DNA of 64,000 nucleotides from Halogeometricum rufum (GTDB lineage: Archaea > Halobacteriota > Halobacteria > Halobacteriales > Haloferacaceae), in the NCBI RefSeq assembly GCF_900112175.1, contig NZ_FOYT01000002.1, positions 806,001 to 870,000 of the forward strand. The letters run 5' to 3'. The notes below the pieces were generated by a model. The model was not told where the DNA came from. It saw only the letters and a program-made list of their open reading frames with translations, and searched no databases. Both the position numbers and the translations under genes were made by a program. How positions within the stretch are numbered: position 1 is the first letter of the stretch; every line of letters starts with the position of its first letter. Of this stretch, positions 1 to 64,000 are shown in pieces.

Positions 1-125
1 TCGGCCTCGCGTTCGCGTTCGACGTCCCGCCGGCCGGCGTCCAGAGCGCCGTCTTCGGCGGCGCCGTGGCTCTCGCCGCGTACGTGGTCTACCGAATCCT
101 CGCGGACCGCTTCGGCGACGGCTGA
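1..125 (+). CDS. C-terminal end of a membrane protein (partial)
   Basis: An open frame enters from the left edge and ends with TGA at 123-125. The visible 40 residues have a hydrophobic stretch followed by a short basic/acidic tail (YRILADRFGDG), as expected for the last transmembrane helix of an integral membrane protein. The rest lies outside the window, so the family cannot be named. It converges on the next gene with only 11 bases between their stop codons. Confidence 0.55.
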   Translation, partial: GLAFAFDVPPAGVQSAVFGGAVALAAYVVYRILADRFGDG

Positions 126-136
126 GAGGACGTTCG

Positions 137-478
137 TCACTCGGAGAGCGGACGGCGTCGCCGGTACTCGGCGCCGAGGAGGTCCGCGACCAAGAGGAGG
201 GAGAACAGACCGTCGAGACCCGTGGCAGTCACGACGTTGGGCGCGCCCACCGCCGCGACGAGTTTGGCGCCGCCCACGCCGAGGTAGACGAGGCCGGCAC
301 CGATGCGGAACGTCCGATTCGCCCGGAATGGTTCGATAGCGGCCGCGAGGCTCCCGACGACGACGAGTCCGCACAGAGCGTACTCGACGGGCGTCGCCGG
401 AACGTCGAGGAGGGCGAACCCGAGGACGAAGACGGCGGCACCGGCGAGTCGCTCGACGTCCACGTCGTCGCGGTTCAC
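137..478 (-). CDS. Small four-helix membrane protein, hypothetical
   Basis: The 113-residue protein has four predicted hydrophobic segments at about residues 10-26, 31-50, 56-78 and 86-102, with a basic C-terminus (YRRRRP). I do not recognise the family. No catalytic motif is visible. It stands alone, with the left-edge gene converging on it and a roughly 175-bp gap to the siroheme decarboxylase gene. Confidence 0.7.
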   Translation of the reverse strand: MNRDDVDVERLAGAAVFVLGFALLDVPATPVEYALCGLVVVGSLAAAIEPFRANRTFRIGAGLVYLGVGGAKLVAAVGAPNVVTATGLDGLFSLLLVADLLGAEYRRRRPLSE

Positions 479-654
479 CCCTCCGACCTCCGTTCGGCCG
501 TCGGTGCGCTGTCGGCACGGTCGCTCACGTTCCGGGCATCGCCATCGGAGGGCACGGGCCGACAGACGTGTCAGGTTTACAAATATATCCCGACCGGTCG
601 CGGCGGCGACCCGGACCGGCGGTCACGATGTCACCGGCGGTCACGCGCCGATGG

Positions 655-1701
655 CTACGGCGACTCCGACCCGACCAGTTCCTCGTACTGCGCGCCCGTC
701 TGCTTCAGCGTCGCCGTCGAGTAGAGGCGTTCGTGGTCGAACGGCAGGTGGTCGGCGGCGAGTTCGTCTATCTTCTCGTCGACGGCGTCGGCCTCGCGGC
801 CGTGGATCATCGTGAAGAGGTTGTACGGCCAGTCCTGGTCGGGGCGGCGCGGCCGGTGGTAGCAGAGCGTGACGTACGGCAGGCGGCCGACGGCTTCGCC
901 CCGTTCGTCCAACTCCTCGTCGGGCACGTCCCAGACGACCATGCAGTTGGCGTCGAAGCCGGTGACGACGTGGTTGACGATGCAGCCGATGCGCTTGATA
1001 CAGCCGTCGTCGAGGAGTCGGTCGACGGCCGCGAGGACGTCGTCGACGTCCGCACCGATGGCGTCGGCCACGTCCCGGTACGGCGTCGCGGAGAGCGGGA
1101 ACCCGTCCTGAATCTCCACGAGGAGGTTCGCCTCGAGGGGCGACAGGTCGCCCGTCGCCTCCTCGGAGATGCGCGTGGCGTTGACTTCGGTCTCGGCGAG
1201 ACTCTCGCGGGCGAACCGGTCGTCGTTCATCACCGGGAACTCCAGGTCGATGTAGTAGTCGGTGAGCATCGGGAGGTTCAGCACCGCGAGCCCGGTTCGC
1301 TCCTCGATTTCGGTCAGAATCCGGTCGCGCACCTCGCGGGAGGCGGCGGTGACGACGAACCACATGTTCCACTCGTGGTCGCGGCGGTAGTTGTGGTTCA
1401 CCTGCCGGTAGCCGTTTATCACCTCGGCCACCTCCTCGAAGCGGTCCGCGGGCGCCGAGACGGCGGCCAGCGTCGAACTGCCGACGACCGGCGGGTTCAA
1501 CACGGCCCCGAACCGGCGGAAGATGCCCGCCTCGCGGAGGGCGCGGACGCGCGCGAGGGCGTCGTCCTCGCTGATGCCGAGTTCCGCGCCGAGGGCGCGG
1601 AACGGCCGTTCGACGACGGGGAATCCGCTCTGGTACTCGTCGATGAGCGTGGCGTCCACCTCGTCTAAGTCGGCCCGCCAGTCGTCGGAGAGTGCGCTCA
1701 T
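655..1701 (-). CDS. ahbA: Siroheme decarboxylase, fused AhbA/AhbB-type two-domain protein
   Basis: This enzyme should decarboxylate siroheme to 12,18-didecarboxysiroheme in the alternative (archaeal) heme pathway. The 348 residues hold two tandem Lrp/AsnC-like units, each a winged helix plus an alpha/beta RAM-like domain: about residues 1-165 (FRRFGAVLNPPVVG, NHNYRRDHEWNMWFV) and about 170-348 (IKRIGCIVNHVVTGFDANCM, YHRPRRPDQDWPYNLFTMIHG). The NHNYRR...WNMWF and CYHR...WPYNLF motifs are the signature that separates AhbA/B from true Lrp regulators. In methanogens AhbA and AhbB are separate chains; here both halves are in one polypeptide. The gene is divergent from the TrpD-like gene. Confidence 0.85.
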   Translation of the reverse strand: MSALSDDWRADLDEVDATLIDEYQSGFPVVERPFRALGAELGISEDDALARVRALREAGIFRRFGAVLNPPVVGSSTLAAVSAPADRFEEVAEVINGYRQVNHNYRRDHEWNMWFVVTAASREVRDRILTEIEERTGLAVLNLPMLTDYYIDLEFPVMNDDRFARESLAETEVNATRISEEATGDLSPLEANLLVEIQDGFPLSATPYRDVADAIGADVDDVLAAVDRLLDDGCIKRIGCIVNHVVTGFDANCMVVWDVPDEELDERGEAVGRLPYVTLCYHRPRRPDQDWPYNLFTMIHGREADAVDEKIDELAADHLPFDHERLYSTATLKQTGAQYEELVGSESP

Positions 1702-1804
1702 TGCCGGCTATGAGGACTCGGTGAACGTACCTATTTCGGGTTCGGGCGACGATTCAGCTATCGCTAACGCACCACTTTTGACCCGCGACTCCCAACTCCG
1801 AATC

Positions 1805-2878
1805 ATGGCACAAGCGCCGGAGAGCCCCGAGTTCGGGGAGTGGCCGTTGAAGCGACTCATGACCGAGGTGGTGGGGACGGGCACGAAGTCCGCCGAGGAC
1901 ATGACGCGCGAACAGGCGAGCGAGGCGATGCGACGCATCCTCGCGGGCGAACCCGACCACACGACGCTGGGGGCGTTCTGGCTGGCGAACCGGTGGAAGC
2001 ACAACGTCGCCGAGGAACTCGCGGCCTACGCCGACGTGATGTGCGAACACGTCGAGTACGCCGAACCCGACGCCGACCCCGTCGACTGCGGGGCAAACTA
2101 CGACGGGAAGGGCGAGACGGCGATACTGGGCGCCGCCGCGGGCATCGTCGCCGCCGGCGCGGGCACGCCCGTCGTCGTGCACTCGGGCGACCGGGTCCCG
2201 ACGCAGAAGCAGGACGCCTACAAGCACGTCCTCGACGAACTCGGGATTCGCACCGAGTTGTCCCCCGAGGAGAGCGCAGACCAGGTGGACGAGACGGGCT
2301 TCGGCTTCTACTACCAGCCCGCGTTCAACCCGGCCATCGACGACCTGTGGGAGCGCCGCGACCAGATGGGCGTCCGCACGTTCGTCAACACCATCGAGAC
2401 CATCGCCAACCCCGCGAACGCCGACGTCCACCTCGGGAGCTTCTACCACCTCGCGTTCGCGAAGAAGATCGTGGACACGTTCGAGCAGTCCGAGAAACTA
2501 AACCCGCGCCGCGTCGTCATGTTCCAGGGGATGGAGGGCTACGACGACATCCGCCCCGGCTACACGAAGGTGGGCGAGTCCACCGACGGCGAGTTCACCG
2601 ACTTCGAGATAGAGACGGCCGAGTACGGGATGGACTTCGAGAACGAGGACCTCGAAGTCGACCCCGACGACGTGGCCGGCGACTCCGCGGCCATCACGGA
2701 GTCCGTGGTCGCCGGCGAGCGTGACGACCACTTCTACGACGCCGTCGCCCTCAACGCGGCGTTCCGCATCTACGCCCGCGAGGACGCCGAGACGCTGGCG
2801 GACGGACTGGAGATGGCCCGCGAGAGCATCGAATCGGGCGCCGCCGAGGCGGTCCTCGACGACCTGCGCGCGTTCTGA
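1805..2878 (+). CDS. TrpD-like glycosyltransferase (anthranilate phosphoribosyltransferase family)
   Basis: The 357-residue protein has the TrpD/thymidine phosphorylase-like fold: an N-terminal helical domain (about 1-75) with the usual EQASEAM and DHTTLGAFWLANR elements, then a pyrophosphate-binding region (about 90-130: ANYDGKGETAILGAAAGIVA, VVHSGDRVPT) and a later FYYQPAFNPAI region. The GDGxGT motif of true TrpD is replaced by YDGKGET, so this is probably a TrpD2-like paralogue rather than the tryptophan enzyme. No other trp gene is nearby. The start at 1805 is chosen because upstream in-frame sequence runs into the divergent gene and the MAQAPESPEF start matches haloarchaeal practice. 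Confidence 0.8.
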   Translation: MAQAPESPEFGEWPLKRLMTEVVGTGTKSAEDMTREQASEAMRRILAGEPDHTTLGAFWLANRWKHNVAEELAAYADVMCEHVEYAEPDADPVDCGANYDGKGETAILGAAAGIVAAGAGTPVVVHSGDRVPTQKQDAYKHVLDELGIRTELSPEESADQVDETGFGFYYQPAFNPAIDDLWERRDQMGVRTFVNTIETIANPANADVHLGSFYHLAFAKKIVDTFEQSEKLNPRRVVMFQGMEGYDDIRPGYTKVGESTDGEFTDFEIETAEYGMDFENEDLEVDPDDVAGDSAAITESVVAGERDDHFYDAVALNAAFRIYAREDAETLADGLEMARESIESGAAEAVLDDLRAF

Positions 2879-2930
2879 CCTCCCTCTCCGCTTCCCGCGC
2901 GTTTTTTTGGATAGGCGGCGAGCGTCGGGT

Positions 2931-4202
2931 ATGACCACCTTCGACGACCGCTCGCTGGTCGAGATTCGCCGTGACCTGCACCGCCACCCCGAGGAGGGCT
3001 GGAAGGAGTTCCGAACGACCGCGCTCGTCGCCGAGGAACTGGATCGACTCGGGTTCGACCTCGCTCTCGGCGCGGACGCGGTGAACGCCGAGGAACGACT
3101 CGGCGTGCCCTCCGACGACGAGATAGCCGCCGCGCGGGAACGCGCGCGGCGCGAGGGCGCACCCGAGGAGTATCTGGACTACATGGACGACGTGACGGGC
3201 CTCGTCGCGTCGAAGCGCTACGGCGACGGCCCGACCATCGGCGTCCGAGTCGACATGGACGCCCTCGCGCGGTCGGAGGCGACCGACGACGACCACCGGC
3301 CGGCGCGCGAGGGGTTCGGCAGCACCCACCCGACGGAGATGCACGCCTGCGGGCACGACGGGCACACGGCCATCGGCGTCGGCATCGCCCGCGCGTTCGA
3401 CGCCGAGGGGTTCGACGGCACGCTGAAACTGTTCTTCCAGCCCGCGGAGGAGGGCGGCCGCGGCGGGAAGCCGATGAGCGAGACCGACCACCTCGACGAC
3501 GTGGACGCCCTGTTGGCCCTCCACCTCGGACTGGACGAGGCGACGGGCACCATCGTCGGCGGCTACGACCGCCCGCTCTCGAACGCGAAGATAGACGTGA
3601 CGTTCGACGGCGAACCGGCCCACGCCGGCGGCGCGCCGAACGAGGGGCGAAACGCCCTGCAGGCGATGAGCACCGCGATTCAGAACCTGTACGCCATCCC
3701 GCGGCACGCCGACGGGAAGACGCGAATCAACGTCGGGCAGGTCCACGCCGACAACGCGCAGAACGTCATCTGCGAGGAGGCGCGGATGCGCGTCGAAGTG
3801 CGCGGCGAGGACGCCGACCTGAACGACTACATGATGGCGAAGGCCGACCGCGTCGTCGAACACGCCGCGGGGATGCACGACGTCGACTTCGACACCAGTC
3901 TGTACGGCATGACGACCACGTTCGAGAACGACCAGTCCGTCGTCGAGACGGTGATGGACGCCGCTGAGACCGTCGAGGCCGTGGACCAGGTGTGCGGGCG
4001 GAGCCCGTTCGGCGGGAGCGAGGACGCCTCCTTCCTCGTCCGCCGCGTGCAGGAGAACGGCGGCGTCGCCTCCTACGTCGGCATCGGCGCGAGCAACCCC
4101 GCCGGCCACCACACGGCGTACTTCGACATCGAGGAGGAGTCCCTCGACATCGGCGTCGACGTGATAACGGAGTCGGTCCGGCGGTTGGCCGACGACCTGT
4201 AG
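2931..4202 (+). CDS. M20-family amidohydrolase (AbgB/aminoacylase-like)
   Basis: This 423-residue M20D metallopeptidase-family enzyme probably hydrolyses an N-acyl or p-aminobenzoyl-glutamate-type amide in the cytoplasm. Visible motifs are RRDLHRHPEEGWKEF near the N-terminus, HACGHDGHTA (metal ligands, about residue 138), FQPAEEGGRGG (catalytic Glu pair, about 170), AHAGGAPNEGRNAL (dimerisation domain) and ASNPAGHHTAYFDIEE (last metal ligand His). An insertion after residue 45 (the ERLGVPSDDEIAAARERARR region) matches the AbgB-type subfamily. It lies 52 bp after the TrpD-like gene on the same strand and may share its transcript. Confidence 0.85.
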   Translation: MTTFDDRSLVEIRRDLHRHPEEGWKEFRTTALVAEELDRLGFDLALGADAVNAEERLGVPSDDEIAAARERARREGAPEEYLDYMDDVTGLVASKRYGDGPTIGVRVDMDALARSEATDDDHRPAREGFGSTHPTEMHACGHDGHTAIGVGIARAFDAEGFDGTLKLFFQPAEEGGRGGKPMSETDHLDDVDALLALHLGLDEATGTIVGGYDRPLSNAKIDVTFDGEPAHAGGAPNEGRNALQAMSTAIQNLYAIPRHADGKTRINVGQVHADNAQNVICEEARMRVEVRGEDADLNDYMMAKADRVVEHAAGMHDVDFDTSLYGMTTTFENDQSVVETVMDAAETVEAVDQVCGRSPFGGSEDASFLVRRVQENGGVASYVGIGASNPAGHHTAYFDIEEESLDIGVDVITESVRRLADDL

Positions 4203-4218
4203 TTCCGCCGACGGCGGA

Positions 4219-4719
4219 CTACTTCTCGACGACTTCGAACGGGACGGCGTACCGCGTCCCGTCGTCCCCGCCGGCGACTCGCTTCAGGAACCAGTAGCGA
4301 CCGGGACCGAGCGGGACGGGTCGCGGCGGCGACCCCTCGCCCAACTCGTCGTCCGTCGCGTCCGGAGTCGGTCGGAGCGTCCACGACGCCGCACCGCCCG
4401 GCGTCGCGACGAGCAAGTCGAGCGTCACGTCCTCGCGAGTGACCGCCGCGGTCCACGTCTCGCCGTCGAGGCGCCAGACCGACCACGCGTCGCCGCCGAC
4501 GGTCACCCGTTCGTCGGTCAGGTTCGACAGCGTGAACGTGACCGTCTCGCCCACCGGGACGCGCGCGGGCGAGGCGGACAGCGAGAACGTCTCGTCGGAC
4601 CGCCGCACGTCCGCGGCGGACGGGGCGGACGGCGGGTCGGCACGCGGGGCGGTCAGACACCCCGCGGCGGCGACTGCGGCGGCGAACGGGAGCGAACGGA
4701 GGAGGGCGCGGCGTCGCAT
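4219..4719 (-). CDS. Small secreted lipoprotein with Ig-like fold
   Basis: The 166-residue protein begins with a basic n-region, a hydrophobic stretch and a lipobox-like AAGC at about residue 20, so it is probably exported and lipid-anchored. The mature part is beta-rich (VTFTLSNLTDERVTVGG, ending YWFLKRVAGG...FEVVEK), resembling an immunoglobulin-like domain. Some archaeal lipoprotein signals use the Tat route (RRRALL here). Function unknown. It converges on the amidohydrolase gene with a 16-bp gap. Confidence 0.7.
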   Translation of the reverse strand: MRRRALLRSLPFAAAVAAAGCLTAPRADPPSAPSAADVRRSDETFSLSASPARVPVGETVTFTLSNLTDERVTVGGDAWSVWRLDGETWTAAVTREDVTLDLLVATPGGAASWTLRPTPDATDDELGEGSPPRPVPLGPGRYWFLKRVAGGDDGTRYAVPFEVVEK

Positions 4720-4755
4720 ACGGACCGATTCGAACCGGGGGACAAGTGCTTTCGG

Positions 4756-5760
4756 CTAGGGGACGAGCACCGACCGGAACCGCACGTCGCCGTTCAGCAT
4801 CGCCTCGTACGCCGCCTCGGCCTCGTCGAGCGAGAACGTCTCGACGCGCGGCGTCACGTCGCGGAGGGCGCTGAACTCCAGGGTGTCCTCCGAATCCCGC
4901 GGCGTGCCCGAGGGCCACCCGCCGACGCTCTGTCGCTCCTGTACGAGGGGTTGGACGTTCACCGAGAGTTCGTCGCCGGGGACGGCGATGGTGAGTAGCG
5001 TGCCGTCGACGCCCAGACCGCCCGCGATGGACTCCATCGCGTCGGTGCTCGGCGCGGTGCCGAGAATCACCTTCGCGCCGCCCATCGAGCGCAGTTCCTC
5101 GGCGGGGTCCACCGCGCTGGCGTCGAGGAAGTGGTCGGCGCCGAGTTCGTAGGCGAGGTCCTCCTTGTCCGGCGACGTGGAGACGGCCACCGTCTCGAAC
5201 CCGGCGGCGCGGGCGTACTGGATACCGAGGTGGCCGAGGCCGCCGACCCCCTGCACCGCGACGAGGTCACCGGGGCGGGCGTCGGCGTTCCGAAGCGAGT
5301 TGAACGTCGTGATACCGGCACAGAGCAGGGGGGCGGCGTCGACGGCGTCCAGTTCCTCGGGGATGCGCGCGAGTGCCTCGTGCGGCGCGGTCATGTACTC
5401 GGCGTAGCCGCCGTCGTAGGAGATACCCGTCACCGCGCCGTGCTCGCAGGTGATGAAGTCGCCGCGCCGGCAGGCGTCGCAGGTGAAGCAGTGGCCGCCG
5501 TGCCAGCCGACACCGACGCGGTCACCTTCCGTCCACTCGGTCACGTCGTCGCCGACGGCGTCGACACGGCCGGCGACTTCGTGGCCGGGGACCCGCGGGT
5601 AGTCGATGCCGGGCCACTGGCCCTCCTTCACGAACGCGTCGCTGTGACAGATGCCGCACGCCTCCACCACCACGCGGACCTCGCCGGGGTCCGGGTCGGG
5701 CACGTCTCGGTCGACGACTTCGAACGGCTCGCCGGGTTCGGTGACTTGGACTGCTTTCAT
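4756..5760 (-). CDS. Zinc-dependent alcohol dehydrogenase (MDR family)
   Basis: This 334-residue NAD(P)-dependent medium-chain dehydrogenase has the catalytic-zinc motif CGICHSD (about 36-42) and the GHEVAGRV zinc segment. The structural-zinc Cys cluster HCFTCDACRRGDFITC is at about 97-112. The Rossmann motif is GVGGLGHLGIQYARAAGFE at about 172-190. Length and motif order fit class I zinc alcohol dehydrogenases that act on primary alcohols. The substrate cannot be read from sequence. It stands as a single gene. Confidence 0.9.
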   Translation of the reverse strand: MKAVQVTEPGEPFEVVDRDVPDPDPGEVRVVVEACGICHSDAFVKEGQWPGIDYPRVPGHEVAGRVDAVGDDVTEWTEGDRVGVGWHGGHCFTCDACRRGDFITCEHGAVTGISYDGGYAEYMTAPHEALARIPEELDAVDAAPLLCAGITTFNSLRNADARPGDLVAVQGVGGLGHLGIQYARAAGFETVAVSTSPDKEDLAYELGADHFLDASAVDPAEELRSMGGAKVILGTAPSTDAMESIAGGLGVDGTLLTIAVPGDELSVNVQPLVQERQSVGGWPSGTPRDSEDTLEFSALRDVTPRVETFSLDEAEAAYEAMLNGDVRFRSVLVP

Positions 5761-5884
5761 CGGGTCGTCGTTGGGGGACGGCGACCGTCAGTGGTTTGGG
5801 TGGTTCGCTTACCCGTCGCCGAGTGTGACCGTTCCGAGCGGAAGAACTGCGGGCGACGCCGACTGCGCGGCGTCCGGTACGGCG

Positions 5885-6889
5885 CTACTCGTCGGCCGGC
5901 ATCGCCACGCCGACGAGCGTCTCGCCCGCGGTGACCGTCGCCTCGCGGCAGACGGAGTAGACGACGCCCGACCGGTCGGCCGTCGCCTCCTGCAACACCT
6001 CGTACGTCGTCGGGTCGTAGACGCGCCCGAGGTGGTCGCCCGCGTCCACCTCGCGGCCGAGTTCGGCCTCCGGTCCGGGGTGGAACAGCCCCGACTCGGC
6101 CGCTCTGACGCGCCCGAGGTGGTTCCGGGCCGTCGTCTGGTCGGCCGGTATCTCGGGGTCGCCCGGCAGCATCCCCAGTTCCCGGAGGACGTTGAACACG
6201 CCGCGGACGCCCGTCTCGATGGCGGGTTCGACCAACTGCTTGTTGTGCGCGAGTTCGGGCGTGATGGAGGGGATGCCCGCCCGGGTGGCGGCGACGCGGA
6301 GTTTGCCGCCGAAGTTGCGCTCGGACCACTCGGTGTCGGCGTCGTCGCCGGCGGCCTCCGCGAGCAACATGTCGGTCCCGAACGCCTCCGCGAGGCGGCG
6401 GCTCTCGTCGTCGCCGTCGAGGTAGACGGTGTGCGTCAGCATCTCGAGGCTGCCGGTGTGCAGGTCCACGATGTAGTCGGCGTCGCCCGCGTACTCCCAG
6501 AGGGCGGCCGCCATCCGTTCGTGCAGCGACCCCTCCTCGTCGCCCGGCCAGACGCGGTTCATGTTCGAGTTGACCGAGTCGAGCGCTTCGGGCGTCGTGT
6601 AGGAGACGCGGTCGAACGTCAGTGGGTCGGCGACGGGCACGGCGACCAGCGTCCCCGATAGGTCGTCGGCGTCGAGTCGTTCGTGGACGCGGCGGAGCGT
6701 CTCCGTCCCGTTTATCTCGCGGCCGTGCTGAGCGGCCTGAACGTACACGGTCGGGCCGTCTCCGTCGTCGGCGTGCGTCTGACTGCCGGCCGTATCTCGC
6801 TCGGCGGCGTCGCCGTACGTGTGGACCGTCGTCTCGACTTCGACGCCCGACGGGAGGCGGGCGAGCGTGAGCGTCTCTGCGGTGTGCAT
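5885..6889 (-). CDS. Succinylglutamate desuccinylase/aspartoacylase-family protein
   Basis: This 334-residue zinc deacylase-like protein has the M14-type metal motif AAQHGREINGTET (about 50-62: His and Glu), the ADYIVDLHTGSLE segment (Asp-Leu-His, about 138-150) and a C-terminal beta domain ending LVGVAMPADE. Related haloarchaeal and bacterial proteins are annotated as ectoine-derivative or N-acyl-amino-acid deacylases. No ectoine genes are visible here, so the substrate is open. Confidence 0.82.
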   Translation of the reverse strand: MHTAETLTLARLPSGVEVETTVHTYGDAAERDTAGSQTHADDGDGPTVYVQAAQHGREINGTETLRRVHERLDADDLSGTLVAVPVADPLTFDRVSYTTPEALDSVNSNMNRVWPGDEEGSLHERMAAALWEYAGDADYIVDLHTGSLEMLTHTVYLDGDDESRRLAEAFGTDMLLAEAAGDDADTEWSERNFGGKLRVAATRAGIPSITPELAHNKQLVEPAIETGVRGVFNVLRELGMLPGDPEIPADQTTARNHLGRVRAAESGLFHPGPEAELGREVDAGDHLGRVYDPTTYEVLQEATADRSGVVYSVCREATVTAGETLVGVAMPADE

Positions 6890-6955
6890 ACCCCTCGTTT
6901 CGGAACGACGCGGTTAGTAGCTACGGACGGGGGAAAGCGACGCCGCGGCCGCCGG

Positions 6956-8029
6956 TCACCGCTGGCTGTCGCGCAGGACGAACGGGCCGATAGAGAGCGT
7001 GCGCTTGGCCACGGTGGCGATGCGGAGCACGTACGACAGCAAGAGCAGGAACGGCAGGAGCGAGACGGTGAGCGCGAGCATCGTCACCCAGACGACGTTG
7101 TTCACGCCGGCTATCGACCCCGTGAACGTCGCGGCGTCGACGAACGCCAGCATCGACAGCGACACCAAGAGCGCGGGGACGGCGGCGTAGGCGACGAGTT
7201 GGGAGAGGCTGGTGAGCGCCCACTGGAAGTAGAGCGTCTTGATGTGTTCGCGGGCCGGCCCGAACATCACCAGCGCGTCCCGCAGGTCGTTCAGCGCCGC
7301 GCTCGTCGGGTCGTCGATGGCGTCGGCGTGACGGGCCAGAAGTCGGTCCACCTCGAACACCTTGCGTCCGTAGTTGAAGTCCAGCGCCGCCGAGAGGAGG
7401 TCGTACGTCCCGAACTGCGCGCCGTGGAGTCTGTCGAGGACGACGTCCGCGTTCTCCGAGAGGCTGTCGCAGAAGCTCGACAGTTCCTCGCTGGCGTCCT
7501 CGTCGTCTATCTTCGCGGTGGCGTCCGCGACGTTCGCCGCCTCCACCTGCGCGGCGGCGACGAGCGACGACAGGAGCGCCGAGGGGTCCGCGGGGGCGGC
7601 GTCGAGGCCGGTGAGTTCGCGGATGTACTCGCGGGTGTCCATCGCGCCGCTCATCCGCGCGCGCTGGTCGTCGAACGGCCCCAACTCCTGCGAGATGACC
7701 ACCTGCGTGATGGTGACGACGAGGGTGACGCCGGTGATGGTGGCGCTGGCCATCGTCGAGAACATCGTGTCCAGCACGTCGCCGCTCGCTACGGTGGACA
7801 GGAACGGCGGGTCCAGCGCGATGCCCGTGACGACGAGGAGGACGAAGAACGTCCCGGCGAGGACGCCCGTCGCCACGAGGCGGTTCGCGTCGAGCAGAAT
7901 CCACAGCTTCAGCCGCGACTCCCCGGCGCGTTCGCGCATCGTGTTCGCCGTCGCGACGGCGGCGTCGTCGTCCGCGCTCGGGTCGTACGTGCGGTCGATT
8001 ATCTCGCGTCCGTCCTCCGCGTCAGCCAT
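6956..8029 (-). CDS. Multi-pass membrane protein, hypothetical
   Basis: The 357-residue protein has a soluble N-terminus, two hydrophobic segments (about 45-70 and 85-115), a long central soluble domain of about 130 residues rich in Asp/Ala, and two C-terminal helices (about 260-290 and 305-335). I do not recognise it beyond a conserved haloarchaeal membrane family. The start (MADAEDGREI) overlaps the upstream DUF4177-like gene by 8 bases, which indicates translational coupling. A start six codons earlier is possible. Confidence 0.75.
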   Translation of the reverse strand: MADAEDGREIIDRTYDPSADDDAAVATANTMRERAGESRLKLWILLDANRLVATGVLAGTFFVLLVVTGIALDPPFLSTVASGDVLDTMFSTMASATITGVTLVVTITQVVISQELGPFDDQRARMSGAMDTREYIRELTGLDAAPADPSALLSSLVAAAQVEAANVADATAKIDDEDASEELSSFCDSLSENADVVLDRLHGAQFGTYDLLSAALDFNYGRKVFEVDRLLARHADAIDDPTSAALNDLRDALVMFGPAREHIKTLYFQWALTSLSQLVAYAAVPALLVSLSMLAFVDAATFTGSIAGVNNVVWVTMLALTVSLLPFLLLLSYVLRIATVAKRTLSIGPFVLRDSQR

Positions 8030-8234
8030 GACTCTCCGTGTCGGCAACCGACTTCGGGCGCTTGAGGACGAGGTACTTCGTGCCGCCGTCGGTGTAGTCG
8101 ACGCCGCAGACGAGTTCCCACCCCTCCTCGCCGAGTTCGTTCAGCGCCGCCTGCGGGTCTTCGGCCTCCGCCCGGGCCGACCCCCGCGGCGGACGGAGCG
8201 TCCGATACTCCCACCGCGTCGTCTCACCTGTCAT
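8022..8234 (-). CDS. DUF4177-like small protein
   Basis: This 70-residue protein (start MTGETTRWEY) has the DUF4177-like pattern: an initial WEYRTLRPP strand, a central ALNELGEEGWELVCGVDY helix-strand with the typical LN.LG.EGWELV motif, and a final YLVLKRPK strand. Function is unknown. It overlaps the downstream membrane-protein gene by 8 bases, so the two form a small operon. Confidence 0.75.
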   Translation of the reverse strand: MTGETTRWEYRTLRPPRGSARAEAEDPQAALNELGEEGWELVCGVDYTDGGTKYLVLKRPKSVADTESHG

Positions 8235-8326
8235 GGGCGACTCTCCGGTAGGCGGCGATATGTGAGTACCGGCCGCCGAGCAGGGCGACTCACCAACGTT
8301 TTCACCCCGCACCCCCTCGGAAGGGT

Positions 8327-8839
8327 ATGAGCAACCCGACTGCGACGCTGCACACCAACCGGGGCGACATCGTCGTCGAACTGTTCGAAGAGCGCGCGCC
8401 GCGAACGGTCGAGAACTTCGTCGGCCTCGCGACGGGCGAGAAGGCGTGGACGGACCCCGAGACGGGCGAGAAGCGTACCGACTCGCTGTACGAGGGGACC
8501 ATCTTCCACCGCGTCATCGAGGACTTCATGATTCAGGGCGGTGACCCCGAGGGGACCGGCCGCGGCGGTCCCGGCTACCAGTTCGACGACGAGTTCCACG
8601 ACGAACTCCGCCACGACAGCGCGGGCAAACTGTCGATGGCCAACAGCGGTCCGAACACGAACGGCTCGCAGTTCTTCATCACGCTCGACGCCCAACCCCA
8701 CCTCGACGGCCGCCACGCCGTCTTCGGCGAAGTCGTCGAGGGGATGGACGTGGTCGAGGAGATCGGCTCGCTCCCCACGGACCGCAACGACAAGCCGATG
8801 AAGGACGTCGTCATCGAGTCCGTCGACGTCGACCAGTAA
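8327..8839 (+). CDS. Peptidyl-prolyl cis-trans isomerase, cyclophilin type
   Basis: This 170-residue single-domain cyclophilin catalyses proline isomerisation during protein folding. Diagnostic motifs are [11 protein letters not shown] (about 26-36), [20 protein letters not shown] (about 61-80; catalytic Arg and Phe), [17 protein letters not shown] (about 103-119) and [14 protein letters not shown]. There is no signal peptide, so it is cytoplasmic. Confidence 0.95.
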
Positions 8840-8924
8840 GTCGCCGGCGACAGCGAGGCGAGACACGCATTTTCCGACGGGTCGACCGACAGCGCAAAGT
8901 TCGCGCCGCCGCTATCCTCCGGCG

Positions 8925-9278
8925 ATGAGCGATTCCGAGTCGTCGGACGAACCACTTCGTCCGAGCGAGGTGGGCGACGAGGCGAACGCGCCGCCCGTAG
9001 ACGAGAAGCCGTACAAGATAATCTTCGAGGCGAACAAGTGCTTCGGCGCGGGCAAGTGCGCGGAAGTGGCGGACAACTGGGAGATGGACATCACGTCGGG
9101 GCTGGCGCGGCCGAAGTCCTACTACTTCGGCGAGGACGAACTGGCGGAGAACGTCCGCGCCGCCGAGGTGTGTCCGGCCAAGAAGGGACGGGGCGTCATC
9201 CACGTCATCGACCGACGCGCCGACGAGGAGCTAGCGCCCGACCCGAACGGGGACGGGACGCTCAGCGTCGACTGGTAG
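8925..9278 (+). CDS. Small ferredoxin with three conserved Cys (3Fe-4S type)
   Basis: The 117-residue electron-transfer protein has Cys pairs NKCFGAGKCAEVA (about 38-50) and a distant AAEVCPAKKG (about 83-92). Only three Cys fall in the cluster pattern, with C-x4-C rather than C-x2-C-x2-C. This resembles the single-cluster 3Fe-4S ferredoxins that partner with P450s and other oxidoreductases. The acidic N-terminal extension of about 30 residues is typical of halophiles. Its partner is not apparent from the neighbours. Confidence 0.8.
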   Translation: MSDSESSDEPLRPSEVGDEANAPPVDEKPYKIIFEANKCFGAGKCAEVADNWEMDITSGLARPKSYYFGEDELAENVRAAEVCPAKKGRGVIHVIDRRADEELAPDPNGDGTLSVDW

Positions 9279-9362
9279 CGCGCCCGTCGCGAGCGTCGGC
9301 GTCGTCGGTCGGTCGACGGCGACGAACCGAAAAAGTGCGGTCACCGAACCGTCGCGGTGCCC

Positions 9363-11027
9363 TTATTCGTCGATGGAGACGGTCCCCAGCGGACCGGCCA
9401 TACGGGGGTTGACGCTGGAGATGGTGTGCGCGCGGAACCCCTTCACGGAGTCGCGCACGCCGAAGCTGTTCTTGAGGTTGTACGCGGGCAGGTGCGGGCG
9501 GTCTTCGAGGATGGTGGTGATGGCGTCGGTGTAGAGCTGTTTGCGCTCCTCCTGGTCGGGCGACTCCCGGGCCTGCTTCAGTTGCGACATCACCTCGTCG
9601 TTGCTGTAGTAGCAGCCGTTCGTCTCGCCCTCCGTCTCCTCGTGGAACATGTACCAGAGGTAGCCGTCGGGGTCCACCTCGTCCACCCAGCCGAGGGTGT
9701 ACATGTTGTAGTCGTTCTCGTTGCCGGTCGAGTACTTGTCGAGGAACGCGCCCCAGTCGAGACGCTGGACCGTCGCGTTCGAGTAGCCCAGCGACTGCAG
9801 GGCGTTCGAGACGGTGATACCGATCTGTTCGCGCTTGTCGTCCGGCGGGACGATTATCTTCCAGCTGTAGTCCTTGGGGACGCCCGCCTCTTCGAGCAAC
9901 TGCCGCGCCTTCTCGGCGTCCTTCTCGTGCGGAATCTGCGACCACTCCTCGCCGGGGAAGCCCCACGAGTCGATGAGCGACTGCGGGAGCGGACTCGTCA
10001 TCCGCTGGCCGGCGGGTTCGACGTAGTTCGACACCGCCTGGTCCATCGAGATGGCGTAGTCGATGGCCTCTCGGACCTTCTTGTCCGTCGTCGGTCCCTC
10101 GTTGCAGTTGAACGAGAGGTAGTAGTAGCCGAGTCCGGGCTGTTCTTGGATGTTCGCCCCGGAGATGCCCTCGACCGTCGAGTAGAGCTTCGGCGGCACC
10201 GTCTGGACGACGTGGTTCTCCTCGTTGCGGAGCGTCGTCACGCGCGTCGTCGGTTCGGTGATGGGCGTGAACTCCAGCGTCTGCACCTCGGGCATCGGTT
10301 CGCCCCAGTAGTCCTCGTGGCGTTCGAGGCGGACGTAGTCGCCCTCCTGCCAGTCGGCGAACTCGAACGGCCCGCTGCCGAGGGGGTCCGAGGTGTTGAA
10401 CGCCTGTTTGTTCTCCTCGCGGTACGCCTTCGGGACGGGCGTCCACGCGAGTTTGTGTCGGAACGGCCCGAACGGGTACTTCAGGTCGAACTGGACCGTC
10501 CGCTCGTCCACGACGGTGATGGAGTCTATCATCGTGAACTCGGACCCGTTCTCCGTCTCCTCGCGCATCGGGGCGAGGAAGGAGTACTTCACGTCCTCGG
10601 CGGTGATTGGGTCGCCGTTGTGGAACGTGGCGCCGTCCTTCAGCGAGACGACGTACCGCGTCCCCTCCTTGCTCACTTCCGGTTCGCCGTCGGCGATTTC
10701 GGGCGTCAGCGAGGTGCCCTCCTCGTAGGTGTACAGCGAGTCGAAGATGCGCTCGACGACCTGCAGCGACGGGATGTCGTTGGCCTTCAGCGGGTCGAAG
10801 TCCAGCGGCGACTTCGTCTGGGCGAAGTAGAACGTCCCGCCCCCCGACTCGGCCGTCTCCGTGGCCGACTCCGTCTCGGTCCCAGTCGCGGCCGACCCCT
10901 CGGTGGTCGCCGCGTCGGTCGCTTCGTCCCCGCCACCGCCCGAACAGCCGGCGAGTCCCGTTACCCCGGCGGCACCGAGAGCTTGCAGGACACGACGTCT
11001 GGACGGACTGTTGTCTTCTCCGTTCAT
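9363..11027 (-). CDS. Peptide/solute ABC transporter substrate-binding lipoprotein (SBP_bac_5 family)
   Basis: The 554-residue family-5 extracellular solute-binding protein has a Tat signal with RRR, then LQALGAAGVTGLAGC: twin Arg and a lipobox Cys near residue 28, followed by a Gly/Thr/Glu linker. The mature domain shows ITAEDVKYSF, FEFADWQEGDYVRLERHEDYWG, TTDKKVREAIDYAISMD and the terminal VNPRMAGPLGTVSIDE, as in DppA/OppA proteins. No permease or ATPase gene adjoins it, so it is an orphan receptor in this window. Confidence 0.9.
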   Translation of the reverse strand: MNGEDNSPSRRRVLQALGAAGVTGLAGCSGGGGDEATDAATTEGSAATGTETESATETAESGGGTFYFAQTKSPLDFDPLKANDIPSLQVVERIFDSLYTYEEGTSLTPEIADGEPEVSKEGTRYVVSLKDGATFHNGDPITAEDVKYSFLAPMREETENGSEFTMIDSITVVDERTVQFDLKYPFGPFRHKLAWTPVPKAYREENKQAFNTSDPLGSGPFEFADWQEGDYVRLERHEDYWGEPMPEVQTLEFTPITEPTTRVTTLRNEENHVVQTVPPKLYSTVEGISGANIQEQPGLGYYYLSFNCNEGPTTDKKVREAIDYAISMDQAVSNYVEPAGQRMTSPLPQSLIDSWGFPGEEWSQIPHEKDAEKARQLLEEAGVPKDYSWKIIVPPDDKREQIGITVSNALQSLGYSNATVQRLDWGAFLDKYSTGNENDYNMYTLGWVDEVDPDGYLWYMFHEETEGETNGCYYSNDEVMSQLKQARESPDQEERKQLYTDAITTILEDRPHLPAYNLKNSFGVRDSVKGFRAHTISSVNPRMAGPLGTVSIDE

Positions 11028-11166
11028 TTTCGTCCAACGTACCCAACACAGCCCCTAATGAGTGGCGGTTGGTCACATAACTCTCCGGCATCTACGATGC
11101 GCGTCCAGACACCGGCCGGCGGCGAAGCGAAACCATCATTGGAGACAGTGAATAATCGGGAGACGC

Positions 11167-11251
11167 GCGGGGGTGGCTGAGCCAGGCCAAAGGCGGCGGA
11201 CTTAAGATCCGCTCTCGTAGGAGTTCATGGGTTCGAATCCCATCCCCCGCA
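11167..11251 (+). tRNA. tRNA-Leu (anticodon UAA)
   Basis: The cloverleaf can be drawn by hand. The acceptor stem is GCGGGGG (11167-11173) with CCCCCGC (11244-11250) and discriminator A at 11251. The anticodon stem-loop is GCGGA-CTTAAGA-TCCGC, giving anticodon UAA. There is a long class II variable arm, and the T-arm is ATGGG-TTCGAAT-CCCAT. No CCA is encoded and no intron is seen. Confidence 0.97.
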
Positions 11252-11400
11252 CTCTCCTGCGCGAACGAAGTGAGCGCGGAGCGGCGTCGGTGGGACTCGA
11301 ATCAGGGAGTGACGCGAGCGATAGCGACCGAGACGACCCGTCGTCCGACTCCCGTCTCCCGTACACTCTCTCCGACCGACGTACCCGGTTCAGATTTCCG

Positions 11401-12267
11401 CTACCCGCGCGGTTCGACGCCGACAGTCGCGCGTTCGTCGCCGCCGCGCCAGTGCATGACGAAGTCGAACGACAGGTCCTCGTCCGGCGCCGGCACCGTC
11501 GGCGTGTACGAGTGCGTCCACGTCGCCGACTCGCCGGCCGCCGCGTCGATGGAGACGGCTTCGACGGGCGCGTACGCTATCTCCGGGCCGGTGCGGTTGA
11601 GGCCGGCGACGAACGTGCCGTCGGCGTCGCCGACGTTCTCGACGGTCAGCGTCAGCGTCGCTTCGGACCCGGTGGTGACGGACGCGGGTGCGGCGAACTC
11701 ACGCACCGCGAACGTCGTCGGCGGGCGGCGCAGTCGCCGCAGGGCGTCCTCGGGGAGCGACCGTTCGCCGTCCGGCCAGCGGAGGGCGACGGAGTCGGCG
11801 GCCAGCGGGTTCGGGACTCGAAAGAGGAGGAAGCCGCCCGTCTCGGGTTCGTAGGGGTCGCCGTGTCCCCAGAGCATCCCGTAGGCGGTCACCTGACGGG
11901 CCGCCGTCGGCGCGTACGTCGTCTCCTCGGTCGCGAGTTCGAACGCCGCGCGGTCGAACGGGAGGCGGCCGCGGGAGCCGACGCCGGCGACGACGAACTG
12001 GTCGTCTCGGTCGCCGTCGGTGCCGATGGAGTCCGGCGAGTTCAGGGCGACGAGCGAGGGCGTGACGGTCACCTCACGGATTCGCACGTCGGCCGTCGGT
12101 CCGGTCGCCGTCGGTGCCGTTGTCGCCGGTGTCGTCGCCGTCCGACGACTCGTCTCGGTGGCCGACTCGGGTGACGCCGCGTCCCCTGCGGGCGGTCCGG
12201 CGACGCACCCGGCGAGGAACGGGAGGGAACCCCCGGCGAGGCGGAGCACGTCTCGTCTGGAGGGCAT
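11401..12267 (-). CDS. Tat-exported lipoprotein with C-terminal CARDB-like domain
   Basis: The 288-residue protein starts with a Tat/lipobox signal (SRRDVLRLAGGSLPFLAGC, Cys near 21) and a Ser/Thr/Ala linker. The C-terminal half (about 175-285) has the alternating beta pattern of an adhesion-type CARDB domain (SEATLTLTVENVGDADGTF, ESATWTHSYTPTVPAPDEDL). The middle is an unrecognised beta-rich region. It is probably a cell-surface protein of unknown role, divergent from the TPR gene. Confidence 0.75.
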   Translation of the reverse strand: MPSRRDVLRLAGGSLPFLAGCVAGPPAGDAASPESATETSRRTATTPATTAPTATGPTADVRIREVTVTPSLVALNSPDSIGTDGDRDDQFVVAGVGSRGRLPFDRAAFELATEETTYAPTAARQVTAYGMLWGHGDPYEPETGGFLLFRVPNPLAADSVALRWPDGERSLPEDALRRLRRPPTTFAVREFAAPASVTTGSEATLTLTVENVGDADGTFVAGLNRTGPEIAYAPVEAVSIDAAAGESATWTHSYTPTVPAPDEDLSFDFVMHWRGGDERATVGVEPRG

Positions 12268-12346
12268 GCGGTCGATTGCTCGTCAGTCTCGGCATAAGCT
12301 TTCGGCCGCCGACGCGGTTATCTCGCTCAGCGTCCAAGGTTCCGGG

Positions 12347-13096
12347 ATGACGACGCGACGTTCCTCACCGCACCGTTACTCCGACGGGCAGGGTTTCGGC
12401 GACCCGTACGAGAGGTTCGACCTCGGGCCGGACCGTCTGGACCCCGCCTTCGAGGGGCCGATAGCCGACGTGGACCCGGCGGACGACTACGTCCTCGCGG
12501 ACGTGGTCGAGGAGGGGGCGGTTCGACCCGCGGACGTGGAGGTATCAGCGCTGATAGACGTGGGGGTGGAGTACGTCGCCATCGAACAGTACGAACAGGC
12601 CATCGACTCGTTCGCGCGGGCGGCCCACTACGCCCCCGAGGACTCCGCGGCGGCGCAGGAGGCGTGGGTGAACCGGGGCATCGCGCACGGCGAACTCGGC
12701 GAGTGGGACGAGGCGGCGGGCGCACACCGCGAAGCCCTGCGCATCGACGCCGACGACGCGTTGTCGGCGGCGGCGGAGACGAACCTCGCGGCGGCCCTCT
12801 GGGAGGCGGGCGAGAGCACGAGTCCGCTCGAGCACGCCGAGGCGGCCGTCGAACGCGACCCGCGACTCCCCGAGGCGTGGTACAACCGCGGGTACTTCCT
12901 GAACGAACGCGGCCAACACGCCGAGGCGCTACGGTGTCTCGACGTGGCCCTCTCGCTGGGTCTGCGGACGGCGTGGGTCCACGACGAACGGGTCCGGGCG
13001 CTGGCGGCACTCGGCGAGTACGAACGGGCCGCCGCCGTCGAGGAACGGGCGACGCGGCGTCGCGACGCGGAATCCGTGCGAGACGTTCGCGAGTGA
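12347..13096 (+). CDS. Tetratricopeptide-repeat protein
   Basis: The 249-residue protein has an acidic N-terminus and then at least three or four TPR units. Examples are VEYVAIEQYEQAIDSFARAA at about 72-91, AWVNRGIAHGELGEWDEAAG at about 107-126 and AWYNRGYFLNERGQHAEALR at about 177-196. Such helical repeats mediate protein-protein contacts. The start at 12347 is the first Met after the divergent promoter region. The partner is unknown. Confidence 0.85.
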   Translation: MTTRRSSPHRYSDGQGFGDPYERFDLGPDRLDPAFEGPIADVDPADDYVLADVVEEGAVRPADVEVSALIDVGVEYVAIEQYEQAIDSFARAAHYAPEDSAAAQEAWVNRGIAHGELGEWDEAAGAHREALRIDADDALSAAAETNLAAALWEAGESTSPLEHAEAAVERDPRLPEAWYNRGYFLNERGQHAEALRCLDVALSLGLRTAWVHDERVRALAALGEYERAAAVEERATRRRDAESVRDVRE

Positions 13097-13148
13097 CGCG
13101 TCGCCCGCAACTTATACGAGGCTGGCTAATTATATCTCATTACACGCC

Positions 13149-13334
13149 ATGTCAGTGATGCCCGCCGACGAACCCACGCGGTTCGACTACCTCCTCGGAG
13201 CGATGGGAGCGAGTCTCTTCTGCGCCGCGCTGTTGGGTGCGCTCTCCGCCGTTCCGATCTACTTGGCCGCCAGCGTCGGGTCGCTCATCGCGGCGGGCGT
13301 CGGCATCGGTGGGACGCTCGGCGAGTACGAGTGA
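13149..13334 (+). CDS. Small two-helix membrane protein
   Basis: This 61-residue protein has two hydrophobic helices (about 14-32 and 36-55) separated by a short proline-containing turn, and ends in an acidic tail. It is hypothetical. It lies 52 bp after the TPR gene and may share its transcript, but an AT-rich TAATTATAT stretch just upstream (13126-13134) could be its own TATA element. Confidence 0.6.
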   Translation: MSVMPADEPTRFDYLLGAMGASLFCAALLGALSAVPIYLAASVGSLIAAGVGIGGTLGEYE

Positions 13335-13421
13335 GTCGCCTCCTCTCGGCGCGCCCTCCCGAGTACCTATTTTGATAATTGGTAGCAATCACTAAATAGG
13401 GTACCAGATACGTTCACGTCG

Positions 13422-15869
13422 ATGAGAAGACTGGACGTTCTTCCAGCGTTCTTTCGGCGGAGTTACTTCCGGAAGTACGTGTTGGTGCTCGCCGTCCTCG
13501 TCGCGTCGATGGTCGGCGTCGGCCTGTACACCCAACAGGTGGTCGGCGACGAACTGACGGGGGAGAAGCACGCCGAACTACAGACCATCGCGGAGCTAGA
13601 GGCCGCGAACCTCGACGAGTGGGTGGCCACGAACCGACAGCGGGCGCGGATGCTGTCGGAGCACCGCGGGTTGCAGGCCGACGACCCCGACAGCGTGGAC
13701 CGGACGCTCCTCCGCGAACACGGCCGGTTGCCGAACGACGTGTACGCGGTTCACTACGTCGACCTGGAGACGGGGGACATCGTCCGCAGCACGGCCGGTC
13801 AGATGGAGACCAAGTCGCTCGACGACGTGGACCTCAGCTGGCAGCGTGGCGAACTGGCGTTCACCCAGTCGACGGACGTGGCCGTGAGCGAGGTGTACCG
13901 AAACGGCGGACTGCAACTGGTCGCCTTCGCCAGCCCGATTCCGGGGACGGACCGCGCGGTGATGCTGGTCACCGACGCGACGCAGCACGCGAAGTCGTTC
14001 CGGCGACCGGTCGAGGGGTCGCACACGCAGGTCGTCCGCGAGGACGGCACCGTCCTGTTCGACCGCTACGGCAAGAACGTCCTGACGACGTACCGCGACG
14101 GCGACGCCGCGCCCGGACTGGACGCCGCGGCGGCGGCCGAGGGCGGCGGCGTCGTCGAACGCGCCGCGGACGCGAGCGTCGTCGCCTACGCGCCGGTCAC
14201 GGGCACCGACTGGGTCGTCCTCGTCCAGGCGCCGCGCGAGAACGTGTTCGCCCTCCTCACGGAGGTCCGAAACGACCTGTTCATCCTCATCGGGACGGCC
14301 GTCGCCGGGTTCGTCGTGATGGGACTGACGCTGGGCCGGAGTACGGTCGTCTCCCTGCGTCGCCTCCGCACGCGGGCGGAACGACTCGCCGACGGCGACA
14401 TGGATGTCGACCTCTCGTCGAGTCGGATAGACGAGTTCGGCGCGCTGTCGGACGCGTTCGCCGAGATGCGGGACGCGCTTCGAGAGCGCATCGAGCAGTC
14501 CGAGGCGACGGCCGCGTCTCTCGAACGCGCCGCCGACGACTACGGCGAGACGATGGACGAGGCCGCCGCGGGCGACCTGACGGTCCGGATGGACCCCGAC
14601 GCCGCGGGCGACGCCGAGTCGATGGCCGAAGTCGGCCGCCGCTTCAACCGCATGATGGACGAGTGGGAGGAGACGGTGGCCGAGGTGGGCGCGTTCGCCG
14701 ACCGGGCCGCCGCCGCGTCCGAACGGGTCGGCGCCGGCACCGACGAGGTGTCGGCCGCCAGCCAGCAGGTGAGTCGGTCGACGCAGGAGATAACGGCGGG
14801 CGTCGCGGACCAACTCGACACCCTGCAGGCGGTGTCCGACCAGACGGCCGACCTGTCGGCGACGGTCGAGGAGATAGCCGCGCAGGCGGACGAACTCGCG
14901 ACGCTGTCGAAGCAGGCGGCGACGCGCGGCGACGAGGGGCGCGAGGCGGCGACGGCGGTCGGTCGGGAGATGGACGAGATAGCGGACCAGGCCGAAGCGG
15001 TCACGGCGCGCGTGTCCCGACTGGACGAGGAGGTGGCCGACATCGCGTCGGTCGTCGACCTCATCGACGACATCGCCGAGCAGACGAACATCCTCGCGCT
15101 GAACGCCTCCATCGAGGCGTCGCGGGCGGGCGAGGCCGGCGAGGGGTTCGCCGTCGTCGCCGACGAGGTGAAGCAACTCGCCGAGGAGACGGCTGCGGCC
15201 ACCGACGACATCGCCGACTCCATCGCGTCGGTCCGCGAGGCGACGACCGAGGCGGTCGAGGAGATGGAGGAGATGCAGTCGTCCGTCGAGGACGGGTCCG
15301 AGACCATCGACGACGGCGTCGACGCCATCCGCGAGGCGGTGGACATCGTCGAGGAGGTGGACCACGGCGTCCACTCCATCGACGAGGCGACCGACTCGCA
15401 GGCCTCGGCGACGCAGGAGGCCGCAGACCGCGTGGACGAGGCGGCGAGCATCGCGGCGCAGACGCACGACGAGGCCGAACAGGTCGCCGCCGCGGCGCAG
15501 CAACAGACGGCCTCGCTCGAAACCGTCGCCGACGAGGTGGACGAGTTGGCCGACCAGACGGGGGACCTCGCCGCACGCGTCGAGACGTTCGACGTGAGGG
15601 AAGACGCGCGGACCCGCGGGGACGCCGACGAGACGCCGGTCGCGACCGGCGATGGGGCCGACCCGGTGGACGGCGAGGACGCGGAGAGCGGAGAGAGCGA
15701 CGAAAAGCCGGACGAGGAGGCCGACGACGGCGACGAGAGAGCGGACGCCGACCGGACCGACGGCGACGACGAGAGAACGGACGCCGACCGGACCGACGAC
15801 GGCGACGCGGACGGAGTGACGGCCGCCGCGACAGAGGCCGGGCGAGCGGACTCGGACCGGCACGAGTGA
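13422..15869 (+). CDS. Methyl-accepting chemotaxis transducer (dCache/HAMP/MCP)
   Basis: This 815-residue haloarchaeal transducer (Htr) should couple an external or membrane signal to CheA. It has TM1 at about 19-37, an extracellular Cache-like sensor at about 38-280, TM2 at about 284-306, HAMP at about 307-362 and a second HAMP-like segment at about 375-420. The cytoplasmic coiled coil carries the MCP tip ([20 protein letters not shown], about 549-568; then [15 protein letters not shown]). The C-terminal 95 residues are an acidic, low-complexity tail with a 12-residue repeat. No che genes are adjacent. The ligand is unknown. Confidence 0.93.
15732..15803 (+). repeat. 36-bp tandem repeat in the transducer tail
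   Basis: There are two adjacent near-identical 36-bp units, 15732-15767 and 15768-15803, coding for [12 protein letters not shown] and [12 protein letters not shown]. They sit in the acidic C-terminal tail downstream of the signalling domain and are likely to vary in copy number between strains. Confidence 0.85.
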
Positions 15870-16000
15870 CCCGCCGCGGGCCGTCGCTTCGCCCGCGACG
15901 GCGCGAGAGCGTCGCCACTCGAACTCGGCGTAGTGGACGAATCAAATGAATCGACCGACCGGTTCGGTGGTCGGCGCCGTCGCTCGAACGTGCGAATCAG

Positions 16001-16047
16001 TGGGAAAAGGTAGCGCCCGTTCGGGAACAGCCCGAACGGACGCTGCC
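16001..16047 (-). terminator. Hairpin plus T-run, likely end of the small RNA
   Basis: The 16-bp stem (one mismatch and one wobble pair; 16009-16025 with 16031-16047, loop 16026-16030) is followed on the minus strand by TTTT at 16008-16005 and then C-rich sequence. It could serve both as a structural element and as a 3' end signal. Confidence 0.45.
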
Positions 16048-16100
16048 GCCCTGAATTGGTCCCCGCTGACGCTTCGGCCCTCCAAAGCGAAGCGTCACAT
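16005..16100 (-). ncRNA. Candidate two-hairpin small RNA
   Basis: The 370-bp gap between the transducer and the next gene has no convincing ORF. On the minus strand it shows a complete small-transcript architecture: a TTTAAG box (16126-16121), then about 25 nt later a 10-bp perfect hairpin (arms 16097-16088 and 16076-16067, 11-nt loop containing GGAGGG). A linker follows, then a long second hairpin (arms 16047-16031 and 16025-16009, with a perfect 9-bp core CCGTTCGGG/CCCGAACGG), directly followed by four T. I do not recognise a known family. The strand call rests on the TATA-like box and the T run. Confidence 0.5.
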
Positions 16101-16120
16101 GTTCCGATGGCTGGCAGACA

Positions 16121-16126
16121 CTTAAA
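16121..16126 (-). promoter_or_regulatory. TATA-like box of the small RNA candidate
   Basis: Read on the minus strand this is TTTAAG within ACGTTTAAGTG, a good haloarchaeal TATA box. A start about 25 nt downstream (near 16100) would fall just before the first hairpin. Confidence 0.45.
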
Positions 16127-16240
16127 CGTGCCGCACGCCAGGAAAATCTCCGGTTGTGTGCCGTCGTGACGAAACCGCACGCGGCCGGGCGGAGACGCGA
16201 CGCGAGGGGCTTTTGTCCCGTCGTCACCTGTCTGTAAGCG

Positions 16241-16741
16241 ATGAGCGACGTACCGGACCGGGCACGGCGTGCCTTCCGCGACCACGATTCCTTCGAGCAG
16301 GTGGACGAGACGACGTACGAGTGGACGGCGACGGCGTTCGACGGCCGCGTGACCGCCGGCGCGGACGGCGGCGAAATCGCGTTCGCGGTGACCGTCCGCG
16401 TCCCGATGCTGGACGCCGCCGTCGAGGACGACGTCGCCCCTGTCGTCGAGGACGGCTGGTACGAGACGTTCGAGTTGCGCGTCGAGGACGTCGGCGGGGT
16501 CACCAAGAAAGAGCACGACTTCGACGTGGACGTGTCCCGCGAGGGGTCGACGGCGGTGGTCAGCACGTCCTTCACCGACATCGACGAACGGCGCGGCGTC
16601 GCGGACGCCGGCGCGGTCATCGACTACGTCGAGGGGACGTACGTGCAGGGAATCATCCCCGGCTACGAGTACACGGAGCCGGTTTCGGGCCTCGTCCAGC
16701 GCGCGACGGACGCGGCCAACAGCGACGGCGCACCGCTCTGA
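16241..16741 (+). CDS. DUF5813-like haloarchaeal protein
   Basis: The 166-residue soluble acidic protein begins RARRAFRDHDSFEQ and contains the conserved DVGGVTKKEHDFDVDV and VEGTYVQGIIPGYEY segments seen in a widespread haloarchaeal family of unknown function. It has no signal peptide or membrane helix. It converges with the RAM-domain gene. Confidence 0.75.
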   Translation: MSDVPDRARRAFRDHDSFEQVDETTYEWTATAFDGRVTAGADGGEIAFAVTVRVPMLDAAVEDDVAPVVEDGWYETFELRVEDVGGVTKKEHDFDVDVSREGSTAVVSTSFTDIDERRGVADAGAVIDYVEGTYVQGIIPGYEYTEPVSGLVQRATDAANSDGAPL

Positions 16742-16777
16742 GAGCGTCCCGACGTCGAAATGGGGCGGCGCGGCGTC

Positions 16778-17017
16778 TCAGTCCATCGCGATGTACGTCT
16801 GCGTGTCCTCGATGCCGTCCATCTCGTGGATGGACGCCGCGATGTCCTTGACGTCGCCCGGACCGTCGACGTTCGCCTTGACGATGAAGTCCACGTCGCC
16901 GGCGACGATGCTGACGGTCTCGACGCCGGCGTCGAGGTCGAGCATCGACTGCTTCAGTCGGTCCACGTCGCCCGTCGACGCCTTCACCATCACGTAGGCG
17001 GTGACCATCTCAGGCAC
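16778..17017 (-). CDS. Stand-alone RAM (Lrp/AsnC ligand-binding) domain protein
   Basis: This 79-residue protein is one RAM domain without a DNA-binding part (MVTAYVMVKAS, then VSIVAGDVDFIVKANVD, ending QTYIAMD). Such proteins usually bind amino acids or other small ligands and form oligomeric rings. It overlaps the 3' end of the TrkA-like gene by 8 bases, so the two are co-translated. A second stand-alone RAM gene lies at 17780. Confidence 0.88.
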   Translation of the reverse strand: MPEMVTAYVMVKASTGDVDRLKQSMLDLDAGVETVSIVAGDVDFIVKANVDGPGDVKDIAASIHEMDGIEDTQTYIAMD

Positions 17018-17693
17018 CCCCCGCGGCGGTGGCGACGTCCTCGCCGACGACGAGTTGCCGCACCTCGTTGAGCACGTCGAAGTCCGCGAGGATGGCGAGT
17101 CTGTCGCCCGTCTCGAGGGAGTCGTCGCCCATCGGGATGCCCATCTTCTCGTCGGCCTTCCCGAACGCGAGGATGCGAGCGTGCGCCGGGAGCGCCACCT
17201 CCTCGATGGAGTAGCCGCGCATCGGCGACTCGTCGGAGACGGTCATGAGGACCACCTGGAGGTTCTGCGCGATGTCGGCGATGGCGCGAATCGACCCCCC
17301 GAGGAGGGCGTTCTTCGCGCCGATAGCGCCGAGGCGTTCGGGGTAGACAACCTCGTCCACCTCCTCGGCGTACTTCCGGTACACCTCCTCGCGGTAGTCC
17401 TCGTCCACGCGAAGCACCGTCCGCAGACCGTGATGCTTGGCGATGGAACAGGCGGCGAAGTTGACGTTCAGGTCGCTCGTGAGTGCGCCGAGGGCGTCCG
17501 CGTCCGCGACGCCCGCCCGGTCGAGGACCACCTCTCTGGAGCCGTCGCCTTCGACCACCTCGAACTCCGCCTCGCGGGCGCGTTCGATTCGGTCGGCGTC
17601 CACCTCGACGAGTGTCACCTCGTGCCCTTCCTCGCGGAGGACGCGGGCCGTTCTGAGTCCGACACGACCTGCACCAATGATAACGAACCGCAT
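17010..17693 (-). CDS. TrkA/KTN-type NAD-binding regulatory protein
   Basis: This 227-residue protein has an N-terminal Rossmann domain (VIIGAGRVGLRTARVLREEG at about 4-23, GDGSREVVLDRAGVADADA at about 49-67) and a C-terminal TrkA_C domain (about 140-215; MRGYSIEEVALPAHARI). It probably gates a potassium or other cation transporter in response to NAD(H) or nucleotides. No channel gene adjoins it. It overlaps the RAM-domain gene downstream. Confidence 0.88.
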   Translation of the reverse strand: MRFVIIGAGRVGLRTARVLREEGHEVTLVEVDADRIERAREAEFEVVEGDGSREVVLDRAGVADADALGALTSDLNVNFAACSIAKHHGLRTVLRVDEDYREEVYRKYAEEVDEVVYPERLGAIGAKNALLGGSIRAIADIAQNLQVVLMTVSDESPMRGYSIEEVALPAHARILAFGKADEKMGIPMGDDSLETGDRLAILADFDVLNEVRQLVVGEDVATAAGGA

Positions 17694-17779
17694 GGAGAAT
17701 ACCTACACCGCCTGAGATGAATAAGCTTCCCCCGACGGCCGGCGCAAACGCTATGTCGCGCGGCGTGCACCTGTGTAGC

Positions 17780-18013
17780 ATGGTCCACGCCTTCATCATG
17801 GTCAAGACCGGGGCCGGCGAATCAGAGCGGCTCCTCGCGCCGATTCGAGAACTGGAGACGGTGACGGAGGCGCACATCGTGGCGGGCGCGTACGACATCA
17901 TCGCCGAAGTCGACACCGACGAGGTGTACGAGGTGCTCCAGACGGCGTCGAGCAAGGTGCAGGGGTTGCAGGGCGTCACGGACACGAAGACGTACATCAC
18001 GATGGACGACTGA
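17780..18013 (+). CDS. Stand-alone RAM (Lrp/AsnC ligand-binding) domain protein
   Basis: The 77-residue RAM domain starts at MVHAFIMVKTG and ends KTYITMDD. It is a paralogue of the 16778-17017 product: same length, same HIVAGAYDIIAEVDTD core and the same terminal TKTYI motif. It is divergent from the TrkA-like gene. The upstream TGAATAAGC at 17714-17722 could be part of its promoter. The start at 17780 matches the paralogue better than earlier in-frame Mets. Confidence 0.85.
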   Translation: MVHAFIMVKTGAGESERLLAPIRELETVTEAHIVAGAYDIIAEVDTDEVYEVLQTASSKVQGLQGVTDTKTYITMDD

Positions 18014-18087
18014 GTGCGGCGAGGCGCGAGGGGCGACGGCCGAAGGTGAGCGGAACGGTCAAGTGTCGCTCGGGGATACTGTGTCGC

Positions 18088-18495
18088 GTGCCAACGGTCC
18101 CCCGTGACCTCCGAACGTCGCTGAAGACCGAAGCCTGGACGTCCCTGCTCGCCGCCGCCGTGTTCGCCTCCCTCGGTGGCTTCTCGACGGTACTGCTTCA
18201 GGCGTCCCCGTGGACGGTTCTGGGAGCGGCGCTCGTTCCGATTCCGGTCGGCGCGTTCTTCGCGCTGGGGAAGAGTTCTCCGCGCGTCGCGGAAGCGCTG
18301 ACGCACCGCGGATTCCGCTTCGCGTTCACGCTCTCGGTCACGCTGTCGCTGGTGTGGCTGGCGACCGGAGGGTCGCCCGGCGTCCGCCTCGGCGTCGTCT
18401 CGTTCCTCGGAGGGGTCGCCGCCGGCAACTGGTACCTCCACTCCGTGGCGGGCATCGAGTACGCCGGCGACGAGGGCAGCGTCCTGCCACCCTGA
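18088..18495 (+). CDS. Four-helix membrane protein, hypothetical
   Basis: The protein is about 135 residues with hydrophobic segments at about 17-37, 42-60, 78-98 and 103-120. It reads PTVPRDLRTSLKTEAWTSLL from a GTG at 18088; an in-frame ATG at 18046 would add 14 residues, and I prefer the GTG because the extra residues lack conservation-like character. The family is not recognised. Confidence 0.65.
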   Translation: MPTVPRDLRTSLKTEAWTSLLAAAVFASLGGFSTVLLQASPWTVLGAALVPIPVGAFFALGKSSPRVAEALTHRGFRFAFTLSVTLSLVWLATGGSPGVRLGVVSFLGGVAAGNWYLHSVAGIEYAGDEGSVLPP

Positions 18496-18547
18496 TTCGC
18501 GTCGGGCCGGTGGGCTGCGACCGCTCCGCGCGCCGACCCCCCGACGC

Positions 18548-19594
18548 TCAGTACTCCAGTTCGTTCGGGTCGTGCCGGGTGAGGAAGTCGCGCATCTCCT
18601 CGCGTTGCTCCACGAGGGCCGGCGACAGCGTCTCGTAGGCGTGCTCGAACGCGTCGTCGGGGTCGGCCGGCGGCAGGTCCTCGACCCACTCGACGGCGTC
18701 TTTCAGTTCGGCCTCCGCGTTCTCGCGCACCGTCTCGACGAACGCGTCGTCTATCACCCCGCGGTCGCGCAGGAACTCCTCGTAGCGGTCGAGCGGGTCG
18801 CGGACGCGCCACTCGGGCAGGTCCGGGTCGTCGTCGCGGTAAGCGCTCGGGTCGTCCGCGGTGGTGTGAGCCCCCTGACGGTACGTCAGGCTCTCCACGA
18901 GGACCGGACTCCCCTCGCGGGCGTCGGCGAGGGCCTCGGTGACCGTCTCGCGGACCGCGAGGGGGTCGTTGCCGTCCACCTGCACGCCCTCGAAGCCGTA
19001 CGCCTCGGCCTTGACGGCGATGGAGTCGCTGGCGGTCTGTCGCTCCCGCGGCATCGAGATGGCCCACGCGTTGTTCTCGCAGAAGAACACCACCGGCGCG
19101 TCGAACACGCCGGCGAAGTTCAGCCCCTCGTGGAAGTCGCCCTCGGAGGTGGCGCCGTCGCCGAAGCAGACCAGAATCGCGTGGTCCTCCTCGGTGTAGT
19201 TCGCCGCCATCCCGGCGCCCGTCGCCAGCGGAATCTGCGTGGCGATGGGCACCGCCTGCGGGAAGACGGGGACGTCGTGGTCCGAGAGGTACTCCGGGCG
19301 GCCGCGGCGGAACGCGAGGATGTCGCTCATCGGGACGCCGCGAGCGATCTGGAGCGCGTTCGACCGGTAGGTGGGAAACAGCACGTCGTCGTCGCGCATC
19401 GCGTGGGCCGCGCCGACCTGCGAGGCCTCCTGTCCGGTGAAGGGCGGATAGCCGCTCATCCACCCCCGCCGTTGGAGCGCGAGTGCGCGTTCGTCGAACC
19501 GCCGCGTCCGAACCATGTCGCGGAAGGCCGCACGCGCGTCTTGCTCGTCCAGCCACGAGTCGTCGAGGGACCGCTCACCGATGAGTCGGTGCAT
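18548..19594 (-). CDS. Thiamine-dependent 2-oxoacid dehydrogenase E1 component, alpha subunit
   Basis: The 348-residue E1-alpha (pyruvate or branched-chain 2-oxoacid dehydrogenase type) has YPPFTGQEASQVGAAHAM (about 49-66), YRSNALQIARG and the thiamine diphosphate motif GDGATSEGDFHEGLNFAG...CENN at about 147-178. It also has the regulatory-loop region YRQGAHTTADD. No E1-beta, E2 or E3 gene adjoins it, which is unusual because alpha and beta subunits are normally co-operonic. It may pair with a beta subunit encoded elsewhere. Confidence 0.88.
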   Translation of the reverse strand: MHRLIGERSLDDSWLDEQDARAAFRDMVRTRRFDERALALQRRGWMSGYPPFTGQEASQVGAAHAMRDDDVLFPTYRSNALQIARGVPMSDILAFRRGRPEYLSDHDVPVFPQAVPIATQIPLATGAGMAANYTEEDHAILVCFGDGATSEGDFHEGLNFAGVFDAPVVFFCENNAWAISMPRERQTASDSIAVKAEAYGFEGVQVDGNDPLAVRETVTEALADAREGSPVLVESLTYRQGAHTTADDPSAYRDDDPDLPEWRVRDPLDRYEEFLRDRGVIDDAFVETVRENAEAELKDAVEWVEDLPPADPDDAFEHAYETLSPALVEQREEMRDFLTRHDPNELEY

Positions 19595-19726
19595 GTCGGC
19601 TTCACACCGTGACTCGTGATAAACGTCCCCGGTTCACGCGCGTCACCGGCACGAACCGGTCTCGGCCCCACAGGAACCTGCTACCGCCGGTTTAACGGCC
19701 CACGTAGTCCGGAACGGTGCACTCTA

Positions 19727-19734
19727 CTTATATC
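19727..19734 (+). promoter_or_regulatory. TATA box of the glycosyltransferase gene
   Basis: CTTATATC is centred about 25 bp upstream of the ATG at 19756. This spacing predicts a leaderless transcript, the common haloarchaeal arrangement, and supports that start. Confidence 0.6.
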
Positions 19735-19755
19735 GGGACAGTCAGTAAATAGAGT

Positions 19756-20955
19756 ATGTTCGAGGTGCGGGCCGAACTCGTCGTGACCGTTCTCCTGTGG
19801 GTCTCCCTCGGGTTCTACGGGTTCTCGGCGCTCTGGTGGCTGTTCGAGACGACGGTGCTGTCGCGAGGGTGGCGGACCGACGACAGACTCGTCTGGGGAC
19901 CCGAGGACGTGCAGGTGCGGATACTCACCGTCGACGCCGAGGACGTGGTGCAGGCGACGGTGGACGCCATCCCCGAGGAGATACCCGACGTCCACGTCGT
20001 CGCCGAGCGACCGATGACCGTCGCGGGCGCGACGGTGCACGTCGTCCCGTCGGCGTTCACCTGCGAGGCGACGAACAAGGGACGCGCCGTCGAGTGGGCC
20101 CGACGACACGTGGCGTGTGACCGCGAGTACGTCCTCTACCTCGACGAAGACACGCTGATGACCGGGTTCGACGGCGTTCCGGACGCAGACGTGGTGCAGT
20201 TCTCCGAACTCCCGATGTTCACGGGGTCGAGGCTCGCCTACCTCTGTGAGGTGTTCCGGATGGGCTACCAGTACGAACAGCGCGGGTTCCACCGACTCCG
20301 CTACCCCCTGTACGCGTGGGGCGGGGCCGTCGCGGTCCGGCGGTCGGTCGAGGCGCGCGTGACGTGGGACGCGAAGACGCTGACGGAGGACACCAACTTC
20401 GTCTGGCGGGCGGCGCGGGACGTCCGCGCGACGTACGCCCTCGTGGACGCGAAGTTCCGGAATCAGGCGCCGCCGTCGGTTCGCGCGCTGATACGCCAGC
20501 GCCGGCGGTGGATTTCGGGGTCCATCGACGACGACAGTCACCTGGCGTGGCGCTACCGTCCGCTGTACGCGACGCGCATCGTCGCGTGGGCGTTCTCGCC
20601 GCTGGTGCCGTTGCTGGTCGTGGCCGCCTACGTCCACCCCGGAACCGCGCCGAACTTCGCGCTGTACGCCGGGATAGCGACCGGGTTCGGCCTCCTGCTC
20701 TACGTCTACACCGCGCTCGGAGCGGTATCGTACGGCAAGTCGCTCCCTCTCGCTCTCCTGTACGTGGCGCTCACGCCGGTGGCCGTCGTCGTCCACGCCG
20801 CCGGCGCGATGTGGGGCGTCCTCTCGCCGGTGCGGACGTTCGAGGTGACCGAGAAGGTGGTTCCCGAGCGACTGGTCGACGCCCACCCCGAGATGGAACC
20901 GGGCGACCTGACCGACGAGGACGGCAGGCGGTCGGTGGACCAGACGGCCGACTGA
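19756..20955 (+). CDS. Membrane glycosyltransferase, family 2-like
   Basis: The 399-residue processive-type GT2 enzyme has one N-terminal helix (about 8-32), a cytoplasmic catalytic domain with the DxD-like YLDEDT (about 130-135), AWGGAVAVRRS, the TLTEDTNF acceptor-base motif (about 210-217) and QRRRW (about 248-252). At least three C-terminal helices lie between about 275 and 360. QxxRW marks cellulose/hyaluronan-synthase-like transferases that move sugars across the membrane. The product is probably a surface glycan, but the substrate cannot be read. The next gene (DUF-type membrane protein) is 50 bp downstream. Confidence 0.88.
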   Translation: MFEVRAELVVTVLLWVSLGFYGFSALWWLFETTVLSRGWRTDDRLVWGPEDVQVRILTVDAEDVVQATVDAIPEEIPDVHVVAERPMTVAGATVHVVPSAFTCEATNKGRAVEWARRHVACDREYVLYLDEDTLMTGFDGVPDADVVQFSELPMFTGSRLAYLCEVFRMGYQYEQRGFHRLRYPLYAWGGAVAVRRSVEARVTWDAKTLTEDTNFVWRAARDVRATYALVDAKFRNQAPPSVRALIRQRRRWISGSIDDDSHLAWRYRPLYATRIVAWAFSPLVPLLVVAAYVHPGTAPNFALYAGIATGFGLLLYVYTALGAVSYGKSLPLALLYVALTPVAVVVHAAGAMWGVLSPVRTFEVTEKVVPERLVDAHPEMEPGDLTDEDGRRSVDQTAD

Positions 20956-21005
20956 GCGTCGAACGCACCCGAGCATGTAAAGTCGTCGGGCGCCCTACGT
21001 CGGGT

Positions 21006-21329
21006 ATGGTCTCGGTCCTCGACCTCGTGCTGTTCGGTGTGGTCGTCGCGGGGCACACCCTCATCGCGGCGGTGATGACCCGATTCTTCCGCATCCGGCT
21101 GAAGACGCAGTGGGGGTACGTCGTCTACTCCCTGCTGCTCATCCCCGTCGTCCTCCTCGTGACGACGCTGGTGTTCTTCGGCCTCCTCCCCATCGGCGGC
21201 AGTCTCAACCTCGACACGCCGGCGTTGCTCGCGGCGTCCATCGGGATGCCGCTGGCGCTCGGGTTCACCGTCGACACGCTGTACGTCCCGCCGCCGGAGG
21301 AGTACGACCTGCCCGAAGCGCGGAACTAG
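21006..21329 (+). CDS. Three-helix membrane protein, hypothetical
   Basis: This 107-residue protein has hydrophobic segments at about 4-24, 38-62 and 76-92, with a basic loop FFRIRLKTQWGY between the first two. The C-terminus is soluble (VPPPEEYDLPEARN). It is not recognised. It follows the glycosyltransferase gene on the same strand and may be co-transcribed. Confidence 0.7.
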   Translation: MVSVLDLVLFGVVVAGHTLIAAVMTRFFRIRLKTQWGYVVYSLLLIPVVLLVTTLVFFGLLPIGGSLNLDTPALLAASIGMPLALGFTVDTLYVPPPEEYDLPEARN

Positions 21330-21388
21330 GAACGACCGCGGCGGAGCGCGAAACTGGGAACGACTCGTTCGAAGCGCGGCCCCGAGCG

Positions 21389-21988
21389 CTACCGCCGTTC
21401 GTGTTCGGCGACGAGTCGCTCGACGCTACGTTCGACCATCTCGATTACGTCCTCTGGGGGTTGGCTGGCGTCGACGCGGACGAACCGCTCGGGTTCGGCG
21501 TCGATGAGGCGTTCGTAGTTCTGCCGCACCGACTCCAGATACGAGGCGCGCTCGAACTTGTTCGTCGCGCCGGCGCGCGCGGCGGCCGTCTCGGGGTCCA
21601 CGTCGAGGTAGATGGTCGCGTCCGGCGGCCGGGAGAAGGCGGCGTGGATGCCGCGGATGTAGTCCAGCGGTCGGCGGAGGTCCGACTCTTCGAGCGTCGC
21701 GGCCTGATAGGCGAACCGGGAGTCCGAGTAGCGGTCGGAGACGACGAGTTCGCCGTCGGCGAGTGCCGGGCGGACCACGCGCGAGAGGTGGTCGGCGTGG
21801 TCGGCGGTGAACAGGAACAGTTCCGCGAGCGAGTCGGCGTCCTCGTCGGCCATCGACCGGGACACGGCGTCGCCGTACCACGACTCGGTGGGTTCGCGCG
21901 TGAACACCGCGTCGGGGTGGGCGTCGTGCAACGCCTCCCACGCCGTGGTCTTTCCGCTGCCGTCTAACCCCTCAAGCGTGATGAGCAT
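21389..21988 (-). CDS. tmk: Thymidylate kinase
   Basis: The 199-residue dTMP kinase makes dTDP for DNA synthesis. The P-loop [15 protein letters not shown] is at about 6-20. Other motifs are [11 protein letters not shown] (DRX-type substrate loop), [15 protein letters not shown] (about 97-111), the [12 protein letters not shown] adenine region and a lid with NKFE. The start at MLITLEG is the canonical Tmk N-terminus. It converges with the preceding gene. Confidence 0.95.
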
Positions 21989-22149
21989 GGTTCGAGGTGG
22001 ACGGTCGGGGGAGTAAAACCGCTCGGGTCGCCGCCGCCCCGGACCGCGTCGGGTCGGCGGTGGTTCGAGGGTCGAATTCGCCCACAAATCGCGAGACGAC
22101 GGCACCCAACGGGGGTACATTTACGTCGATTCCGCGACAACTGTAGGTG

Positions 22150-23034
22150 ATGAAAGTTCTCGTGGTCGGCGGAAGCGGTTTCGTGGGAACGAACCTGTGC
22201 CGTGAACTGAAAGCGCGGGGCCACGAGGTGACGGCCCTCTCGCGGAGTCCGAGTAGCGAGGCGTTGCCGAAGGGCGTGAACAAGACGATGGGCAACGTCA
22301 CGGTGTACGACTCCATCAAGAACGCCTTCGAGGGGATTGACGCCGTCTACAATCTCGTCGCACTGTCGCCGCTTTTCAAACCGAGCGGGGGCAAGGAGAT
22401 GCACGACAAGATTCACCGACAGGGCACCGAGAACGTCGTGCGCGCCGCCGAGAAACACGAGGTGGACCGGTTCGTCCAGATGAGCGCTCTCGGGGCGGAC
22501 GAGGACGGCCCCACCGCCTACATCCGAGCGAAGGGCGAAGCCGAGCAGATAGTCACCGAATCGGTCCTCGACTGGACCATCTTCCGCCCGTCGGTCATCT
22601 TCGGCGAGGGCGGCGAGTTCGTCAAGTTCACGAAACTGCTCGCGCCGCCGTACGTCAGCGCACTCCCCGGCGGCGGAAAGACGCGGTTCCAACCGATTCA
22701 CGTCGACGACGTGGTCCGGATGATGGCCGACGCTATCGAAGACGAGAAACACGTCGGCCAGACGTACGAGATCGGCGGCCCGGACAAACTCACTCTCGCG
22801 GAGATAGCGAAACTGATACACGAGTCCAACGGGCGGTCCACCACCGTGGTCCCGGTTCCGATGGGTCTCGCCAAGGTGGGACTCGCCGTCGGGGGCGCGA
22901 TTCCCGGGTTCCCGATGGGTTCGGACCAGTACCGGTCGCTGAAGTTCGACAACGTCACCGACGACAACGACATCGGAGCGTTCGACTACGGTACGGGTGA
23001 ACTGACCACGCTGCGGGCGTACCTCAACGACTAG
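22150..23034 (+). CDS. NAD(P)-binding epimerase-like protein (NDUFA9/atypical SDR family)
   Basis: The 294-residue extended/atypical short-chain dehydrogenase has the N-terminal motif VVGGSGFVGTNLCRELKARG (about 4-23). It also has DRFVQMSALGADED, the active-site-like YIRAKGEAEQIV (Tyr and Lys at about 119 and 123) and IFRPSVIFGEG. This pattern is that of the complex I NDUFA9-like and sugar-epimerase group. It may act in quinone or lipid biology, which is not provable here. A TTTACG box at 22119-22124 lies about 28 bp upstream of the ATG. Confidence 0.85.
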   Translation: MKVLVVGGSGFVGTNLCRELKARGHEVTALSRSPSSEALPKGVNKTMGNVTVYDSIKNAFEGIDAVYNLVALSPLFKPSGGKEMHDKIHRQGTENVVRAAEKHEVDRFVQMSALGADEDGPTAYIRAKGEAEQIVTESVLDWTIFRPSVIFGEGGEFVKFTKLLAPPYVSALPGGGKTRFQPIHVDDVVRMMADAIEDEKHVGQTYEIGGPDKLTLAEIAKLIHESNGRSTTVVPVPMGLAKVGLAVGGAIPGFPMGSDQYRSLKFDNVTDDNDIGAFDYGTGELTTLRAYLND

Positions 23035-23277
23035 GGCGACGAGTAGAATAAGAAAAAATTGCCGCATCACGTCCGTTATCGACCGCAAAATATTATATAA
23101 AAAGAGATATTCTCTATAGTGAGAATTACCCGGTTTCGTATAACGGGTGATTAACGTCTGCCCCACGTCTGTCGATTTCGAGGATTATTGTATCATTTTC
23201 CAGATGTTTCCCCATCACAAAGTTTATGTTCGCATTCGTGCTGGCATATAGTCAATGGCGAGGGGACCGAACAAACG
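23035..23277 (+). promoter_or_regulatory. AT-rich control region upstream of cetZ1
   Basis: This 243-bp region is far more AT-rich than its surroundings. It holds an ATATTATATAAAAAG stretch (23088-23104), an inverted repeat ATTCTC-6 nt-GAGAAT (23109-23126), a second ACCCG-11 nt-CGGGT (23128-23148) and a TTTATG box (23223-23228) about 50 bp before the cetZ1 ATG. A GAGGGG ribosome-binding-like stretch (23260-23265) precedes the start, so this mRNA probably has a short leader, unlike many neighbours. Confidence 0.5.
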
Positions 23278-24459
23278 ATGAAACTCGCAATGATCGGATT
23301 CGGGCAAGCCGGGGGAAAGATAGTCGACAAATTCGTCGAGTACGACCAGCGACACGGTTCGGGTATCGTCCGGGCCGCCGTCGCAGTCAACTCCGCGAAG
23401 GCCGACCTGATGGGCCTAGAGCACATCCCGCAGGACCAACGGGTCCTCATCGGGCAGTCGCGTGTGAAGGGTCACGGGGTCGGTGCCGACAACGAACTCG
23501 GCGCTGAAATCGCCGAGGAGGACATCGACGAGGTGCAGGGTGCCATCGACAGCATCCCCGTCCACGAGGTGGACGCGTTCCTCGTCGTCTCCGGACTCGG
23601 CGGCGGCACCGGCAGCGGTGGCGCGCCCGTATTAGCGAAACACTTGAAACGAATCTACACAGAGCCAGTCTACGGACTCGGCGTCCTGCCGGGCGGTGAC
23701 GAGGGCGGTATCTACACCCTCAACGCCGCGCGGTCGTTCCAGACGTTCGTCCGCGAGGTTGACAACCTCATGGTGTTCGACAACGACGCCTGGCGCAAGA
23801 CCGGTGAGTCCGTCCAGGGGGGGTACGACGAGATAAACGAGGAGATAGTCACTCGCTTCGGCGTCCTGTTCGGCGCGGGCGAAGTCGAACACGGCGGCGA
23901 AGTCGCAGAGAGCGTCGTCGACTCCTCGGAGATAATCAACACGCTCGCCGGCGGCGGCGTCTCCACCGTCGGGTACGCCTCCGAGACGGTCGAGGAGAAG
24001 AACTCCAGCGGCGGACTCCTCTCCCGCATCACCGGCGGCGACGGCGACGAGCAGATAGACACCGCCCACACGACCAACCGCATCACGTCGCTGGTCCGGA
24101 AGGCCGCACTCGGCCGCCTCACGCTCCCGTGCGAGATAGAGGGCACCGAGCGCGCGTTGCTCGTCCTCGCCGGTCCGCCGGAGCATCTCAACCGGAAAGG
24201 AATAGAGCGCGGCCGGAAGTGGATCGAGGAGCAGACCGGCAGCATGGAGGTCCGCGGCGGCGACTACCCCATCCGCAACTCGGGGAAAGTCGCGTCGGTC
24301 ATCCTGCTCTCGGGCGTCACCAACGTGCCCCGCATCAAGGAGTTGCAGCAGGTGGCCATCGAAGCGCAGGAGAACATCGACGAGATTCGGCAGGAGAGCG
24401 ACGAGAACTTGGAAAATCTGGTCAACGATGACGAAGACGAGTTGGAATCGCTTTTCTAA
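23278..24459 (+). CDS. cetZ1: Tubulin-like protein CetZ (CetZ1 type)
   Basis: The 393-residue FtsZ/tubulin-superfamily GTPase controls cell shape and motility in haloarchaea. The N-terminus MKLAMIGFGQAGGK matches CetZ. The tubulin signature GGGTGSG is at about 108-114. The T7-loop/catalytic region is around EINEEI...GVLFGAGEVEHGG, and the C-terminus is acidic (NDDEDELESLF). The CetZ1-cofC-cofG gene order agrees with what I recall around cetZ1 in Haloferax. Its 3' end overlaps the next gene by 32 bases. Confidence 0.95.
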   Translation: MKLAMIGFGQAGGKIVDKFVEYDQRHGSGIVRAAVAVNSAKADLMGLEHIPQDQRVLIGQSRVKGHGVGADNELGAEIAEEDIDEVQGAIDSIPVHEVDAFLVVSGLGGGTGSGGAPVLAKHLKRIYTEPVYGLGVLPGGDEGGIYTLNAARSFQTFVREVDNLMVFDNDAWRKTGESVQGGYDEINEEIVTRFGVLFGAGEVEHGGEVAESVVDSSEIINTLAGGGVSTVGYASETVEEKNSSGGLLSRITGGDGDEQIDTAHTTNRITSLVRKAALGRLTLPCEIEGTERALLVLAGPPEHLNRKGIERGRKWIEEQTGSMEVRGGDYPIRNSGKVASVILLSGVTNVPRIKELQQVAIEAQENIDEIRQESDENLENLVNDDEDELESLF

Positions 24460-25213
24460 GCTCGCGCTCGCCTGTCTCGTCGCCCTGACGGCCCTCGCGG
24501 CACCCGTCGCCGCCGTGTCGGTCGCCGAGGACGACGTGCCCAGCGAAGCGCAGGTCGATTCGAAGGTCACCACGACGGTGACGCTGAACGAACTGTACCA
24601 GAACCCGCAGTTGGAGTCGTGGACGCTCGCCGGGTCGACCGAGTTGACGGACGTGACGTGGACCGTCACCTACTACGACCAGACGGGTGCCAAGGTGAAC
24701 CAGCAGTCGTTCGACGGCCAGAACTTCAGCGGCGCGTCCATCGACGCCGGTGACGGCACCAGCGAGGTCGAGGTGCGCGTCTCCGGCACCGCGCCGAGCG
24801 TCGAGTCGTACGTGTACGACCCGGCGCAGTCGTTCACCGTCATGAGCCTCCAGCAGACGCGCGAAGGCGGCTCCTCGAACGACATCGGGTCGTGGACGAC
24901 GCAGCACTTCACCGAGGAGAGTCAGAGCGCCCGGTCGGCGCTCGACGAGTCGCAGGCGGCCGTCCAGAGCGCCGGGTCCGACCAGGCCGAATCGACGTTC
25001 GACAACGCCGTCAGCGCGTTCGAGAACGGGAACTTCGAACTCGCGACCGAGCTGGCGAATCAGGCGCAGAGCGAGGCCCAACAGGCCCAGCAGTCGAGCC
25101 AGACGCAGCAACTGCTCGTGTACGCCGCCGGCGGACTCGTCGCCCTGGCCGTCGTGGTCGGTGGCGTCTTCTACTGGCGCTCCCAGCAGGACAGCTACGA
25201 CAAACTGGGCTGA
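24428..25213 (+). CDS. Exported membrane-anchored protein overlapping cetZ1
   Basis: This 261-residue protein has an N-terminal signal peptide (about 10-30, ending AAPVAAVS) and a beta-rich external domain (about 40-145). A Gln/Ser/Ala-rich helical segment (about 160-225; QAQSEAQQAQQSSQTQQLL) is followed by one C-terminal transmembrane helix (about 227-249) and a short cytoplasmic tail RSQQDSYDKLG. The start overlaps the end of cetZ1 by 32 bases in another frame, so translation is probably coupled. It is conserved next to cetZ1 as far as I recall, with no assigned function. Confidence 0.85.
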   Translation: MTKTSWNRFSKLALACLVALTALAAPVAAVSVAEDDVPSEAQVDSKVTTTVTLNELYQNPQLESWTLAGSTELTDVTWTVTYYDQTGAKVNQQSFDGQNFSGASIDAGDGTSEVEVRVSGTAPSVESYVYDPAQSFTVMSLQQTREGGSSNDIGSWTTQHFTEESQSARSALDESQAAVQSAGSDQAESTFDNAVSAFENGNFELATELANQAQSEAQQAQQSSQTQQLLVYAAGGLVALAVVVGGVFYWRSQQDSYDKLG

Positions 25214-25252
25214 GCCGCACCGTTCTTCTTTGCGGACCACGCCGGTATCGAC

Positions 25253-25873
25253 ATGCACGTCGTCGTCCCGTACACCACGCGCGAGCCGAAGAGTCGCCTC
25301 GCCGGCGTCCTCGCTCCCGACGAACGCCGCGCGTTCGCCCGCGCGATGCGCGACGACGTCGTCGCCGCCGTCCGCGCGGCGGGCGAGACGCCGACGGTCC
25401 TGACCACGGAACCGCTCGACGACGGCGTGGACGCCCCCGTCGTCGTCGACGACAGGCCGCTGACGCCCGCGGTGAACGCGATACTCGCCGAGGAGGCGGA
25501 GTCGGCGGTGGGCGTCGTCATGGCTGACCTGCCGCTCGCGACGCCGGACGCGCTCGCGCGACTGTTCGAGAGCGACGGCGACGTCGTCGTGGCACCGGGG
25601 CGCGGCGGCGGGACGAACGCGCTCGTCGTCCGCGACCCGGCGTTCCGCGTGGACTACCACGGCGCCTCCTACCGGGACCACCGGCGAATCGCGGCCGACG
25701 CCGGACTGTCCGTCGCCGTCGTCGATTCGATGCGGTTGGCGACGGACGTGGACGAACCCGCGGACCTCGCGGAGGTCCTCCTCCACGGCGAGGGGGCCGC
25801 GCGGGCGTGGCTGACGGACGCCGGCTTCGAACTCGCCGTCGCGGACGGCCGCGTCGGCGTCGCGCGCGAGTGA
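25253..25873 (+). CDS. cofC: 2-phospho-L-lactate guanylyltransferase
   Basis: The 206-residue nucleotidyltransferase activates 2-phospholactate (or phosphoenolpyruvate) with GTP for coenzyme F420 synthesis. Motifs are MHVVVPYTTREPKSRLAG (about 1-18), VVMADLPLATPDAL (about 88-101), APGRGGGTNALVVRD (about 114-128) and YHGASYRDH, and DVDEPADLAEV near the end. It lies 39 bp after the CetZ partner gene and upstream of cofG, which supports the assignment. Confidence 0.93.
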   Translation: MHVVVPYTTREPKSRLAGVLAPDERRAFARAMRDDVVAAVRAAGETPTVLTTEPLDDGVDAPVVVDDRPLTPAVNAILAEEAESAVGVVMADLPLATPDALARLFESDGDVVVAPGRGGGTNALVVRDPAFRVDYHGASYRDHRRIAADAGLSVAVVDSMRLATDVDEPADLAEVLLHGEGAARAWLTDAGFELAVADGRVGVARE

Positions 25874-26070
25874 GCCACGCCAGTAGGACTATACGTTTCA
25901 GCGACGAAGTCTCACGATGCGCGACGCGCCGGGTGTGCCGGGCGCGAGCGGGCGTTTCACCGTCCGCACCGTACCGCACGCAGTAGCGCGTCGCGCAGTC
26001 CCCGCGCGGAGACGTGGCCGGCGTCACCGCGAGTGACATACTTTTGTGCCTCCGAGACGGACGCGCAGTC

Positions 26071-27228
26071 GTGTTCCCTGCGGCCGACGAGTACGACGTA
26101 CACATCGAACCGGACGACGACGCCGTCGAGCGACTGCTGGCCGTCTCGCCCGACGACGTCGACCCGGCGTCGGAACTCACCTTCTCCCGGAACGTCTTCC
26201 TCCCGTTGACCACCGCCTGCCGGTACACCTGCACCTACTGCACCTACTACGACGTGCCGGGCGAGGCGACGCTGCTGTCGCCCGAGGAGGTGCGCGAGAC
26301 GCTCCGAGTCGGCGCCGACGCCGGCTGCACGGAGGCGCTATTCACGTTCGGCGACGAACCGGACGACCGCTACACGGCGATACACGACCAGTTGGCCGAG
26401 TGGGGGTACGACGACGTCTTGGCGTACCTGCGCGACTGCTGCGAGATGGCGATGGAGGAGGGACTGCTCGCGCACTCGAACCCGGGCGACCTCACCGAAG
26501 CCGAGTTCGAGCGCCTCGCCCCGGTCAACGCGTCGATGGGCGTCATGCTGGAGACGACGGCGGACGTGGCGGCGCACTCGGGCGGCCGGCGGAAGACGCC
26601 GGGACAGCGACTCAACACGGTCCGCGCCGCGGGCGAGGTGGGCGTCCCCTTCACCACCGGCATCCTCGTCGGCATCGGCGAGACGTGGCGCGACCGCGCC
26701 GAGAGCCTGTTGGCCATCCGCGAACTGCACGAACGCCACGACCACGTTCAGGAGGTCATCGTCCAGAACGTCGTCCCGAACGAGCGGTCGAGCTTCGAGC
26801 GGCCGTCGGTGGCGACGATGCGCCGCGTCGTCGCCATGGCCCGCGCCGCCCTCCCCGAGGAAGTGTCGGTGCAGGTGCCGCCGAACCTCTCGCCGACGCG
26901 CGACCTCCTCGACTGCGGCGTCGACGACCTAGGGGGCGTCTCGCCCGTCACCGACGACTACGTCAACCCCGACTACGAGTGGCCCGCGCTGCGGGAACTC
27001 CGCGACGTCGCCGACGCGGGCGGGGTCCCCCTGCACGAACGCCTGCCGGTGTACGAGCGCTACCTCCCCGAGCGTCACCGCCGCCCCGAGTTCGACGGCC
27101 GGCCGGCGACCGGAACGTGGCTCTCCGACCGCGTCCGCGCGGCGATAGACGCCGACGACGTCCACGGCGAACGCTACCGCGGCGTCGCCAGACGCGACGG
27201 CCCCCTCGCCGTCGGCTCTGCGGACTGA
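26071..27228 (+). CDS. cofG: FO synthase subunit 1 (radical SAM)
   Basis: CofG works with CofH to form the deazaflavin FO, the chromophore of F420. The radical-SAM motif is CRYTCTYC (about 50-57), followed by FGDEPDDRY and the GxGET-like VGIGETWRDRAESL. I chose the GTG at 26071 (FPAADEYDV). A CATACTTTTGTG box lies about 30 bp upstream and would give a leaderless mRNA, and the N-terminus then resembles other haloarchaeal CofG. A GTG at 26014 would add 19 residues. Confidence 0.93.
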   Translation: MFPAADEYDVHIEPDDDAVERLLAVSPDDVDPASELTFSRNVFLPLTTACRYTCTYCTYYDVPGEATLLSPEEVRETLRVGADAGCTEALFTFGDEPDDRYTAIHDQLAEWGYDDVLAYLRDCCEMAMEEGLLAHSNPGDLTEAEFERLAPVNASMGVMLETTADVAAHSGGRRKTPGQRLNTVRAAGEVGVPFTTGILVGIGETWRDRAESLLAIRELHERHDHVQEVIVQNVVPNERSSFERPSVATMRRVVAMARAALPEEVSVQVPPNLSPTRDLLDCGVDDLGGVSPVTDDYVNPDYEWPALRELRDVADAGGVPLHERLPVYERYLPERHRRPEFDGRPATGTWLSDRVRAAIDADDVHGERYRGVARRDGPLAVGSAD

Positions 27229-27275
27229 GCGCACACCACCGAGCGAACTATCCTGACAGTCGGCGAATCAGAACC

Positions 27276-27881
27276 GTGTTCGAGAACACGCGACAGCCCG
27301 ACTGGGACTGGTGGGAGACGCTCTGGCCGGAACCGAAGGCCGTCCTCCGGCGCGTCGGCATCGACGCCGGTCAGTCCGTCGCGGACGTCGGGTCGGGGAA
27401 CGGCTACTTCACGCTCCCGCTCTCGGAGGTGGTCGGCGACGAACCGGTGTACGCCGTGGACATCGACGAAGCGTTGCTCGATGAACTCTCGACGCGGGCC
27501 GACGCCCGGGACTGCGCCAACGTCCGCTGTCTCCACGGCGACGCCCGGAACCTCCCGGACGTCCTGCCGGAACCCGTCGACGTGGTACTGGTCGCCAACA
27601 CGTTCCACGGCGTCGAACGGCAGGCCGAGTTCGCGCGACTGGCGCGGGAGTCGCTCCGCCCGGGCGGGCGGTTCGTCGTCGTGAACTGGCACGACCTGCC
27701 GCGCGCCGAGACGACCGTCGACGGCGAACCGCGCGGCCCGCCCGAGGACCTCCGGATGTCCGTCGCGGAGACGCGCGAGGTGTTCTCGGCGGCGTTCGAC
27801 GACAGGGAGACGGTCGACCTGCCGCCGTACCACTACGCCGTCGTCGGGCGGAACGAGTCGACCGGCGACGTCACCGCCTGA
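27276..27881 (+). CDS. SAM-dependent methyltransferase, class I
   Basis: The 201-residue protein has a Rossmann SAM-binding core: motif I VADVGSGNGYFTLPLSEVVG (about 35-54), the acidic loop YAVDIDEALL (about 60-69), HGDARNLPD, and VVLVANTFHGVE plus LRPGGRFVVVNWHD. It starts with GTG (FENTRQPDWDWWETLWPEP). The target is unknown. It sits between cofG and cofH, but nothing in the sequence ties it to F420. It converges with the next gene, overlapping by 11 bases. Confidence 0.85.
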   Translation: MFENTRQPDWDWWETLWPEPKAVLRRVGIDAGQSVADVGSGNGYFTLPLSEVVGDEPVYAVDIDEALLDELSTRADARDCANVRCLHGDARNLPDVLPEPVDVVLVANTFHGVERQAEFARLARESLRPGGRFVVVNWHDLPRAETTVDGEPRGPPEDLRMSVAETREVFSAAFDDRETVDLPPYHYAVVGRNESTGDVTA

Positions 27882-28482
27882 AGAGGGAGACGAGGGCGAC
27901 GACGGCCGTCAGCACCGGCGGAACGGGGAGGTTCACCCGCCCGGACAACTGCGGAATCCGTTTCCTGCAGAGCGCGTAGCCGGCACCGACGACCAGCGTT
28001 CCGAGCGCGAACGCGCGGACGCCCTCGCCGAAGACGACCAGTCCGGGCGCGACGAGGACGGCGGCCAGCGCGAGGTCCTCGGGTGCGCCGTCGTAGCGAA
28101 TCCACCGCTTCGGCGCGACCCACGCCTCGCGCGACCGGAGGTAGACGCCGTGGTCCGTCGCCGCCTCCCACGGGCGCGCCTCGGAACTCCCGCCCGCGAG
28201 GTCGAACAGGGGGTGAAGCGCCGCGGCGACGAAGAACGTCGCGGCGGCGACAGCGGGCGCTGAGGGGGCGACGACGGCGGCGAACGTCGCGAGGACCGCG
28301 AGGAGGGCGTACGCCTCGACGGCGTGGAGCGTGCGCCGGTGTTCGCCCGCCACCATGTCGAGGTCGGGGAAGACGCTGCCCGCGACGGCGGCGACGACGA
28401 CCAGTGGCGCGAGTTCCGGCGCGAGGAGGGCGACGGGAGCGGCGAGTGCGATGCCCGCCCCGACGTGCGTCGGCGCCATCAT
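27871..28482 (-). CDS. DUF457/YdjM-like membrane-bound metal-dependent hydrolase-type protein
   Basis: The 203-residue integral membrane protein starts MMAPTHVGAGIALAAPVALL and contains GSVFPDLDMVAGEHRRTLHAVE (split at about 40-60) and a second His-containing site AAALHPLFDLAGG (about 105-117). His/Asp pairs on the membrane face are the mark of the LexA-binding/YdjM family. It shares the layout YLRSREAWVAPKRW..RYDGAPEDL with the next gene, so the two arose by tandem duplication. Confidence 0.82.
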   Translation of the reverse strand: MMAPTHVGAGIALAAPVALLAPELAPLVVVAAVAGSVFPDLDMVAGEHRRTLHAVEAYALLAVLATFAAVVAPSAPAVAAATFFVAAALHPLFDLAGGSSEARPWEAATDHGVYLRSREAWVAPKRWIRYDGAPEDLALAAVLVAPGLVVFGEGVRAFALGTLVVGAGYALCRKRIPQLSGRVNLPVPPVLTAVVALVSLFRR

Positions 28483-28620
28483 CGCTCGCTCACCGCCGTT
28501 CGCGCGCGATGCCTCTGTGGTTCGTTCATCCGACCGAACTGGTCGACGCGGAGGCATATATCTCGTGCGCTCGGGTCCGGCGTCGCCGTCCGCCCGCCGA
28601 CGCGCCGCCCTCGACCCGGG

Positions 28621-29169
28621 TCAGATGCCCAGCACGTCGGGAACGCGCCGCCGAAACAGGGTGTAGACGGCGGCGACGACGAGTCCGACGGCGACGACGA
28701 GGCGAGCGGAGGGGACGAGGTACGCCGCCGGGAGGGCGAGGGCGGCGGTGAGGAGGAAGTCCTCGGGTGCGCCGTCGTACCGGACGACGTGCCGCGGGCT
28801 GAGCCACCGCTTTCGCGGGTGGAGGTACACCGCGCGCGGCGAGGTGCGCTCCCACGGGCGGAGTTCGTCGCTACCGCCGAACCAGTCGGACGCGGCGTGC
28901 AGACCGGCGGCGAGGAGGAACGTCGCGAGGGCGACAGTCGCGGAGGAGGGGGCCGCGACGGCGACGACGGCGGCGACGACGCCCGCCAGCGAGGCGTAGA
29001 CGGGGTAGTGGAGCGACTTGCGGTGCGTGCCGACGAACAGGTCGACGTCGGGCGCGACGCCGCCGAGGAGGGCGCCGCCGACGGCCGCCGCCGTGAACTG
29101 GGGTGCCACGACGGCCGCGGGCGCGCCCAACAGGAGGAGTGCCGCGGCGGCGTGGGTCGTCACCATCAT
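28621..29169 (-). CDS. DUF457/YdjM-like membrane protein (tandem paralogue)
   Basis: This 182-residue paralogue of the 27871-28482 product has the same motif order: MMVTTHAAAALLLLGAPAA, GVAPDVDLFVGTHRKSLHY (about 38-56), AAGLHAASDWFGG (about 87-99) and YLHPRKRWLSPRHVVRYDGA (about 114-133). It lies between its paralogue and cofH, all on the minus strand. The role is unknown. Conserved His/Asp residues suggest metal binding. Confidence 0.82.
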   Translation of the reverse strand: MMVTTHAAAALLLLGAPAAVVAPQFTAAAVGGALLGGVAPDVDLFVGTHRKSLHYPVYASLAGVVAAVVAVAAPSSATVALATFLLAAGLHAASDWFGGSDELRPWERTSPRAVYLHPRKRWLSPRHVVRYDGAPEDFLLTAALALPAAYLVPSARLVVAVGLVVAAVYTLFRRRVPDVLGI

Positions 29170-29250
29170 CGCTCACAGAGAGGGGCGACGGACACTTCAG
29201 ACTGCGCCCCTCGGCAGAGTGGTCCCGCGCCCGCCGACGGGCCGCCGCGG

Positions 29251-30642
29251 TCAGTCGTCCGCGGGCGCCGGTTCGCCGCCGTCGTCTTCGGGGCGCGCGA
29301 CCATCGGCGTCCCGTCGGCGCGCGGGCCGAGCATCGGGCCGTGCGGGCCGTCGTCGGGGTCCAGACGGCGTCGCTGCCGGTAGTCGGTCGAGCGTTCGAC
29401 GGGCGGGCGGCCGATGGCCGACACCATCTCGACGTAGTCGTCGAACGACCGGAACTCGCCGTAGTCGCCGCCCGCGCGCTTCGTTATCTCCTCGGAGAGG
29501 ATAGTGCCCATGAAGTCGTTCGCGCCGCAGTTGAGCAGTTTCAGCGACTTGGCGTCGCCGAACTTCACCCACGAGGACTGGACGTTGTCCACGTTGTCGA
29601 GGAACAGGCGCGCGACGGCGACCATCAGTTCGTCCTCGGCGTCGGAGGCGCCCTCGGTGACGAGTCCGCGTTCGTACAGCGGGGTGTTCCGATGGACGAA
29701 CGAGAGCGGGACGAACTCCGTGATGCCGCCCGTTCGGTCCTGCAGGTCGCGAATCACCTTCAGGTGCATGACGCGGTGAGCCTCGTTCTCGACGTGGCCG
29801 TACATGATGGTCGCCGTCGCGTCGAGGCCGGCGGCCATCGCCCCCTCCATCCCCTCGACCCACTCGTCGGTTCCTATCTTCCCCGGACAGATGACGTCGC
29901 GAACCTCGGGGACGAGTATCTCGGCGGCGGTGCCGGGCACGGAGGCGAGGCCGGCGGCCTTCAGTTCGCGGTACACCGCCTCGTAGGACCAGTCCGTCCC
30001 GCGGCGGGCGTGGTACGCCTCCTCGGGCGTCATCGAGTGGAGGTGCGCCCCGCCGACGGACATCGCGCGCATCTGCTCGACGTACGCGCCGGGGTCCGTG
30101 TCGTACGCCGCGGGCGGTTTGTAGTCGACTTCGGCGTACGGGTCGTCGTACGAGTCGAGAATCTCGCGGTGCTCCTCGTTCAGGACGAACGCGGGGTGGA
30201 GGCCGGAGACGGAGGTGACCTCGTAGATGCCGGTGTCGAGGGCGTCCTCGACGACGGCGCGGGACTCGGCGGGCGTCTTCGTGAACCCGGTGTGGTCGCC
30301 CTCGTGGTCGGACTCGAACTGGTGGGCCGTGTTCTTGAAGTTGCAGAACAGACAGCCGGTGTTGCAGGCCGTCGTGACGTTGTTGTTCAGGTTCGCGACG
30401 AACGTCACGTCGTCGCCGACCATCTCCGCGCGGCGGCGGTCGGCGGCCTCCAGCACCTGCTCTTTCCGCACCGGGTCGATGCCCTCGCGGTCCGTCCCCG
30501 TCGTCATCAGTTCGACGCCGTCGGCGACGGTGAGTCTGTCACCGGCGCGCGCCTTCGCAAGCGCGTTCTCGAACGACTGGTCGGTGTCGGGGACGTGTTC
30601 GAAGTCGAGGTCCGCCCCGCCCGAAGCCGACGCGTCGGTCAT
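29251..30642 (-). CDS. cofH: FO synthase subunit 2 (radical SAM)
   Basis: The 463-residue CofH supplies the tyrosine-derived half of the FO reaction. It has the radical-SAM cluster TTACNTGCLFCNFKNT (C-x3-C-x2-C, about 76-91), the VTSVSGLHPAF segment, HLHSMTPEEAYHAR and a long C-terminal domain. The last 60 residues are acidic and Pro/Asp-rich, typical of halophile tails. cofC and cofG lie upstream on the opposite strand, so all FO-forming genes are in one 5-kb block. Confidence 0.95.
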   Translation of the reverse strand: MTDASASGGADLDFEHVPDTDQSFENALAKARAGDRLTVADGVELMTTGTDREGIDPVRKEQVLEAADRRRAEMVGDDVTFVANLNNNVTTACNTGCLFCNFKNTAHQFESDHEGDHTGFTKTPAESRAVVEDALDTGIYEVTSVSGLHPAFVLNEEHREILDSYDDPYAEVDYKPPAAYDTDPGAYVEQMRAMSVGGAHLHSMTPEEAYHARRGTDWSYEAVYRELKAAGLASVPGTAAEILVPEVRDVICPGKIGTDEWVEGMEGAMAAGLDATATIMYGHVENEAHRVMHLKVIRDLQDRTGGITEFVPLSFVHRNTPLYERGLVTEGASDAEDELMVAVARLFLDNVDNVQSSWVKFGDAKSLKLLNCGANDFMGTILSEEITKRAGGDYGEFRSFDDYVEMVSAIGRPPVERSTDYRQRRRLDPDDGPHGPMLGPRADGTPMVARPEDDGGEPAPADD

Positions 30643-30766
30643 GGTTCGTCACCACCGCGCGGGAGCACAAAAGTGAGGCGGTATCGGCCACCGGAGCCGG
30701 CAGCGACGACGAGACGGCCGTCGGCGTCGAACGGACCGGCGAGGTGCTATCCCGCCTCAGACGTGG

Positions 30767-30773
30767 CTATATT
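30767..30773 (+). promoter_or_regulatory. TATA box of the DUF5518-like gene
   Basis: CTATATT lies about 22 bp upstream of the ATG at 30792, predicting a leaderless or nearly leaderless transcript. It decides between the two closely spaced starts in favour of 30792 or 30798. Confidence 0.5.
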
Positions 30774-30791
30774 CGCTCGGCGCGCGTAGAT

Positions 30792-31247
30792 ATGAGTATG
30801 ACGCAAACTACTATCGACACGACGGACCGCGAGGGGATGGGCTTCTGGGTGAGCGCGCTCATCGGAGCGCTGGTGAGCGTCGTCGCGAGCGTCGTCCCGT
30901 TCTCGCCCGTCCTCGGGGGCGGCGTGGCGGGCTACCTGTACGCCGGGTCGCGCGACGACGGCCTCCGGGTCGGCGCCGTCTCTGGCGCCATCGCCGCGGT
31001 CCCGGTCCTCCTCGTCGTCGGCCTCGTGTTCGGCGGCCTCGGGCTGATAACCATCGTGGAGAACGCCCTCGGCGCGGCGGTGTTCTTCGTCGGGACGTTC
31101 CTGCTCGTCACCCTCCTCGTGGTGGCGCTGTCGGCCGGCCTGTCGGCCCTCGGCGGCTACCTCGGCGTCTACGTCCGCGAGGAGTACGACGGCGGCGACT
31201 CGCGCCGCCGCGAGGACGACGACGCCGACGCCGAAGCGGCCGTCTGA
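30792..31247 (+). CDS. DUF5518-like four-helix membrane protein
   Basis: The 151-residue protein has glycine-rich hydrophobic segments at about 18-38, 42-55, 62-92 and 97-125, with the VLGGGVAGYLYAGSRDDGLR pattern typical of DUF5518 proteins of haloarchaea. It ends in a charged tail of Arg then Asp/Glu. The role is unknown. Confidence 0.8.
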   Translation: MSMTQTTIDTTDREGMGFWVSALIGALVSVVASVVPFSPVLGGGVAGYLYAGSRDDGLRVGAVSGAIAAVPVLLVVGLVFGGLGLITIVENALGAAVFFVGTFLLVTLLVVALSAGLSALGGYLGVYVREEYDGGDSRRREDDDADAEAAV

Positions 31248-31284
31248 GTCGCGTGAAACCGAATCCCGGTCTCCCTCTCTCGCC

Positions 31285-32097
31285 CTACGCCTCCTGTGCG
31301 GTTCCGCCCGCGTCGCCGACGGTCACCTCGTTCGGGAGGCGCGCCTGCACCGCCTCGACGAGGGCCGGGAGCGTCTCCGTCGCGTCGCCCCGCACGAGGT
31401 AGTCCGCGAGGTGGTCTTTCGCCGTCTCCGCGACGTCGAACACGGCGAGTTCGCCGCGCGCGGCCGCCTCCTCGGGCAGCGTCGACGCCGGGGCCACGGT
31501 CAGCGACGACCCGACGACGAGGAACACGTCGCTCTCGCGCGCCATCCGACGCGCCGACCCGTACGCCGCGGCCGAGAGGTCCTCTCCGTACAGCACCACG
31601 TCGGGCTTGAGGTGACCCTCACAGCCGACCGTCGGACAGGTCGGCGGCGCGGTGCCGGCGCGAACGTCGTCGAGTGCGGCCTCGGTCGAGACGGACTCCC
31701 CGCACGCGACGCAGACAGACCGCGCGGCGTCGCCGTGGAGTTCGACGAGTCGGTTCGTCCCCGCCTCCCGGTGCAGGCCGTCGGTGTTCTGCGTCACCAC
31801 GACGTCGAGGACGCCGAGTTCCTCCAGTCGAGCGAGGGCGCGGTGGGCGTCGTTCGGTCCGGTCACCTCGCCGAACATCCGTTCGTGGAGTTCGTGTCGG
31901 TCCGTCCAGAAGCCCGCGGGGTCGCTCTCGAACCGGTCGACGTGGAAGTCGGCCGGGTCGAACCCGTCGTTCCAGATTCCCCCGTCCCCCCGGAACGTGG
32001 GGACCCCCGAAGCGTTGCTCACACCCGCGCCCGTCAGCACGGATACCCCATCGGCCGCGACCAGCGACTCCGCCAGTGCGACCAGCTGTTCGTCCAT
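31285..32097 (-). CDS. NAD-dependent protein deacylase, sirtuin (Sir2)
   Basis: The 270-residue enzyme has the NAD-binding GAGVSNASGVPTFRG (about 23-37), TQNTDGLH (about 102-109), the catalytic His in VELHGDA, a zinc ribbon with CVACGE and CPTVGC, the VVLYGEDL segment and VVGSSLTVAPASTLP. The start MDEQLVAL is supported by a TATA box 24-30 bp upstream. An earlier in-frame ATG (32133) would lie inside or before that promoter. Confidence 0.92.
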   Translation of the reverse strand: MDEQLVALAESLVAADGVSVLTGAGVSNASGVPTFRGDGGIWNDGFDPADFHVDRFESDPAGFWTDRHELHERMFGEVTGPNDAHRALARLEELGVLDVVVTQNTDGLHREAGTNRLVELHGDAARSVCVACGESVSTEAALDDVRAGTAPPTCPTVGCEGHLKPDVVLYGEDLSAAAYGSARRMARESDVFLVVGSSLTVAPASTLPEEAAARGELAVFDVAETAKDHLADYLVRGDATETLPALVEAVQARLPNEVTVGDAGGTAQEA

Positions 32098-32120
32098 AGT
32101 CGGACTACCGCAAGCGAGCG

Positions 32121-32127
32121 ATAAAAG
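32121..32127 (-). promoter_or_regulatory. TATA box of the sirtuin gene
   Basis: On the minus strand this reads CTTTTAT, 24-30 bp upstream of the ATG at 32097, predicting a leaderless mRNA and fixing the start codon. The rest of the gap to purC (32134-32230) is AT-rich, with short imperfect palindromes. Confidence 0.6.
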
Positions 32128-32261
32128 TGTCACGTTTGGTATTATGTTGATACTAACGGGCGGTTAATGGTACACATACGTGCGTATTATATCGGACTAC
32201 GTGGGGTAGAGTGAGCACGGGAGTGGAAGGATTCTTGTAAGCGGCGGACGGCGGTTCGGGT

Positions 32262-33284
32262 ATGACGAGCGTCAAGGAGTTCGAGGTGGAGACGCCGCCG
32301 ACGGCGGCGGCACTCGGCCGGGGTCGGTTCGTGTTCACGGACCAGTACTCCGTGTTCGACTGGGGCGAGATGCCGGACCACGTCCCGCAGAAGGGCGCCT
32401 CCCTCTGTACGATGGGCGCGTTCAACTTCGAGTTGCTGGACCTGAACCACGTCCCGACGCACTACCTCGGCGTGGTGGAGGACGGCGAGGTGAAGGACCT
32501 CGGCGACTGCGAGTCGCCGCCGACGGAGATGGCCATCGAACTCACGCAGGTGCCGGACCTCCCCTACCTCGGCGACGGGGAGTACGACTACGACGCCTAC
32601 CACGAGGAGGCGGGCGAGAACTACCTGATTCCGCTCGAAATCGTCTTCCGCAACACCGTCCCGGTCGGGTCCAGTCTGCGAACGCGAGGGTCGCCCGCGG
32701 ACTACGGACTCGACGCCGACGAGTGGCCCGAGGAGGCCGTCGAACTGCCCCGGCCGGTCGTGGAGTTCTCCACGAAGTACGAGGAACAGGACCGCTACCT
32801 CGACCGGTCGGCGGCCGAGGAGATAGCGGGCCGCGCGGAACTCGACAGACTGGAGGAACTCGCACTCGCGGTCAACCACATCCTGAACGAACGCGCCGCC
32901 CGCGCGGGACTCACTCACGAGGACGGGAAGATAGAGTGTCTGTACCACGAGGGCACCATCAAAGTCGCCGACGTGGTGGGGACGTTCGACGAGAACCGGT
33001 TCTCCTACGACGGACAGGAGGTGTCGAAGGAGGTGGTCCGGCAGTACTACAGGCGGACCGACCCCGAGTGGGTAGCGGCCGTCGGCGACGCGAAAGAACG
33101 CGCCCGCGAGGAGGGCGTCGCCGACTGGCGGTCGCTCTGCGAGGCGTCGCCCGACCACCTGCCCGCGCCCGTCCTCACGGCCGTCTCGGAGATGTACGCC
33201 GCCGGGACGAACGCCTACACCGGGTCGGACTGGTTCGAGGCGCCGCCCGTCGAGGACGCGGTGGACCGAGTTCGCGACCTGTAG
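32262..33284 (+). CDS. purC: SAICAR synthase (phosphoribosylaminoimidazole-succinocarboxamide synthase)
   Basis: The 340-residue enzyme carries out the ATP-dependent ligation of aspartate to CAIR in purine synthesis. Motifs are [20 protein letters not shown] (about 19-38), [16 protein letters not shown] (about 125-140), [13 protein letters not shown] and the archaeal-type C-terminus with KIECLYHEG. The protein is longer than bacterial PurC (about 240), as usual in archaea. purU/purS/purQ lie 3.4 kb downstream. Confidence 0.92.
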
Positions 33285-33314
33285 CGCCGGCGAGAACGGG
33301 CGACGCCCGTTCGG

Positions 33315-33740
33315 TCACGTCTGGCTCTGGTAGAGGAGGACGACGATAGCGAGCCCCACGAACAGGTCGGGCACGAAGACGAACGCCCCGACGTTCGGTC
33401 GCGGGCGGAACCCGAGGAGCGCGTGGACGAGCGGGTTGGACGTGAGCGCGTACAGCAGCAACGCGAGGCTCAGCGTGACCAGACTCACGGTGTACTTGTT
33501 CGGGAGGTCGCGGTAGAGACGGACGTAGATTCCGGCGAGCGCCAGCAGCAGAACGAGGTTCAGCGTGGTGAAGAACACCTCGGCGCGAATCAGGACTCGG
33601 ATCTGTGCCGGAAGCGTGCGCGACGCGGGGCCGTGAGTCGGAATCGACGCCGTCAGCGTGACCGCGAGGGCGACGACGCTCGCCACGACCACGAGCGTCA
33701 CCGTGGTCCGGAGCGGCGTCGCGGTTGGGTCACGTCTCAT
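33315..33740 (-). CDS. Four-helix membrane protein paired with a wHTH regulator
   Basis: The 141-residue protein has hydrophobic helices at about 12-32, 48-75, 83-101 and 118-137. It overlaps the 3' end of the winged-helix regulator gene by 11 bases. This regulator plus small-membrane-protein pair recurs in haloarchaeal genomes. The membrane partner might sense a signal for the regulator, which is inference from gene order only. Confidence 0.78.
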   Translation of the reverse strand: MRRDPTATPLRTTVTLVVVASVVALAVTLTASIPTHGPASRTLPAQIRVLIRAEVFFTTLNLVLLLALAGIYVRLYRDLPNKYTVSLVTLSLALLLYALTSNPLVHALLGFRPRPNVGAFVFVPDLFVGLAIVVLLYQSQT

Positions 33741-34020
33741 CGTCGAATCTGGCCTGTTCGGCCACCTCCTGCAGGATGTCGAGGTTGTCTGTCATCCGCT
33801 CGGAGAGGAAGTACAACTGTCCGTAGTTGTCGCCCTCCGTGGTCACGACGCCGTTCTCTTCGAGCACTTCGAGGTGGTGTTGCACGGTTTTGTAGTTCAG
33901 GTCCAGATCGTTCGACAGCTGGTTGGTGTTCCGCGGACGCGAGTGGAGCGCACGGACGATGCGAAGGCGGTTTCGACCGCCGCGGGAGCCGCCGATGAGC
34001 CACCAGAGCAACTGCCGCAT
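33730..34020 (-). CDS. ArsR-like winged-helix transcriptional regulator
   Basis: The 96-residue protein has one winged-helix domain: RLRIVRALHSRPRNTNQLSN (about 18-37), recognition helix LNYKTVQHHLEVLEENGVV (about 41-59) and a wing with TTEGDNYGQLYFLSE. The short C-terminal helix is likely for dimerisation. It is the first gene of a two-gene operon with the membrane protein. No metal-binding Cys are present, so it is probably not a metal sensor. Confidence 0.88.
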   Translation of the reverse strand: MRQLLWWLIGGSRGGRNRLRIVRALHSRPRNTNQLSNDLDLNYKTVQHHLEVLEENGVVTTEGDNYGQLYFLSERMTDNLDILQEVAEQARFDDET

Positions 34021-34096
34021 CTATCGGAAGCTACGGTGCAGTCGGGCGAAATAGGTTCTGCTTCCCGTCGTTCCCCGACATCCCGTCACCGCGCCG

Positions 34097-35212
34097 TCAC
34101 CCCGCCATCCAGTTCAGGATTCGGTCGGCGATGGCGCCGTTGTTGTCGTCCTGCATCAGGAGGTGCGTGTTTCCGGACACCCCGTCGTCGGGGAGGTTCA
34201 GCATCCGAGAGTCGGCGTTCGCCTCGTCCGACAGCGCGGCCGTCGTTTCGCACGCCGACTTCCGTCCCGTCTGTCCGCGGTCGGCGACGTAATCGCCGTA
34301 GACGGCCATGAACGGAGTGTCACCGGCCATCTGCGAGACGGCGGCTTCGTCGGTCGGACAGCCGACCGGTTCGACCGCGACGATGCGCTCGACCAGCGAG
34401 GGCGTGGACCGCGCCACGGCGAATCCGGACGCGCCACCCGCCGAGTGGACGAGGAGCGTCGCCGGACCGACGCGGTCCAAGAGCGCCGTCAGCGCGGCGG
34501 TCTCTCGCGACGAGGCGAACCGCGTTCCACCACCACCGCCGGCGTCACCGGCCTGACTCTGTCCACCGCTCGCGGCCGTCGTCTGCGTCGCGGCCGACCG
34601 CCGGCCCCCGCCTCCGCCGCCGCCCGTGCCGACGTACGCCGGGAAGGAGGCGACGAGTTGGTCGACCGCTTCGACGGGGTATCGAACGTCGTCGTACGGT
34701 TCGCCCACCTCGGGACCGAACCCCCACGTCGGCCACGCGCGAGACAGCGACCACCGGGAGAGCGACGCGGACTCCGTGTTCCGGAGCGCAGCGGTATCCA
34801 GCCCTCCCGAGTCCACGTTTCGCGGCGGATTGAACGCGTACACCGGGTATCCGGCGTCGACGAAGTGCTCCACCCAGCCGGGGCGACCGTCGGGCGTCGC
34901 GAGGTAGATGTACGGCGAGAGACCCAGTCCGGGCACCATCACGACGGGGTCGCGGTCCGTCTCCGAGTCGGGACGCACGGCGACGACTTCCGCGCGGGCG
35001 TCGATGACGGCGTCGCTCCCGACGTCCGACTCCCCGACGTAGAAGCGACTCAGCGTCGGCCGGGGTGTCTCGGATCGGTTGGTCGTCGCCGTCCCCGAGC
35101 CGGTCGACTCGTTTTCGGTCCCGCTACCGAGACCACTACACCCCGCGAACCCCGCGGCGAGTGTGACACCTGCCGCCCGCAAAGACGCTCGTCTCGATAT
35201 CTCCGGTGACAT
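34097..35212 (-). CDS. Exported alpha/beta-hydrolase lipoprotein
   Basis: The 371-residue protein has a Tat lipoprotein signal (SRRASLRAAGVTLAAGFAGC) with Cys at about 25 and a Gly/Ser/Thr linker. The alpha/beta-hydrolase domain has VVMVPGLGLSPYIYLA (oxyanion region), VYAFNPPRN and the nucleophile motif LVHSAGGASG (Ser at about 258). A final NTHLLMQ segment probably carries the catalytic His. It is likely an esterase or lipase acting outside the membrane. A Gly-rich loop GGGGGGRRSAATQTTAASG sits in the middle. Confidence 0.82.
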   Translation of the reverse strand: MSPEISRRASLRAAGVTLAAGFAGCSGLGSGTENESTGSGTATTNRSETPRPTLSRFYVGESDVGSDAVIDARAEVVAVRPDSETDRDPVVMVPGLGLSPYIYLATPDGRPGWVEHFVDAGYPVYAFNPPRNVDSGGLDTAALRNTESASLSRWSLSRAWPTWGFGPEVGEPYDDVRYPVEAVDQLVASFPAYVGTGGGGGGGRRSAATQTTAASGGQSQAGDAGGGGGTRFASSRETAALTALLDRVGPATLLVHSAGGASGFAVARSTPSLVERIVAVEPVGCPTDEAAVSQMAGDTPFMAVYGDYVADRGQTGRKSACETTAALSDEANADSRMLNLPDDGVSGNTHLLMQDDNNGAIADRILNWMAG

Positions 35213-35371
35213 CTACGAGTCGCTGGTCTCCGGACGGACTTATCTCATTGCCGAGATTAGCCACACGTTAGGCACAATTTCGGCACGGCTTTCGCATCGG
35301 TCCCGAGGCCGTCGCTTCGACGGCCCGAGAGACGGGAAGACATTTGCCGCGCGACCGTGACCCGTCGGCAG

Positions 35372-36625
35372 ATGCCCTCCACGTCCGCGCCGTCTCCCGG
35401 TGACAGTTCCCCCACGCGCCGCCGATTTCTCGCTACGACCGGCACCGCACTCGCCGTCGGAACCGCCGGCTGTACCGACCTCCGAGAGCGCTACTTCCCG
35501 CGCACGCACCGGAGCGACGCCGACCTCTCCGGGCCTGACGGGCCGTGGCCGACGCTCGGACACGACGCGCGTCGAACGGGTTCGACGCCCGCGACCGGAC
35601 CGGGTCGGGACGCCCGACTCGCCCGCCGCCACGGGTCGAACCACCACCCGAACAGGCAGGCGGTCGTCGGGGCCGACGTCCTCCTGTTCACGGTGCGTCG
35701 GTGGGTCGAACGCGAGGGCGGGGAACCGTTCTCGGGCGTCGTCGCCGTCGATCGCGAGGGGTCCGAGCGCTGGCGTCTGCGGACACGACCGGACATGGGC
35801 GTCCCGACGGTGATCGGACGGACCGTCTTCGTGGAGGACACCGACGGGACGCGCGCCGTGGACGCCGAGACGGGGGACGTTCGCTGGCGCTATCGGAGCG
35901 GATACGGCTTCCCGCACGTCTCGCCCGCCGTCCGCGACGGCCGCGTGTACGTCGGCGGGAGGCGGTTCCTCGCCCTCGACGCCGTGACCGGCGAGCGACT
36001 GTGGCGGACCGCCGAGGAGATGCCGGCCGTGCAGACGTGCGCCGCGGGCGACGGCGTCGTCGTCGTCTCGAACGGCTACAACGAGAACGGCGGCGGCCTG
36101 TTCTGCCTCGACGCCGCCGACGGGAGCGTGCGCTGGGAGTCGTCGGTGCGGACCGTCCACCAACCGGCCGCCGTCGGCGACGACGCCTGCTACGCGGTCG
36201 ACGACGAGGGGTCGCTGCACGCCGTCTCGCTGGCCGACGGCGCGGTGCTGTGGTCGCGCCGTGGCGTCTCGACGAACCACGCCTCGCAGTACGAACAACC
36301 GGTGCTCGCCGACGGCCGCGTCGTCGTCGGGCGGTGGGACGGTCCGCTGACGGCCTACGACTCGGCGACGGGCGAGACGGCGTGGACCGCCGGCCCCGCG
36401 GACGAACGGCACCACGTGCCCGTCGTCGCCGACGACGGAATCTACGCCGTCACCCGCGAGGGAACCGTCTCCGAGACGGGGTTCGACGGCGCGGAACGGT
36501 GGCGGCGGACGGTGGACGTGACGGTGACCGCGCCGCCGTCGCTGGCGGACGGGACGCTCTACCTCGGCGGGCGAACGGGCGGCGACGTGGACGAGTGGGC
36601 GGGCGGGTTCTACCGGTTCGGCTGA
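35372..36625 (+). CDS. PQQ-like beta-propeller lipoprotein
   Basis: The 417-residue protein has a Tat signal and lipobox (RRRFLATTGTALAVGTAGC) followed by repeated propeller blades with AWxxD/G-type ends: VVAVDREGSERWRLRTRPD, AVDAETGDVRWRYRSGYG, ALDAVTGERLWRTAEEMP and CLDAADGSVRWES. It resembles PQQ-dependent dehydrogenase propellers and BamB-like scaffolds but has no visible PQQ-ligating Cys pair or calcium site. It is probably a surface scaffold. It is divergent from the hydrolase gene. Confidence 0.85.
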   Translation: MPSTSAPSPGDSSPTRRRFLATTGTALAVGTAGCTDLRERYFPRTHRSDADLSGPDGPWPTLGHDARRTGSTPATGPGRDARLARRHGSNHHPNRQAVVGADVLLFTVRRWVEREGGEPFSGVVAVDREGSERWRLRTRPDMGVPTVIGRTVFVEDTDGTRAVDAETGDVRWRYRSGYGFPHVSPAVRDGRVYVGGRRFLALDAVTGERLWRTAEEMPAVQTCAAGDGVVVVSNGYNENGGGLFCLDAADGSVRWESSVRTVHQPAAVGDDACYAVDDEGSLHAVSLADGAVLWSRRGVSTNHASQYEQPVLADGRVVVGRWDGPLTAYDSATGETAWTAGPADERHHVPVVADDGIYAVTREGTVSETGFDGAERWRRTVDVTVTAPPSLADGTLYLGGRTGGDVDEWAGGFYRFG

Positions 36626-36670
36626 GAAGGAGGGGTCGGTCTCGGATTCGGCGGCCTCGACCCGGCGGCT

Positions 36671-37699
36671 TCAGTCGTCCGAGGGGTTCGGCGCTTCGGC
36701 CTCGGATTCGTCGGCCGCCGAGTCGTCGTCCGACTCTGCTCCCGCCGTCTCGCCGTCGCGGAGTGTGTCGGCGAGTCCGTCGACGGGGCGGTCCGGGTTC
36801 GCCGCCGTCGCCGCGTCCGTCGCGCCGAGTTGGTAGTCGTCGGCGTCCGCGCCCGGTCGGAGACTGGTGCGTCCGCGGTGGACGCTCACCGCGTCGTCGA
36901 GGTGGAGTCGGACCGCTTCGAGGAGGGCGTCGGCCTCCAGCGGTTGCCCCAGCGACTTGATCTCCTCCAGCGAGGCGTCGTCGGGCACGTCGAACGCTCG
37001 CTGGGTGATGATGGGCCCCTGGTCGAGGTCCGTCGTCACGTAGTGGGCGGTGACGCCCGCGATGCGGACGCCTTCCTCTTTCGCCTGCCGGTAGGCGGCC
37101 GCGCCGGGGAACGCCGGGAGCAGGGAGGGGTGGATGTTGATGATACGGTCCTCGTAGCGGAAGACGACGTTCGGGCCGAGGATGCGCATGTAGCGGGCCA
37201 GCACCACGAGGTCGGCGTCGTAGTCGTCGAGGAGGGCGAGCAGTTCGTCCTCGTCGGGCGACCCCTTCTCGTCGCCGACGTCGTGGAACGGCACGTCGTA
37301 GCGTTCCGCGAGGGGGCGCAGGTGGTCGCGGTTGCCGACGACGACCGAGATTTCGGCGTCGAGGTCGCCGTTCGTCCACGCCTCGAACAGCGCTTCGAGG
37401 CAGTGGCTCTCCTTCGTCGCGAGGACGGCTATCCGCTGGGTGTCGCGGTCGGCGGGGAAGCGCACTTGCACGTCCACGCCCAGGTCGTCGCCGAGGTCCG
37501 AGAGCGCGTCCCGGAGTGTCTCCTCGGTGCAGACCATCTCGGAGGTGTCCGCGTGCAGCGTCATGCGGAAGACGCCGTCGCGGACGGCCTGGTCGAGGTC
37601 TTCGACGTTGATTCCGCGCTCGAACAGCAGGGTGGTGACGTTCGCGACGAGTCCGGTCCTGTCTCCTCCGATGACGGTGATCTCGGTGAGGTCTGTCAT
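36671..37699 (-). CDS. purU: Formyltetrahydrofolate deformylase-like (ACT + formyltransferase)
   Basis: The 342-residue protein has an N-terminal ACT domain (ITVIGGDRTGLVANVTTLLF, about 6-25) and a second ACT-like segment. The formyltransferase domain shows NRDHLRPLAERYDVPFHDV, LVVLARYMRILGP, NIHPSLLPAFPGAAAYRQA (catalytic Asn/His, about 225) and TDLDQGPIITQ (Asp). The ACT-plus-transferase layout is PurU. A long acidic C-terminal tail (about 290-342) is extra. It lies beside purS-purQ, so it may supply formate or act in the formyl step of purine synthesis. Confidence 0.88.
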   Translation of the reverse strand: MTDLTEITVIGGDRTGLVANVTTLLFERGINVEDLDQAVRDGVFRMTLHADTSEMVCTEETLRDALSDLGDDLGVDVQVRFPADRDTQRIAVLATKESHCLEALFEAWTNGDLDAEISVVVGNRDHLRPLAERYDVPFHDVGDEKGSPDEDELLALLDDYDADLVVLARYMRILGPNVVFRYEDRIINIHPSLLPAFPGAAAYRQAKEEGVRIAGVTAHYVTTDLDQGPIITQRAFDVPDDASLEEIKSLGQPLEADALLEAVRLHLDDAVSVHRGRTSLRPGADADDYQLGATDAATAANPDRPVDGLADTLRDGETAGAESDDDSAADESEAEAPNPSDD

Positions 37700-37922
37700 C
37701 GGTACCACCGCCGACTGCTGTCGAACGGAGTCATCGACGGGTGGAGACTTCGCTCGGGCAAAAGGGTGTCTTTCCGCGCAACGATTGGGCCGCCGTCCCG
37801 AGCGTGACATGCCTCACGGTAGCACGCATCATGCACCGGCCGCGCCGCGACGAATACCCACGAACGTGAACACCGAACGCAGTCCAAAACTGCTTTTGCT
37901 CATGACCGCGCACCACGAACCG

Positions 37923-38174
37923 ATGACGACCTACACCGCGACGGTGACGGTCCGCCTGAAACAGGGCGTCCTCGACCCGGAGGCCGAGACGACCAAGCGC
38001 GCCCTCGAACGCCTCGGGTTCGAGTTGGAGTCGCTTCGCTCGGCCGACCAGTTCGAGGTGGAGATGGACGCCGAGTCGGCCGCGGTCGCCGAGGACCGCG
38101 CCGACGAGATGGCCGAACGACTCCTCGCCAACCCGACCATCCACGACTACGAGGTCGAGGTGGCCGAGGCGTAG
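37923..38174 (+). CDS. purS: FGAM synthase, PurS subunit
   Basis: The 83-residue small subunit of phosphoribosylformylglycinamidine synthase has the typical TATVTVRLKQGVLDPEAETT start, ERLGFE, and the final NPTIHDYEVEV strand. It forms a PurS-PurQ-PurL complex. Start 37923 is preferred because a TGCTTTTGCT box lies about 30 bp upstream. An in-frame ATG at 37902 would add seven residues. purQ follows 53 bp later. Confidence 0.93.
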   Translation: MTTYTATVTVRLKQGVLDPEAETTKRALERLGFELESLRSADQFEVEMDAESAAVAEDRADEMAERLLANPTIHDYEVEVAEA

Positions 38175-38227
38175 ATGACCGTGCCTGACACCCCGCCCGT
38201 CGAGGCCGCACACGGAGGTGCGTCCCG

Positions 38228-38911
38228 GTGACGGTCGCGGTGATACAGTTCGGCGGGTCGAACTGCGACCGGGACGCCGTCGCCGCCCTCGAACACCTCG
38301 GCATCGACGCCGAACGCGTCTGGCACGAGGACGGCCTGCCGGCGGACGCGACGGGCGTCGTGCTCCCCGGCGGGTTCTCCTACGGCGACTACCTCCGCGC
38401 GGGCGCGATGGCCGCGCGGTCGCCCATCATGAACGACGTGCGCGAGGCGGCGGCCGAGGGCACGCCCGTCCTCGGCGTCTGCAACGGCGCGCAGATCGGC
38501 TGCGAGTCGAGTCTCACCGAGGGCGCGTTCACGACGAACGAGAGCGCTCGCTTCCAGTGCGAGTACGTCCACCTCCGCGTCGAGAACGCCGATACGCCGT
38601 GGACCGCCGCCTACGACGAGGGCGACGTGATCGAGATACCCATCGCGCACGGCGAGGGGCGGTTCGAGATCAGCGACGACCGGTACGACCGGTTGGTCGC
38701 GGAGGACCGCGTCCTCTTCCGCTACTGCGACGCGGCGGGGAACGTGACCGAGGCGGCGAACCCGAACGGTTCCCGCGGCAACGTCGCCGGCATCACCGGC
38801 GAGGAGGAGAACGTCGGCGTGTTGATGCCGCACCCCGAACGCGCGACGCTGCCCGACCTGAACGGCAGCACCGACGGCGCGGGCGTCCTCCGCGGGTTCG
38901 CGCGGGACTGA
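38228..38911 (+). CDS. purQ: FGAM synthase, PurQ glutaminase subunit
   Basis: The 227-residue class I glutamine amidotransferase delivers ammonia to PurL. The N-terminus is [15 protein letters not shown]. Other motifs are [15 protein letters not shown] (about 46-60), the nucleophile GVCNGAQIG (Cys85) and the His/Glu pair in MPHPERAT near the C-terminus. It starts with GTG directly after a GGAGGTG-like stretch. purL is not in the window. Confidence 0.95.
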
Positions 38912-39026
38912 GCGGCGTCACTCGGGCGAAAGACGCCACTCGGGAGAGAGAACCTATCCGTGCGACGAACCGCGTCGTCGCGACTCGACGAGCAACACGA
39001 AGCGACGGTGTGACGAGGCGGTCGTC

Positions 39027-39131
39027 TCAGGGGTCTACCGCACGGGGCGAACTCGTGGCTATCCAGCCGTCGGGGTTGTCGGACTCCCGAATCTCCAGCC
39101 AGCCGTCGGCGTAATACACGGTCTTGTACAT
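39027..39131 (-). CDS. Very small conserved-looking protein, 34 residues
   Basis: The short frame reads [20 protein letters not shown] and then an acidic/Trp-containing [13 protein letters not shown] end. The aromatic start and the GW.E.RE...GWIAT pattern resemble short haloarchaeal proteins I have seen annotated as hypothetical. It begins at 39131; longer in-frame extension upstream is low-complexity and Arg-rich, so it is unlikely to be translated. Function unknown. Confidence 0.55.
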
Positions 39132-39308
39132 CTGTAGAGTGGGTGCGACGCCGCGCAGGCGCGCGGGTACGCAGTACCTTTCGCGGTTACGTCGCATCCG
39201 GAAGAGGGGACGGCGGCTACCCCTATCACTACCCACAGCCTTCGCGGGGCGTAACGGACCCTTAGCGGAAGTTTTGTCACCGCCTACCGAACGTTGTCGG
39301 CGAGTTAA

Positions 39309-40385
39309 TCAGCGAGCCAGCGGCATCGAGTAGGACGTCTCCTCCGCCATCACGACGTCCCACGTTCCCTCGCAGTCGCAGGACACCTGCGAGAACACGG
39401 TCGGGTCCTGCCGGAGGTCGAAGTCCTTGATGGCCTTCTGCACCAGGTCGTCGCAGTCGCCGCAGTTGTGCGCGCCGCGGTCGGAGCCGTGACCCACTGG
39501 GTCGGAGACGACGATGGCGTCCACGTCGGCGGTCGACTCCAGCACGTCGGCGACCGACCAGAGCCACGGCGGGCGGTAGCCGCCGTTGAAGTAGAGTTCG
39601 TCGACCATCGTGTAGCGCTGGACGTTCGTCGGGTTCATCGAGACGGTGTGGCAGTGGTCGACGTCGGCGCACCGCCGGATGGAGGACTTCATGTCCGCGA
39701 CCGCCTCCGACTCCGAGAGGAACGGCGGCTTCATCAGCAGGTACGCCTTCACGCCCGCGCCCGCGTCGCCGGCCTCGGCGCAGGCGTCCTCGAAGTCCGC
39801 GAAGTCGAAGTACTTGTTCACGCAGTCGTGGCGCACGCGGTCCGTCGCCGTCTCCAGTCCGATGGCGACGTCCGTCTCCAGTCCCTGCGAGGTGAAGTCG
39901 TCCAGTTTCTCGGCGGCGACGAAGTCCGGCAGCGACTCGACGACGATTCGCTCCCGGTCGCCGAACGTCTCGCCGATGGCCCGTCGCGTCTCCGCGCCGA
40001 CTTCGCGTTCGTCGAGGAAGCTGCCGGAGGTGTATATCTTGATGAGGTCGGCCGGTTCGTCCGCGTTCTCCGCTTCGTGGTCGAGACAGACCTGAATCTG
40101 GTCCATCAGCGCCTCGTGGGCGACGCTGCCGCCCTCGACGGACTCGGCGACGTAGCCGCACATCGTGCACCCGCCGGCGCGCGCCCAGCGACAGCCGCCG
40201 GTGTTGAGGATGATGGTGAGCGACCGCTTCACGCCGTCGGGCGTGTTGTCCTCGTCCAACCAGACGCGCGTGGGTTCGTGCGGGTCGTACGTCCGGTCCT
40301 TGCGCGAGCGAATCTCGCGCATCACTTCGTTGTGGGCGTCCATGCCCTTCCCCCGCTCGTACACTTCGGGGCTCGGCTGACTCAT
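39309..40385 (-). CDS. raSEA: Archaeosine-synthesis radical SAM enzyme RaSEA
   Basis: The 358-residue radical SAM protein acts with ArcS to convert the preQ0-lysine adduct in tRNA to archaeosine (G+). Key features are LNTGGCRWARAGGCTMCGYV (cluster Cys spaced C-x7-C-x2-C, about 63-82), the IKIYTSGSFLDEREV segment, VAIGLETATDRVRHDCVNKY, and a C-terminal zinc-like NCGDCDDLVQKAI with a final CDCEG. The start MSQPSPEVYERGKG fits the family. Its partner arcS is at the right edge of this window. Confidence 0.9.
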   Translation of the reverse strand: MSQPSPEVYERGKGMDAHNEVMREIRSRKDRTYDPHEPTRVWLDEDNTPDGVKRSLTIILNTGGCRWARAGGCTMCGYVAESVEGGSVAHEALMDQIQVCLDHEAENADEPADLIKIYTSGSFLDEREVGAETRRAIGETFGDRERIVVESLPDFVAAEKLDDFTSQGLETDVAIGLETATDRVRHDCVNKYFDFADFEDACAEAGDAGAGVKAYLLMKPPFLSESEAVADMKSSIRRCADVDHCHTVSMNPTNVQRYTMVDELYFNGGYRPPWLWSVADVLESTADVDAIVVSDPVGHGSDRGAHNCGDCDDLVQKAIKDFDLRQDPTVFSQVSCDCEGTWDVVMAEETSYSMPLAR

Positions 40386-40559
40386 TACCGGTGATATCCG
40401 ACGTGCGCGTAAATCCGCTTCGCCTGCGCGCCGAGGCCGGCGGACGGAATCGACGGCCGGTCGCGTTCGGACGGACCGCGGCACGGTCGCTCGTCGTCGC
40501 CGAGTGCGCCGCGCCCGCCACAGGCAAGCGTTATTGGCGCGCCGCCCCGACCGTCACAC

Positions 40560-41699
40560 GTGCCAACACGTCGCAGGATACTCGCCGCGCTCGGCGTCGC
40601 CGGGAGCGTCGGCCTCGCCGGGTGCGACGGACTCGGCGGCGACCGGCCGGACGCGCGAACGGCGACGGAGACGCCGGCCGCGACGGCGTCGGAGACGGCC
40701 GTCGCCACCGGCGACGCGGGGGACGGACCGTCGCTCCCCTACAGCGCCGCCGACGCGAGCGAGAACGTCGAACGACCGCTGGGCCTCGTCGTCCGGAACG
40801 TGGGCGGGGAACGGCGGTTCGTCACCGTCGTCGTGAGCCACGGCGACCGGACGCTGCTCGTGGACAGCAGCGAGTACGCGCCCGAGGGGACCGACCGAAC
40901 GCGGCACTACCCGAACCTCGTCGCCCGGCGCGGGACGTACGACGTAGTCGTGGAGACGGCCGACGGCGCGACGGGCCGCGGCGTCCTCCGCGTGGACGGC
41001 GTCCACCGCGACGCCGTGGTCGAACTCGACGGCGAGGTGCGCGTCCGGCAGACGGCGCGGTGCACCCCGGACTGCGGCGACGTGTCCGTCGCCGGCGAGG
41101 CGCGTCCCTTCGGCAACCCCCGGTGGCCGGAGATAGACGCGTGGGCGGGCTACACCGTCACCGTCGCCAACGCCGGCAGTCGGCGTCACGAGGTGCGCGT
41201 CGGCTTCGAGATAGACGGCGACACGGCGCTGGACTACCGCTACCGGCCGCCGCCGGGCACCGTCCTCGGCTTCCCGACGATACCGCCGCTCAGACGGCTT
41301 GCAGTGACCGTCGAGGCGAACGGCGACCGGTGGCGGGGCAGACTCGACGCCGACCGGAGCGTCGCCCTCCCCCTCGCCGTGGACGACGACGGCGTGCGCG
41401 TCGACGCGTGGCCCGACGCGGGCGCGGACCTCCGCGTGCGGAACGAACGCGGGCCGCAGACGGCCACCGTCGTCCTCTCGAAGGAGGGCGAACGGGTGGC
41501 GTCGTGGTCGGCGGACCTCGGACGCGAGGAGACGGCGACGGTGTCGGCGTTCGTCCCCGGTCCCGGCCTGTACGAGGCGGAGATGACGGTGGAGAGAGGG
41601 GACGAGTCGCTGACGAACACGCGAAGCGTCGTCGTCACGCGACGGGGGGTCCTCCTCGTCCGCGTCCGCGACGGCGTCGACGCGTTCTTCGTCCGGTGA
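40560..41699 (+). CDS. Tat lipoprotein, cell-surface beta protein A
   Basis: The 379-residue protein starts with GTG and a Tat lipoprotein signal (PTRRRILAALGVAGSVGLAGC, Cys at about 22). Three Ig/CARDB-like beta modules follow, with pairs of Cys (RCTPDCGDVSV) in the second. It has the same layout as the next gene. It is probably an archaeal surface lipoprotein of unknown binding partner. Confidence 0.78.
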   Translation: MPTRRRILAALGVAGSVGLAGCDGLGGDRPDARTATETPAATASETAVATGDAGDGPSLPYSAADASENVERPLGLVVRNVGGERRFVTVVVSHGDRTLLVDSSEYAPEGTDRTRHYPNLVARRGTYDVVVETADGATGRGVLRVDGVHRDAVVELDGEVRVRQTARCTPDCGDVSVAGEARPFGNPRWPEIDAWAGYTVTVANAGSRRHEVRVGFEIDGDTALDYRYRPPPGTVLGFPTIPPLRRLAVTVEANGDRWRGRLDADRSVALPLAVDDDGVRVDAWPDAGADLRVRNERGPQTATVVLSKEGERVASWSADLGREETATVSAFVPGPGLYEAEMTVERGDESLTNTRSVVVTRRGVLLVRVRDGVDAFFVR

Positions 41700-41758
41700 C
41701 CGGCGGGGCCGCCGCGCCGGGAGCACGATATTTCTCCCCGCGGGCCGAACGCGAACGC

Positions 41759-42871
41759 GTGCGACGAACCGACGCTCCGACCAGACGGGCGCTCCTCGGC
41801 ACGCTCTCGGTCCTCGGCGCGGCCGGACTGGCGGGATGCGACGCGCTCCCCGACGGGTCCGCGTCCGGCGACGCCGGACGGACGGCGGACGGTGCCGGGG
41901 GCGACGCGACGCCGACCGGGAGTCCCGCGGCGTCGACCGGTAAGACGTTCGAGCAGACGGTCGTGGCCCGAAACCCGAACGCGACGGACGCCTACGTCAC
42001 CGTCGCCGTGGAGTCGCGGTCCGGCGAGACGGCGTTCGTCCGGAACCTCGAACTGATGCCGGGCGAGTGGCGACCCGTGCGCGCCGAACTCCCGGAACCG
42101 GGGCCGTACCGCGTCGTCGCCGAGGCGGCCGGCGGCGACCGGGCGACGTTCGACTGGGTCGCCGACGAACGCCTCGACGGGTGCGCGGTGACGCTCCGGG
42201 ACGGCGCGTTCGAGTTCTGGCGGACGGCGGTGTGCCGGGGCGACTGTGGCCTCGCGGCGTCGGCCGTCGACGACGCGATACCGCTCGTCGGCGACGGCGA
42301 GGGGCGGTGGTACGCGCCCGCGAGCGTCGTGCTGGAGAACCCTGACCCGGCGGCGCGGCGAGCCCGCCTCGCGGTCGAACTGGACGGCGAGGCGGTGCTG
42401 ACGGAGACGTACGAGGTGCCCGCGCGGACGCAGGTCGAACTGCCGGTCACCTACCGGTCGGGCGACTACCGCGTCCGGGTGGAGACCGACGGGGCGACGG
42501 TGGCCGACTCGTGGTCGGTGCCGCACCAACCCAGCCTGTTCGTCGACCTGCGGGAGCGAGCGACGGGGTGCGGGCCGGCCAACTCCGAACTCACTCTCGT
42601 CAACTACGACGACGTCGAACACGCGGTGACGGTGCAGGTGGCGTCCGACGAGGAGGGGCTGTTCGCCGACCGCTGGACGCTCGCGCCGGAGGAACGGACC
42701 AGCGTCGTCCCCGTGTCGTCGTCCGGGCGGTACGAGGTCCGCGTGCAGATAGACGGGGCGGACGAGTTCTCCACCGTCTGGTGGTCGTGCCCGCCGCGCG
42801 GGCCGGCGACGCTCGTCGTGGACGCGACGGGCGGCGGGTCGGTGAGTCAGACGACGCTGGCGCGGGAGTGA
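41759..42871 (+). CDS. Tat lipoprotein, cell-surface beta protein B (paralogue)
   Basis: The 370-residue protein has signal RRTDAPTRRALLGTLSVLGA with lipobox LAGC, a Gly/Asp-rich linker, then beta modules. It carries a Cys pair AVCRGDCGLAAS at the equivalent place to RCTPDCGDVSV of the upstream protein, so the two are tandem paralogues. GTG start 41759 is supported by a GATATTT box at 41727-41733, about 29 bp upstream. Confidence 0.78.
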   Translation: MRRTDAPTRRALLGTLSVLGAAGLAGCDALPDGSASGDAGRTADGAGGDATPTGSPAASTGKTFEQTVVARNPNATDAYVTVAVESRSGETAFVRNLELMPGEWRPVRAELPEPGPYRVVAEAAGGDRATFDWVADERLDGCAVTLRDGAFEFWRTAVCRGDCGLAASAVDDAIPLVGDGEGRWYAPASVVLENPDPAARRARLAVELDGEAVLTETYEVPARTQVELPVTYRSGDYRVRVETDGATVADSWSVPHQPSLFVDLRERATGCGPANSELTLVNYDDVEHAVTVQVASDEEGLFADRWTLAPEERTSVVPVSSSGRYEVRVQIDGADEFSTVWWSCPPRGPATLVVDATGGGSVSQTTLARE

Positions 42872-43036
42872 CAGCCGACCAACGAAACCGAATCTACCGG
42901 CCAGATTTTCCCCGAAGTTCGCGGACCGTAGCCGTCCGGGGCGAGATTTGCCGTCGAACGCGTAACCGTTTGTCGTTACGTCGGTGTGGGAACGACTAAC
43001 CCATTCTGGTCCCAATATAAGGGTAGATAGTTACCT

Positions 43037-44974
43037 ATGACCGAGCAAGGCGGATTCAACGACCACGTGGCACGGGTGGACCTCTCCTCGGGAGAGGTTC
43101 GCTACGAAGGTATCGACGAAGAGGACGCGCGAAAGTACATCGGCGGGCGCGGCCTCGGGGTGAAGTACGTGTTCGACCAGGGGCCCGACGTGGACCCGAT
43201 GGGACCGGACAACCTGCTGGCGTTCATGAACGGGCCGCTGACGGGGACGCAAGCGCCGATGAGCGGACGCATCGCCGTCTGCACGAAGTCGCCGCTGACG
43301 GGCACCGTCACCGACTCCCACCACGGCGGGTGGTCGGGTGCGCGACTCAAGTGGGCCGGGTTCGACGGCCTCCTGTTCGAGGGGAAGGCCGAACACCCGA
43401 CGTACGCGTACGTCGAGGACGGCGAAGTCGAACTCCGCGACGCCTCCCACATCACCGAGTGGGGCGTCCACGACGCCATCGACGAGTTGGAGAGCGAAGT
43501 CGACGGACAGGTCGGCAAGAACCTGAGCGTGATGGCCATCGGTCCCGCCGGCGAGAACGGCGTCCGCTACGCCTGCATCGTCAACGAGGACGACCGGGCG
43601 TCCGGCCGCGGCGGCACGGGTGCGGTGATGGGCTCGAAGAACCTCAAGGCCGTCGTCGTCAAGTCCGGCACGAAGATGCCGAAACCGGCGAACCCGGAGA
43701 CGTTCACCGAGGGCTACCAGCAGGCGATGCAACTCATCCGCGAGTCCGACGTCACCGCGCCGAACGAGGGCGGCCTGTCGCTGTACGGGACGAACGTCCT
43801 CATGAACCTGACCGAGGAGATGGACGGCCTGCCGACGCGCAACGGGCGCTACACCTCGACGCACTCGGAGGCCGAGGCGGACCCCTCCGAACCCAACATC
43901 GACGCGGAGAAGGTGTCCGGCGAGAACGTCCGCGAGAACATCCTCGTGGACGAGCCGACCTGTCACTCCTGCCCCGTCGCCTGTAAGAAAGAGACCGAGG
44001 TCACCTACGAGCGGAAAGGTGAGGAGATGAACGTCCGCGGTGAGTCCTACGAGTACGAGTCGGCGTTCGCCCTCGGGCCGAACTCGATGAACGACGACCG
44101 CGACAGCATCGCCGTCATGATCGACATGTGCAACCAGCTCGGGATGGACACCATCGAGACGGGCAACATGCTCGCGATGGCGATGGAGATGACCGAGCAG
44201 GGCAAACTCGACGACCTCGGCGAGGGCATCGAGTGGGGCGACGTCGAGCACATGATGGACGTGATGGAGGACATCGCCAACCAGGAGAGCGAACTCGGCG
44301 AACTCCTCGCCAAGGGCGCCGAACGCGTCGCCGACGAGGTGGGCGCCCACGAGAACAAGCTCTCGGTCAAGGGCCAGACCATCCCGGCCTACGACCCGCG
44401 CGCGATGAAGGGCATGGGCATCGGCTACGCCACCTCGAACCGCGGCGCGTGTCACCTGCGCGGCTACACGCCGTCGGCCGAGATTCTCGGCCTGCCGGAG
44501 AAGGTGGACCCGCGCGAGTGGGAGGGGAAGGGCGAACTGTGCGCCCTGTTCCAGGACATGCACGCCATCTCCGACTCGTTCGACATCTGCAAGTTCAACG
44601 CGTTCGCGGAGGGCATCGAGGAGTACGTCCTGCAGTACAACGGCATGACGGGCCTCGACGTGACCGAGGACGAACTGATGGAGACGGGCGACCGCATCTA
44701 CACGCTGGAGCGGTACTACAACAACCTCGCCGGCTTCGACGGCTCCGACGACACGCTCCCGGGCCGTTTCCTCGAGGGCGACGAGGCCGTCCCCGGACAG
44801 GGGGCCTCCGAGGGCCAACTGTGCGAACTCGATGAGATGAAAGACGAGTACTACGCGCGCCGCAAGTGGGTCGACGGCGTCGTCCCCGACGAACGCCTCG
44901 AAGAACTCGGCATCGACATCGGGCCGGGAACGGGCGTCTCAACCGGCGACAGCCCCGCGCCCGCGGACGACTGA
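43037..44974 (+). CDS. aor: Aldehyde ferredoxin oxidoreductase
   Basis: The 645-residue tungsten (or molybdenum) pterin enzyme oxidises aldehydes with ferredoxin. The N-terminal domain has YIGGRGLGVKYVFDQGPDVD and NLLAFMNGPLTGTQAPMSGR. The cofactor region includes GRGGTGAVMGSKNLKAVVVK. The 4Fe-4S ligands are CHSCPVAC (about 309-316) plus a later Cys in SFDICKFN (about 519). TSNRGACHLRGYTPSAEILG is typical of AOR. The ferredoxin at 8925 is a possible partner, though distant. Confidence 0.93.
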   Translation: MTEQGGFNDHVARVDLSSGEVRYEGIDEEDARKYIGGRGLGVKYVFDQGPDVDPMGPDNLLAFMNGPLTGTQAPMSGRIAVCTKSPLTGTVTDSHHGGWSGARLKWAGFDGLLFEGKAEHPTYAYVEDGEVELRDASHITEWGVHDAIDELESEVDGQVGKNLSVMAIGPAGENGVRYACIVNEDDRASGRGGTGAVMGSKNLKAVVVKSGTKMPKPANPETFTEGYQQAMQLIRESDVTAPNEGGLSLYGTNVLMNLTEEMDGLPTRNGRYTSTHSEAEADPSEPNIDAEKVSGENVRENILVDEPTCHSCPVACKKETEVTYERKGEEMNVRGESYEYESAFALGPNSMNDDRDSIAVMIDMCNQLGMDTIETGNMLAMAMEMTEQGKLDDLGEGIEWGDVEHMMDVMEDIANQESELGELLAKGAERVADEVGAHENKLSVKGQTIPAYDPRAMKGMGIGYATSNRGACHLRGYTPSAEILGLPEKVDPREWEGKGELCALFQDMHAISDSFDICKFNAFAEGIEEYVLQYNGMTGLDVTEDELMETGDRIYTLERYYNNLAGFDGSDDTLPGRFLEGDEAVPGQGASEGQLCELDEMKDEYYARRKWVDGVVPDERLEELGIDIGPGTGVSTGDSPAPADD

Positions 44975-45099
44975 ACCCGCCGCGAGGCGAATCGAGCGGC
45001 GACTTCCTCCGTATTTTTTACACCCGCGAGCGACGGCGATAGCCCCGCGCCAGCGGAGTCCGCCAGAAGCCCCAACCGACTGGGTCGACGAGTGAACGT

Positions 45100-45243
45100 A
45101 TGGCCACAGAGGACACCGTCGGCTGGTCGCTCATCAGTTCGGGTATCGTCACGCTCCTCCTCGCGGTCCTGCCGGGGGACTCGGTGTGGTGGGGCGTCGG
45201 ACTCCTGATTCTCGGCGTCGCAATCTTCGCTCGGCGGCTCTGA
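45100..45243 (+). CDS. Very small two-helix membrane protein, 47 residues
   Basis: The frame reads MATEDTVGWSLISSGIVTLL and continues as a hydrophobic stretch, a WWGVGLLILGVAI helix and a basic ARRL end. Two helices of about 15-18 residues with a PGDS turn between them are visible. Start and stop flank it cleanly, and the codon use matches neighbouring genes. It is not recognised. It lies 125 bp after the AOR gene. Confidence 0.6.
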   Translation: MATEDTVGWSLISSGIVTLLLAVLPGDSVWWGVGLLILGVAIFARRL

Positions 45244-45261
45244 CCGTCGTTCGTGGGGGTT

Positions 45262-45636
45262 TCAGACGAGAAACCGGAGCACCCACAGCGTCCCCATCCC
45301 CGCGACGATGGTGGCGAACACGTCCTCCGTCACCCACGCGATAGCCGCGGCGACGATGCCCGCGAGCAGTCGCTCGTTGCCGACCGAGACCGCGAGGTCC
45401 GACAGCGACACCGAAATCGGCGCGAACGCGACCGACCCGTCGCTGACGACGAGTTCCGGGACGACGAGCGCGGCGAACACCGCGGGCGGGACGAACCGGA
45501 GGGCGTGCTTCACGCGCGCCGGGACGGTGTCGATGCGGCCGAACAGGTAGACGAACGAGGCGCGGATGCCGAACGTCGCGAGGCCGACGGCGACGACGAC
45601 GCCCCAGATGGGGACCGGGCCGTACCCGGTCGTCAT
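45262..45636 (-). CDS. azlD: AzlD-family small transport subunit
   Basis: The 124-residue, four-helix protein is the small subunit of the branched-chain amino acid exporter-type AzlCD pair (IWGVVVAVGLATFGIRASFV, VKHALRFVPPAVFAALVVPE, LLAGIVAAAIAWVTEDVFAT). Its start codon shares one base with the stop of azlC (TGATG), so translation is coupled. Confidence 0.9.
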   Translation of the reverse strand: MTTGYGPVPIWGVVVAVGLATFGIRASFVYLFGRIDTVPARVKHALRFVPPAVFAALVVPELVVSDGSVAFAPISVSLSDLAVSVGNERLLAGIVAAAIAWVTEDVFATIVAGMGTLWVLRFLV

Positions 45637-46379
45637 CAGTGGCTCACCTCCTCCGCGTCGGCCGGGCCGTCGCCGAGCGACGAGGCGGCGACGCCCGCGA
45701 GGACGCCCGCGACGGCACCGAGGAGGAGGCCGAGGTTGAACGGCAGGCCGGGACTGCCGCCGACGACCACCACCTCGCCCGCGACGGCGACGCCGCCGCC
45801 GACGACGGCGGCCGCGGCGCTCGGCCGGTTCGACACCGCGGGGACGAGGAGCGCGAGGAAGACGAGGGGGACGGCGAACGCCAGCCCCCACGAGTCGGGC
45901 ACGCCCGTCCCGAGGAGGACGCCGAACACCGTACACACCTGCCAGACGCTCCACAGCGACGCCGCGACGGCGAGGTAGTAGTTCCGGCGTTCGGTCGCGC
46001 TCAGTCGGTCCTCGCCGTACCGGGCGATGGAGAGCGCGTAGGCCTGATCGGTGAGGAGGTACGACGTGACCGCCTTCCACCCCGAGCGAAACGTCCGGAA
46101 GTGGGGGGCGATGGAGGCGGAGTACATCATCATCCGGAGGTTGATGACGACGGCCGTGAGGAAGACGACGGCGAGTTCGGCGTTGCGGCTCAGCAGGTCG
46201 ACGATGGCCAACTGGGACGCGCCGGCGAACACCACCATCGACAGGCCGACCGCCTGTAGCGGCGAGAGACCGGCGTCGACGGCGGCGACGCCCGCGACGA
46301 GGCCGAACGGCACGATGCCGACGAGGATGGGACTCACGTCGCGGACGCCGCGGCGAACCTCTGCCGGGATACGGAACAC
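45636..46379 (-). CDS. azlC: AzlC-family permease
   Basis: The 247-residue membrane protein has the AzlC start FRIPAEVRRGVRDVSPILVG and FGLVAGVAAVDAGLSPLQAV, ASQLAIVDLLSRNAELAVVF and TDQAYALSIARY. With AzlD it probably exports branched-chain amino acids or related compounds. The two genes overlap by one base. No Lrp regulator is adjacent. Confidence 0.92.
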   Translation of the reverse strand: MFRIPAEVRRGVRDVSPILVGIVPFGLVAGVAAVDAGLSPLQAVGLSMVVFAGASQLAIVDLLSRNAELAVVFLTAVVINLRMMMYSASIAPHFRTFRSGWKAVTSYLLTDQAYALSIARYGEDRLSATERRNYYLAVAASLWSVWQVCTVFGVLLGTGVPDSWGLAFAVPLVFLALLVPAVSNRPSAAAAVVGGGVAVAGEVVVVGGSPGLPFNLGLLLGAVAGVLAGVAASSLGDGPADAEEVSH

Positions 46380-46466
46380 AGTGAAGAGACGGACACCACC
46401 GCACTAACCGCTACCGTTTCCGGCACGGACGGCCGTCTCGACGCGGGCGGGGGCGACACGTCTCCG

Positions 46467-46538
46467 CGCCGCGGGGCCGACCCCACCGCGCGCCGCGGCA
46501 CCGACCCCACCGCGCGCCGCGACACCGACCGCCTCACG
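46467..46538. repeat. 24-bp tandem repeat, three units
   Basis: Three contiguous 24-bp units (46467-46490, 46491-46514, 46515-46538) share CGCCGCGR-ACCGACC with the third diverging at its end. The repeat occupies most of the gap between azlC and the MOT1-type permease gene and runs through the permease stop codon (46534-46536). It is probably slippage-derived rather than functional. Confidence 0.85.
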
Positions 46539-47640
46539 CCGGCACCGGCGCGTCCGAGCGCCGCGTCCAGAGGACGTAGCCGACGACGCCGGCGACGAAC
46601 GCGACGCCGACGTTCGCGAGGACGCCCAGGAGGCCGACGACGACGGCGAAGCCGCGGGCGTCGGTGTCGAGTCCGGCCCGGCCGAGTTCGACGGCGACGA
46701 GGGCGAGGACGACGCCGAGCATCGAGAGGGGGAACGCGGCGACGACGCCGACGGCGAAGACGGCGGCGAGGGCGTACAGGACGCCGAGGACGACGTTCGA
46801 CCACGCGGTCCGCGCGCCGAAGGCGTACTTGCCGGCGACGCCACCGCTCCCGTGGCACATCGGCAACGCGCCGAGTGGGACCGCGAGCAGGTTCATCACG
46901 CCCATGCTCGTCGCCAAGTCGTCCGGCGACACGTCGGCGTCGTAGTAGTCCGACAGCAGGAGCGAGGTTGCGACGGCGGCGTTGCCGACGGTCATCGCCA
47001 ACTGGGCGGCCGTCCCCTCGGCGGCGCGCGCGGAGAAGGCGGAGAGCGACGGCAGCGTGACCGCCAGCCCGGGGAGTCGCGGCGTCGGCACGCCCGTCTG
47101 CCACGTCGCGACGCCGAGTCCGACGGCGAGGACGACCAGCGCGCTCGCCCGACGGTAGCCGGCGAGGACCACCGCCGCGGCGACGCCGACGGCCACGACG
47201 GCCAGCGACGGGGTCCCGAGGCTCAGCCGGACGCCGGTTTCGAGCAACAGCAGGGCGACGGCGAGTTGGACCCCTCGGACCACGGGTTCGCCGACGTAGC
47301 GCCCCACGCGGTGCAGCGTCCCGGTCGAGCCCACGACGAGGAGGGCGACGCCCGCGAGCAGTCCGGCCGCGGCGAGTTCGCCAGTCGTGAGGGTGCCCGC
47401 GACGACGAGTGCGGCGAGCGCCTTCATCGGTTCGACGGAGACGGGGAGCCCGTAGTGGACGCCCCAGACCACCTGAAAGGCCGCGAACCCGAGGAGGAGG
47501 TGCGCGAGCGACAGGTCGGTCAGCGCCGCGAGGGCGACGGCGATGGGGAGGACCGTAACCGAATCCCCTATCGCGCCGGTGAACGCTCCGACCGAGGGCG
47601 TCGGGGCGTCCGAGTCGAAGACGCCGGTCGAGAGCGACAT
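46534..47640 (-). CDS. MOT1-type molybdate/sulfate transporter
   Basis: The 368-residue, about 10-11-helix permease is of the MOT1/putative sulfate transporter family. Near the N-terminus it has GAIGDSVTVLPIAVALAALT and VVWGVHYGLPVSVEPMKALA, and later TVGNAAVATSLLLSDYY and LPMCHGSGGVAGKYAFGART, the two family signature regions. It probably brings in molybdate or tungstate, which would serve the nearby AOR. The start MSLSTGVFDS is preferred over an earlier Met ten residues upstream. Confidence 0.85.
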   Translation of the reverse strand: MSLSTGVFDSDAPTPSVGAFTGAIGDSVTVLPIAVALAALTDLSLAHLLLGFAAFQVVWGVHYGLPVSVEPMKALAALVVAGTLTTGELAAAGLLAGVALLVVGSTGTLHRVGRYVGEPVVRGVQLAVALLLLETGVRLSLGTPSLAVVAVGVAAAVVLAGYRRASALVVLAVGLGVATWQTGVPTPRLPGLAVTLPSLSAFSARAAEGTAAQLAMTVGNAAVATSLLLSDYYDADVSPDDLATSMGVMNLLAVPLGALPMCHGSGGVAGKYAFGARTAWSNVVLGVLYALAAVFAVGVVAAFPLSMLGVVLALVAVELGRAGLDTDARGFAVVVGLLGVLANVGVAFVAGVVGYVLWTRRSDAPVPA

Positions 47641-47777
47641 AGACGTCGGAATGGAGCGCACATCAATCAAACTATCCAGTAACTGCCGCCGGTTCTCCGA
47701 GGCGTATTTTGTAACTGCTCACGGTTACTTCTGCGAGTGCGGTGGGGCGCGGCTCTCGGCCGTCGAGCGTCCGGACG

Positions 47778-48644
47778 CTATCCGCCTCCGACGACGCCCA
47801 GACGGCCCGCGACGGCCGCGCCGAGGTACACGGCTATCGCGACGAGGACGATGGTTCCGCCGGCGGCGATGCCGTAGGCGTACGACAGCGTCGTCCCCGA
47901 GAGGACCGCGACCTGTGCGGCGACGACGGCGTACGCGACGGACTGTTTGAAGCTTCCCGCGAGTTGCGTCGCGGCCGCCACCGGGACGACAAGCATCGCC
48001 GCGACGAGGATGACGCCCATCATCTGCATCGCGCCGACGACGACCATCGCCGTCAACACGACGAGCAGGCGGTTCAACAGGCGGACGTCGATGCCCGCGA
48101 TTCGCGCGGCCGACTCGTCGAACGTCACGTACACCAGTTTTCGGTAGCTCAGGAGCACCGCCGCGACGACGAGTGCGCTGAGGACGACGAGGAGTTCCAC
48201 GTCACCCCGCGTCAGCGTGGAGAGACTCCCGAAGAGGTACTGGTTGATGCTGACGGCGATGCCGCCGCTCGTGAGACTGATGAGGACGGTCCCGAGCGCG
48301 AACCCGCCCGCGAGGACGACGGCCATCGAGACGTCGTTGTAGACGTCGGTGTACTCGGATAGTATCTGGATGAGCAGTGCCGCCAGCACCGCGACGACGA
48401 GCGCGGTGAGGTACGGGGAGACGTCCGTCGCGAGGAGGTTGCCGAGGAAGATACCGACCGCGACGCCCGCGAAGGCGGTGTGCGCGAGCGTGTCGCCGAT
48501 CATCGCGAGTTGTCGGTGGACGAGGAACGACCCGACGAGCGGTGCGACGATAGCGATGCACACGCCGGCGACGAACGCCCGTTGCATGAACGGGTACCCG
48601 AGCATCTCCGAGACGAACCCGCCGGGCTGAGTGAAGGGGAGCAT
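47778..48644 (-). CDS. znuB: Metal ABC transporter permease (ZnuB/MntB family)
   Basis: The 288-residue ABC-3 family permease has seven to eight helices (RAFVAGVCIAIVAPLVGSFL, TAFAGVAVGIFLGNLLATD, MAVVLAGGFALGTVLISLTS). It has the family motif DESAARIAGIDVRLLNRLL. It is the last gene of znuA-znuC-znuB, three bases after znuC. Substrate is Zn or Mn. Confidence 0.92.
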   Translation of the reverse strand: MLPFTQPGGFVSEMLGYPFMQRAFVAGVCIAIVAPLVGSFLVHRQLAMIGDTLAHTAFAGVAVGIFLGNLLATDVSPYLTALVVAVLAALLIQILSEYTDVYNDVSMAVVLAGGFALGTVLISLTSGGIAVSINQYLFGSLSTLTRGDVELLVVLSALVVAAVLLSYRKLVYVTFDESAARIAGIDVRLLNRLLVVLTAMVVVGAMQMMGVILVAAMLVVPVAAATQLAGSFKQSVAYAVVAAQVAVLSGTTLSYAYGIAAGGTIVLVAIAVYLGAAVAGRLGVVGGG

Positions 48645-48647
48645 CGG

Positions 48648-49388
48648 TCAGTGGTGGTGATGGTCGAGGAGTCGCTGGTCCGCGCCGTACGCCTCGCGGA
48701 GCGCGTCGCTCTCCGAGAAGTCCAGCGAGTCGCCGTGGAAGAACAGCCGGCGGTTGAGACAGGCGACCCGCGTGGTGAACGCCGTCACGACGCCGATGTC
48801 GTGTTCGACGAGCAGAATCGTCAGTCCGTCCCGGTTCAGTTCCCGGAGCAGTTCGTAGAACGACTCTCGCGACTCGGCGTCGACGCCGACCGTCGGCTCG
48901 TCGAGTGCGAGCAGGTCAGCGTCCGCGGCGAGCGCACGCGCGATGACGACGCGCTGTTTCTGGCCTCCCGACAGCGTCGAGAAGCGGCGGTCCGCGAGGT
49001 GAGCGACGCCGACCGTCTCCAGTGCCTCGGCGATGCGGTCGGTGTCGCGCTTCCCGAACCGCCCGAGACCGACGTGCGGGTAGCGCCCCATCGTGACGAC
49101 TTCTCGCACGGTCACGGGCATCCCGCCGGCCGCCCCCGTCGCCTCCTGTGAGACGTACCCCACGCGGGTCCCGTCGTCGAACTCGTGCGCCGGCCGGTCG
49201 AAGAGCGTGACCGATCCCTCGTCCGGGCGCAACAGCCCCAGCATGAGCTTCAACAGCGTCGTCTTTCCAGACCCGTTCGGACCGACGAGTCCCAGGAAGT
49301 CGCCCGACTCCACGGTCAGAGAGACGTCCTCGACCGCCGGTCGCTCGGCGTACGAGTACGTCACGTCGGCGAGTTCGAGGACGCTCAT
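48648..49388 (-). CDS. znuC: Metal ABC transporter ATP-binding protein (ZnuC/MntA family)
   Basis: The 246-residue ATPase has Walker A GPNGSGKTTLLK (about 37-48), the Q-loop region YVSQEA, the signature LSGGQKQRV, Walker B LLALDEPTVGVD and the H-loop LLVEHD. It ends in a His-rich LLDHHHH tail that may bind metal. Its ATG overlaps the znuA stop by four bases (ATGA). Confidence 0.93.
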   Translation of the reverse strand: MSVLELADVTYSYAERPAVEDVSLTVESGDFLGLVGPNGSGKTTLLKLMLGLLRPDEGSVTLFDRPAHEFDDGTRVGYVSQEATGAAGGMPVTVREVVTMGRYPHVGLGRFGKRDTDRIAEALETVGVAHLADRRFSTLSGGQKQRVVIARALAADADLLALDEPTVGVDAESRESFYELLRELNRDGLTILLVEHDIGVVTAFTTRVACLNRRLFFHGDSLDFSESDALREAYGADQRLLDHHHH

Positions 49389-50350
49389 TCGACCCCCAAC
49401 GCCCGCTCCAGCGACCGGAGGTTCACCTGCTCCATCACGTCGAGGTACCCCCACCCCTTCTCGTTCCACTCCTCGGTGAGGGTCGGAACCGGGGTCAGCG
49501 GGAGCGCTTCCTTCGCGTCCGTCTCCCGGACGAGTTGCGTCGCGGCGCGGTCGGACTCGAACACCGGCGCGAGGACGTACTCGACGTCGTGTTCGTCGAC
49601 GACCGACTGCGCTCGCCTGACGTCCTTCGGCGTCGGTTCGGCGTCGGGCGCGAGGCCGGTCAGCGCCTCGACGTGGAAGTCGTAGCGGTGGGCGAGGTAG
49701 CGGAACGAGTTGTGCCCGGCGACGAGGACGGTGTCTCTCGTCCGACCCGACAGCCGTTCCGTGTACGTGTCGTCCAGCGAGTCGAGTCGCTCGGCGTACG
49801 CGTCCGCGTTCTCCGCGTACGTCGACTCGTTGGCTGGGTCCCGTTCGGCGAGGCCGTTCGCGATGGTCCGAACCGACTGTTTCGCCCGACTCGGGTCCAG
49901 CCAGAAGTGCGGGTCCTTCGCCCCGTGGTCGTGTTCGTCGGCCCCGTGAGCGTCGTGGTCCTCCGAGGCGTCCAGCAGGTCGACGCCGTGCCACGCTTCG
50001 ATAATGTTCACGTCGGCGCCGTCGTTGCGGACGTTCTGGACGATTTTGTCCGCCCACGGCTGGAACCCGTCACCGACGTAGACGAAGGCGTCGGCGTCGA
50101 AAACGTCCCGCTGGACGTCCGGCCCGGGCTCCCAACCGTGTCCGTGCTGACCGAAGGGCACGAGGTTCCGAACGGCCGCGTCGGCGGCCACGTGGTCGGC
50201 GAAGTCGGAGACGACGAAGAACGACGCCTGTATCGTTCCACCGTCGTCTTCCGGAACCGAACCCGCGTCCGACGTTCCGAGACATCCGGTGACCGACCCC
50301 ATCGCGACCGCCGCCGTGCCGAGGAGCACGTTCCGTCGAGTCTGTCTCAT
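49385..50350 (-). CDS. znuA: Metal-binding lipoprotein of the ZnuABC transporter
   Basis: The 321-residue substrate-binding protein has a Tat lipoprotein signal (RQTRRNVLLGTAAVAMGSVT, Cys near 23). The domain shows VSDFADHVAADAAVRNLVPF, the metal-site His in QHGHGWEPGPDVQRDVFDAD, a His-rich loop (HDAHGADEHDHGAKDPHFWL, about 133-152) and VAGHNSFRYLAHRYDF. The His loop favours zinc. It is the first gene of the operon. Confidence 0.93.
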   Translation of the reverse strand: MRQTRRNVLLGTAAVAMGSVTGCLGTSDAGSVPEDDGGTIQASFFVVSDFADHVAADAAVRNLVPFGQHGHGWEPGPDVQRDVFDADAFVYVGDGFQPWADKIVQNVRNDGADVNIIEAWHGVDLLDASEDHDAHGADEHDHGAKDPHFWLDPSRAKQSVRTIANGLAERDPANESTYAENADAYAERLDSLDDTYTERLSGRTRDTVLVAGHNSFRYLAHRYDFHVEALTGLAPDAEPTPKDVRRAQSVVDEHDVEYVLAPVFESDRAATQLVRETDAKEALPLTPVPTLTEEWNEKGWGYLDVMEQVNLRSLERALGVE

Positions 50351-50374
50351 CTATTGTTAGAACGGAGTCCTCTC

Positions 50375-50410
50375 CTAATAGCTCTTGCTAAAATTAAGAA
50401 TTTGATTAAT
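50375..50410 (-). promoter_or_regulatory. Promoter of znuACB with an inverted repeat
   Basis: On the minus strand TATTAG (50380-50375) lies about 27 bp upstream of the znuA ATG at 50350, so the mRNA is probably leaderless. Immediately upstream sits ATTAA-8 nt-TTAAT (50393-50410), a possible site for a metal-responsive repressor or activator; this is inference from position only. Confidence 0.5.
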
Positions 50411-51205
50411 AACTCGCGCCATCCGGAGTGCGTGAAGGCTGCGCCGACTGCGGTTTCGGGGCGTAGACTGGTCTGCTTCGGTCCGGACACGGGAGGAGCG
50501 CCGCGATGGGTCCCGCCCGTCGAGACGGAGAGCGACCGCCAAAGCCGAGTTCTGTATCGCGACATCTAATTTACGGGTCGGATGCGGACACTCGCGGTGA
50601 TTCGCGCGTCGGAGCCCGAGCGCCTTCGTACCGGTCGAATCGACCGTCACCGGACCGACGGCGTCGCACGCTCGGTTCCCGGAGTCGCCGGCGGTCGGGT
50701 CGGCCGATGCGGACTTCGACGGCCGCCCGGAGAACGTCGAGAGCCTACGACCGGGCGCGAGCGCTGACCCGGCCGGTCGGGAGCAGAACGCCGGACCCTG
50801 TTCGGCGCCGGATCGGAGGCCGACGACCGACGAACGCCACCGCGTCGACGGCCGACCTCCGAGTCAGACGGTGACGCACCGTCCCGCACGAGACTCCGGT
50901 AGTGTCCTCGGCGGTACGCTCGACCATCCCGCGGCCGGGCGTCGGAGAGAAGCGACGCGTCGGAACCGGCGACGCTCCCGCGACGGACCGCGTCGTGGAA
51001 CTCGCGCCGTCTGCGGTGGATCGACCGTAGACTGCTCTGACGGAGTCCGTCGTGACGCCCCGCAGACGGCGACGAACGGCGCCACGCCGAGTGGTAAACG
51101 GGATGCCGCGATACCAAATCTCCGATTCGGCGACGAGGCGACGGGTCGCCGCCAGAAGGCCGGCGGACGGGGCTCTTTTTTGTCGGTGCGTGTCAACTGC
51201 CGACG
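50411..51205. other. Long gap without a convincing gene
   Basis: About 795 bp between the znu promoter and the deaminase gene. Short open frames exist on both strands, but all are Arg-rich with poor composition, no family match and no start signal, typical of shadow frames in GC-rich DNA. One frame from 50628 looks acidic and gene-like for about 90 codons but lacks a start, so it may be a decayed gene. A run of T at 51175-51181 precedes the next start. Confidence 0.5.
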
Positions 51206-52669
51206 ATGAGCGACATCGTGATTCACGACGCCACCGTCCTCACGGTGGACGACCGGAACCGCCTGTACGAACGGGGGACGGTCGTCGTCGAGGACGGACG
51301 GATCAGCGACGTGCGGCGGACGCGCGACGGGGACGCGGACGGTTCGGCGGACCGAGTCGTGGACGGCGCGGGGACGGTGGTGATGCCGGGCCTCGTCAAC
51401 GCGCACACGCACCTCGAACTGACGCCGCTTCTCGGCGCGTTCAGCGGACTCGGGGTGACCGAGATGCTGGCGACCATGACGGCCCTCTACGGCCGACTCG
51501 GCGACGGCGACTTCGACTACCTCGCGCGGGCGGGGTACGAACTGGCCGCCCTGAACTTCCTCGTCGGCGGCGTCACCACCGTCAACTCGATGGACGTCGA
51601 CCCGCGCGAGGGAGCCGAGACGTTCGGCGATGCCGGCCTGCGCGGGTTCTTCGGGCCGACGATAACCGACCTGTTCTGGGACGTCCCCGTCGCGGAGCAG
51701 TTCGCGCGGGCGGAGGCGTTCGTCGAGGAGTACCACGGCGCGTACGACGGGCGCATCAGGGCGACCATCTGCCCGCACGACGACTGGTCGTGCACGCGCG
51801 ACCTGTGGGAACGCGTCGCCGAACTCGCCGAGTCGTACCCGGACGTTCTCGTCCACACGCACCTGCTCGAACTCGCGGAGAGCGACGCGATGGCGCGGGC
51901 CAACGGGGCCGCGGACTCGCTCTCACTCCTCGACGACGTCGGACTCCTCGACGACAGACTCGTCGCCGCCCACTTCCGCGTCGCCGACGACGACGACGTC
52001 CGCAGGACGGCGGCGGCGGATGCGTCGGTCGTCCACTGTCCGTCGGTGTTCTGCTACTGGAACCCCGACGCCGACGCGCGGTGGACGCCCGTGCCGGCGT
52101 TGCGGCGCGCGGGCGTCGACGTCGGCCTCGGCGTCGACGACCACTACTGGCACGACTCCTACGACCTGTTCGGCGAGGCGCGGCAGACCCGCCTCGCGGC
52201 GCACCTCGAACGCGGGGCGGGGCAGTTCGGTTCGACGGAGTTGGTCCGCATGCTCACTATCGACGGCGCGCGGGCACTCGGCGTCGGCGACGAGATAGGC
52301 AGCCTCGAACCGGGGAAGCGAGCGGACCTGCTCGTCCTCGACGTCGAGAAGCCGAAGTTCACGCCGCTGACCAACGTCCCCGCGCAGGTGGTGAACAACG
52401 CGACGCGGGCGGACGTGGAGACGGTGGTGGTCGACGGCGAGATGCTGATGCGGGACGGCCGCGTCCAGACGATGGACGTCGAGGCGGTCAGGGAACGGGC
52501 GACGGCGGCCGTCGAGCGATTCGACGCGGAGACGGAGTGGGACGTCGGTCCCGGCGGCGCCGACCCGCCGGGGGCGGCGACGCTCGCTCGCCAGTTGCCG
52601 AAGCGCGGGCCGACGCGCCTCCTCGGCCGACTCGCGGTGCAGTCGCTCAGGGACGCGTCGCCGTTCTAG
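51206..52669 (+). CDS. Chlorohydrolase/deaminase-family amidohydrolase (SsnA/TrzN/MTA-SAH deaminase type)
   Basis: The 487-residue amidohydrolase has PGLVNAHTHLELTPLLGAFS (first metal His pair, about 62-81), ICPHDDWSCTRDLWE, HTHLLELAES (third metal His, about 218), AHFRVADDDDVRR and VDVGLGVDDHYWHDSYDLFG (metal Asp, about 310). It then has the LEPGKRADLLVLDV C-terminal cap. It probably deaminates or dechlorinates a nucleoside- or triazine-like ring. The substrate is unknown. Confidence 0.88.
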   Translation: MSDIVIHDATVLTVDDRNRLYERGTVVVEDGRISDVRRTRDGDADGSADRVVDGAGTVVMPGLVNAHTHLELTPLLGAFSGLGVTEMLATMTALYGRLGDGDFDYLARAGYELAALNFLVGGVTTVNSMDVDPREGAETFGDAGLRGFFGPTITDLFWDVPVAEQFARAEAFVEEYHGAYDGRIRATICPHDDWSCTRDLWERVAELAESYPDVLVHTHLLELAESDAMARANGAADSLSLLDDVGLLDDRLVAAHFRVADDDDVRRTAAADASVVHCPSVFCYWNPDADARWTPVPALRRAGVDVGLGVDDHYWHDSYDLFGEARQTRLAAHLERGAGQFGSTELVRMLTIDGARALGVGDEIGSLEPGKRADLLVLDVEKPKFTPLTNVPAQVVNNATRADVETVVVDGEMLMRDGRVQTMDVEAVRERATAAVERFDAETEWDVGPGGADPPGAATLARQLPKRGPTRLLGRLAVQSLRDASPF

Positions 52670-52685
52670 AAGCTACCGCTCGAAG

Positions 52686-53045
52686 CTACCGCCCGACGAC
52701 GACCGCCTGCCGAATCTCCAGCGCCGTCTCGAACTCGTCGCGCCTGCCGCCTTTCGTGCCGACGCGGAGCAGTTGTTGCTCGTGTGCGCGGCGGAGTGCG
52801 TCCGCCTCCCGGTCGGTGAGACCGAGTTCCGCGCCGAGTTCCGTCCAGTGGCCGTCGGGGACGAGAAAGAGGGCGCGTTCGTCGTCCTCGTGGACGCACT
52901 CGAAGGCCCGGTCGTACTCGTCGAGTCGCGCGCCGAGGTGGGCCTGCGCGCGCCGGACGAGTTCGGGCAAGTGGTCCGGGGTGACGCTGGCGCGCGCCGC
53001 GGCGAGGAGGAGGACGTCGCCGTCGAGTGGGACCGACGCCGTCAC
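52686..53045 (-). CDS. Hypothetical protein, third gene of the SAMP-like operon
   Basis: The 119-residue protein is helical with a GTG start (TASVPLDGDVLLLAAARASV), a C-terminal half LTDREADALRRAHEQQLLRV, then a short beta strand RQAVVVGR. The middle (GHWTELGAELGLTDREAD) resembles a wHTH-like helix pair but is not conclusive. It lies three bases after the previous gene. I do not recognise it. Confidence 0.65.
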   Translation of the reverse strand: MTASVPLDGDVLLLAAARASVTPDHLPELVRRAQAHLGARLDEYDRAFECVHEDDERALFLVPDGHWTELGAELGLTDREADALRRAHEQQLLRVGTKGGRRDEFETALEIRQAVVVGR

Positions 53046-53048
53046 GGG

Positions 53049-53327
53049 TCAGCCGCCGGCCCGCATCGCCTTCTGCGAGAACCGTTCGACCAGGCCGTCG
53101 AGGACCGTCGGGTCGCCCTCGAACGAGACGGTCACCTCGGTGAGTTCGACGGTCGGTCCGATCGACACCTTCTCCGCCGAGAGCGAGGCGGCCCACCCGT
53201 CGCCCTCGATGCGGTCGTCGGCGACGCGTTCGCCGCCGAGGTTCTCCAGATAGTGGCCCGCCAGTCGGGTCGAGATGCCGCGGAAGGCCTTCTCGCGCTC
53301 CGTCCACCCGTCGTTCGCGTCAGTCAC
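53049..53327 (-). CDS. Hypothetical protein, second gene of the SAMP-like operon
   Basis: The 92-residue protein begins with GTG overlapping the end of the SAMP-like gene by 8 bases. It reads TDANDGWTEREKAFRGISTR, then RLAGHYLENLGGERVADD and a beta-rich C-terminal half (VELTEVTVSFEGDP). No known family is recognised. Tight coupling to a ubiquitin-like modifier suggests a role in the same process (inference). Confidence 0.7.
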   Translation of the reverse strand: MTDANDGWTEREKAFRGISTRLAGHYLENLGGERVADDRIEGDGWAASLSAEKVSIGPTVELTEVTVSFEGDPTVLDGLVERFSQKAMRAGG

Positions 53328-53604
53328 TCGCGCCTCCGGCGACCGGCGGGAAGATGCTGAGGGTGTCGTCGTCGCCGAGTGCCGTCTCGACACCCTGTTC
53401 GTGTTCGACGTCGCGACCGTTCAACAGCACGTTCACCTGCGGGCGAACGTGGCCGTCTTCGAGGATTTCACCGGCGAGACCCGCGAACTCGTCTTCGAGT
53501 TGGCGGAGGGCGTCGCCGACGGTTCGCACCTCGTAGTCGCGTTCGATAGTCTTCGACCCCACCGCTTCCCGGAAGTTCGCGAAGAACCGCATCTGCACCG
53601 TCAT
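53320..53604 (-). CDS. SAMP/MoaD-like ubiquitin-fold protein
   Basis: The 94-residue beta-grasp protein has the MoaD/ThiS fold: VQMRFFANFREAVGSKTIER at about 3-22, RTVGDALRQLEDEFAG, INVLLNG-like VNVLLNGRDVEHEQG and the C-terminal FPPVAGG. Unlike classical SAMPs and MoaD, which end in GG, it has three further residues (ASD) before the stop, so activation would need trimming. It may act in sulfur transfer for molybdopterin or as a protein modifier. A TATA box CTTTTAG (53634-53628, minus) precedes it by 24-30 bp. Confidence 0.88.
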   Translation of the reverse strand: MTVQMRFFANFREAVGSKTIERDYEVRTVGDALRQLEDEFAGLAGEILEDGHVRPQVNVLLNGRDVEHEQGVETALGDDDTLSIFPPVAGGASD

Positions 53605-53627
53605 ACCGCTAGATGCGTCGCGGCGGA

Positions 53628-53634
53628 CTAAAAG
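53628..53634 (-). promoter_or_regulatory. TATA box of the SAMP-like operon
   Basis: On the minus strand CTTTTAG, centred about 27 bp upstream of the ATG at 53604. It predicts a leaderless transcript of the three-gene operon. Confidence 0.6.
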
Positions 53635-53649
53635 TGCGCGCCCTCGTGT

Positions 53650-54054
53650 TCACCGCTTGTCGAACCGGATGCCGTCCTCGACGAGGCGGTAGTTCCGCTC
53701 GCGTTCGACGTGTTCGTCCAGCCAATCGTACTCGCGGATCTGCGCGACGAGGTCTGCCTGGAGGTTCCGCCACGCGACGGCGTAGATGGGCGATTGCCCC
53801 CACGCGCGGAGTTCGGGCACGAACTCGTCGTACGTCTCCATCCGGTCTTCGAGGTGTTCGATGGCGTCGACGGCGTAGCCGGCCGCCTCGGCGTCCGACG
53901 TCGCCCTCTCGAACGCCTCGTTCAGACTCGACTCGATGCCCTCGACCGCGCGTTGCATGTCCGACGCGGCGTTCGCACCGTCCTCGGGGAGCGAATCGAG
54001 AATCGGCTGGGGGACGCCGAGCGAGATGTGCCGGTCGCTGGTGTCGTCTGCCAT
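53650..54054 (-). CDS. Conserved-looking acidic protein, hypothetical
   Basis: The 134-residue soluble protein starts MADDTSDRHISLGVPQPILD, with helical LDSLPEDGANAASDMQRAVE and EHLEDRMETYDEFVPELRA segments and a final NYRLVEDGIRFDKR. No family is recognised. It precedes the SAMP-like operon on the same strand, but with its own gap of 45 bp, so co-transcription is doubtful. Confidence 0.7.
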   Translation of the reverse strand: MADDTSDRHISLGVPQPILDSLPEDGANAASDMQRAVEGIESSLNEAFERATSDAEAAGYAVDAIEHLEDRMETYDEFVPELRAWGQSPIYAVAWRNLQADLVAQIREYDWLDEHVERERNYRLVEDGIRFDKR

Positions 54055-54179
54055 ACGAGGAGAGTGGCTACGCGGCGTCAAAAAGCCCGGGGAGGCGGTG
54101 ATGCGCCCGACTCACTCCGACCGCGTCCCGACGACAGGGCTCTGTCGGAATCCTCAGTTGCTGATACTTTGTTAAGACA

Positions 54180-54206
54180 GTGCTGAATACAGCGCGCGTA
54201 TCGGTC
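54180..54206 (+). repeat. IS-end-like 27-bp repeat, left copy
   Basis: GTGCTGAATACAGCGCGCGT plus TATCGGTC-like end. Its reverse complement matches two copies on the right side of the island (60007-60033, 18/27; 60453-60479, 19/27), all with the same GTGCTGAA..CGGT ends, so the island is bounded by inverted copies. No target-site duplication is visible. Confidence 0.5.
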
Positions 54207-54297
54207 ATCGTTCTAATCGCGACGAGTGGCGCGACTGACACTCTCGGTGCAGGCCGACGGTTGATTTTTCAGCTGTCCTATAGCTCCAGAGGTTCAC

Positions 54298-54704
54298 ATG
54301 TCGAACGAGACGGAGCGGATCAACGAGCGAGTAGTACGTGGACTACGAATCGTTCGCCAGCGGTGACATCGAAGGCATCCGGGCCAGCATGGCCTCCGAT
54401 ATCGAGTTTCGTATGCCCGGTGGATTACGCCGGTGGGGGAACGTTCTATGGATTCGACGAAATCGTCGACGACGTCTTTGCTCGCCAGAGGAAGGACTGG
54501 GAGAACGTATCAGTGGTTCCAGCGCGGTACATCGGGGACGGTGATACCGTCATCGCGCTCTTCGAGTGGAGTGGCACCTCCAGCGAGACGGGGAAGTCAG
54601 TGGTGGTCGAGGGCGCGCACGTCTTCGATTTCGAGGATGGAACGATTACTCAGTGGATATCGTTTGCCGATACCGCAATGTTCGACGCCGCGCTCGAAGC
54701 CTGA
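54298..54704 (+). pseudogene. SnoaL-like (NTF2-fold) gene broken by two frameshifts
   Basis: A complete SnoaL/NTF2-like polyketide-cyclase-type protein of about 135 residues can be read only by switching frames twice. The start is MSNETERINERVV (from 54298), then DYESFASGDIEGIRASMASD (about 54338-54418) in the next frame. The third frame gives VDYAGGGTFYGFDEIVDDVF from 54420 to the end, FADTAMFDAALEA at 54704. The breaks lie near 54334 and 54420. Either the gene has decayed or the reads contain two indels. The last part alone could encode a truncated protein. Confidence 0.75.
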
Positions 54705-54788
54705 TTACGCTCCCAGCCACTGCACACCCGAGAGACCCGTCGATTCGTCGTTTCCAGTTCGAAGCTGGGAGGTGGTATTTCTCGACTC

Positions 54789-54935
54789 AGCAGGTCTATC
54801 TGCCGCGTTGAATAGCGCCTCCTAAGCGAGGCTGAGGTCAGACAGTTCTCAAGATCGGCACCGAGACCACCCAAGCAGCAGGATCAGAGCACAACCGCTC
54901 GCGGAGACACCGCTATTCAACAGAGCAGGTCTATC
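54789..54935. repeat. Direct and inverted short repeats after the SnoaL-like pseudogene
   Basis: AGCAGGTCTATC occurs at 54789-54800 and again at 54924-54935. Just inside lie GTTGAATAGCG (54807-54817) and its inverse CGCTATTCAAC (54911-54921). The arrangement, 135 bp between direct repeats with inverted ends, looks like a small non-autonomous insertion (MITE) or its footprint. The interior has a short stem GCCTC/GAGGC and no ORF. Confidence 0.5.
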
Positions 54936-54957
54936 GAACACCTAATAGCCTAAACTC

Positions 54958-55275
54958 TCACCGAGCGCCCGTGGAAACGGAGCCGTCCCCGGACTCGTAA
55001 AGCGGGAACACCACGTGGAACGTCGTGATATCGAGATTCCGTACGTCGGGGGCGTCTCGGAGTTTGGCGTGAATCTCCGACTCGAACAACGCGTCGCGTG
55101 ACGCTTCGGAGTCGAAGAGGTAGATTCCTCCAACCCGTCCACTGTCCTCGTCGTGAACGTAGAACTTCTGCAGGAGTCCATCCATGTCGCGGAACTGCTG
55201 GGCTCGCGCTCGAAATCGGGTCTCGATCTGCTCGAGAGACAGTTCCGACTCGAACGTGATGCTCACGATCTCCAT
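54958..55275 (-). CDS. YdhR/ABM-like small monooxygenase-fold protein
   Basis: The 105-residue protein reads MEIVSITFESELSLEQIETR with LLQKFYVHDEDSGRVGGIYL and a final beta strand TTFHVVFPLY. This is the dimeric alpha+beta barrel pattern of YdhR and antibiotic-biosynthesis-monooxygenase-type proteins. Its start shares one base with the stop of the FAD oxidase (TGATG), so the two are co-translated and probably act together. No catalytic motif is definitive. Confidence 0.8.
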   Translation of the reverse strand: MEIVSITFESELSLEQIETRFRARAQQFRDMDGLLQKFYVHDEDSGRVGGIYLFDSEASRDALFESEIHAKLRDAPDVRNLDITTFHVVFPLYESGDGSVSTGAR

Positions 55276-56684
55276 CAGGCTCCTGGCCGTACGTTCGGAG
55301 CAAGGTGGAACACGTTCTCCGGGTCCCACTCCGCCTTGACCATCGCGAGTCGCTCGTACGTCTCCGTCCCGAAAGCGTCACGAACGCCAGCCTGCCCCTC
55401 GTCGGGGCTAGTGGCATTGAGGTACACGCCTCCGGTCGCGTGCGACGCGAGGTCCTCGAACACCCCTCGGGCCCATCCGGTGTGGGTCTCGTCCTCGTCG
55501 GGGTCGCGCCAGCGAGCCTGGATGATCAAGACCCACTCGGCATCGCGGTACTGGTACGGGGTGGAGTCGGCCGGCCGACGCGAGATTTCGCGGCCGAGCG
55601 CCATCATACTGATAGCCGTCTCGGGCGAGGCGATGTCCGCGGCACGCTCGCAGATGACTCCGATGGCCTCCTCGCTCAGCTCCGCGAGATAGTGTGTCTT
55701 CCAGTAGTTGCGCGCGCCGAGACCAGCGACCGCGTCGAACATCGTCTGGAACACCGTGTACGGTTTCGGTCCGACGGCGTCGGCGATCGGTTCCCCGATC
55801 GCACGGATCGGTGCGAGCACCTCTTCGCCAGCGGACACGTCACCGCCGTACATCACCGTCACGATGAGCACCGACTGGCCGTGAACCTCCTCGGGGAGGA
55901 AGGGAGCAGGTGGCGCCTTCCGAATCGCCATGGTACACCCGATTTCGTCCGGGCCCGCCCGAATAACGTCAGTGACCGCAGCCATCACGTCGGGAGCGTC
56001 CGCGACATCGTAGACGATGGGGCCCGCCAGGACAGTCGGTTCGAGTTCGTGAAGACCGAACTCGAACGCCGTCACGACACCGAAGTTGCCGCCGCCACCA
56101 CGGAGCGCCCAGAACAGCTCGGAGTTCTCGCTCTCGCTCGCGGTGACGAACTCCCCGTCGGCGGTCACCAGCTCGACCGACCGAAGGCTGTCGACGGTCA
56201 ACCCGAGTGAGCGTGACAGGTACCCGAACCCGCCGCCCAGCGTCAGCCCACTGATTCCGACCAGAGAGATGAAGCCCCCTGGAAGGACGAGCCCGTGTGC
56301 CTGCGTCTCGACGTCCACGTCGTGGAGCAGCGCCCCGGGTTCGACCCACGCCCGCTTGCCGTCGGGGTTCACACGAACCGACTTCATCGCCGAGCAGTCG
56401 ATCATCAGCCCGCCGTCGGTGACAGCGTGTCCAGCCACGTGGTGTCCCCCGCCGCGGATGGAGATCTCGAGACTCCGTTCACGAGCGAATCGAACGGCGG
56501 CCATCACGTCGGCAGCCCCGAGCGGTCGAACGACGACGGCCGGATGTCTATCGATCGCCGCATTCCAAATCGATCTTGCCTCGTCGTATCCCTCTTCGGT
56601 CGGGAGCAGGACGGCACCCCTGAATCCGCTTCGAAGTGCGTCGATTTCGTCGTTGGACAACGGTTGGTTTGCTGTTAGAGACAT
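55275..56684 (-). CDS. BBE-type FAD-linked oxidase
   Basis: The 469-residue protein has a PF01565-type FAD-binding domain and a C-terminal BBE (berberine bridge enzyme) domain. Covalent-flavin His is in RGGGHHVAGHA (His81/82). SLVGISGLTLGGGFGYLSRS has no Cys at the second attachment site, so flavin is probably mono-covalent as in 6-hydroxynicotine oxidase. The BBE end is YERLAMVKAEWDPENVFHLA. It oxidises an alcohol, amine or sugar-type substrate with O2. A YdhR-like gene follows and a 58-residue ORF precedes it. Confidence 0.9.
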   Translation of the reverse strand: MSLTANQPLSNDEIDALRSGFRGAVLLPTEEGYDEARSIWNAAIDRHPAVVVRPLGAADVMAAVRFARERSLEISIRGGGHHVAGHAVTDGGLMIDCSAMKSVRVNPDGKRAWVEPGALLHDVDVETQAHGLVLPGGFISLVGISGLTLGGGFGYLSRSLGLTVDSLRSVELVTADGEFVTASESENSELFWALRGGGGNFGVVTAFEFGLHELEPTVLAGPIVYDVADAPDVMAAVTDVIRAGPDEIGCTMAIRKAPPAPFLPEEVHGQSVLIVTVMYGGDVSAGEEVLAPIRAIGEPIADAVGPKPYTVFQTMFDAVAGLGARNYWKTHYLAELSEEAIGVICERAADIASPETAISMMALGREISRRPADSTPYQYRDAEWVLIIQARWRDPDEDETHTGWARGVFEDLASHATGGVYLNATSPDEGQAGVRDAFGTETYERLAMVKAEWDPENVFHLAPNVRPGA

Positions 56685-56687
56685 TAT

Positions 56688-56864
56688 CTACACCGAAGGG
56701 TGGTGATTCGAGGCCGTCTCGACACGTCGTCGTTCCATCGCCGTCCGCCGAGCCGCGGCTTCCTGACGCATCGCATCGCGGTGTTCGTCCCAGGTAGCGT
56801 ACTTTGGAACGGGGGTCATCCCAACAGGAACCGTGGTCTTGCGCTGTCTGCTGTTCGTTGTCAT
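56688..56864 (-). CDS. Small basic protein upstream of the FAD oxidase
   Basis: The 58-residue protein has a basic N-terminus (TTNSRQRKTTVPVGMTPVPK) and a helical YATWDEHRDAMRQEAAARRT region. It lies three bases upstream of the oxidase gene, so the order is small ORF, oxidase, YdhR-like, in one operon. It is not recognised. Start at 56864 is the most likely; longer in-frame extension to 56984 is Cys/Arg-rich and doubtful. Confidence 0.6.
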   Translation of the reverse strand: MTTNSRQRKTTVPVGMTPVPKYATWDEHRDAMRQEAAARRTAMERRRVETASNHHPSV

Positions 56865-57153
56865 ACTTCTGTCCTCACATACTGAAGGCGCTCCTGGGTC
56901 TTGACGACGCCGCGTGCTCTCGTTGCACACCCTGCAATCCACTCGTAGGTCGCTACGGTTTCGCCCCGATGCAGGACCCGCCACCGCTGGAGATGAAATC
57001 GATCTGCGCTTTGTGCCCGGTGCGGCCTCGGCGACTGGTAAACGACGGCTCCGGCGAGTGGATTCGAGAGACCGTCACTGAATCCACCCCGTTCGGAGGC
57101 TGGATACGAACGATTGCGCTCCCCGTCGACGACGGGAGCGTACAGCAGAGCCG

Positions 57154-57945
57154 TCAGCTCGCGACGAACACAGCGGCGGGGTTGAACGGGGTCGCCTCGC
57201 GTCTGTACGCGTCGTAGAGCGACTGCGCGTGCGCCCGCGCCCCGGTCGTGCTGGTGTCGATGACGGCCCTGGAGAGTTCCGTCTCGGGGTCGCGACAGCA
57301 CATGCCGACACGCTCGTCGAAGATCCAGAACCCACCAGGGAGCTCGTCGGAGACCAGAAGAACGAGATTCCCGCTCTTCACCGCCTCGTTCGCGAGTTCG
57401 GGAGCGTACTCGACCATGGCCGTCATTACGTCGCTCGGGAAGACGAGTTCGACCTCCATGCCGGCGACAGCACGCTCCATCACCGTTCTGACGTTCTCCG
57501 GCTTGTGAAGTACCGTTCCCATCTCCCGGAGCGACTCTGACGTCTCGATGAGTTCGGCGTAGCGGCTGTTCGGACAGTAGGGGTTCCGGTCGTCCTGCAG
57601 TGTGACGGTCGCCCCAGAGAACATCTCGATGGTGAAACCGAGGTCGGTTGGGAACCACTGCCAAATGTCGCGGATCGAGTGCTCTGTCTCGAATCGCTCC
57701 ACGAGAGCGAAGAATCCGGTGGCGATGAACTCACCGAGTGGTGTCAGTTCGTATCGGTGACCGTCCCGCGTAATCCAGGTTCGCTTGTCGAACTCGTTGA
57801 GGAGGCGTCCGACCGTGGCGTTCGAGGCTCCGATCGCCTCCCGCAGGTCGTCGCGACTCTGGCCGCCCGCCGCCAGTGCGCCGAGCGCGTTCACGCGGTG
57901 TGCTGAACGAGCCAAGAATTCGATGTCTTCGACTGGCGTTATCAT
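57154..57945 (-). CDS. wHTH transcriptional regulator with FilR1-type C-terminal domain
   Basis: The 263-residue regulator has an N-terminal winged helix (ARSAHRVNALGALAAGGQSR, then ASNATVGRLLNEFDKRTWIT at about 40-59) and a C-terminal ligand-binding FilR1-like domain (about 120-255; MERAVAGMEVELVFPSDVMT, LVLLVSDELPGGFWIFDERV). It is the haloarchaeal type often found beside catabolic or detoxification genes. It is on the same strand as the FAD oxidase group, about 290 bp upstream of the 58-residue ORF, and is a plausible regulator of it. Confidence 0.85.
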   Translation of the reverse strand: MITPVEDIEFLARSAHRVNALGALAAGGQSRDDLREAIGASNATVGRLLNEFDKRTWITRDGHRYELTPLGEFIATGFFALVERFETEHSIRDIWQWFPTDLGFTIEMFSGATVTLQDDRNPYCPNSRYAELIETSESLREMGTVLHKPENVRTVMERAVAGMEVELVFPSDVMTAMVEYAPELANEAVKSGNLVLLVSDELPGGFWIFDERVGMCCRDPETELSRAVIDTSTTGARAHAQSLYDAYRREATPFNPAAVFVAS

Positions 57946-58286
57946 ACCACAGACATGCTTGCTACGATATTACCAATTCCGGTGGGGAACCAGTTCGAGC
58001 GATCGTCGGTTCTCTCGGCGAGTGCCGTTCGAAAACAGGACAGTGGACCGCTGCAACGGCCACAGCTGCGTGACTGAGCGGCACGACTCCACGTTCGTGT
58101 CGAGGAACGAACCTGCTCGGAAGCCCCCGTTCGCCGTCGGGACCGCGCGGACTCGACCTACAGTCCCGACGATGTCGTTGTCAGTCACTCCTCCTCTGCT
58201 CCATACGACCTTCTGTCTCTCGCTGGGGATTCTACCAGCCCCCGAGGAGTCTCAAACGACCATGCTGCATCCAAGGGGCGTAGTCA
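57946..58286. other. Gap without a gene
   Basis: A 341-bp stretch between the FilR1-type regulator and the alpha/beta hydrolase. Open frames here are short and lack start signals or family motifs. It holds the upstream region of the regulator, including an AT-rich CGATATTACC segment near 57967-57976. Confidence 0.5.
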
Positions 58287-59090
58287 TCAGAGAGAGCTGA
58301 TGAACTCACCAAGTATCTGATTGAACCGTTCGGGCTCCTCGATGGTGATGCAGTGTCCGCTGTCTTCAAACAGTTCGAATCTGGACTCCGGGAGGAGTTC
58401 TGCGGTGTGTTCGACGGACTCCACACTCCGCCATTTCTCGTCTGCTCCAGCACACACTAGCGCCGGGACATCGATTGAGCGGAGCACGTCCCGGTAATCG
58501 TGCAGGTACAGGAGTCCAAACATGAGAGTCCCCTGAATCGCTGGTGGAGTTCGAGATCCTTCGTCAAGGATGAGATTGCGAAGCTCACGCGATGGCTTCT
58601 CCTTGAGCATTGCCGTCGCTTGCTCATCGAGGAGGCCAAGCGGATCCGTTTGAACCTGGTTGATCGCCTGTTCAAGATCATCACGCCCGTAGCTACCGTA
58701 GTCGTAGTCGTCGCGTTTCATCGGTGAGGGCTCCATGTCGACATCGACCATGGCCCGAACCCGGTCGATCCCAAACTGGCGGATATATTCCCACGAAACG
58801 ATTGCCCCCATCGACCACCCGGCGATGACGACGTCATCGAGGTCGAGTTGGAGGAGAAACTCATGTACATCACGGGCGTACTGTGAGAGCGTGTGACCGA
58901 GTTCGGTCTTCTCTGAGCGTCCGTGGCCTCTAAAATCGACGGCAAGGGTTCGGTATTCGTTCGAGAGACCGGCCAATTGTGGTTCGAAGTACCGGAGGCC
59001 CGCCGTTGCTCCGTGGAGGAAAACGATGGGGTCGCCACCGCCATGGTCTTCGTAATACAGTTCCGCTCCGTGACACTGGATGGTTGGCAT
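58287..59090 (-). CDS. Alpha/beta-hydrolase (esterase/haloperoxidase-like)
   Basis: The 267-residue soluble enzyme has the family order: LYYEDHGGGDPIVFLHGATA (about 11-30, oxyanion hole), VDFRGHGRSEKTE (about 51-63), nucleophile GWSMGAIVSW (Ser93), and the C-terminal DSGHCITIEEPERF with catalytic His at about 245 and the acid near 218. No signal peptide. Substrate unknown. It belongs to the same lower-G+C island as the FAD oxidase. Confidence 0.92.
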   Translation of the reverse strand: MPTIQCHGAELYYEDHGGGDPIVFLHGATAGLRYFEPQLAGLSNEYRTLAVDFRGHGRSEKTELGHTLSQYARDVHEFLLQLDLDDVVIAGWSMGAIVSWEYIRQFGIDRVRAMVDVDMEPSPMKRDDYDYGSYGRDDLEQAINQVQTDPLGLLDEQATAMLKEKPSRELRNLILDEGSRTPPAIQGTLMFGLLYLHDYRDVLRSIDVPALVCAGADEKWRSVESVEHTAELLPESRFELFEDSGHCITIEEPERFNQILGEFISSL

Positions 59091-59359
59091 AGTAACGGTA
59101 GTTGGGCGCGCTCGTCGTTAAGTATACTCAACAGGAAGTCGAAATCAACTGGATACAACTTCTTTTTCTCGCACGCAAGTCCTGAACACCGTCTCAGTTG
59201 ATGATATCGAGGTGTCGGGATCAACGGCTTGAATCGGGGACTGGACACTCGTCATCTGGTGGGTGAACGGACGTGAGAGATACAGATTGTCTGTCTCATT
59301 TTGCAACAAAGATAACAGGATCCAGAGAGTCTGTGGACACAGTTCTCTGATTTGGGGAA

Positions 59360-59407
59360 TCACGCTTCGAGCGCGGCGTTGAATAGCGCGCTGTCGAAGT
59401 GGGACGT
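59360..59407 (-). pseudogene. 3' remnant of a second SnoaL-like gene
   Basis: Read on the minus strand this encodes WTSHFDSALFNAALEA followed by a stop. It closely matches the C-terminus of the frameshifted SnoaL-like gene at 54704 (WISFADTAMFDAALEA), and 21 of 22 bases are identical between 59358-59379 (minus) and 54685-54706 (plus). Upstream the reading passes into the IS5-type transposase remnant, so this copy was truncated by that insertion. No start remains. Confidence 0.65.
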
Positions 59408-59938
59408 CCACTGAACATCTCGATCACGCTTCTCCCGACTAGCGGTGTCGTGGGGATCGACGCTTCCGGCTTCGACCGTAGTCACGCCTCGAAACACTAC
59501 ACGAAGCGAACGAAACTGACGATTCAGCAGTTGAAAGTGACACTGCTTGTGGAGGCGAGAGCGAATGCTATCCTCGATCTCCACGTGACGACGACCAGAA
59601 AACACGACTCGCAGAGCGCACCGTCACTTATCAAGCGGAATGTCGGGAATGTGGTGATTCTCCTCGGTGATAAGGGATACGACGACCAGAAGGTTCGCGC
59701 GTTAGCCCGTGACGCTGGTGTTCGCCCCCCGATCAAGCACCGAGAACTTTCGTCGCTCCACAAGGCGTGGAATGCTCGGCTGGACGCCGACTTCGCCGGC
59801 CAACGAAGTCAGAACGAGACAGTGAACTCCAGTCTCAAACGGAAATGTGGCGCATTCGTCCGCTCACGACACTGGTGGAAGCAGTTCCGTGAACTCGTTG
59901 TCGGCTGTCTCACTCACAACATCGACAAGTCACTCTGA
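59399..59938 (+). pseudogene. IS5-family transposase, 5'-truncated
   Basis: The open frame has 179 residues. From about residue 12 it matches haloarchaeal IS5-type DDE transposases: GIDASGFDRSHASKHYTKRT (first Asp), a TLLVEARANAILDLHVTTTR segment, LLGDKGYDD (second Asp) and NETVNSSLKRKCGAFVRSRH (Glu), ending VVGCLTHNIDKSL. The N-terminal about 100 residues are missing, so it is inactive. Its catalytic triad is retained, which suggests recent decay. Confidence 0.85.
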
Positions 59939-60006
59939 ACAAGGTGTATCGATGAACGAGACAACGAAATTGGTCGAACCTTTCTGATTCTCGTCAGAAG
60001 AGTCGT

Positions 60007-60033
60007 GACCGACTCAGAGAGTGTAGTCAGCAC
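60007..60033 (-). repeat. IS-end-like 27-bp repeat, right copy 1
   Basis: The sequence GACCGACTCAGAGAGTGTAG plus TCAGCAC is the inverse of the left copy at 54180 in its end bases and lies 68 bp after the transposase stop, where the right end of an IS5-like element would be expected. Confidence 0.5.
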
Positions 60034-60103
60034 ATGGTCACGCTGATTCCATTCCTAATTTACTGAGCCAGTCGTGTCATGCGGAGTGTAACTTGATCTT
60101 CTC

Positions 60104-60337
60104 TCACCCTTCGTTTTGAACCATTCTATCCCACTGCGAAACCCAAGCGACGTTCTCCAAAGCGACTGTCAGGAGATAGGTAAACACTGGAAGAGTAAGG
60201 CTCATGCCAACGAGATATGTTACATCAATGTCCCCGGAGGGACCAAAGATTCCGACGTATTGGAGAACCGCAATGGTCGCGAGAACAGTCGCTACAAATT
60301 CTGCGTAACCTCTGTATGAGGGGGAGGGAAACCTCAT
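60104..60337 (-). CDS. Small two-helix membrane protein
   Basis: The 77-residue protein reads MRFPSPSYRGYAEFVATVLA with a helix at about 11-30 and a second at about 41-65 (YLVGMSLTLPVFTYLLTVAL), ending VAWVSQWDRMVQNEG. I do not recognise it. It lies between the two right-hand repeat copies and could be a passenger gene of the insertion. A start nine codons earlier (60364) is possible. Confidence 0.55.
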   Translation of the reverse strand: MRFPSPSYRGYAEFVATVLATIAVLQYVGIFGPSGDIDVTYLVGMSLTLPVFTYLLTVALENVAWVSQWDRMVQNEG

Positions 60338-60452
60338 ATAGTAGAAACCAGTTGGCAGACGCAAAGAAACTTCTCAACGTCTCTGTGCAAGACTTGCGTG
60401 CTCTATTCAGCACTTGCCTGCCGAACTACTCGGCCCCTGTCAGTAGTGGTGT

Positions 60453-60479
60453 AACCGATACAGAGAGTGGATTCAGCAC
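60453..60479 (-). repeat. IS-end-like 27-bp repeat, right copy 2
   Basis: AACCGATACAGAGAGTGGAT plus TCAGCAC shares 22 of 27 bases with right copy 1 and 19 of 27 with the inverted left copy. It immediately precedes the stop of the lipoprotein gene at 60494, on the far side of the small membrane-protein gene. Confidence 0.5.
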
Positions 60480-60493
60480 GGCGAATGCCTCAG

Positions 60494-60964
60494 TTACGGA
60501 AGCGTTTCGTCCTCTGCGTAGCAATTGAACCGAACACTTGCGGTTGCGATTTGCTCGGCATCCGGGTCAGTCAACGAGACTGTGTATTCACCGTGAACCG
60601 GTGGGGGACCCAACGGTACTGCGTAGAGTTCGCCACTGCTGGAGCCAAACACGGAGTAGTCCTCGGGGTTGAGACTGCTCATCCCTCGATTGCTTATGAG
60701 CGGAACTGAAGCGACGAGGGTGCCGTCGCTATCGCGTATTTTGACTGTATGATACCGCTCTTCAGTAACGGCTTGGTCCGAAACGAGTATCCCGAGAGAG
60801 ACCTGTTCTTCACCTCGTATTGGGGCAATCTCTCGGAGATATTGTGAACCGCTGCCCACGCCTCGACTGGAACACCGAGCGATGAGTTCTTCATCACCGA
60901 GACAGCCAGCGGTCGCAGTCACGGTGGCAGCAACACCTGCCATCAGTTCGCGTCTGGAGGGCAT
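60494..60964 (-). CDS. Small Tat lipoprotein, hypothetical
   Basis: The 156-residue protein begins with a Tat lipoprotein signal (SRRELMAGVAATVTATAGC, Cys at about 21). The mature part is beta-rich (EQVSLGILVSDQAVTEERYH, VHGEYTVSLTDPDAEQIATA) and looks like one Ig-type domain. Two further Cys (ARCSSRG, FNCYAED) might pair. Its codon use is less GC-rich than the core genes, in keeping with the island. Function unknown. Confidence 0.72.
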   Translation of the reverse strand: MPSRRELMAGVAATVTATAGCLGDEELIARCSSRGVGSGSQYLREIAPIRGEEQVSLGILVSDQAVTEERYHTVKIRDSDGTLVASVPLISNRGMSSLNPEDYSVFGSSSGELYAVPLGPPPVHGEYTVSLTDPDAEQIATASVRFNCYAEDETLP

Positions 60965-61286
60965 GGCACCTGATGTGTGTCCACGTATTGTAACGATACT
61001 GGTACTGCGGCACTCGCGCTGTGTATGCAGCACGCTCGCATACTTATCCATCGAAACTGATGATTTCTCAAACTATCAGTCCCCCACCTGCCTAACGGCT
61101 ATTCTAGCAAGAAAGGTGTCGAGAAAATAGTATTTCAACAGAGCCAGATAACCCTATGCTCAAACGATACATCTACCCTCTATAGTCAGTACGCGACTCC
61201 TGTCAGTATCTGGGGGTTTCACCAGAACCGACGACGGAATCCTCGCGGCGAAAGGACTCAACCGTCCGGGGTGACAACTGGGAGTG
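60965..61286. other. Gap and right edge of the low-G+C island
   Basis: A 322-bp stretch without a gene. It contains TTTCAACAGAGCCAG at about 61132-61146, which shares TTCAACAGAGC with 54916-54926 at the other side of the island. The G+C rises sharply after about 61200. The promoter of the lipoprotein gene should lie near 60990, where a TATTGTAAC element is seen. Confidence 0.45.
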
Positions 61287-62591
61287 ATGACGCGCCACCG
61301 GAACGACGACGGGTTCCTCGCGTTCTTCAGGCAGTACGCGCAGACGTGGGTCCACACCGTCTCGACGGCCGCACTGACCGCCTTCGGGTTGCTGACGTTC
61401 GTCAACCGCCTGTTCGCCGTCGTCGCCATCGCGGCGTACGTCCTCCCGCCGGTGGTCCAGTACGTCCGGCGACCGACGGGCGAGGCGGCCGAAATCGACG
61501 ACGCCGACGAGACGAGCGAACCGGCAGAACCGACCGCCGAGAGGCAGACCGAAGCGTCCGTCGAGTCCGGAGGCGCCGACGAGGAGGGAACCGAGGCCGT
61601 CACCGGCGACGACGCCGACGGCGACGGTGAGGCCGGGAGCGACACCGGGAACACCGCCGCCGACGACGACGATGAGGCCGATAGCGACGACGCCGACGGC
61701 GGCGACGGGACGGAACCGGCGTGGACGGCCGCCACCGTCCCGACGGACGGGACGTTGCTCGACGCCGCGATTACCGCGGACGGCGCGTACGCCGTCGGCG
61801 AGGGCGGGGTCGTGGTCGCCCGCGATAGCGACGGCGACGAGTGGGACGCCCTCCTCTCGGACGGGCCGGGCGCGGGGTCGAACGACCTCCGCGGCGTCGA
61901 CGGCGTCGACGGCGGCGGCGTCTGGGTCGCCGGCGACGGCGGCGCGGTAGGTCGCATCGACCCGGACACCGGCCGGCACACCGACCACTCCGCCCCCGAC
62001 GGGGACACGAGCGCGATCTCCGGCGTCGCGGCGACGGACGACGGCGGCGCGGAGACGGTCCTCCTGACGGACGGGTCGGGGCGCGTCCGCCGCGGACGCT
62101 ACCGCGACGGCGAACTCTCGTGGGCGGACCCGACGAAACCGGGAAGCGGGTCGAGCATCGCCGGCGTCGAACTGGACGAGGACGTCGGCCACGTCTGCGA
62201 CACCGGCGGCGGTGCGTTCCGGACGTCGGACGCCGGACGGACGTTCGAGAGCCTCGGATTCGAGGCGGACGGGACGGCCGCCGACGTGACGAGTCGTGAG
62301 GCGGGCGACGTGCGGACGGTCCTCGTCGCCACCGACGACGGTGCGGTCCACCGGTACGACGGGTCGGCGTGGACGCCCGCGTCGGTGGCCGAGGGGCCGT
62401 TGCTCGCCGTCGCCGCCGGCGACAGCGGGGACGTCGCCGCCGGCGAAGCGGCGACGTACGAGCGGTTCGACTCGTCGGCGTGGTCGCGCGCGGAACTCCC
62501 CGCCGTCGAGTCGATTCGGGGCGTCGCCGTCCGCGGGTCCGGGGCCGTCGCCGTCGGTGACGGCGGGGCGGTCGTAGAGCGGACGGCGTGA
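61287..62591 (+). CDS. Membrane-anchored beta-propeller protein with acidic linker
   Basis: The 434-residue protein has an N-terminal hydrophobic region at about 28-58 (STAALTAFGLLTFVNRLFAV), a long Asp/Glu/Gly/Thr linker at about 68-146 and a repeated-blade domain at about 147-434. Blades carry the pattern G..AVGEGGVVVARDSDGDEW, VWVAGDGGAVGRI and VAVGDGGAVVERT, similar to YCF48-like and other photosystem-stability propellers. The side of the membrane is unknown. There is no Tat signal. An alternative GTG lies one codon upstream. Confidence 0.8.
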   Translation: MTRHRNDDGFLAFFRQYAQTWVHTVSTAALTAFGLLTFVNRLFAVVAIAAYVLPPVVQYVRRPTGEAAEIDDADETSEPAEPTAERQTEASVESGGADEEGTEAVTGDDADGDGEAGSDTGNTAADDDDEADSDDADGGDGTEPAWTAATVPTDGTLLDAAITADGAYAVGEGGVVVARDSDGDEWDALLSDGPGAGSNDLRGVDGVDGGGVWVAGDGGAVGRIDPDTGRHTDHSAPDGDTSAISGVAATDDGGAETVLLTDGSGRVRRGRYRDGELSWADPTKPGSGSSIAGVELDEDVGHVCDTGGGAFRTSDAGRTFESLGFEADGTAADVTSREAGDVRTVLVATDDGAVHRYDGSAWTPASVAEGPLLAVAAGDSGDVAAGEAATYERFDSSAWSRAELPAVESIRGVAVRGSGAVAVGDGGAVVERTA

Positions 62592-62618
62592 GAGCGAGCG
62601 ACGACCGGACCGAGTCGG

Positions 62619-64000
62619 CTACTTCTCCTCGACGTGGCGCACTTCGACGGCGACGCCGCGGGTGCTCTCGGCCATCTCCGCGCCGAACATCTCCGCGCGG
62701 CCGACGGCGAACGCCTTCGGCCCCTCGACGACGACTTCGTCGCCGACGCGGATGTCGTCGTCCGCGTCCACGACGCCGGGCGCGAGGACGCTCCCGTGCG
62801 GCGCGAAGTTGTCTATCTCGACGCGCTTGGTCGGCGCGTCCGACTCGCTCCAGACGCGCGCGCCGGCGAGCGTGAACGAGAGGACGCCGTACTGCGGCAC
62901 CATCGTCGCCAACTGCTCGCCGTCGCCGTTCCACACCTGCAGTTTGGGGTAGCGGCTGTTCATCCGCACGTCCGCGTCGGCGAACAGGTCCTCGCCCGCG
63001 TCGGGGCCGAACTGGTAGTCGGCGATGGCCTTCACCGTGTTGTGCTGACGCTCTCGCTTCGCGTACTTCAGTTCGCCCTGCAGCGTGGACATCAGGTTGG
63101 CCAGCGAGTCCGTCGTCGTCGGGTGGTCCTCGACGGTGTACTCGAACGGCACGTCCACCTCGCTCTCGACGCGTTCGCAGATGTCGCGGTAGCCGTGGTC
63201 GGGCACGTGCGCGACGACCCGCGGGTAGTCGTTGCGTTCGAGGTAGCGCCGGAGGACGCTCGCGACGAACCCCTTCTCGTCCTCGGACCACCGGCCCGTC
63301 ACGACGGAGTCGTAGTGCTGGGCGGGGTAGGTGAGTTCCAGTTCCGTCGGGACGACGCCGATGGGAGAGGTCATCGACGCGACGTGGGCGCGGAACTGAA
63401 TCGCGTCGTGGAACTGGCTGTGGCTCTGCGACTCGCTGTAGGGCTTCGTCGCCGAACACGGGACGAGGACGAGGGGGTTGTCGAACCGGTTTCGGTACCG
63501 CGTCGTCACCCGTTCGGCGAACCGCTGAATCTCGACGCGGCGGATGGTGTCGGACGTGGCCGCCGAAATCTCCGCGTTCCGAATCACCGGCGTCCGCTCC
63601 TCGAGGTAGCCGTACTGCTGGTCGAACTCGCGGAACGCGGCGGTCAGCCACTGGTCGTGGCGGGCCTGCCCCTCGACGTAGTCGCGCAGGCGGCCGTCGC
63701 GGATGCGGCGGCGGACGGTTGCCAGTTCCGCCCGGAGGACGTTCACGTTGTGCGTCGCGCAGTCCTCGCGGGTGAACTCCTCGCGGGGGGTCCGACAGGC
63801 CGCACAGGTGCAGGGCAGTTCGTCCAGGTCTTCGAGGAAGTACTCGCTCTCGGTGGTGAGGTACATCCCCTGCCGGCCCTTCACGCGGGCGAGTTTGCCG
63901 TCCACGAGGTCCACGCCGGCGTAGGCGAGCGTCGAGACGTTCCGCGGAGTGGCGACGCCGGAGAGGTAGAGGGCGGTGTCGGCGGGAAGCGCCTCTTTCG
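62619..64000 (-). CDS. arcS: Archaeosine synthase ArcS (TGT-like plus PUA), 5' end cut off
   Basis: The 3' part of arcS (at least 460 residues visible) enters from the right edge. Upstream sequence reads ALYLSGVATPRNVSTLAYAG, then VDLVDGKLARVKGRQGMYLT. The zinc motif is CTCAACRTPREEF, with further Cys/His in EDCATHN. Central PCSATKPYSESQSHSQFHDA and ELTYPAQHYD motifs belong to the DUF5591 region. The C-terminal PUA domain (about the last 75 residues) has FAPHGSVLAPGVVDADDDIR. It acts with RaSEA (39309-40385). Confidence 0.93.
   Translation of the reverse strand, partial: KEALPADTALYLSGVATPRNVSTLAYAGVDLVDGKLARVKGRQGMYLTTESEYFLEDLDELPCTCAACRTPREEFTREDCATHNVNVLRAELATVRRRIRDGRLRDYVEGQARHDQWLTAAFREFDQQYGYLEERTPVIRNAEISAATSDTIRRVEIQRFAERVTTRYRNRFDNPLVLVPCSATKPYSESQSHSQFHDAIQFRAHVASMTSPIGVVPTELELTYPAQHYDSVVTGRWSEDEKGFVASVLRRYLERNDYPRVVAHVPDHGYRDICERVESEVDVPFEYTVEDHPTTTDSLANLMSTLQGELKYAKRERQHNTVKAIADYQFGPDAGEDLFADADVRMNSRYPKLQVWNGDGEQLATMVPQYGVLSFTLAGARVWSESDAPTKRVEIDNFAPHGSVLAPGVVDADDDIRVGDEVVVEGPKAFAVGRAEMFGAEMAESTRGVAVEVRHVEEK

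Follow-up and report, generated by a model that had tools for sequence, protein, structure and literature searches.

The predicted sRNA gene and its surroundings

The window (the whole stretch of 64,000 nt analysed here) contains a gap between the gene for an MCP-type transducer and a divergently oriented DUF5813 gene, and there is no recognised gene within this gap. The minus strand of the gap carries the features of a small RNA (sRNA) gene, which are listed here with the neighbouring genes.

15869: end of the MCP-type transducer gene, neighbour of the sRNA
16003 to 16098, minus strand: predicted sRNA gene with a transcript of about 95 nt, as judged from the TATA spacing, the conserved core and the terminator-like end
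16003 to 16011, minus strand: U-rich tail ACCUUUUCC, predicted terminator
16012 to 16044, minus strand: stem 2, terminator-like 3' hairpin (arms 16044-16031 and 16025-16012, 14 bp with one G.U, loop of 5 nt)
16046-16047 with 16009-16010, minus strand: GG/CC extension at the foot of stem 2, across one mismatch
16066-16045, minus strand: whole linker between the two stems
16057 to 16066, minus strand: single-stranded, G-rich linker GCGGGGACCA; every copy has its first 9 nt, GCGGGGACC
16067 to 16097, minus strand: 5' hairpin (stem 1 and loop), UGACGCUUCG-CUUUGGAGGGC-CGAAGCGUCA, near-invariant across the RNAs
16097-16088 and 16076-16067, minus strand: arms of stem 1, 10 bp, perfect
16087-16077, minus strand: loop of stem 1, CUUUGGAGGGC, which carries GGAGGG
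16121 to 16126, minus strand: TATA box TTTAAG of the predicted sRNA promoter, centred 25.5 nt upstream of the putative start
16241 to 16741, plus strand: DUF5813 gene (PF19130, E=2.4e-57), the divergent neighbour that marks locus B

The 5' end of the sRNA would lie at or near 16098, and the transcript would finish at the run of U's near 16005-16003. The full 96-nt sRNA (16098-16003, minus strand) is GTGACGCTTCGCTTTGGAGGGCCGAAGCGTCAGCGGGGACCAATTCAGGGCGGCAGCGTCCGTTCGGGCTGTTCCCGAACGGGCGCTACCTTTTCC, and 22 nt separate TTTAAG from its start. The sRNA includes the segment CGAAGCGTCAGCGGGGACC, and its 5' end would be expected at the (N)UGACG position.

A first-pass annotation of this DNA had reported tandem hairpins, a TTTAAG box, a GGAGGG loop and a T run in a gene-free gap, and all of these are present on the minus strand as it claimed, between the transducer end at 15869 and the DUF5813 start at 16241. 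The 16-bp second stem with one mismatch and one wobble that it described corresponds to the 14-bp stem 2 with its G.U together with the GG/CC pairs past the mismatch. The anatomy (TATA spacing, core and U-rich end) agrees with the strand and the length of about 95 nt proposed there, on the basis of the sequence and not of a transcript. The box and the loop were also said to exceed what chance would give. The feature is more than chance by the fold of the 96-nt sRNA, which has an energy of -49.3 kcal/mol compared with -36.7 +/- 3.2 kcal/mol for dinucleotide shuffles (z=-3.9, with 0 of 200 shuffles as stable), and conservation is decisive on this point.

The C-terminal tail of the neighbouring transducer (15640-15860) consists of near-repeats rich in Asp and Glu and is probably a low-complexity expansion.

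Distribution of the sRNA

There is a second copy of the sRNA in the same genome, 700 kb from the window copy and 98% identical to it over 58 bp. Both copies have the same distance to the promoter box and have the core and the CCUUUUCC tail in common; their second hairpins are unrelated in sequence and pairing is retained in each. Two near-full copies are found in all five sampled genomes of the genus (5/5). At the level of the family, a homologue is present in 148 of 148 sampled genomes from 28 genera, and the named carriers include ten Haloferax species or strains. At the level of the order, homologues were found in 137 of 146 sampled genomes, covering 53 of 57 genera and 14 of 17 families. 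The order genomes that have no homologue are every sampled member of three families (f2, f9 and f11), and many of these genomes are small or incomplete. A covariance-model search of these nine genomes and of four from outside the order came back empty, and none of the 164 genomes sampled from the phylum outside the order has a homologue.

An exact match to the 29-base core pattern was absent from IMG/VR contigs and the core string was not found in searchable paper text. The first-pass annotation could not assign the RNA to a known family, in agreement with our search of Rfam 15, in which zero families reached the gathering threshold and the sub-threshold hits were at chance level, far under the cut-offs. 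Judged by sequence, this is a real and unusually conserved sRNA family that has no Rfam entry, and an earlier list of haloarchaeal sRNAs may already include it under a number.

Conservation and covariation of the two stems

We compared 59 distinct sRNAs. In stem 1 (UGACGCUUCG/CGAAGCGUCA) eight of the ten pairs never vary and 99.5% of cells are paired; three RNAs depart at the first pair, and a G.U is the other exception. In this set the loop of stem 1 is only ever CUUUGGAGGGC, CUUGGAGGGC or UCUGGAGGGC and the linker AGCGGGGACC is identical in 59 of 59 RNAs. The segment 3' of the linker core is AAUUCAGGGCGGCA in most RNAs and is altered in genus g14 (L118, L133 and L095), where the sequence is changed after GGGGACC and forms the 5' arm of a different, equally paired terminator stem. 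This rewriting of the terminator trims the invariant core to the hairpin and GCGGGGACC. The invariance of stem 1 and the linker indicates that selection acts on their sequence and not on pairing alone.

Stem 2 shows compensatory changes, with both sides altered, in 14 of 14 modelled pairs, so that its sequence is fast-evolving and its pairing is conserved. There are 269 compensatory cells compared with 78.5 in shuffles (0 of 500 shuffles as high), the covariation score is 0.472 compared with 0.104, and over the whole structure 97.6% of cells are paired compared with 76.5%. The covariation signal collapses in slid controls, in which the partner is moved by 1-3 columns. The alignment used for these values was fitted to the model and is therefore biased towards the structure; the trend is the same in a nine-row alignment that predates any model, and every tail forms a hairpin when folded independently. 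Additionally, for 52 of the 59 RNAs the fold of the sense strand is better than that of the complement.

Conservation and covariation of the stems had been put forward in the first-pass annotation as a check on its proposal, and the outcome does not refute it. Both stems are kept across the order, stem 2 covarying strongly, and the positions of the TATA box and of the U-rich end, both of which it had pointed out, are the same in essentially all copies: as a sequence match, 80 aligned copies drawn from many families have, essentially without exception, TTTAA or TTTAT at a fixed upstream spacing, and CC and a U-run follow stem 2 in nearly all copies. A frozen stem 1 next to a freely covarying stem 2 indicates that the letters of the 5' hairpin are themselves recognised by a constant partner, which would be a protein or one conserved RNA.

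Two genomic loci

The sRNA is found at two loci, A and B. At locus A, which is found in most families, the sRNA lies upstream of a PadR-family gene (PF03551 match) on the same strand; the nearest solved relative of this PadR is hsRosR, which is about half identical to it over 83 residues. PadR is downstream on the same strand in 27 of 32 examined loci, at a distance of about 200-630 nt in 26 of them and 3.1 kb in one, and three of the five examined loci that have no PadR are B-type copies. DUF7117 is often located divergently at locus A and folD lies further upstream. There is a TATA-like element belonging to padR itself about 50 nt before its start.

In the promoter region of padR (L003, L097, L101 and others), about 50 nt upstream, we also observed a recurring element, for example GATATGTTTATT ... 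GACAATAA, in many families. From its sequence and position this element is possibly an autoregulatory operator for PadR.

At locus B, the locus of the window copy, the sRNA is flanked by the divergent DUF5813 gene and in many cases by a Trk gene, and this arrangement is kept in several Haloferacaceae genera. PadR is absent from locus B and the B copies are not directly followed by a gene in the same direction; they retain the invariant core and the promoter. Locus A is the ancestral copy and the window copy at B is a Haloferacaceae paralogue, or duplicate.

The region of the window from 16778 to 18013 encodes a TrkA_N/TrkA_C protein between two small stand-alone proteins resembling Lrp/AsnC ligand-binding domains, one of which was confirmed by Pfam. 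Other Haloferacaceae have part of this Trk cluster next to DUF5813 and the B copy.

In the nine order genomes that have no sRNA, the high-identity PadR is also missing and at most a paralogue of 45-55% is present, whereas six sRNA carriers that were tested have PadR at 79% or more. This joint absence fits a functional link between the sRNA and PadR and could equally be due to shared ancestry. In genomes G168 and G245 (loci L084 and L100) both the sRNA and the high-identity PadR are present and are no longer adjacent.

Alternative explanations

We consider it probable that the feature in the window is an independently transcribed, trans-acting sRNA of a haloarchaea-wide family; its transcription, exact ends, trans action and partner are what we infer from the observed conservation, structure, promoter position, two paralogues and lack of a conserved peptide. 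The association with padR raises the question of whether the structure is instead a cis-acting leader or attenuator, that is, a structured 5' UTR controlling read-through into padR at locus A, with the window copy a leftover. The position of PadR at the 27 loci and the absence of the high-identity PadR, along with the sRNA, from the same nine genomes would suit such a leader. However, the B copies keep the invariant core and promoter with neither PadR nor any co-directional gene downstream, padR has its own TATA-like element, the spacing between the two varies widely and PadR is unlinked in a few genomes. A padR leader is therefore unlikely, and a riboswitch in the PadR mRNA was rejected on the same evidence from the B loci and the padR element. 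Translation offers a different account, in which a leaderless microprotein (VTLRFGGPKRQRGPIQGG...) starts from the GTG at 16098. No stop interrupts this frame within the RNA, and most haloarchaeal mRNAs lack a leader (72% in H. volcanii, PMC4983044), but the copies begin variously with GTG, ATG, CTG, TTG or GCG and their loops have either 10 or 11 nt, a 1-nt difference that shifts the frame. There is thus no conserved ORF. Third positions are fixed as strongly as the others, and the nucleotide sequence of the aligned copies is fixed beyond any coding need. On these grounds a microprotein was ruled out and we regard it as very improbable.

The possibility that the conserved element acts as DNA has also to be weighed. 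The perfect palindrome TGACGCTTCG...CGAAGCGTCA could be the site of a transcription factor, and a DNA-binding site where transcription starts would likewise be compatible with an invariant palindromic stem; alternatively, two near-identical copies per genome could point to the right end, or the omegaRNA, of an IS200/IS605 element. An operator leaves unexplained why the linker is invariant and why stem 2 covaries. Against both an operator and a mobile element are the fixed synteny of the two loci in different genera and families, the covariation of stem 2 as RNA and the TATA box and U-tail that accompany the core. The same non-tnpB genes recur around both loci, and with this fixed synteny the IS200/IS605 element was rejected; we give operator DNA or an element end hardly any weight. 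A further reading concerns the same RNA and differs in what it does: it could be a ribosome- or protein-bound housekeeping RNA, the component of an RNP, and not a classical base-pairing regulator. Stem 1 arms and a linker frozen across families look more like an RNP or an rRNA-contacting RNA than a seed-based sRNA, and H. volcanii sRNA_61 is of the right size and has the right frame, a match of descriptions that makes its identity a lead (PMC12482152). Against this, complementarity to rRNA is not above that of shuffles, and the copies in one family are duplicated with different promoters, which suggests regulation. We regard the RNP reading as possible and somewhat doubtful. It is likewise a tentative suggestion that this is a near-universal haloarchaeal RNP-type RNA, its 5' half fixed like that of a housekeeping RNA, that is tied to the co-present and co-absent PadR. 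By inspection, the C (RUGAUGA), D (CUGA) and 3' ACA boxes of box C/D and H/ACA guide RNAs are absent from 16098-16003, and Rfam gave no guide match.

Comparison with known haloarchaeal sRNAs

A putative promoter position, no conserved coding frame and a covarying structure place the window sRNA among the stand-alone haloarchaeal intergenic sRNAs. One of these is sRNA132 (HVO_1405s) of H. volcanii, a phosphate-starvation sRNA that is intergenic and has basal promoter elements and two stems with a linker (PMC6560208). The window sRNA is alike in all of these structural features, but sRNA132 measures 138 nt, its 13-nt linker is rich in pyrimidines and it is found in Haloferax only, whereas the window sRNA has a purine-rich invariant linker and occurs almost throughout the haloarchaea. 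Identity with sRNA132 was rejected because the linker GCGGGGACC is not pyrimidine-rich and the window sRNA is not confined to Haloferax, occurring in 28 genera in the family and 53 of the 57 sampled in the order.

H225.2R (HVO_1727s2) of H. volcanii is a bioinformatic prediction of 96 nt that is present in 19 other haloarchaeal genomes, and its deletion mutant shows pleiotropic growth changes (PMC3956466). It is located at HVO_1725-1727 (orc5, an HTH gene and a TBP paralogue), a context not noted at either Haloferax copy of the window-type sRNA. These Haloferax copies, read from genomes other than H. volcanii DS2, sit at the PadR/FolD and DUF5813/Trk loci. Since its locus differs, H225.2R appears to be another gene and was rejected as a match.

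Another H. volcanii RNA, sRNA_61, is 111 nt long, ribosome-associated and among the most abundant sRNAs in the tables of the study that describes it; it has a 32-aa frame without a stop, and no protein was seen on a western blot (PMC12482152). The A copy of Haloferax (L072) likewise reads from its GTG through at least 32 codons without a stop. Compared by length, frame and abundance, sRNA_61 could be the window-type sRNA, which we treat as a lead only. The same applies to H3.2 and HVO_2908s, which are vesicle-enriched small RNAs common to Haloferax and Halobacterium (PMC10927574).

The window sRNA can also be set beside the sRNAs of bacteria. Bacterial-type sRNAs have a conserved 5' module and an intrinsic terminator made of a sequence-free hairpin and a U tail. 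The window sRNA resembles them in being modular, with a conserved recognition part and a terminator hairpin, but differs in that the 5' stem itself is frozen and not just a single-stranded seed.

Proposed function and significance

The first-pass annotation was correct in what it observed and largely right in reading it as a small RNA. For the trans-acting sRNA that we favour, TBP and TFB would bind the TATA box at 16121-16126 and RNA polymerase would start near 16098 on the minus strand. The 5' hairpin would present its loop, CUUUGGAGGGC, with the G-rich GCGGGGACC unpaired behind it, and these invariant elements, hairpin and linker, would together be the module recognised by one partner that stays constant, whether a protein or a single conserved RNA. 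Termination and stabilisation of the 3' end would fall to the 3' hairpin, for which folding may be the sole requirement, and to the U run.

It had been suggested that the GGAGGG of the loop might pair with an anti-SD or other C-rich target. The loop is invariant and a match of 5 nt (GGAGG/CCUCC) is there, but the complementarity of the loop and linker to 16S and 23S rRNA, taken from the operons of two relatives, is within the range of shuffles, and pairing with the anti-SD is unproven. Nor was a consistent site seen in the PadR mRNA. In the sRNA's own genome (G000, rated 99.8% complete), neither the Rfam SSU model nor a conserved 81-nt probe, which four relatives match perfectly, found 16S rRNA.

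Haloarchaeal sRNAs have been reported to be extremely poorly conserved, 22 of the 27 studied in H. volcanii being confined to the species (PMC3956466). Against this, a core of about 40 nt, hairpin plus linker, that is nearly fixed across 14 of the sampled families is surprising, both for its near-invariance and for its breadth, in an RNA that by kind is a haloarchaeal intergenic sRNA. The conserved core is accompanied by a duplicate in one family and by a recurring genetic link to PadR, and the covariance model of the sRNA is usable for annotation. Constraint this strong implies a shared and possibly central partner, and the short RNA, genetically tractable in Haloferax and Halobacterium, offers a means of finding an archaeal sRNA mechanism that would be clade-wide.
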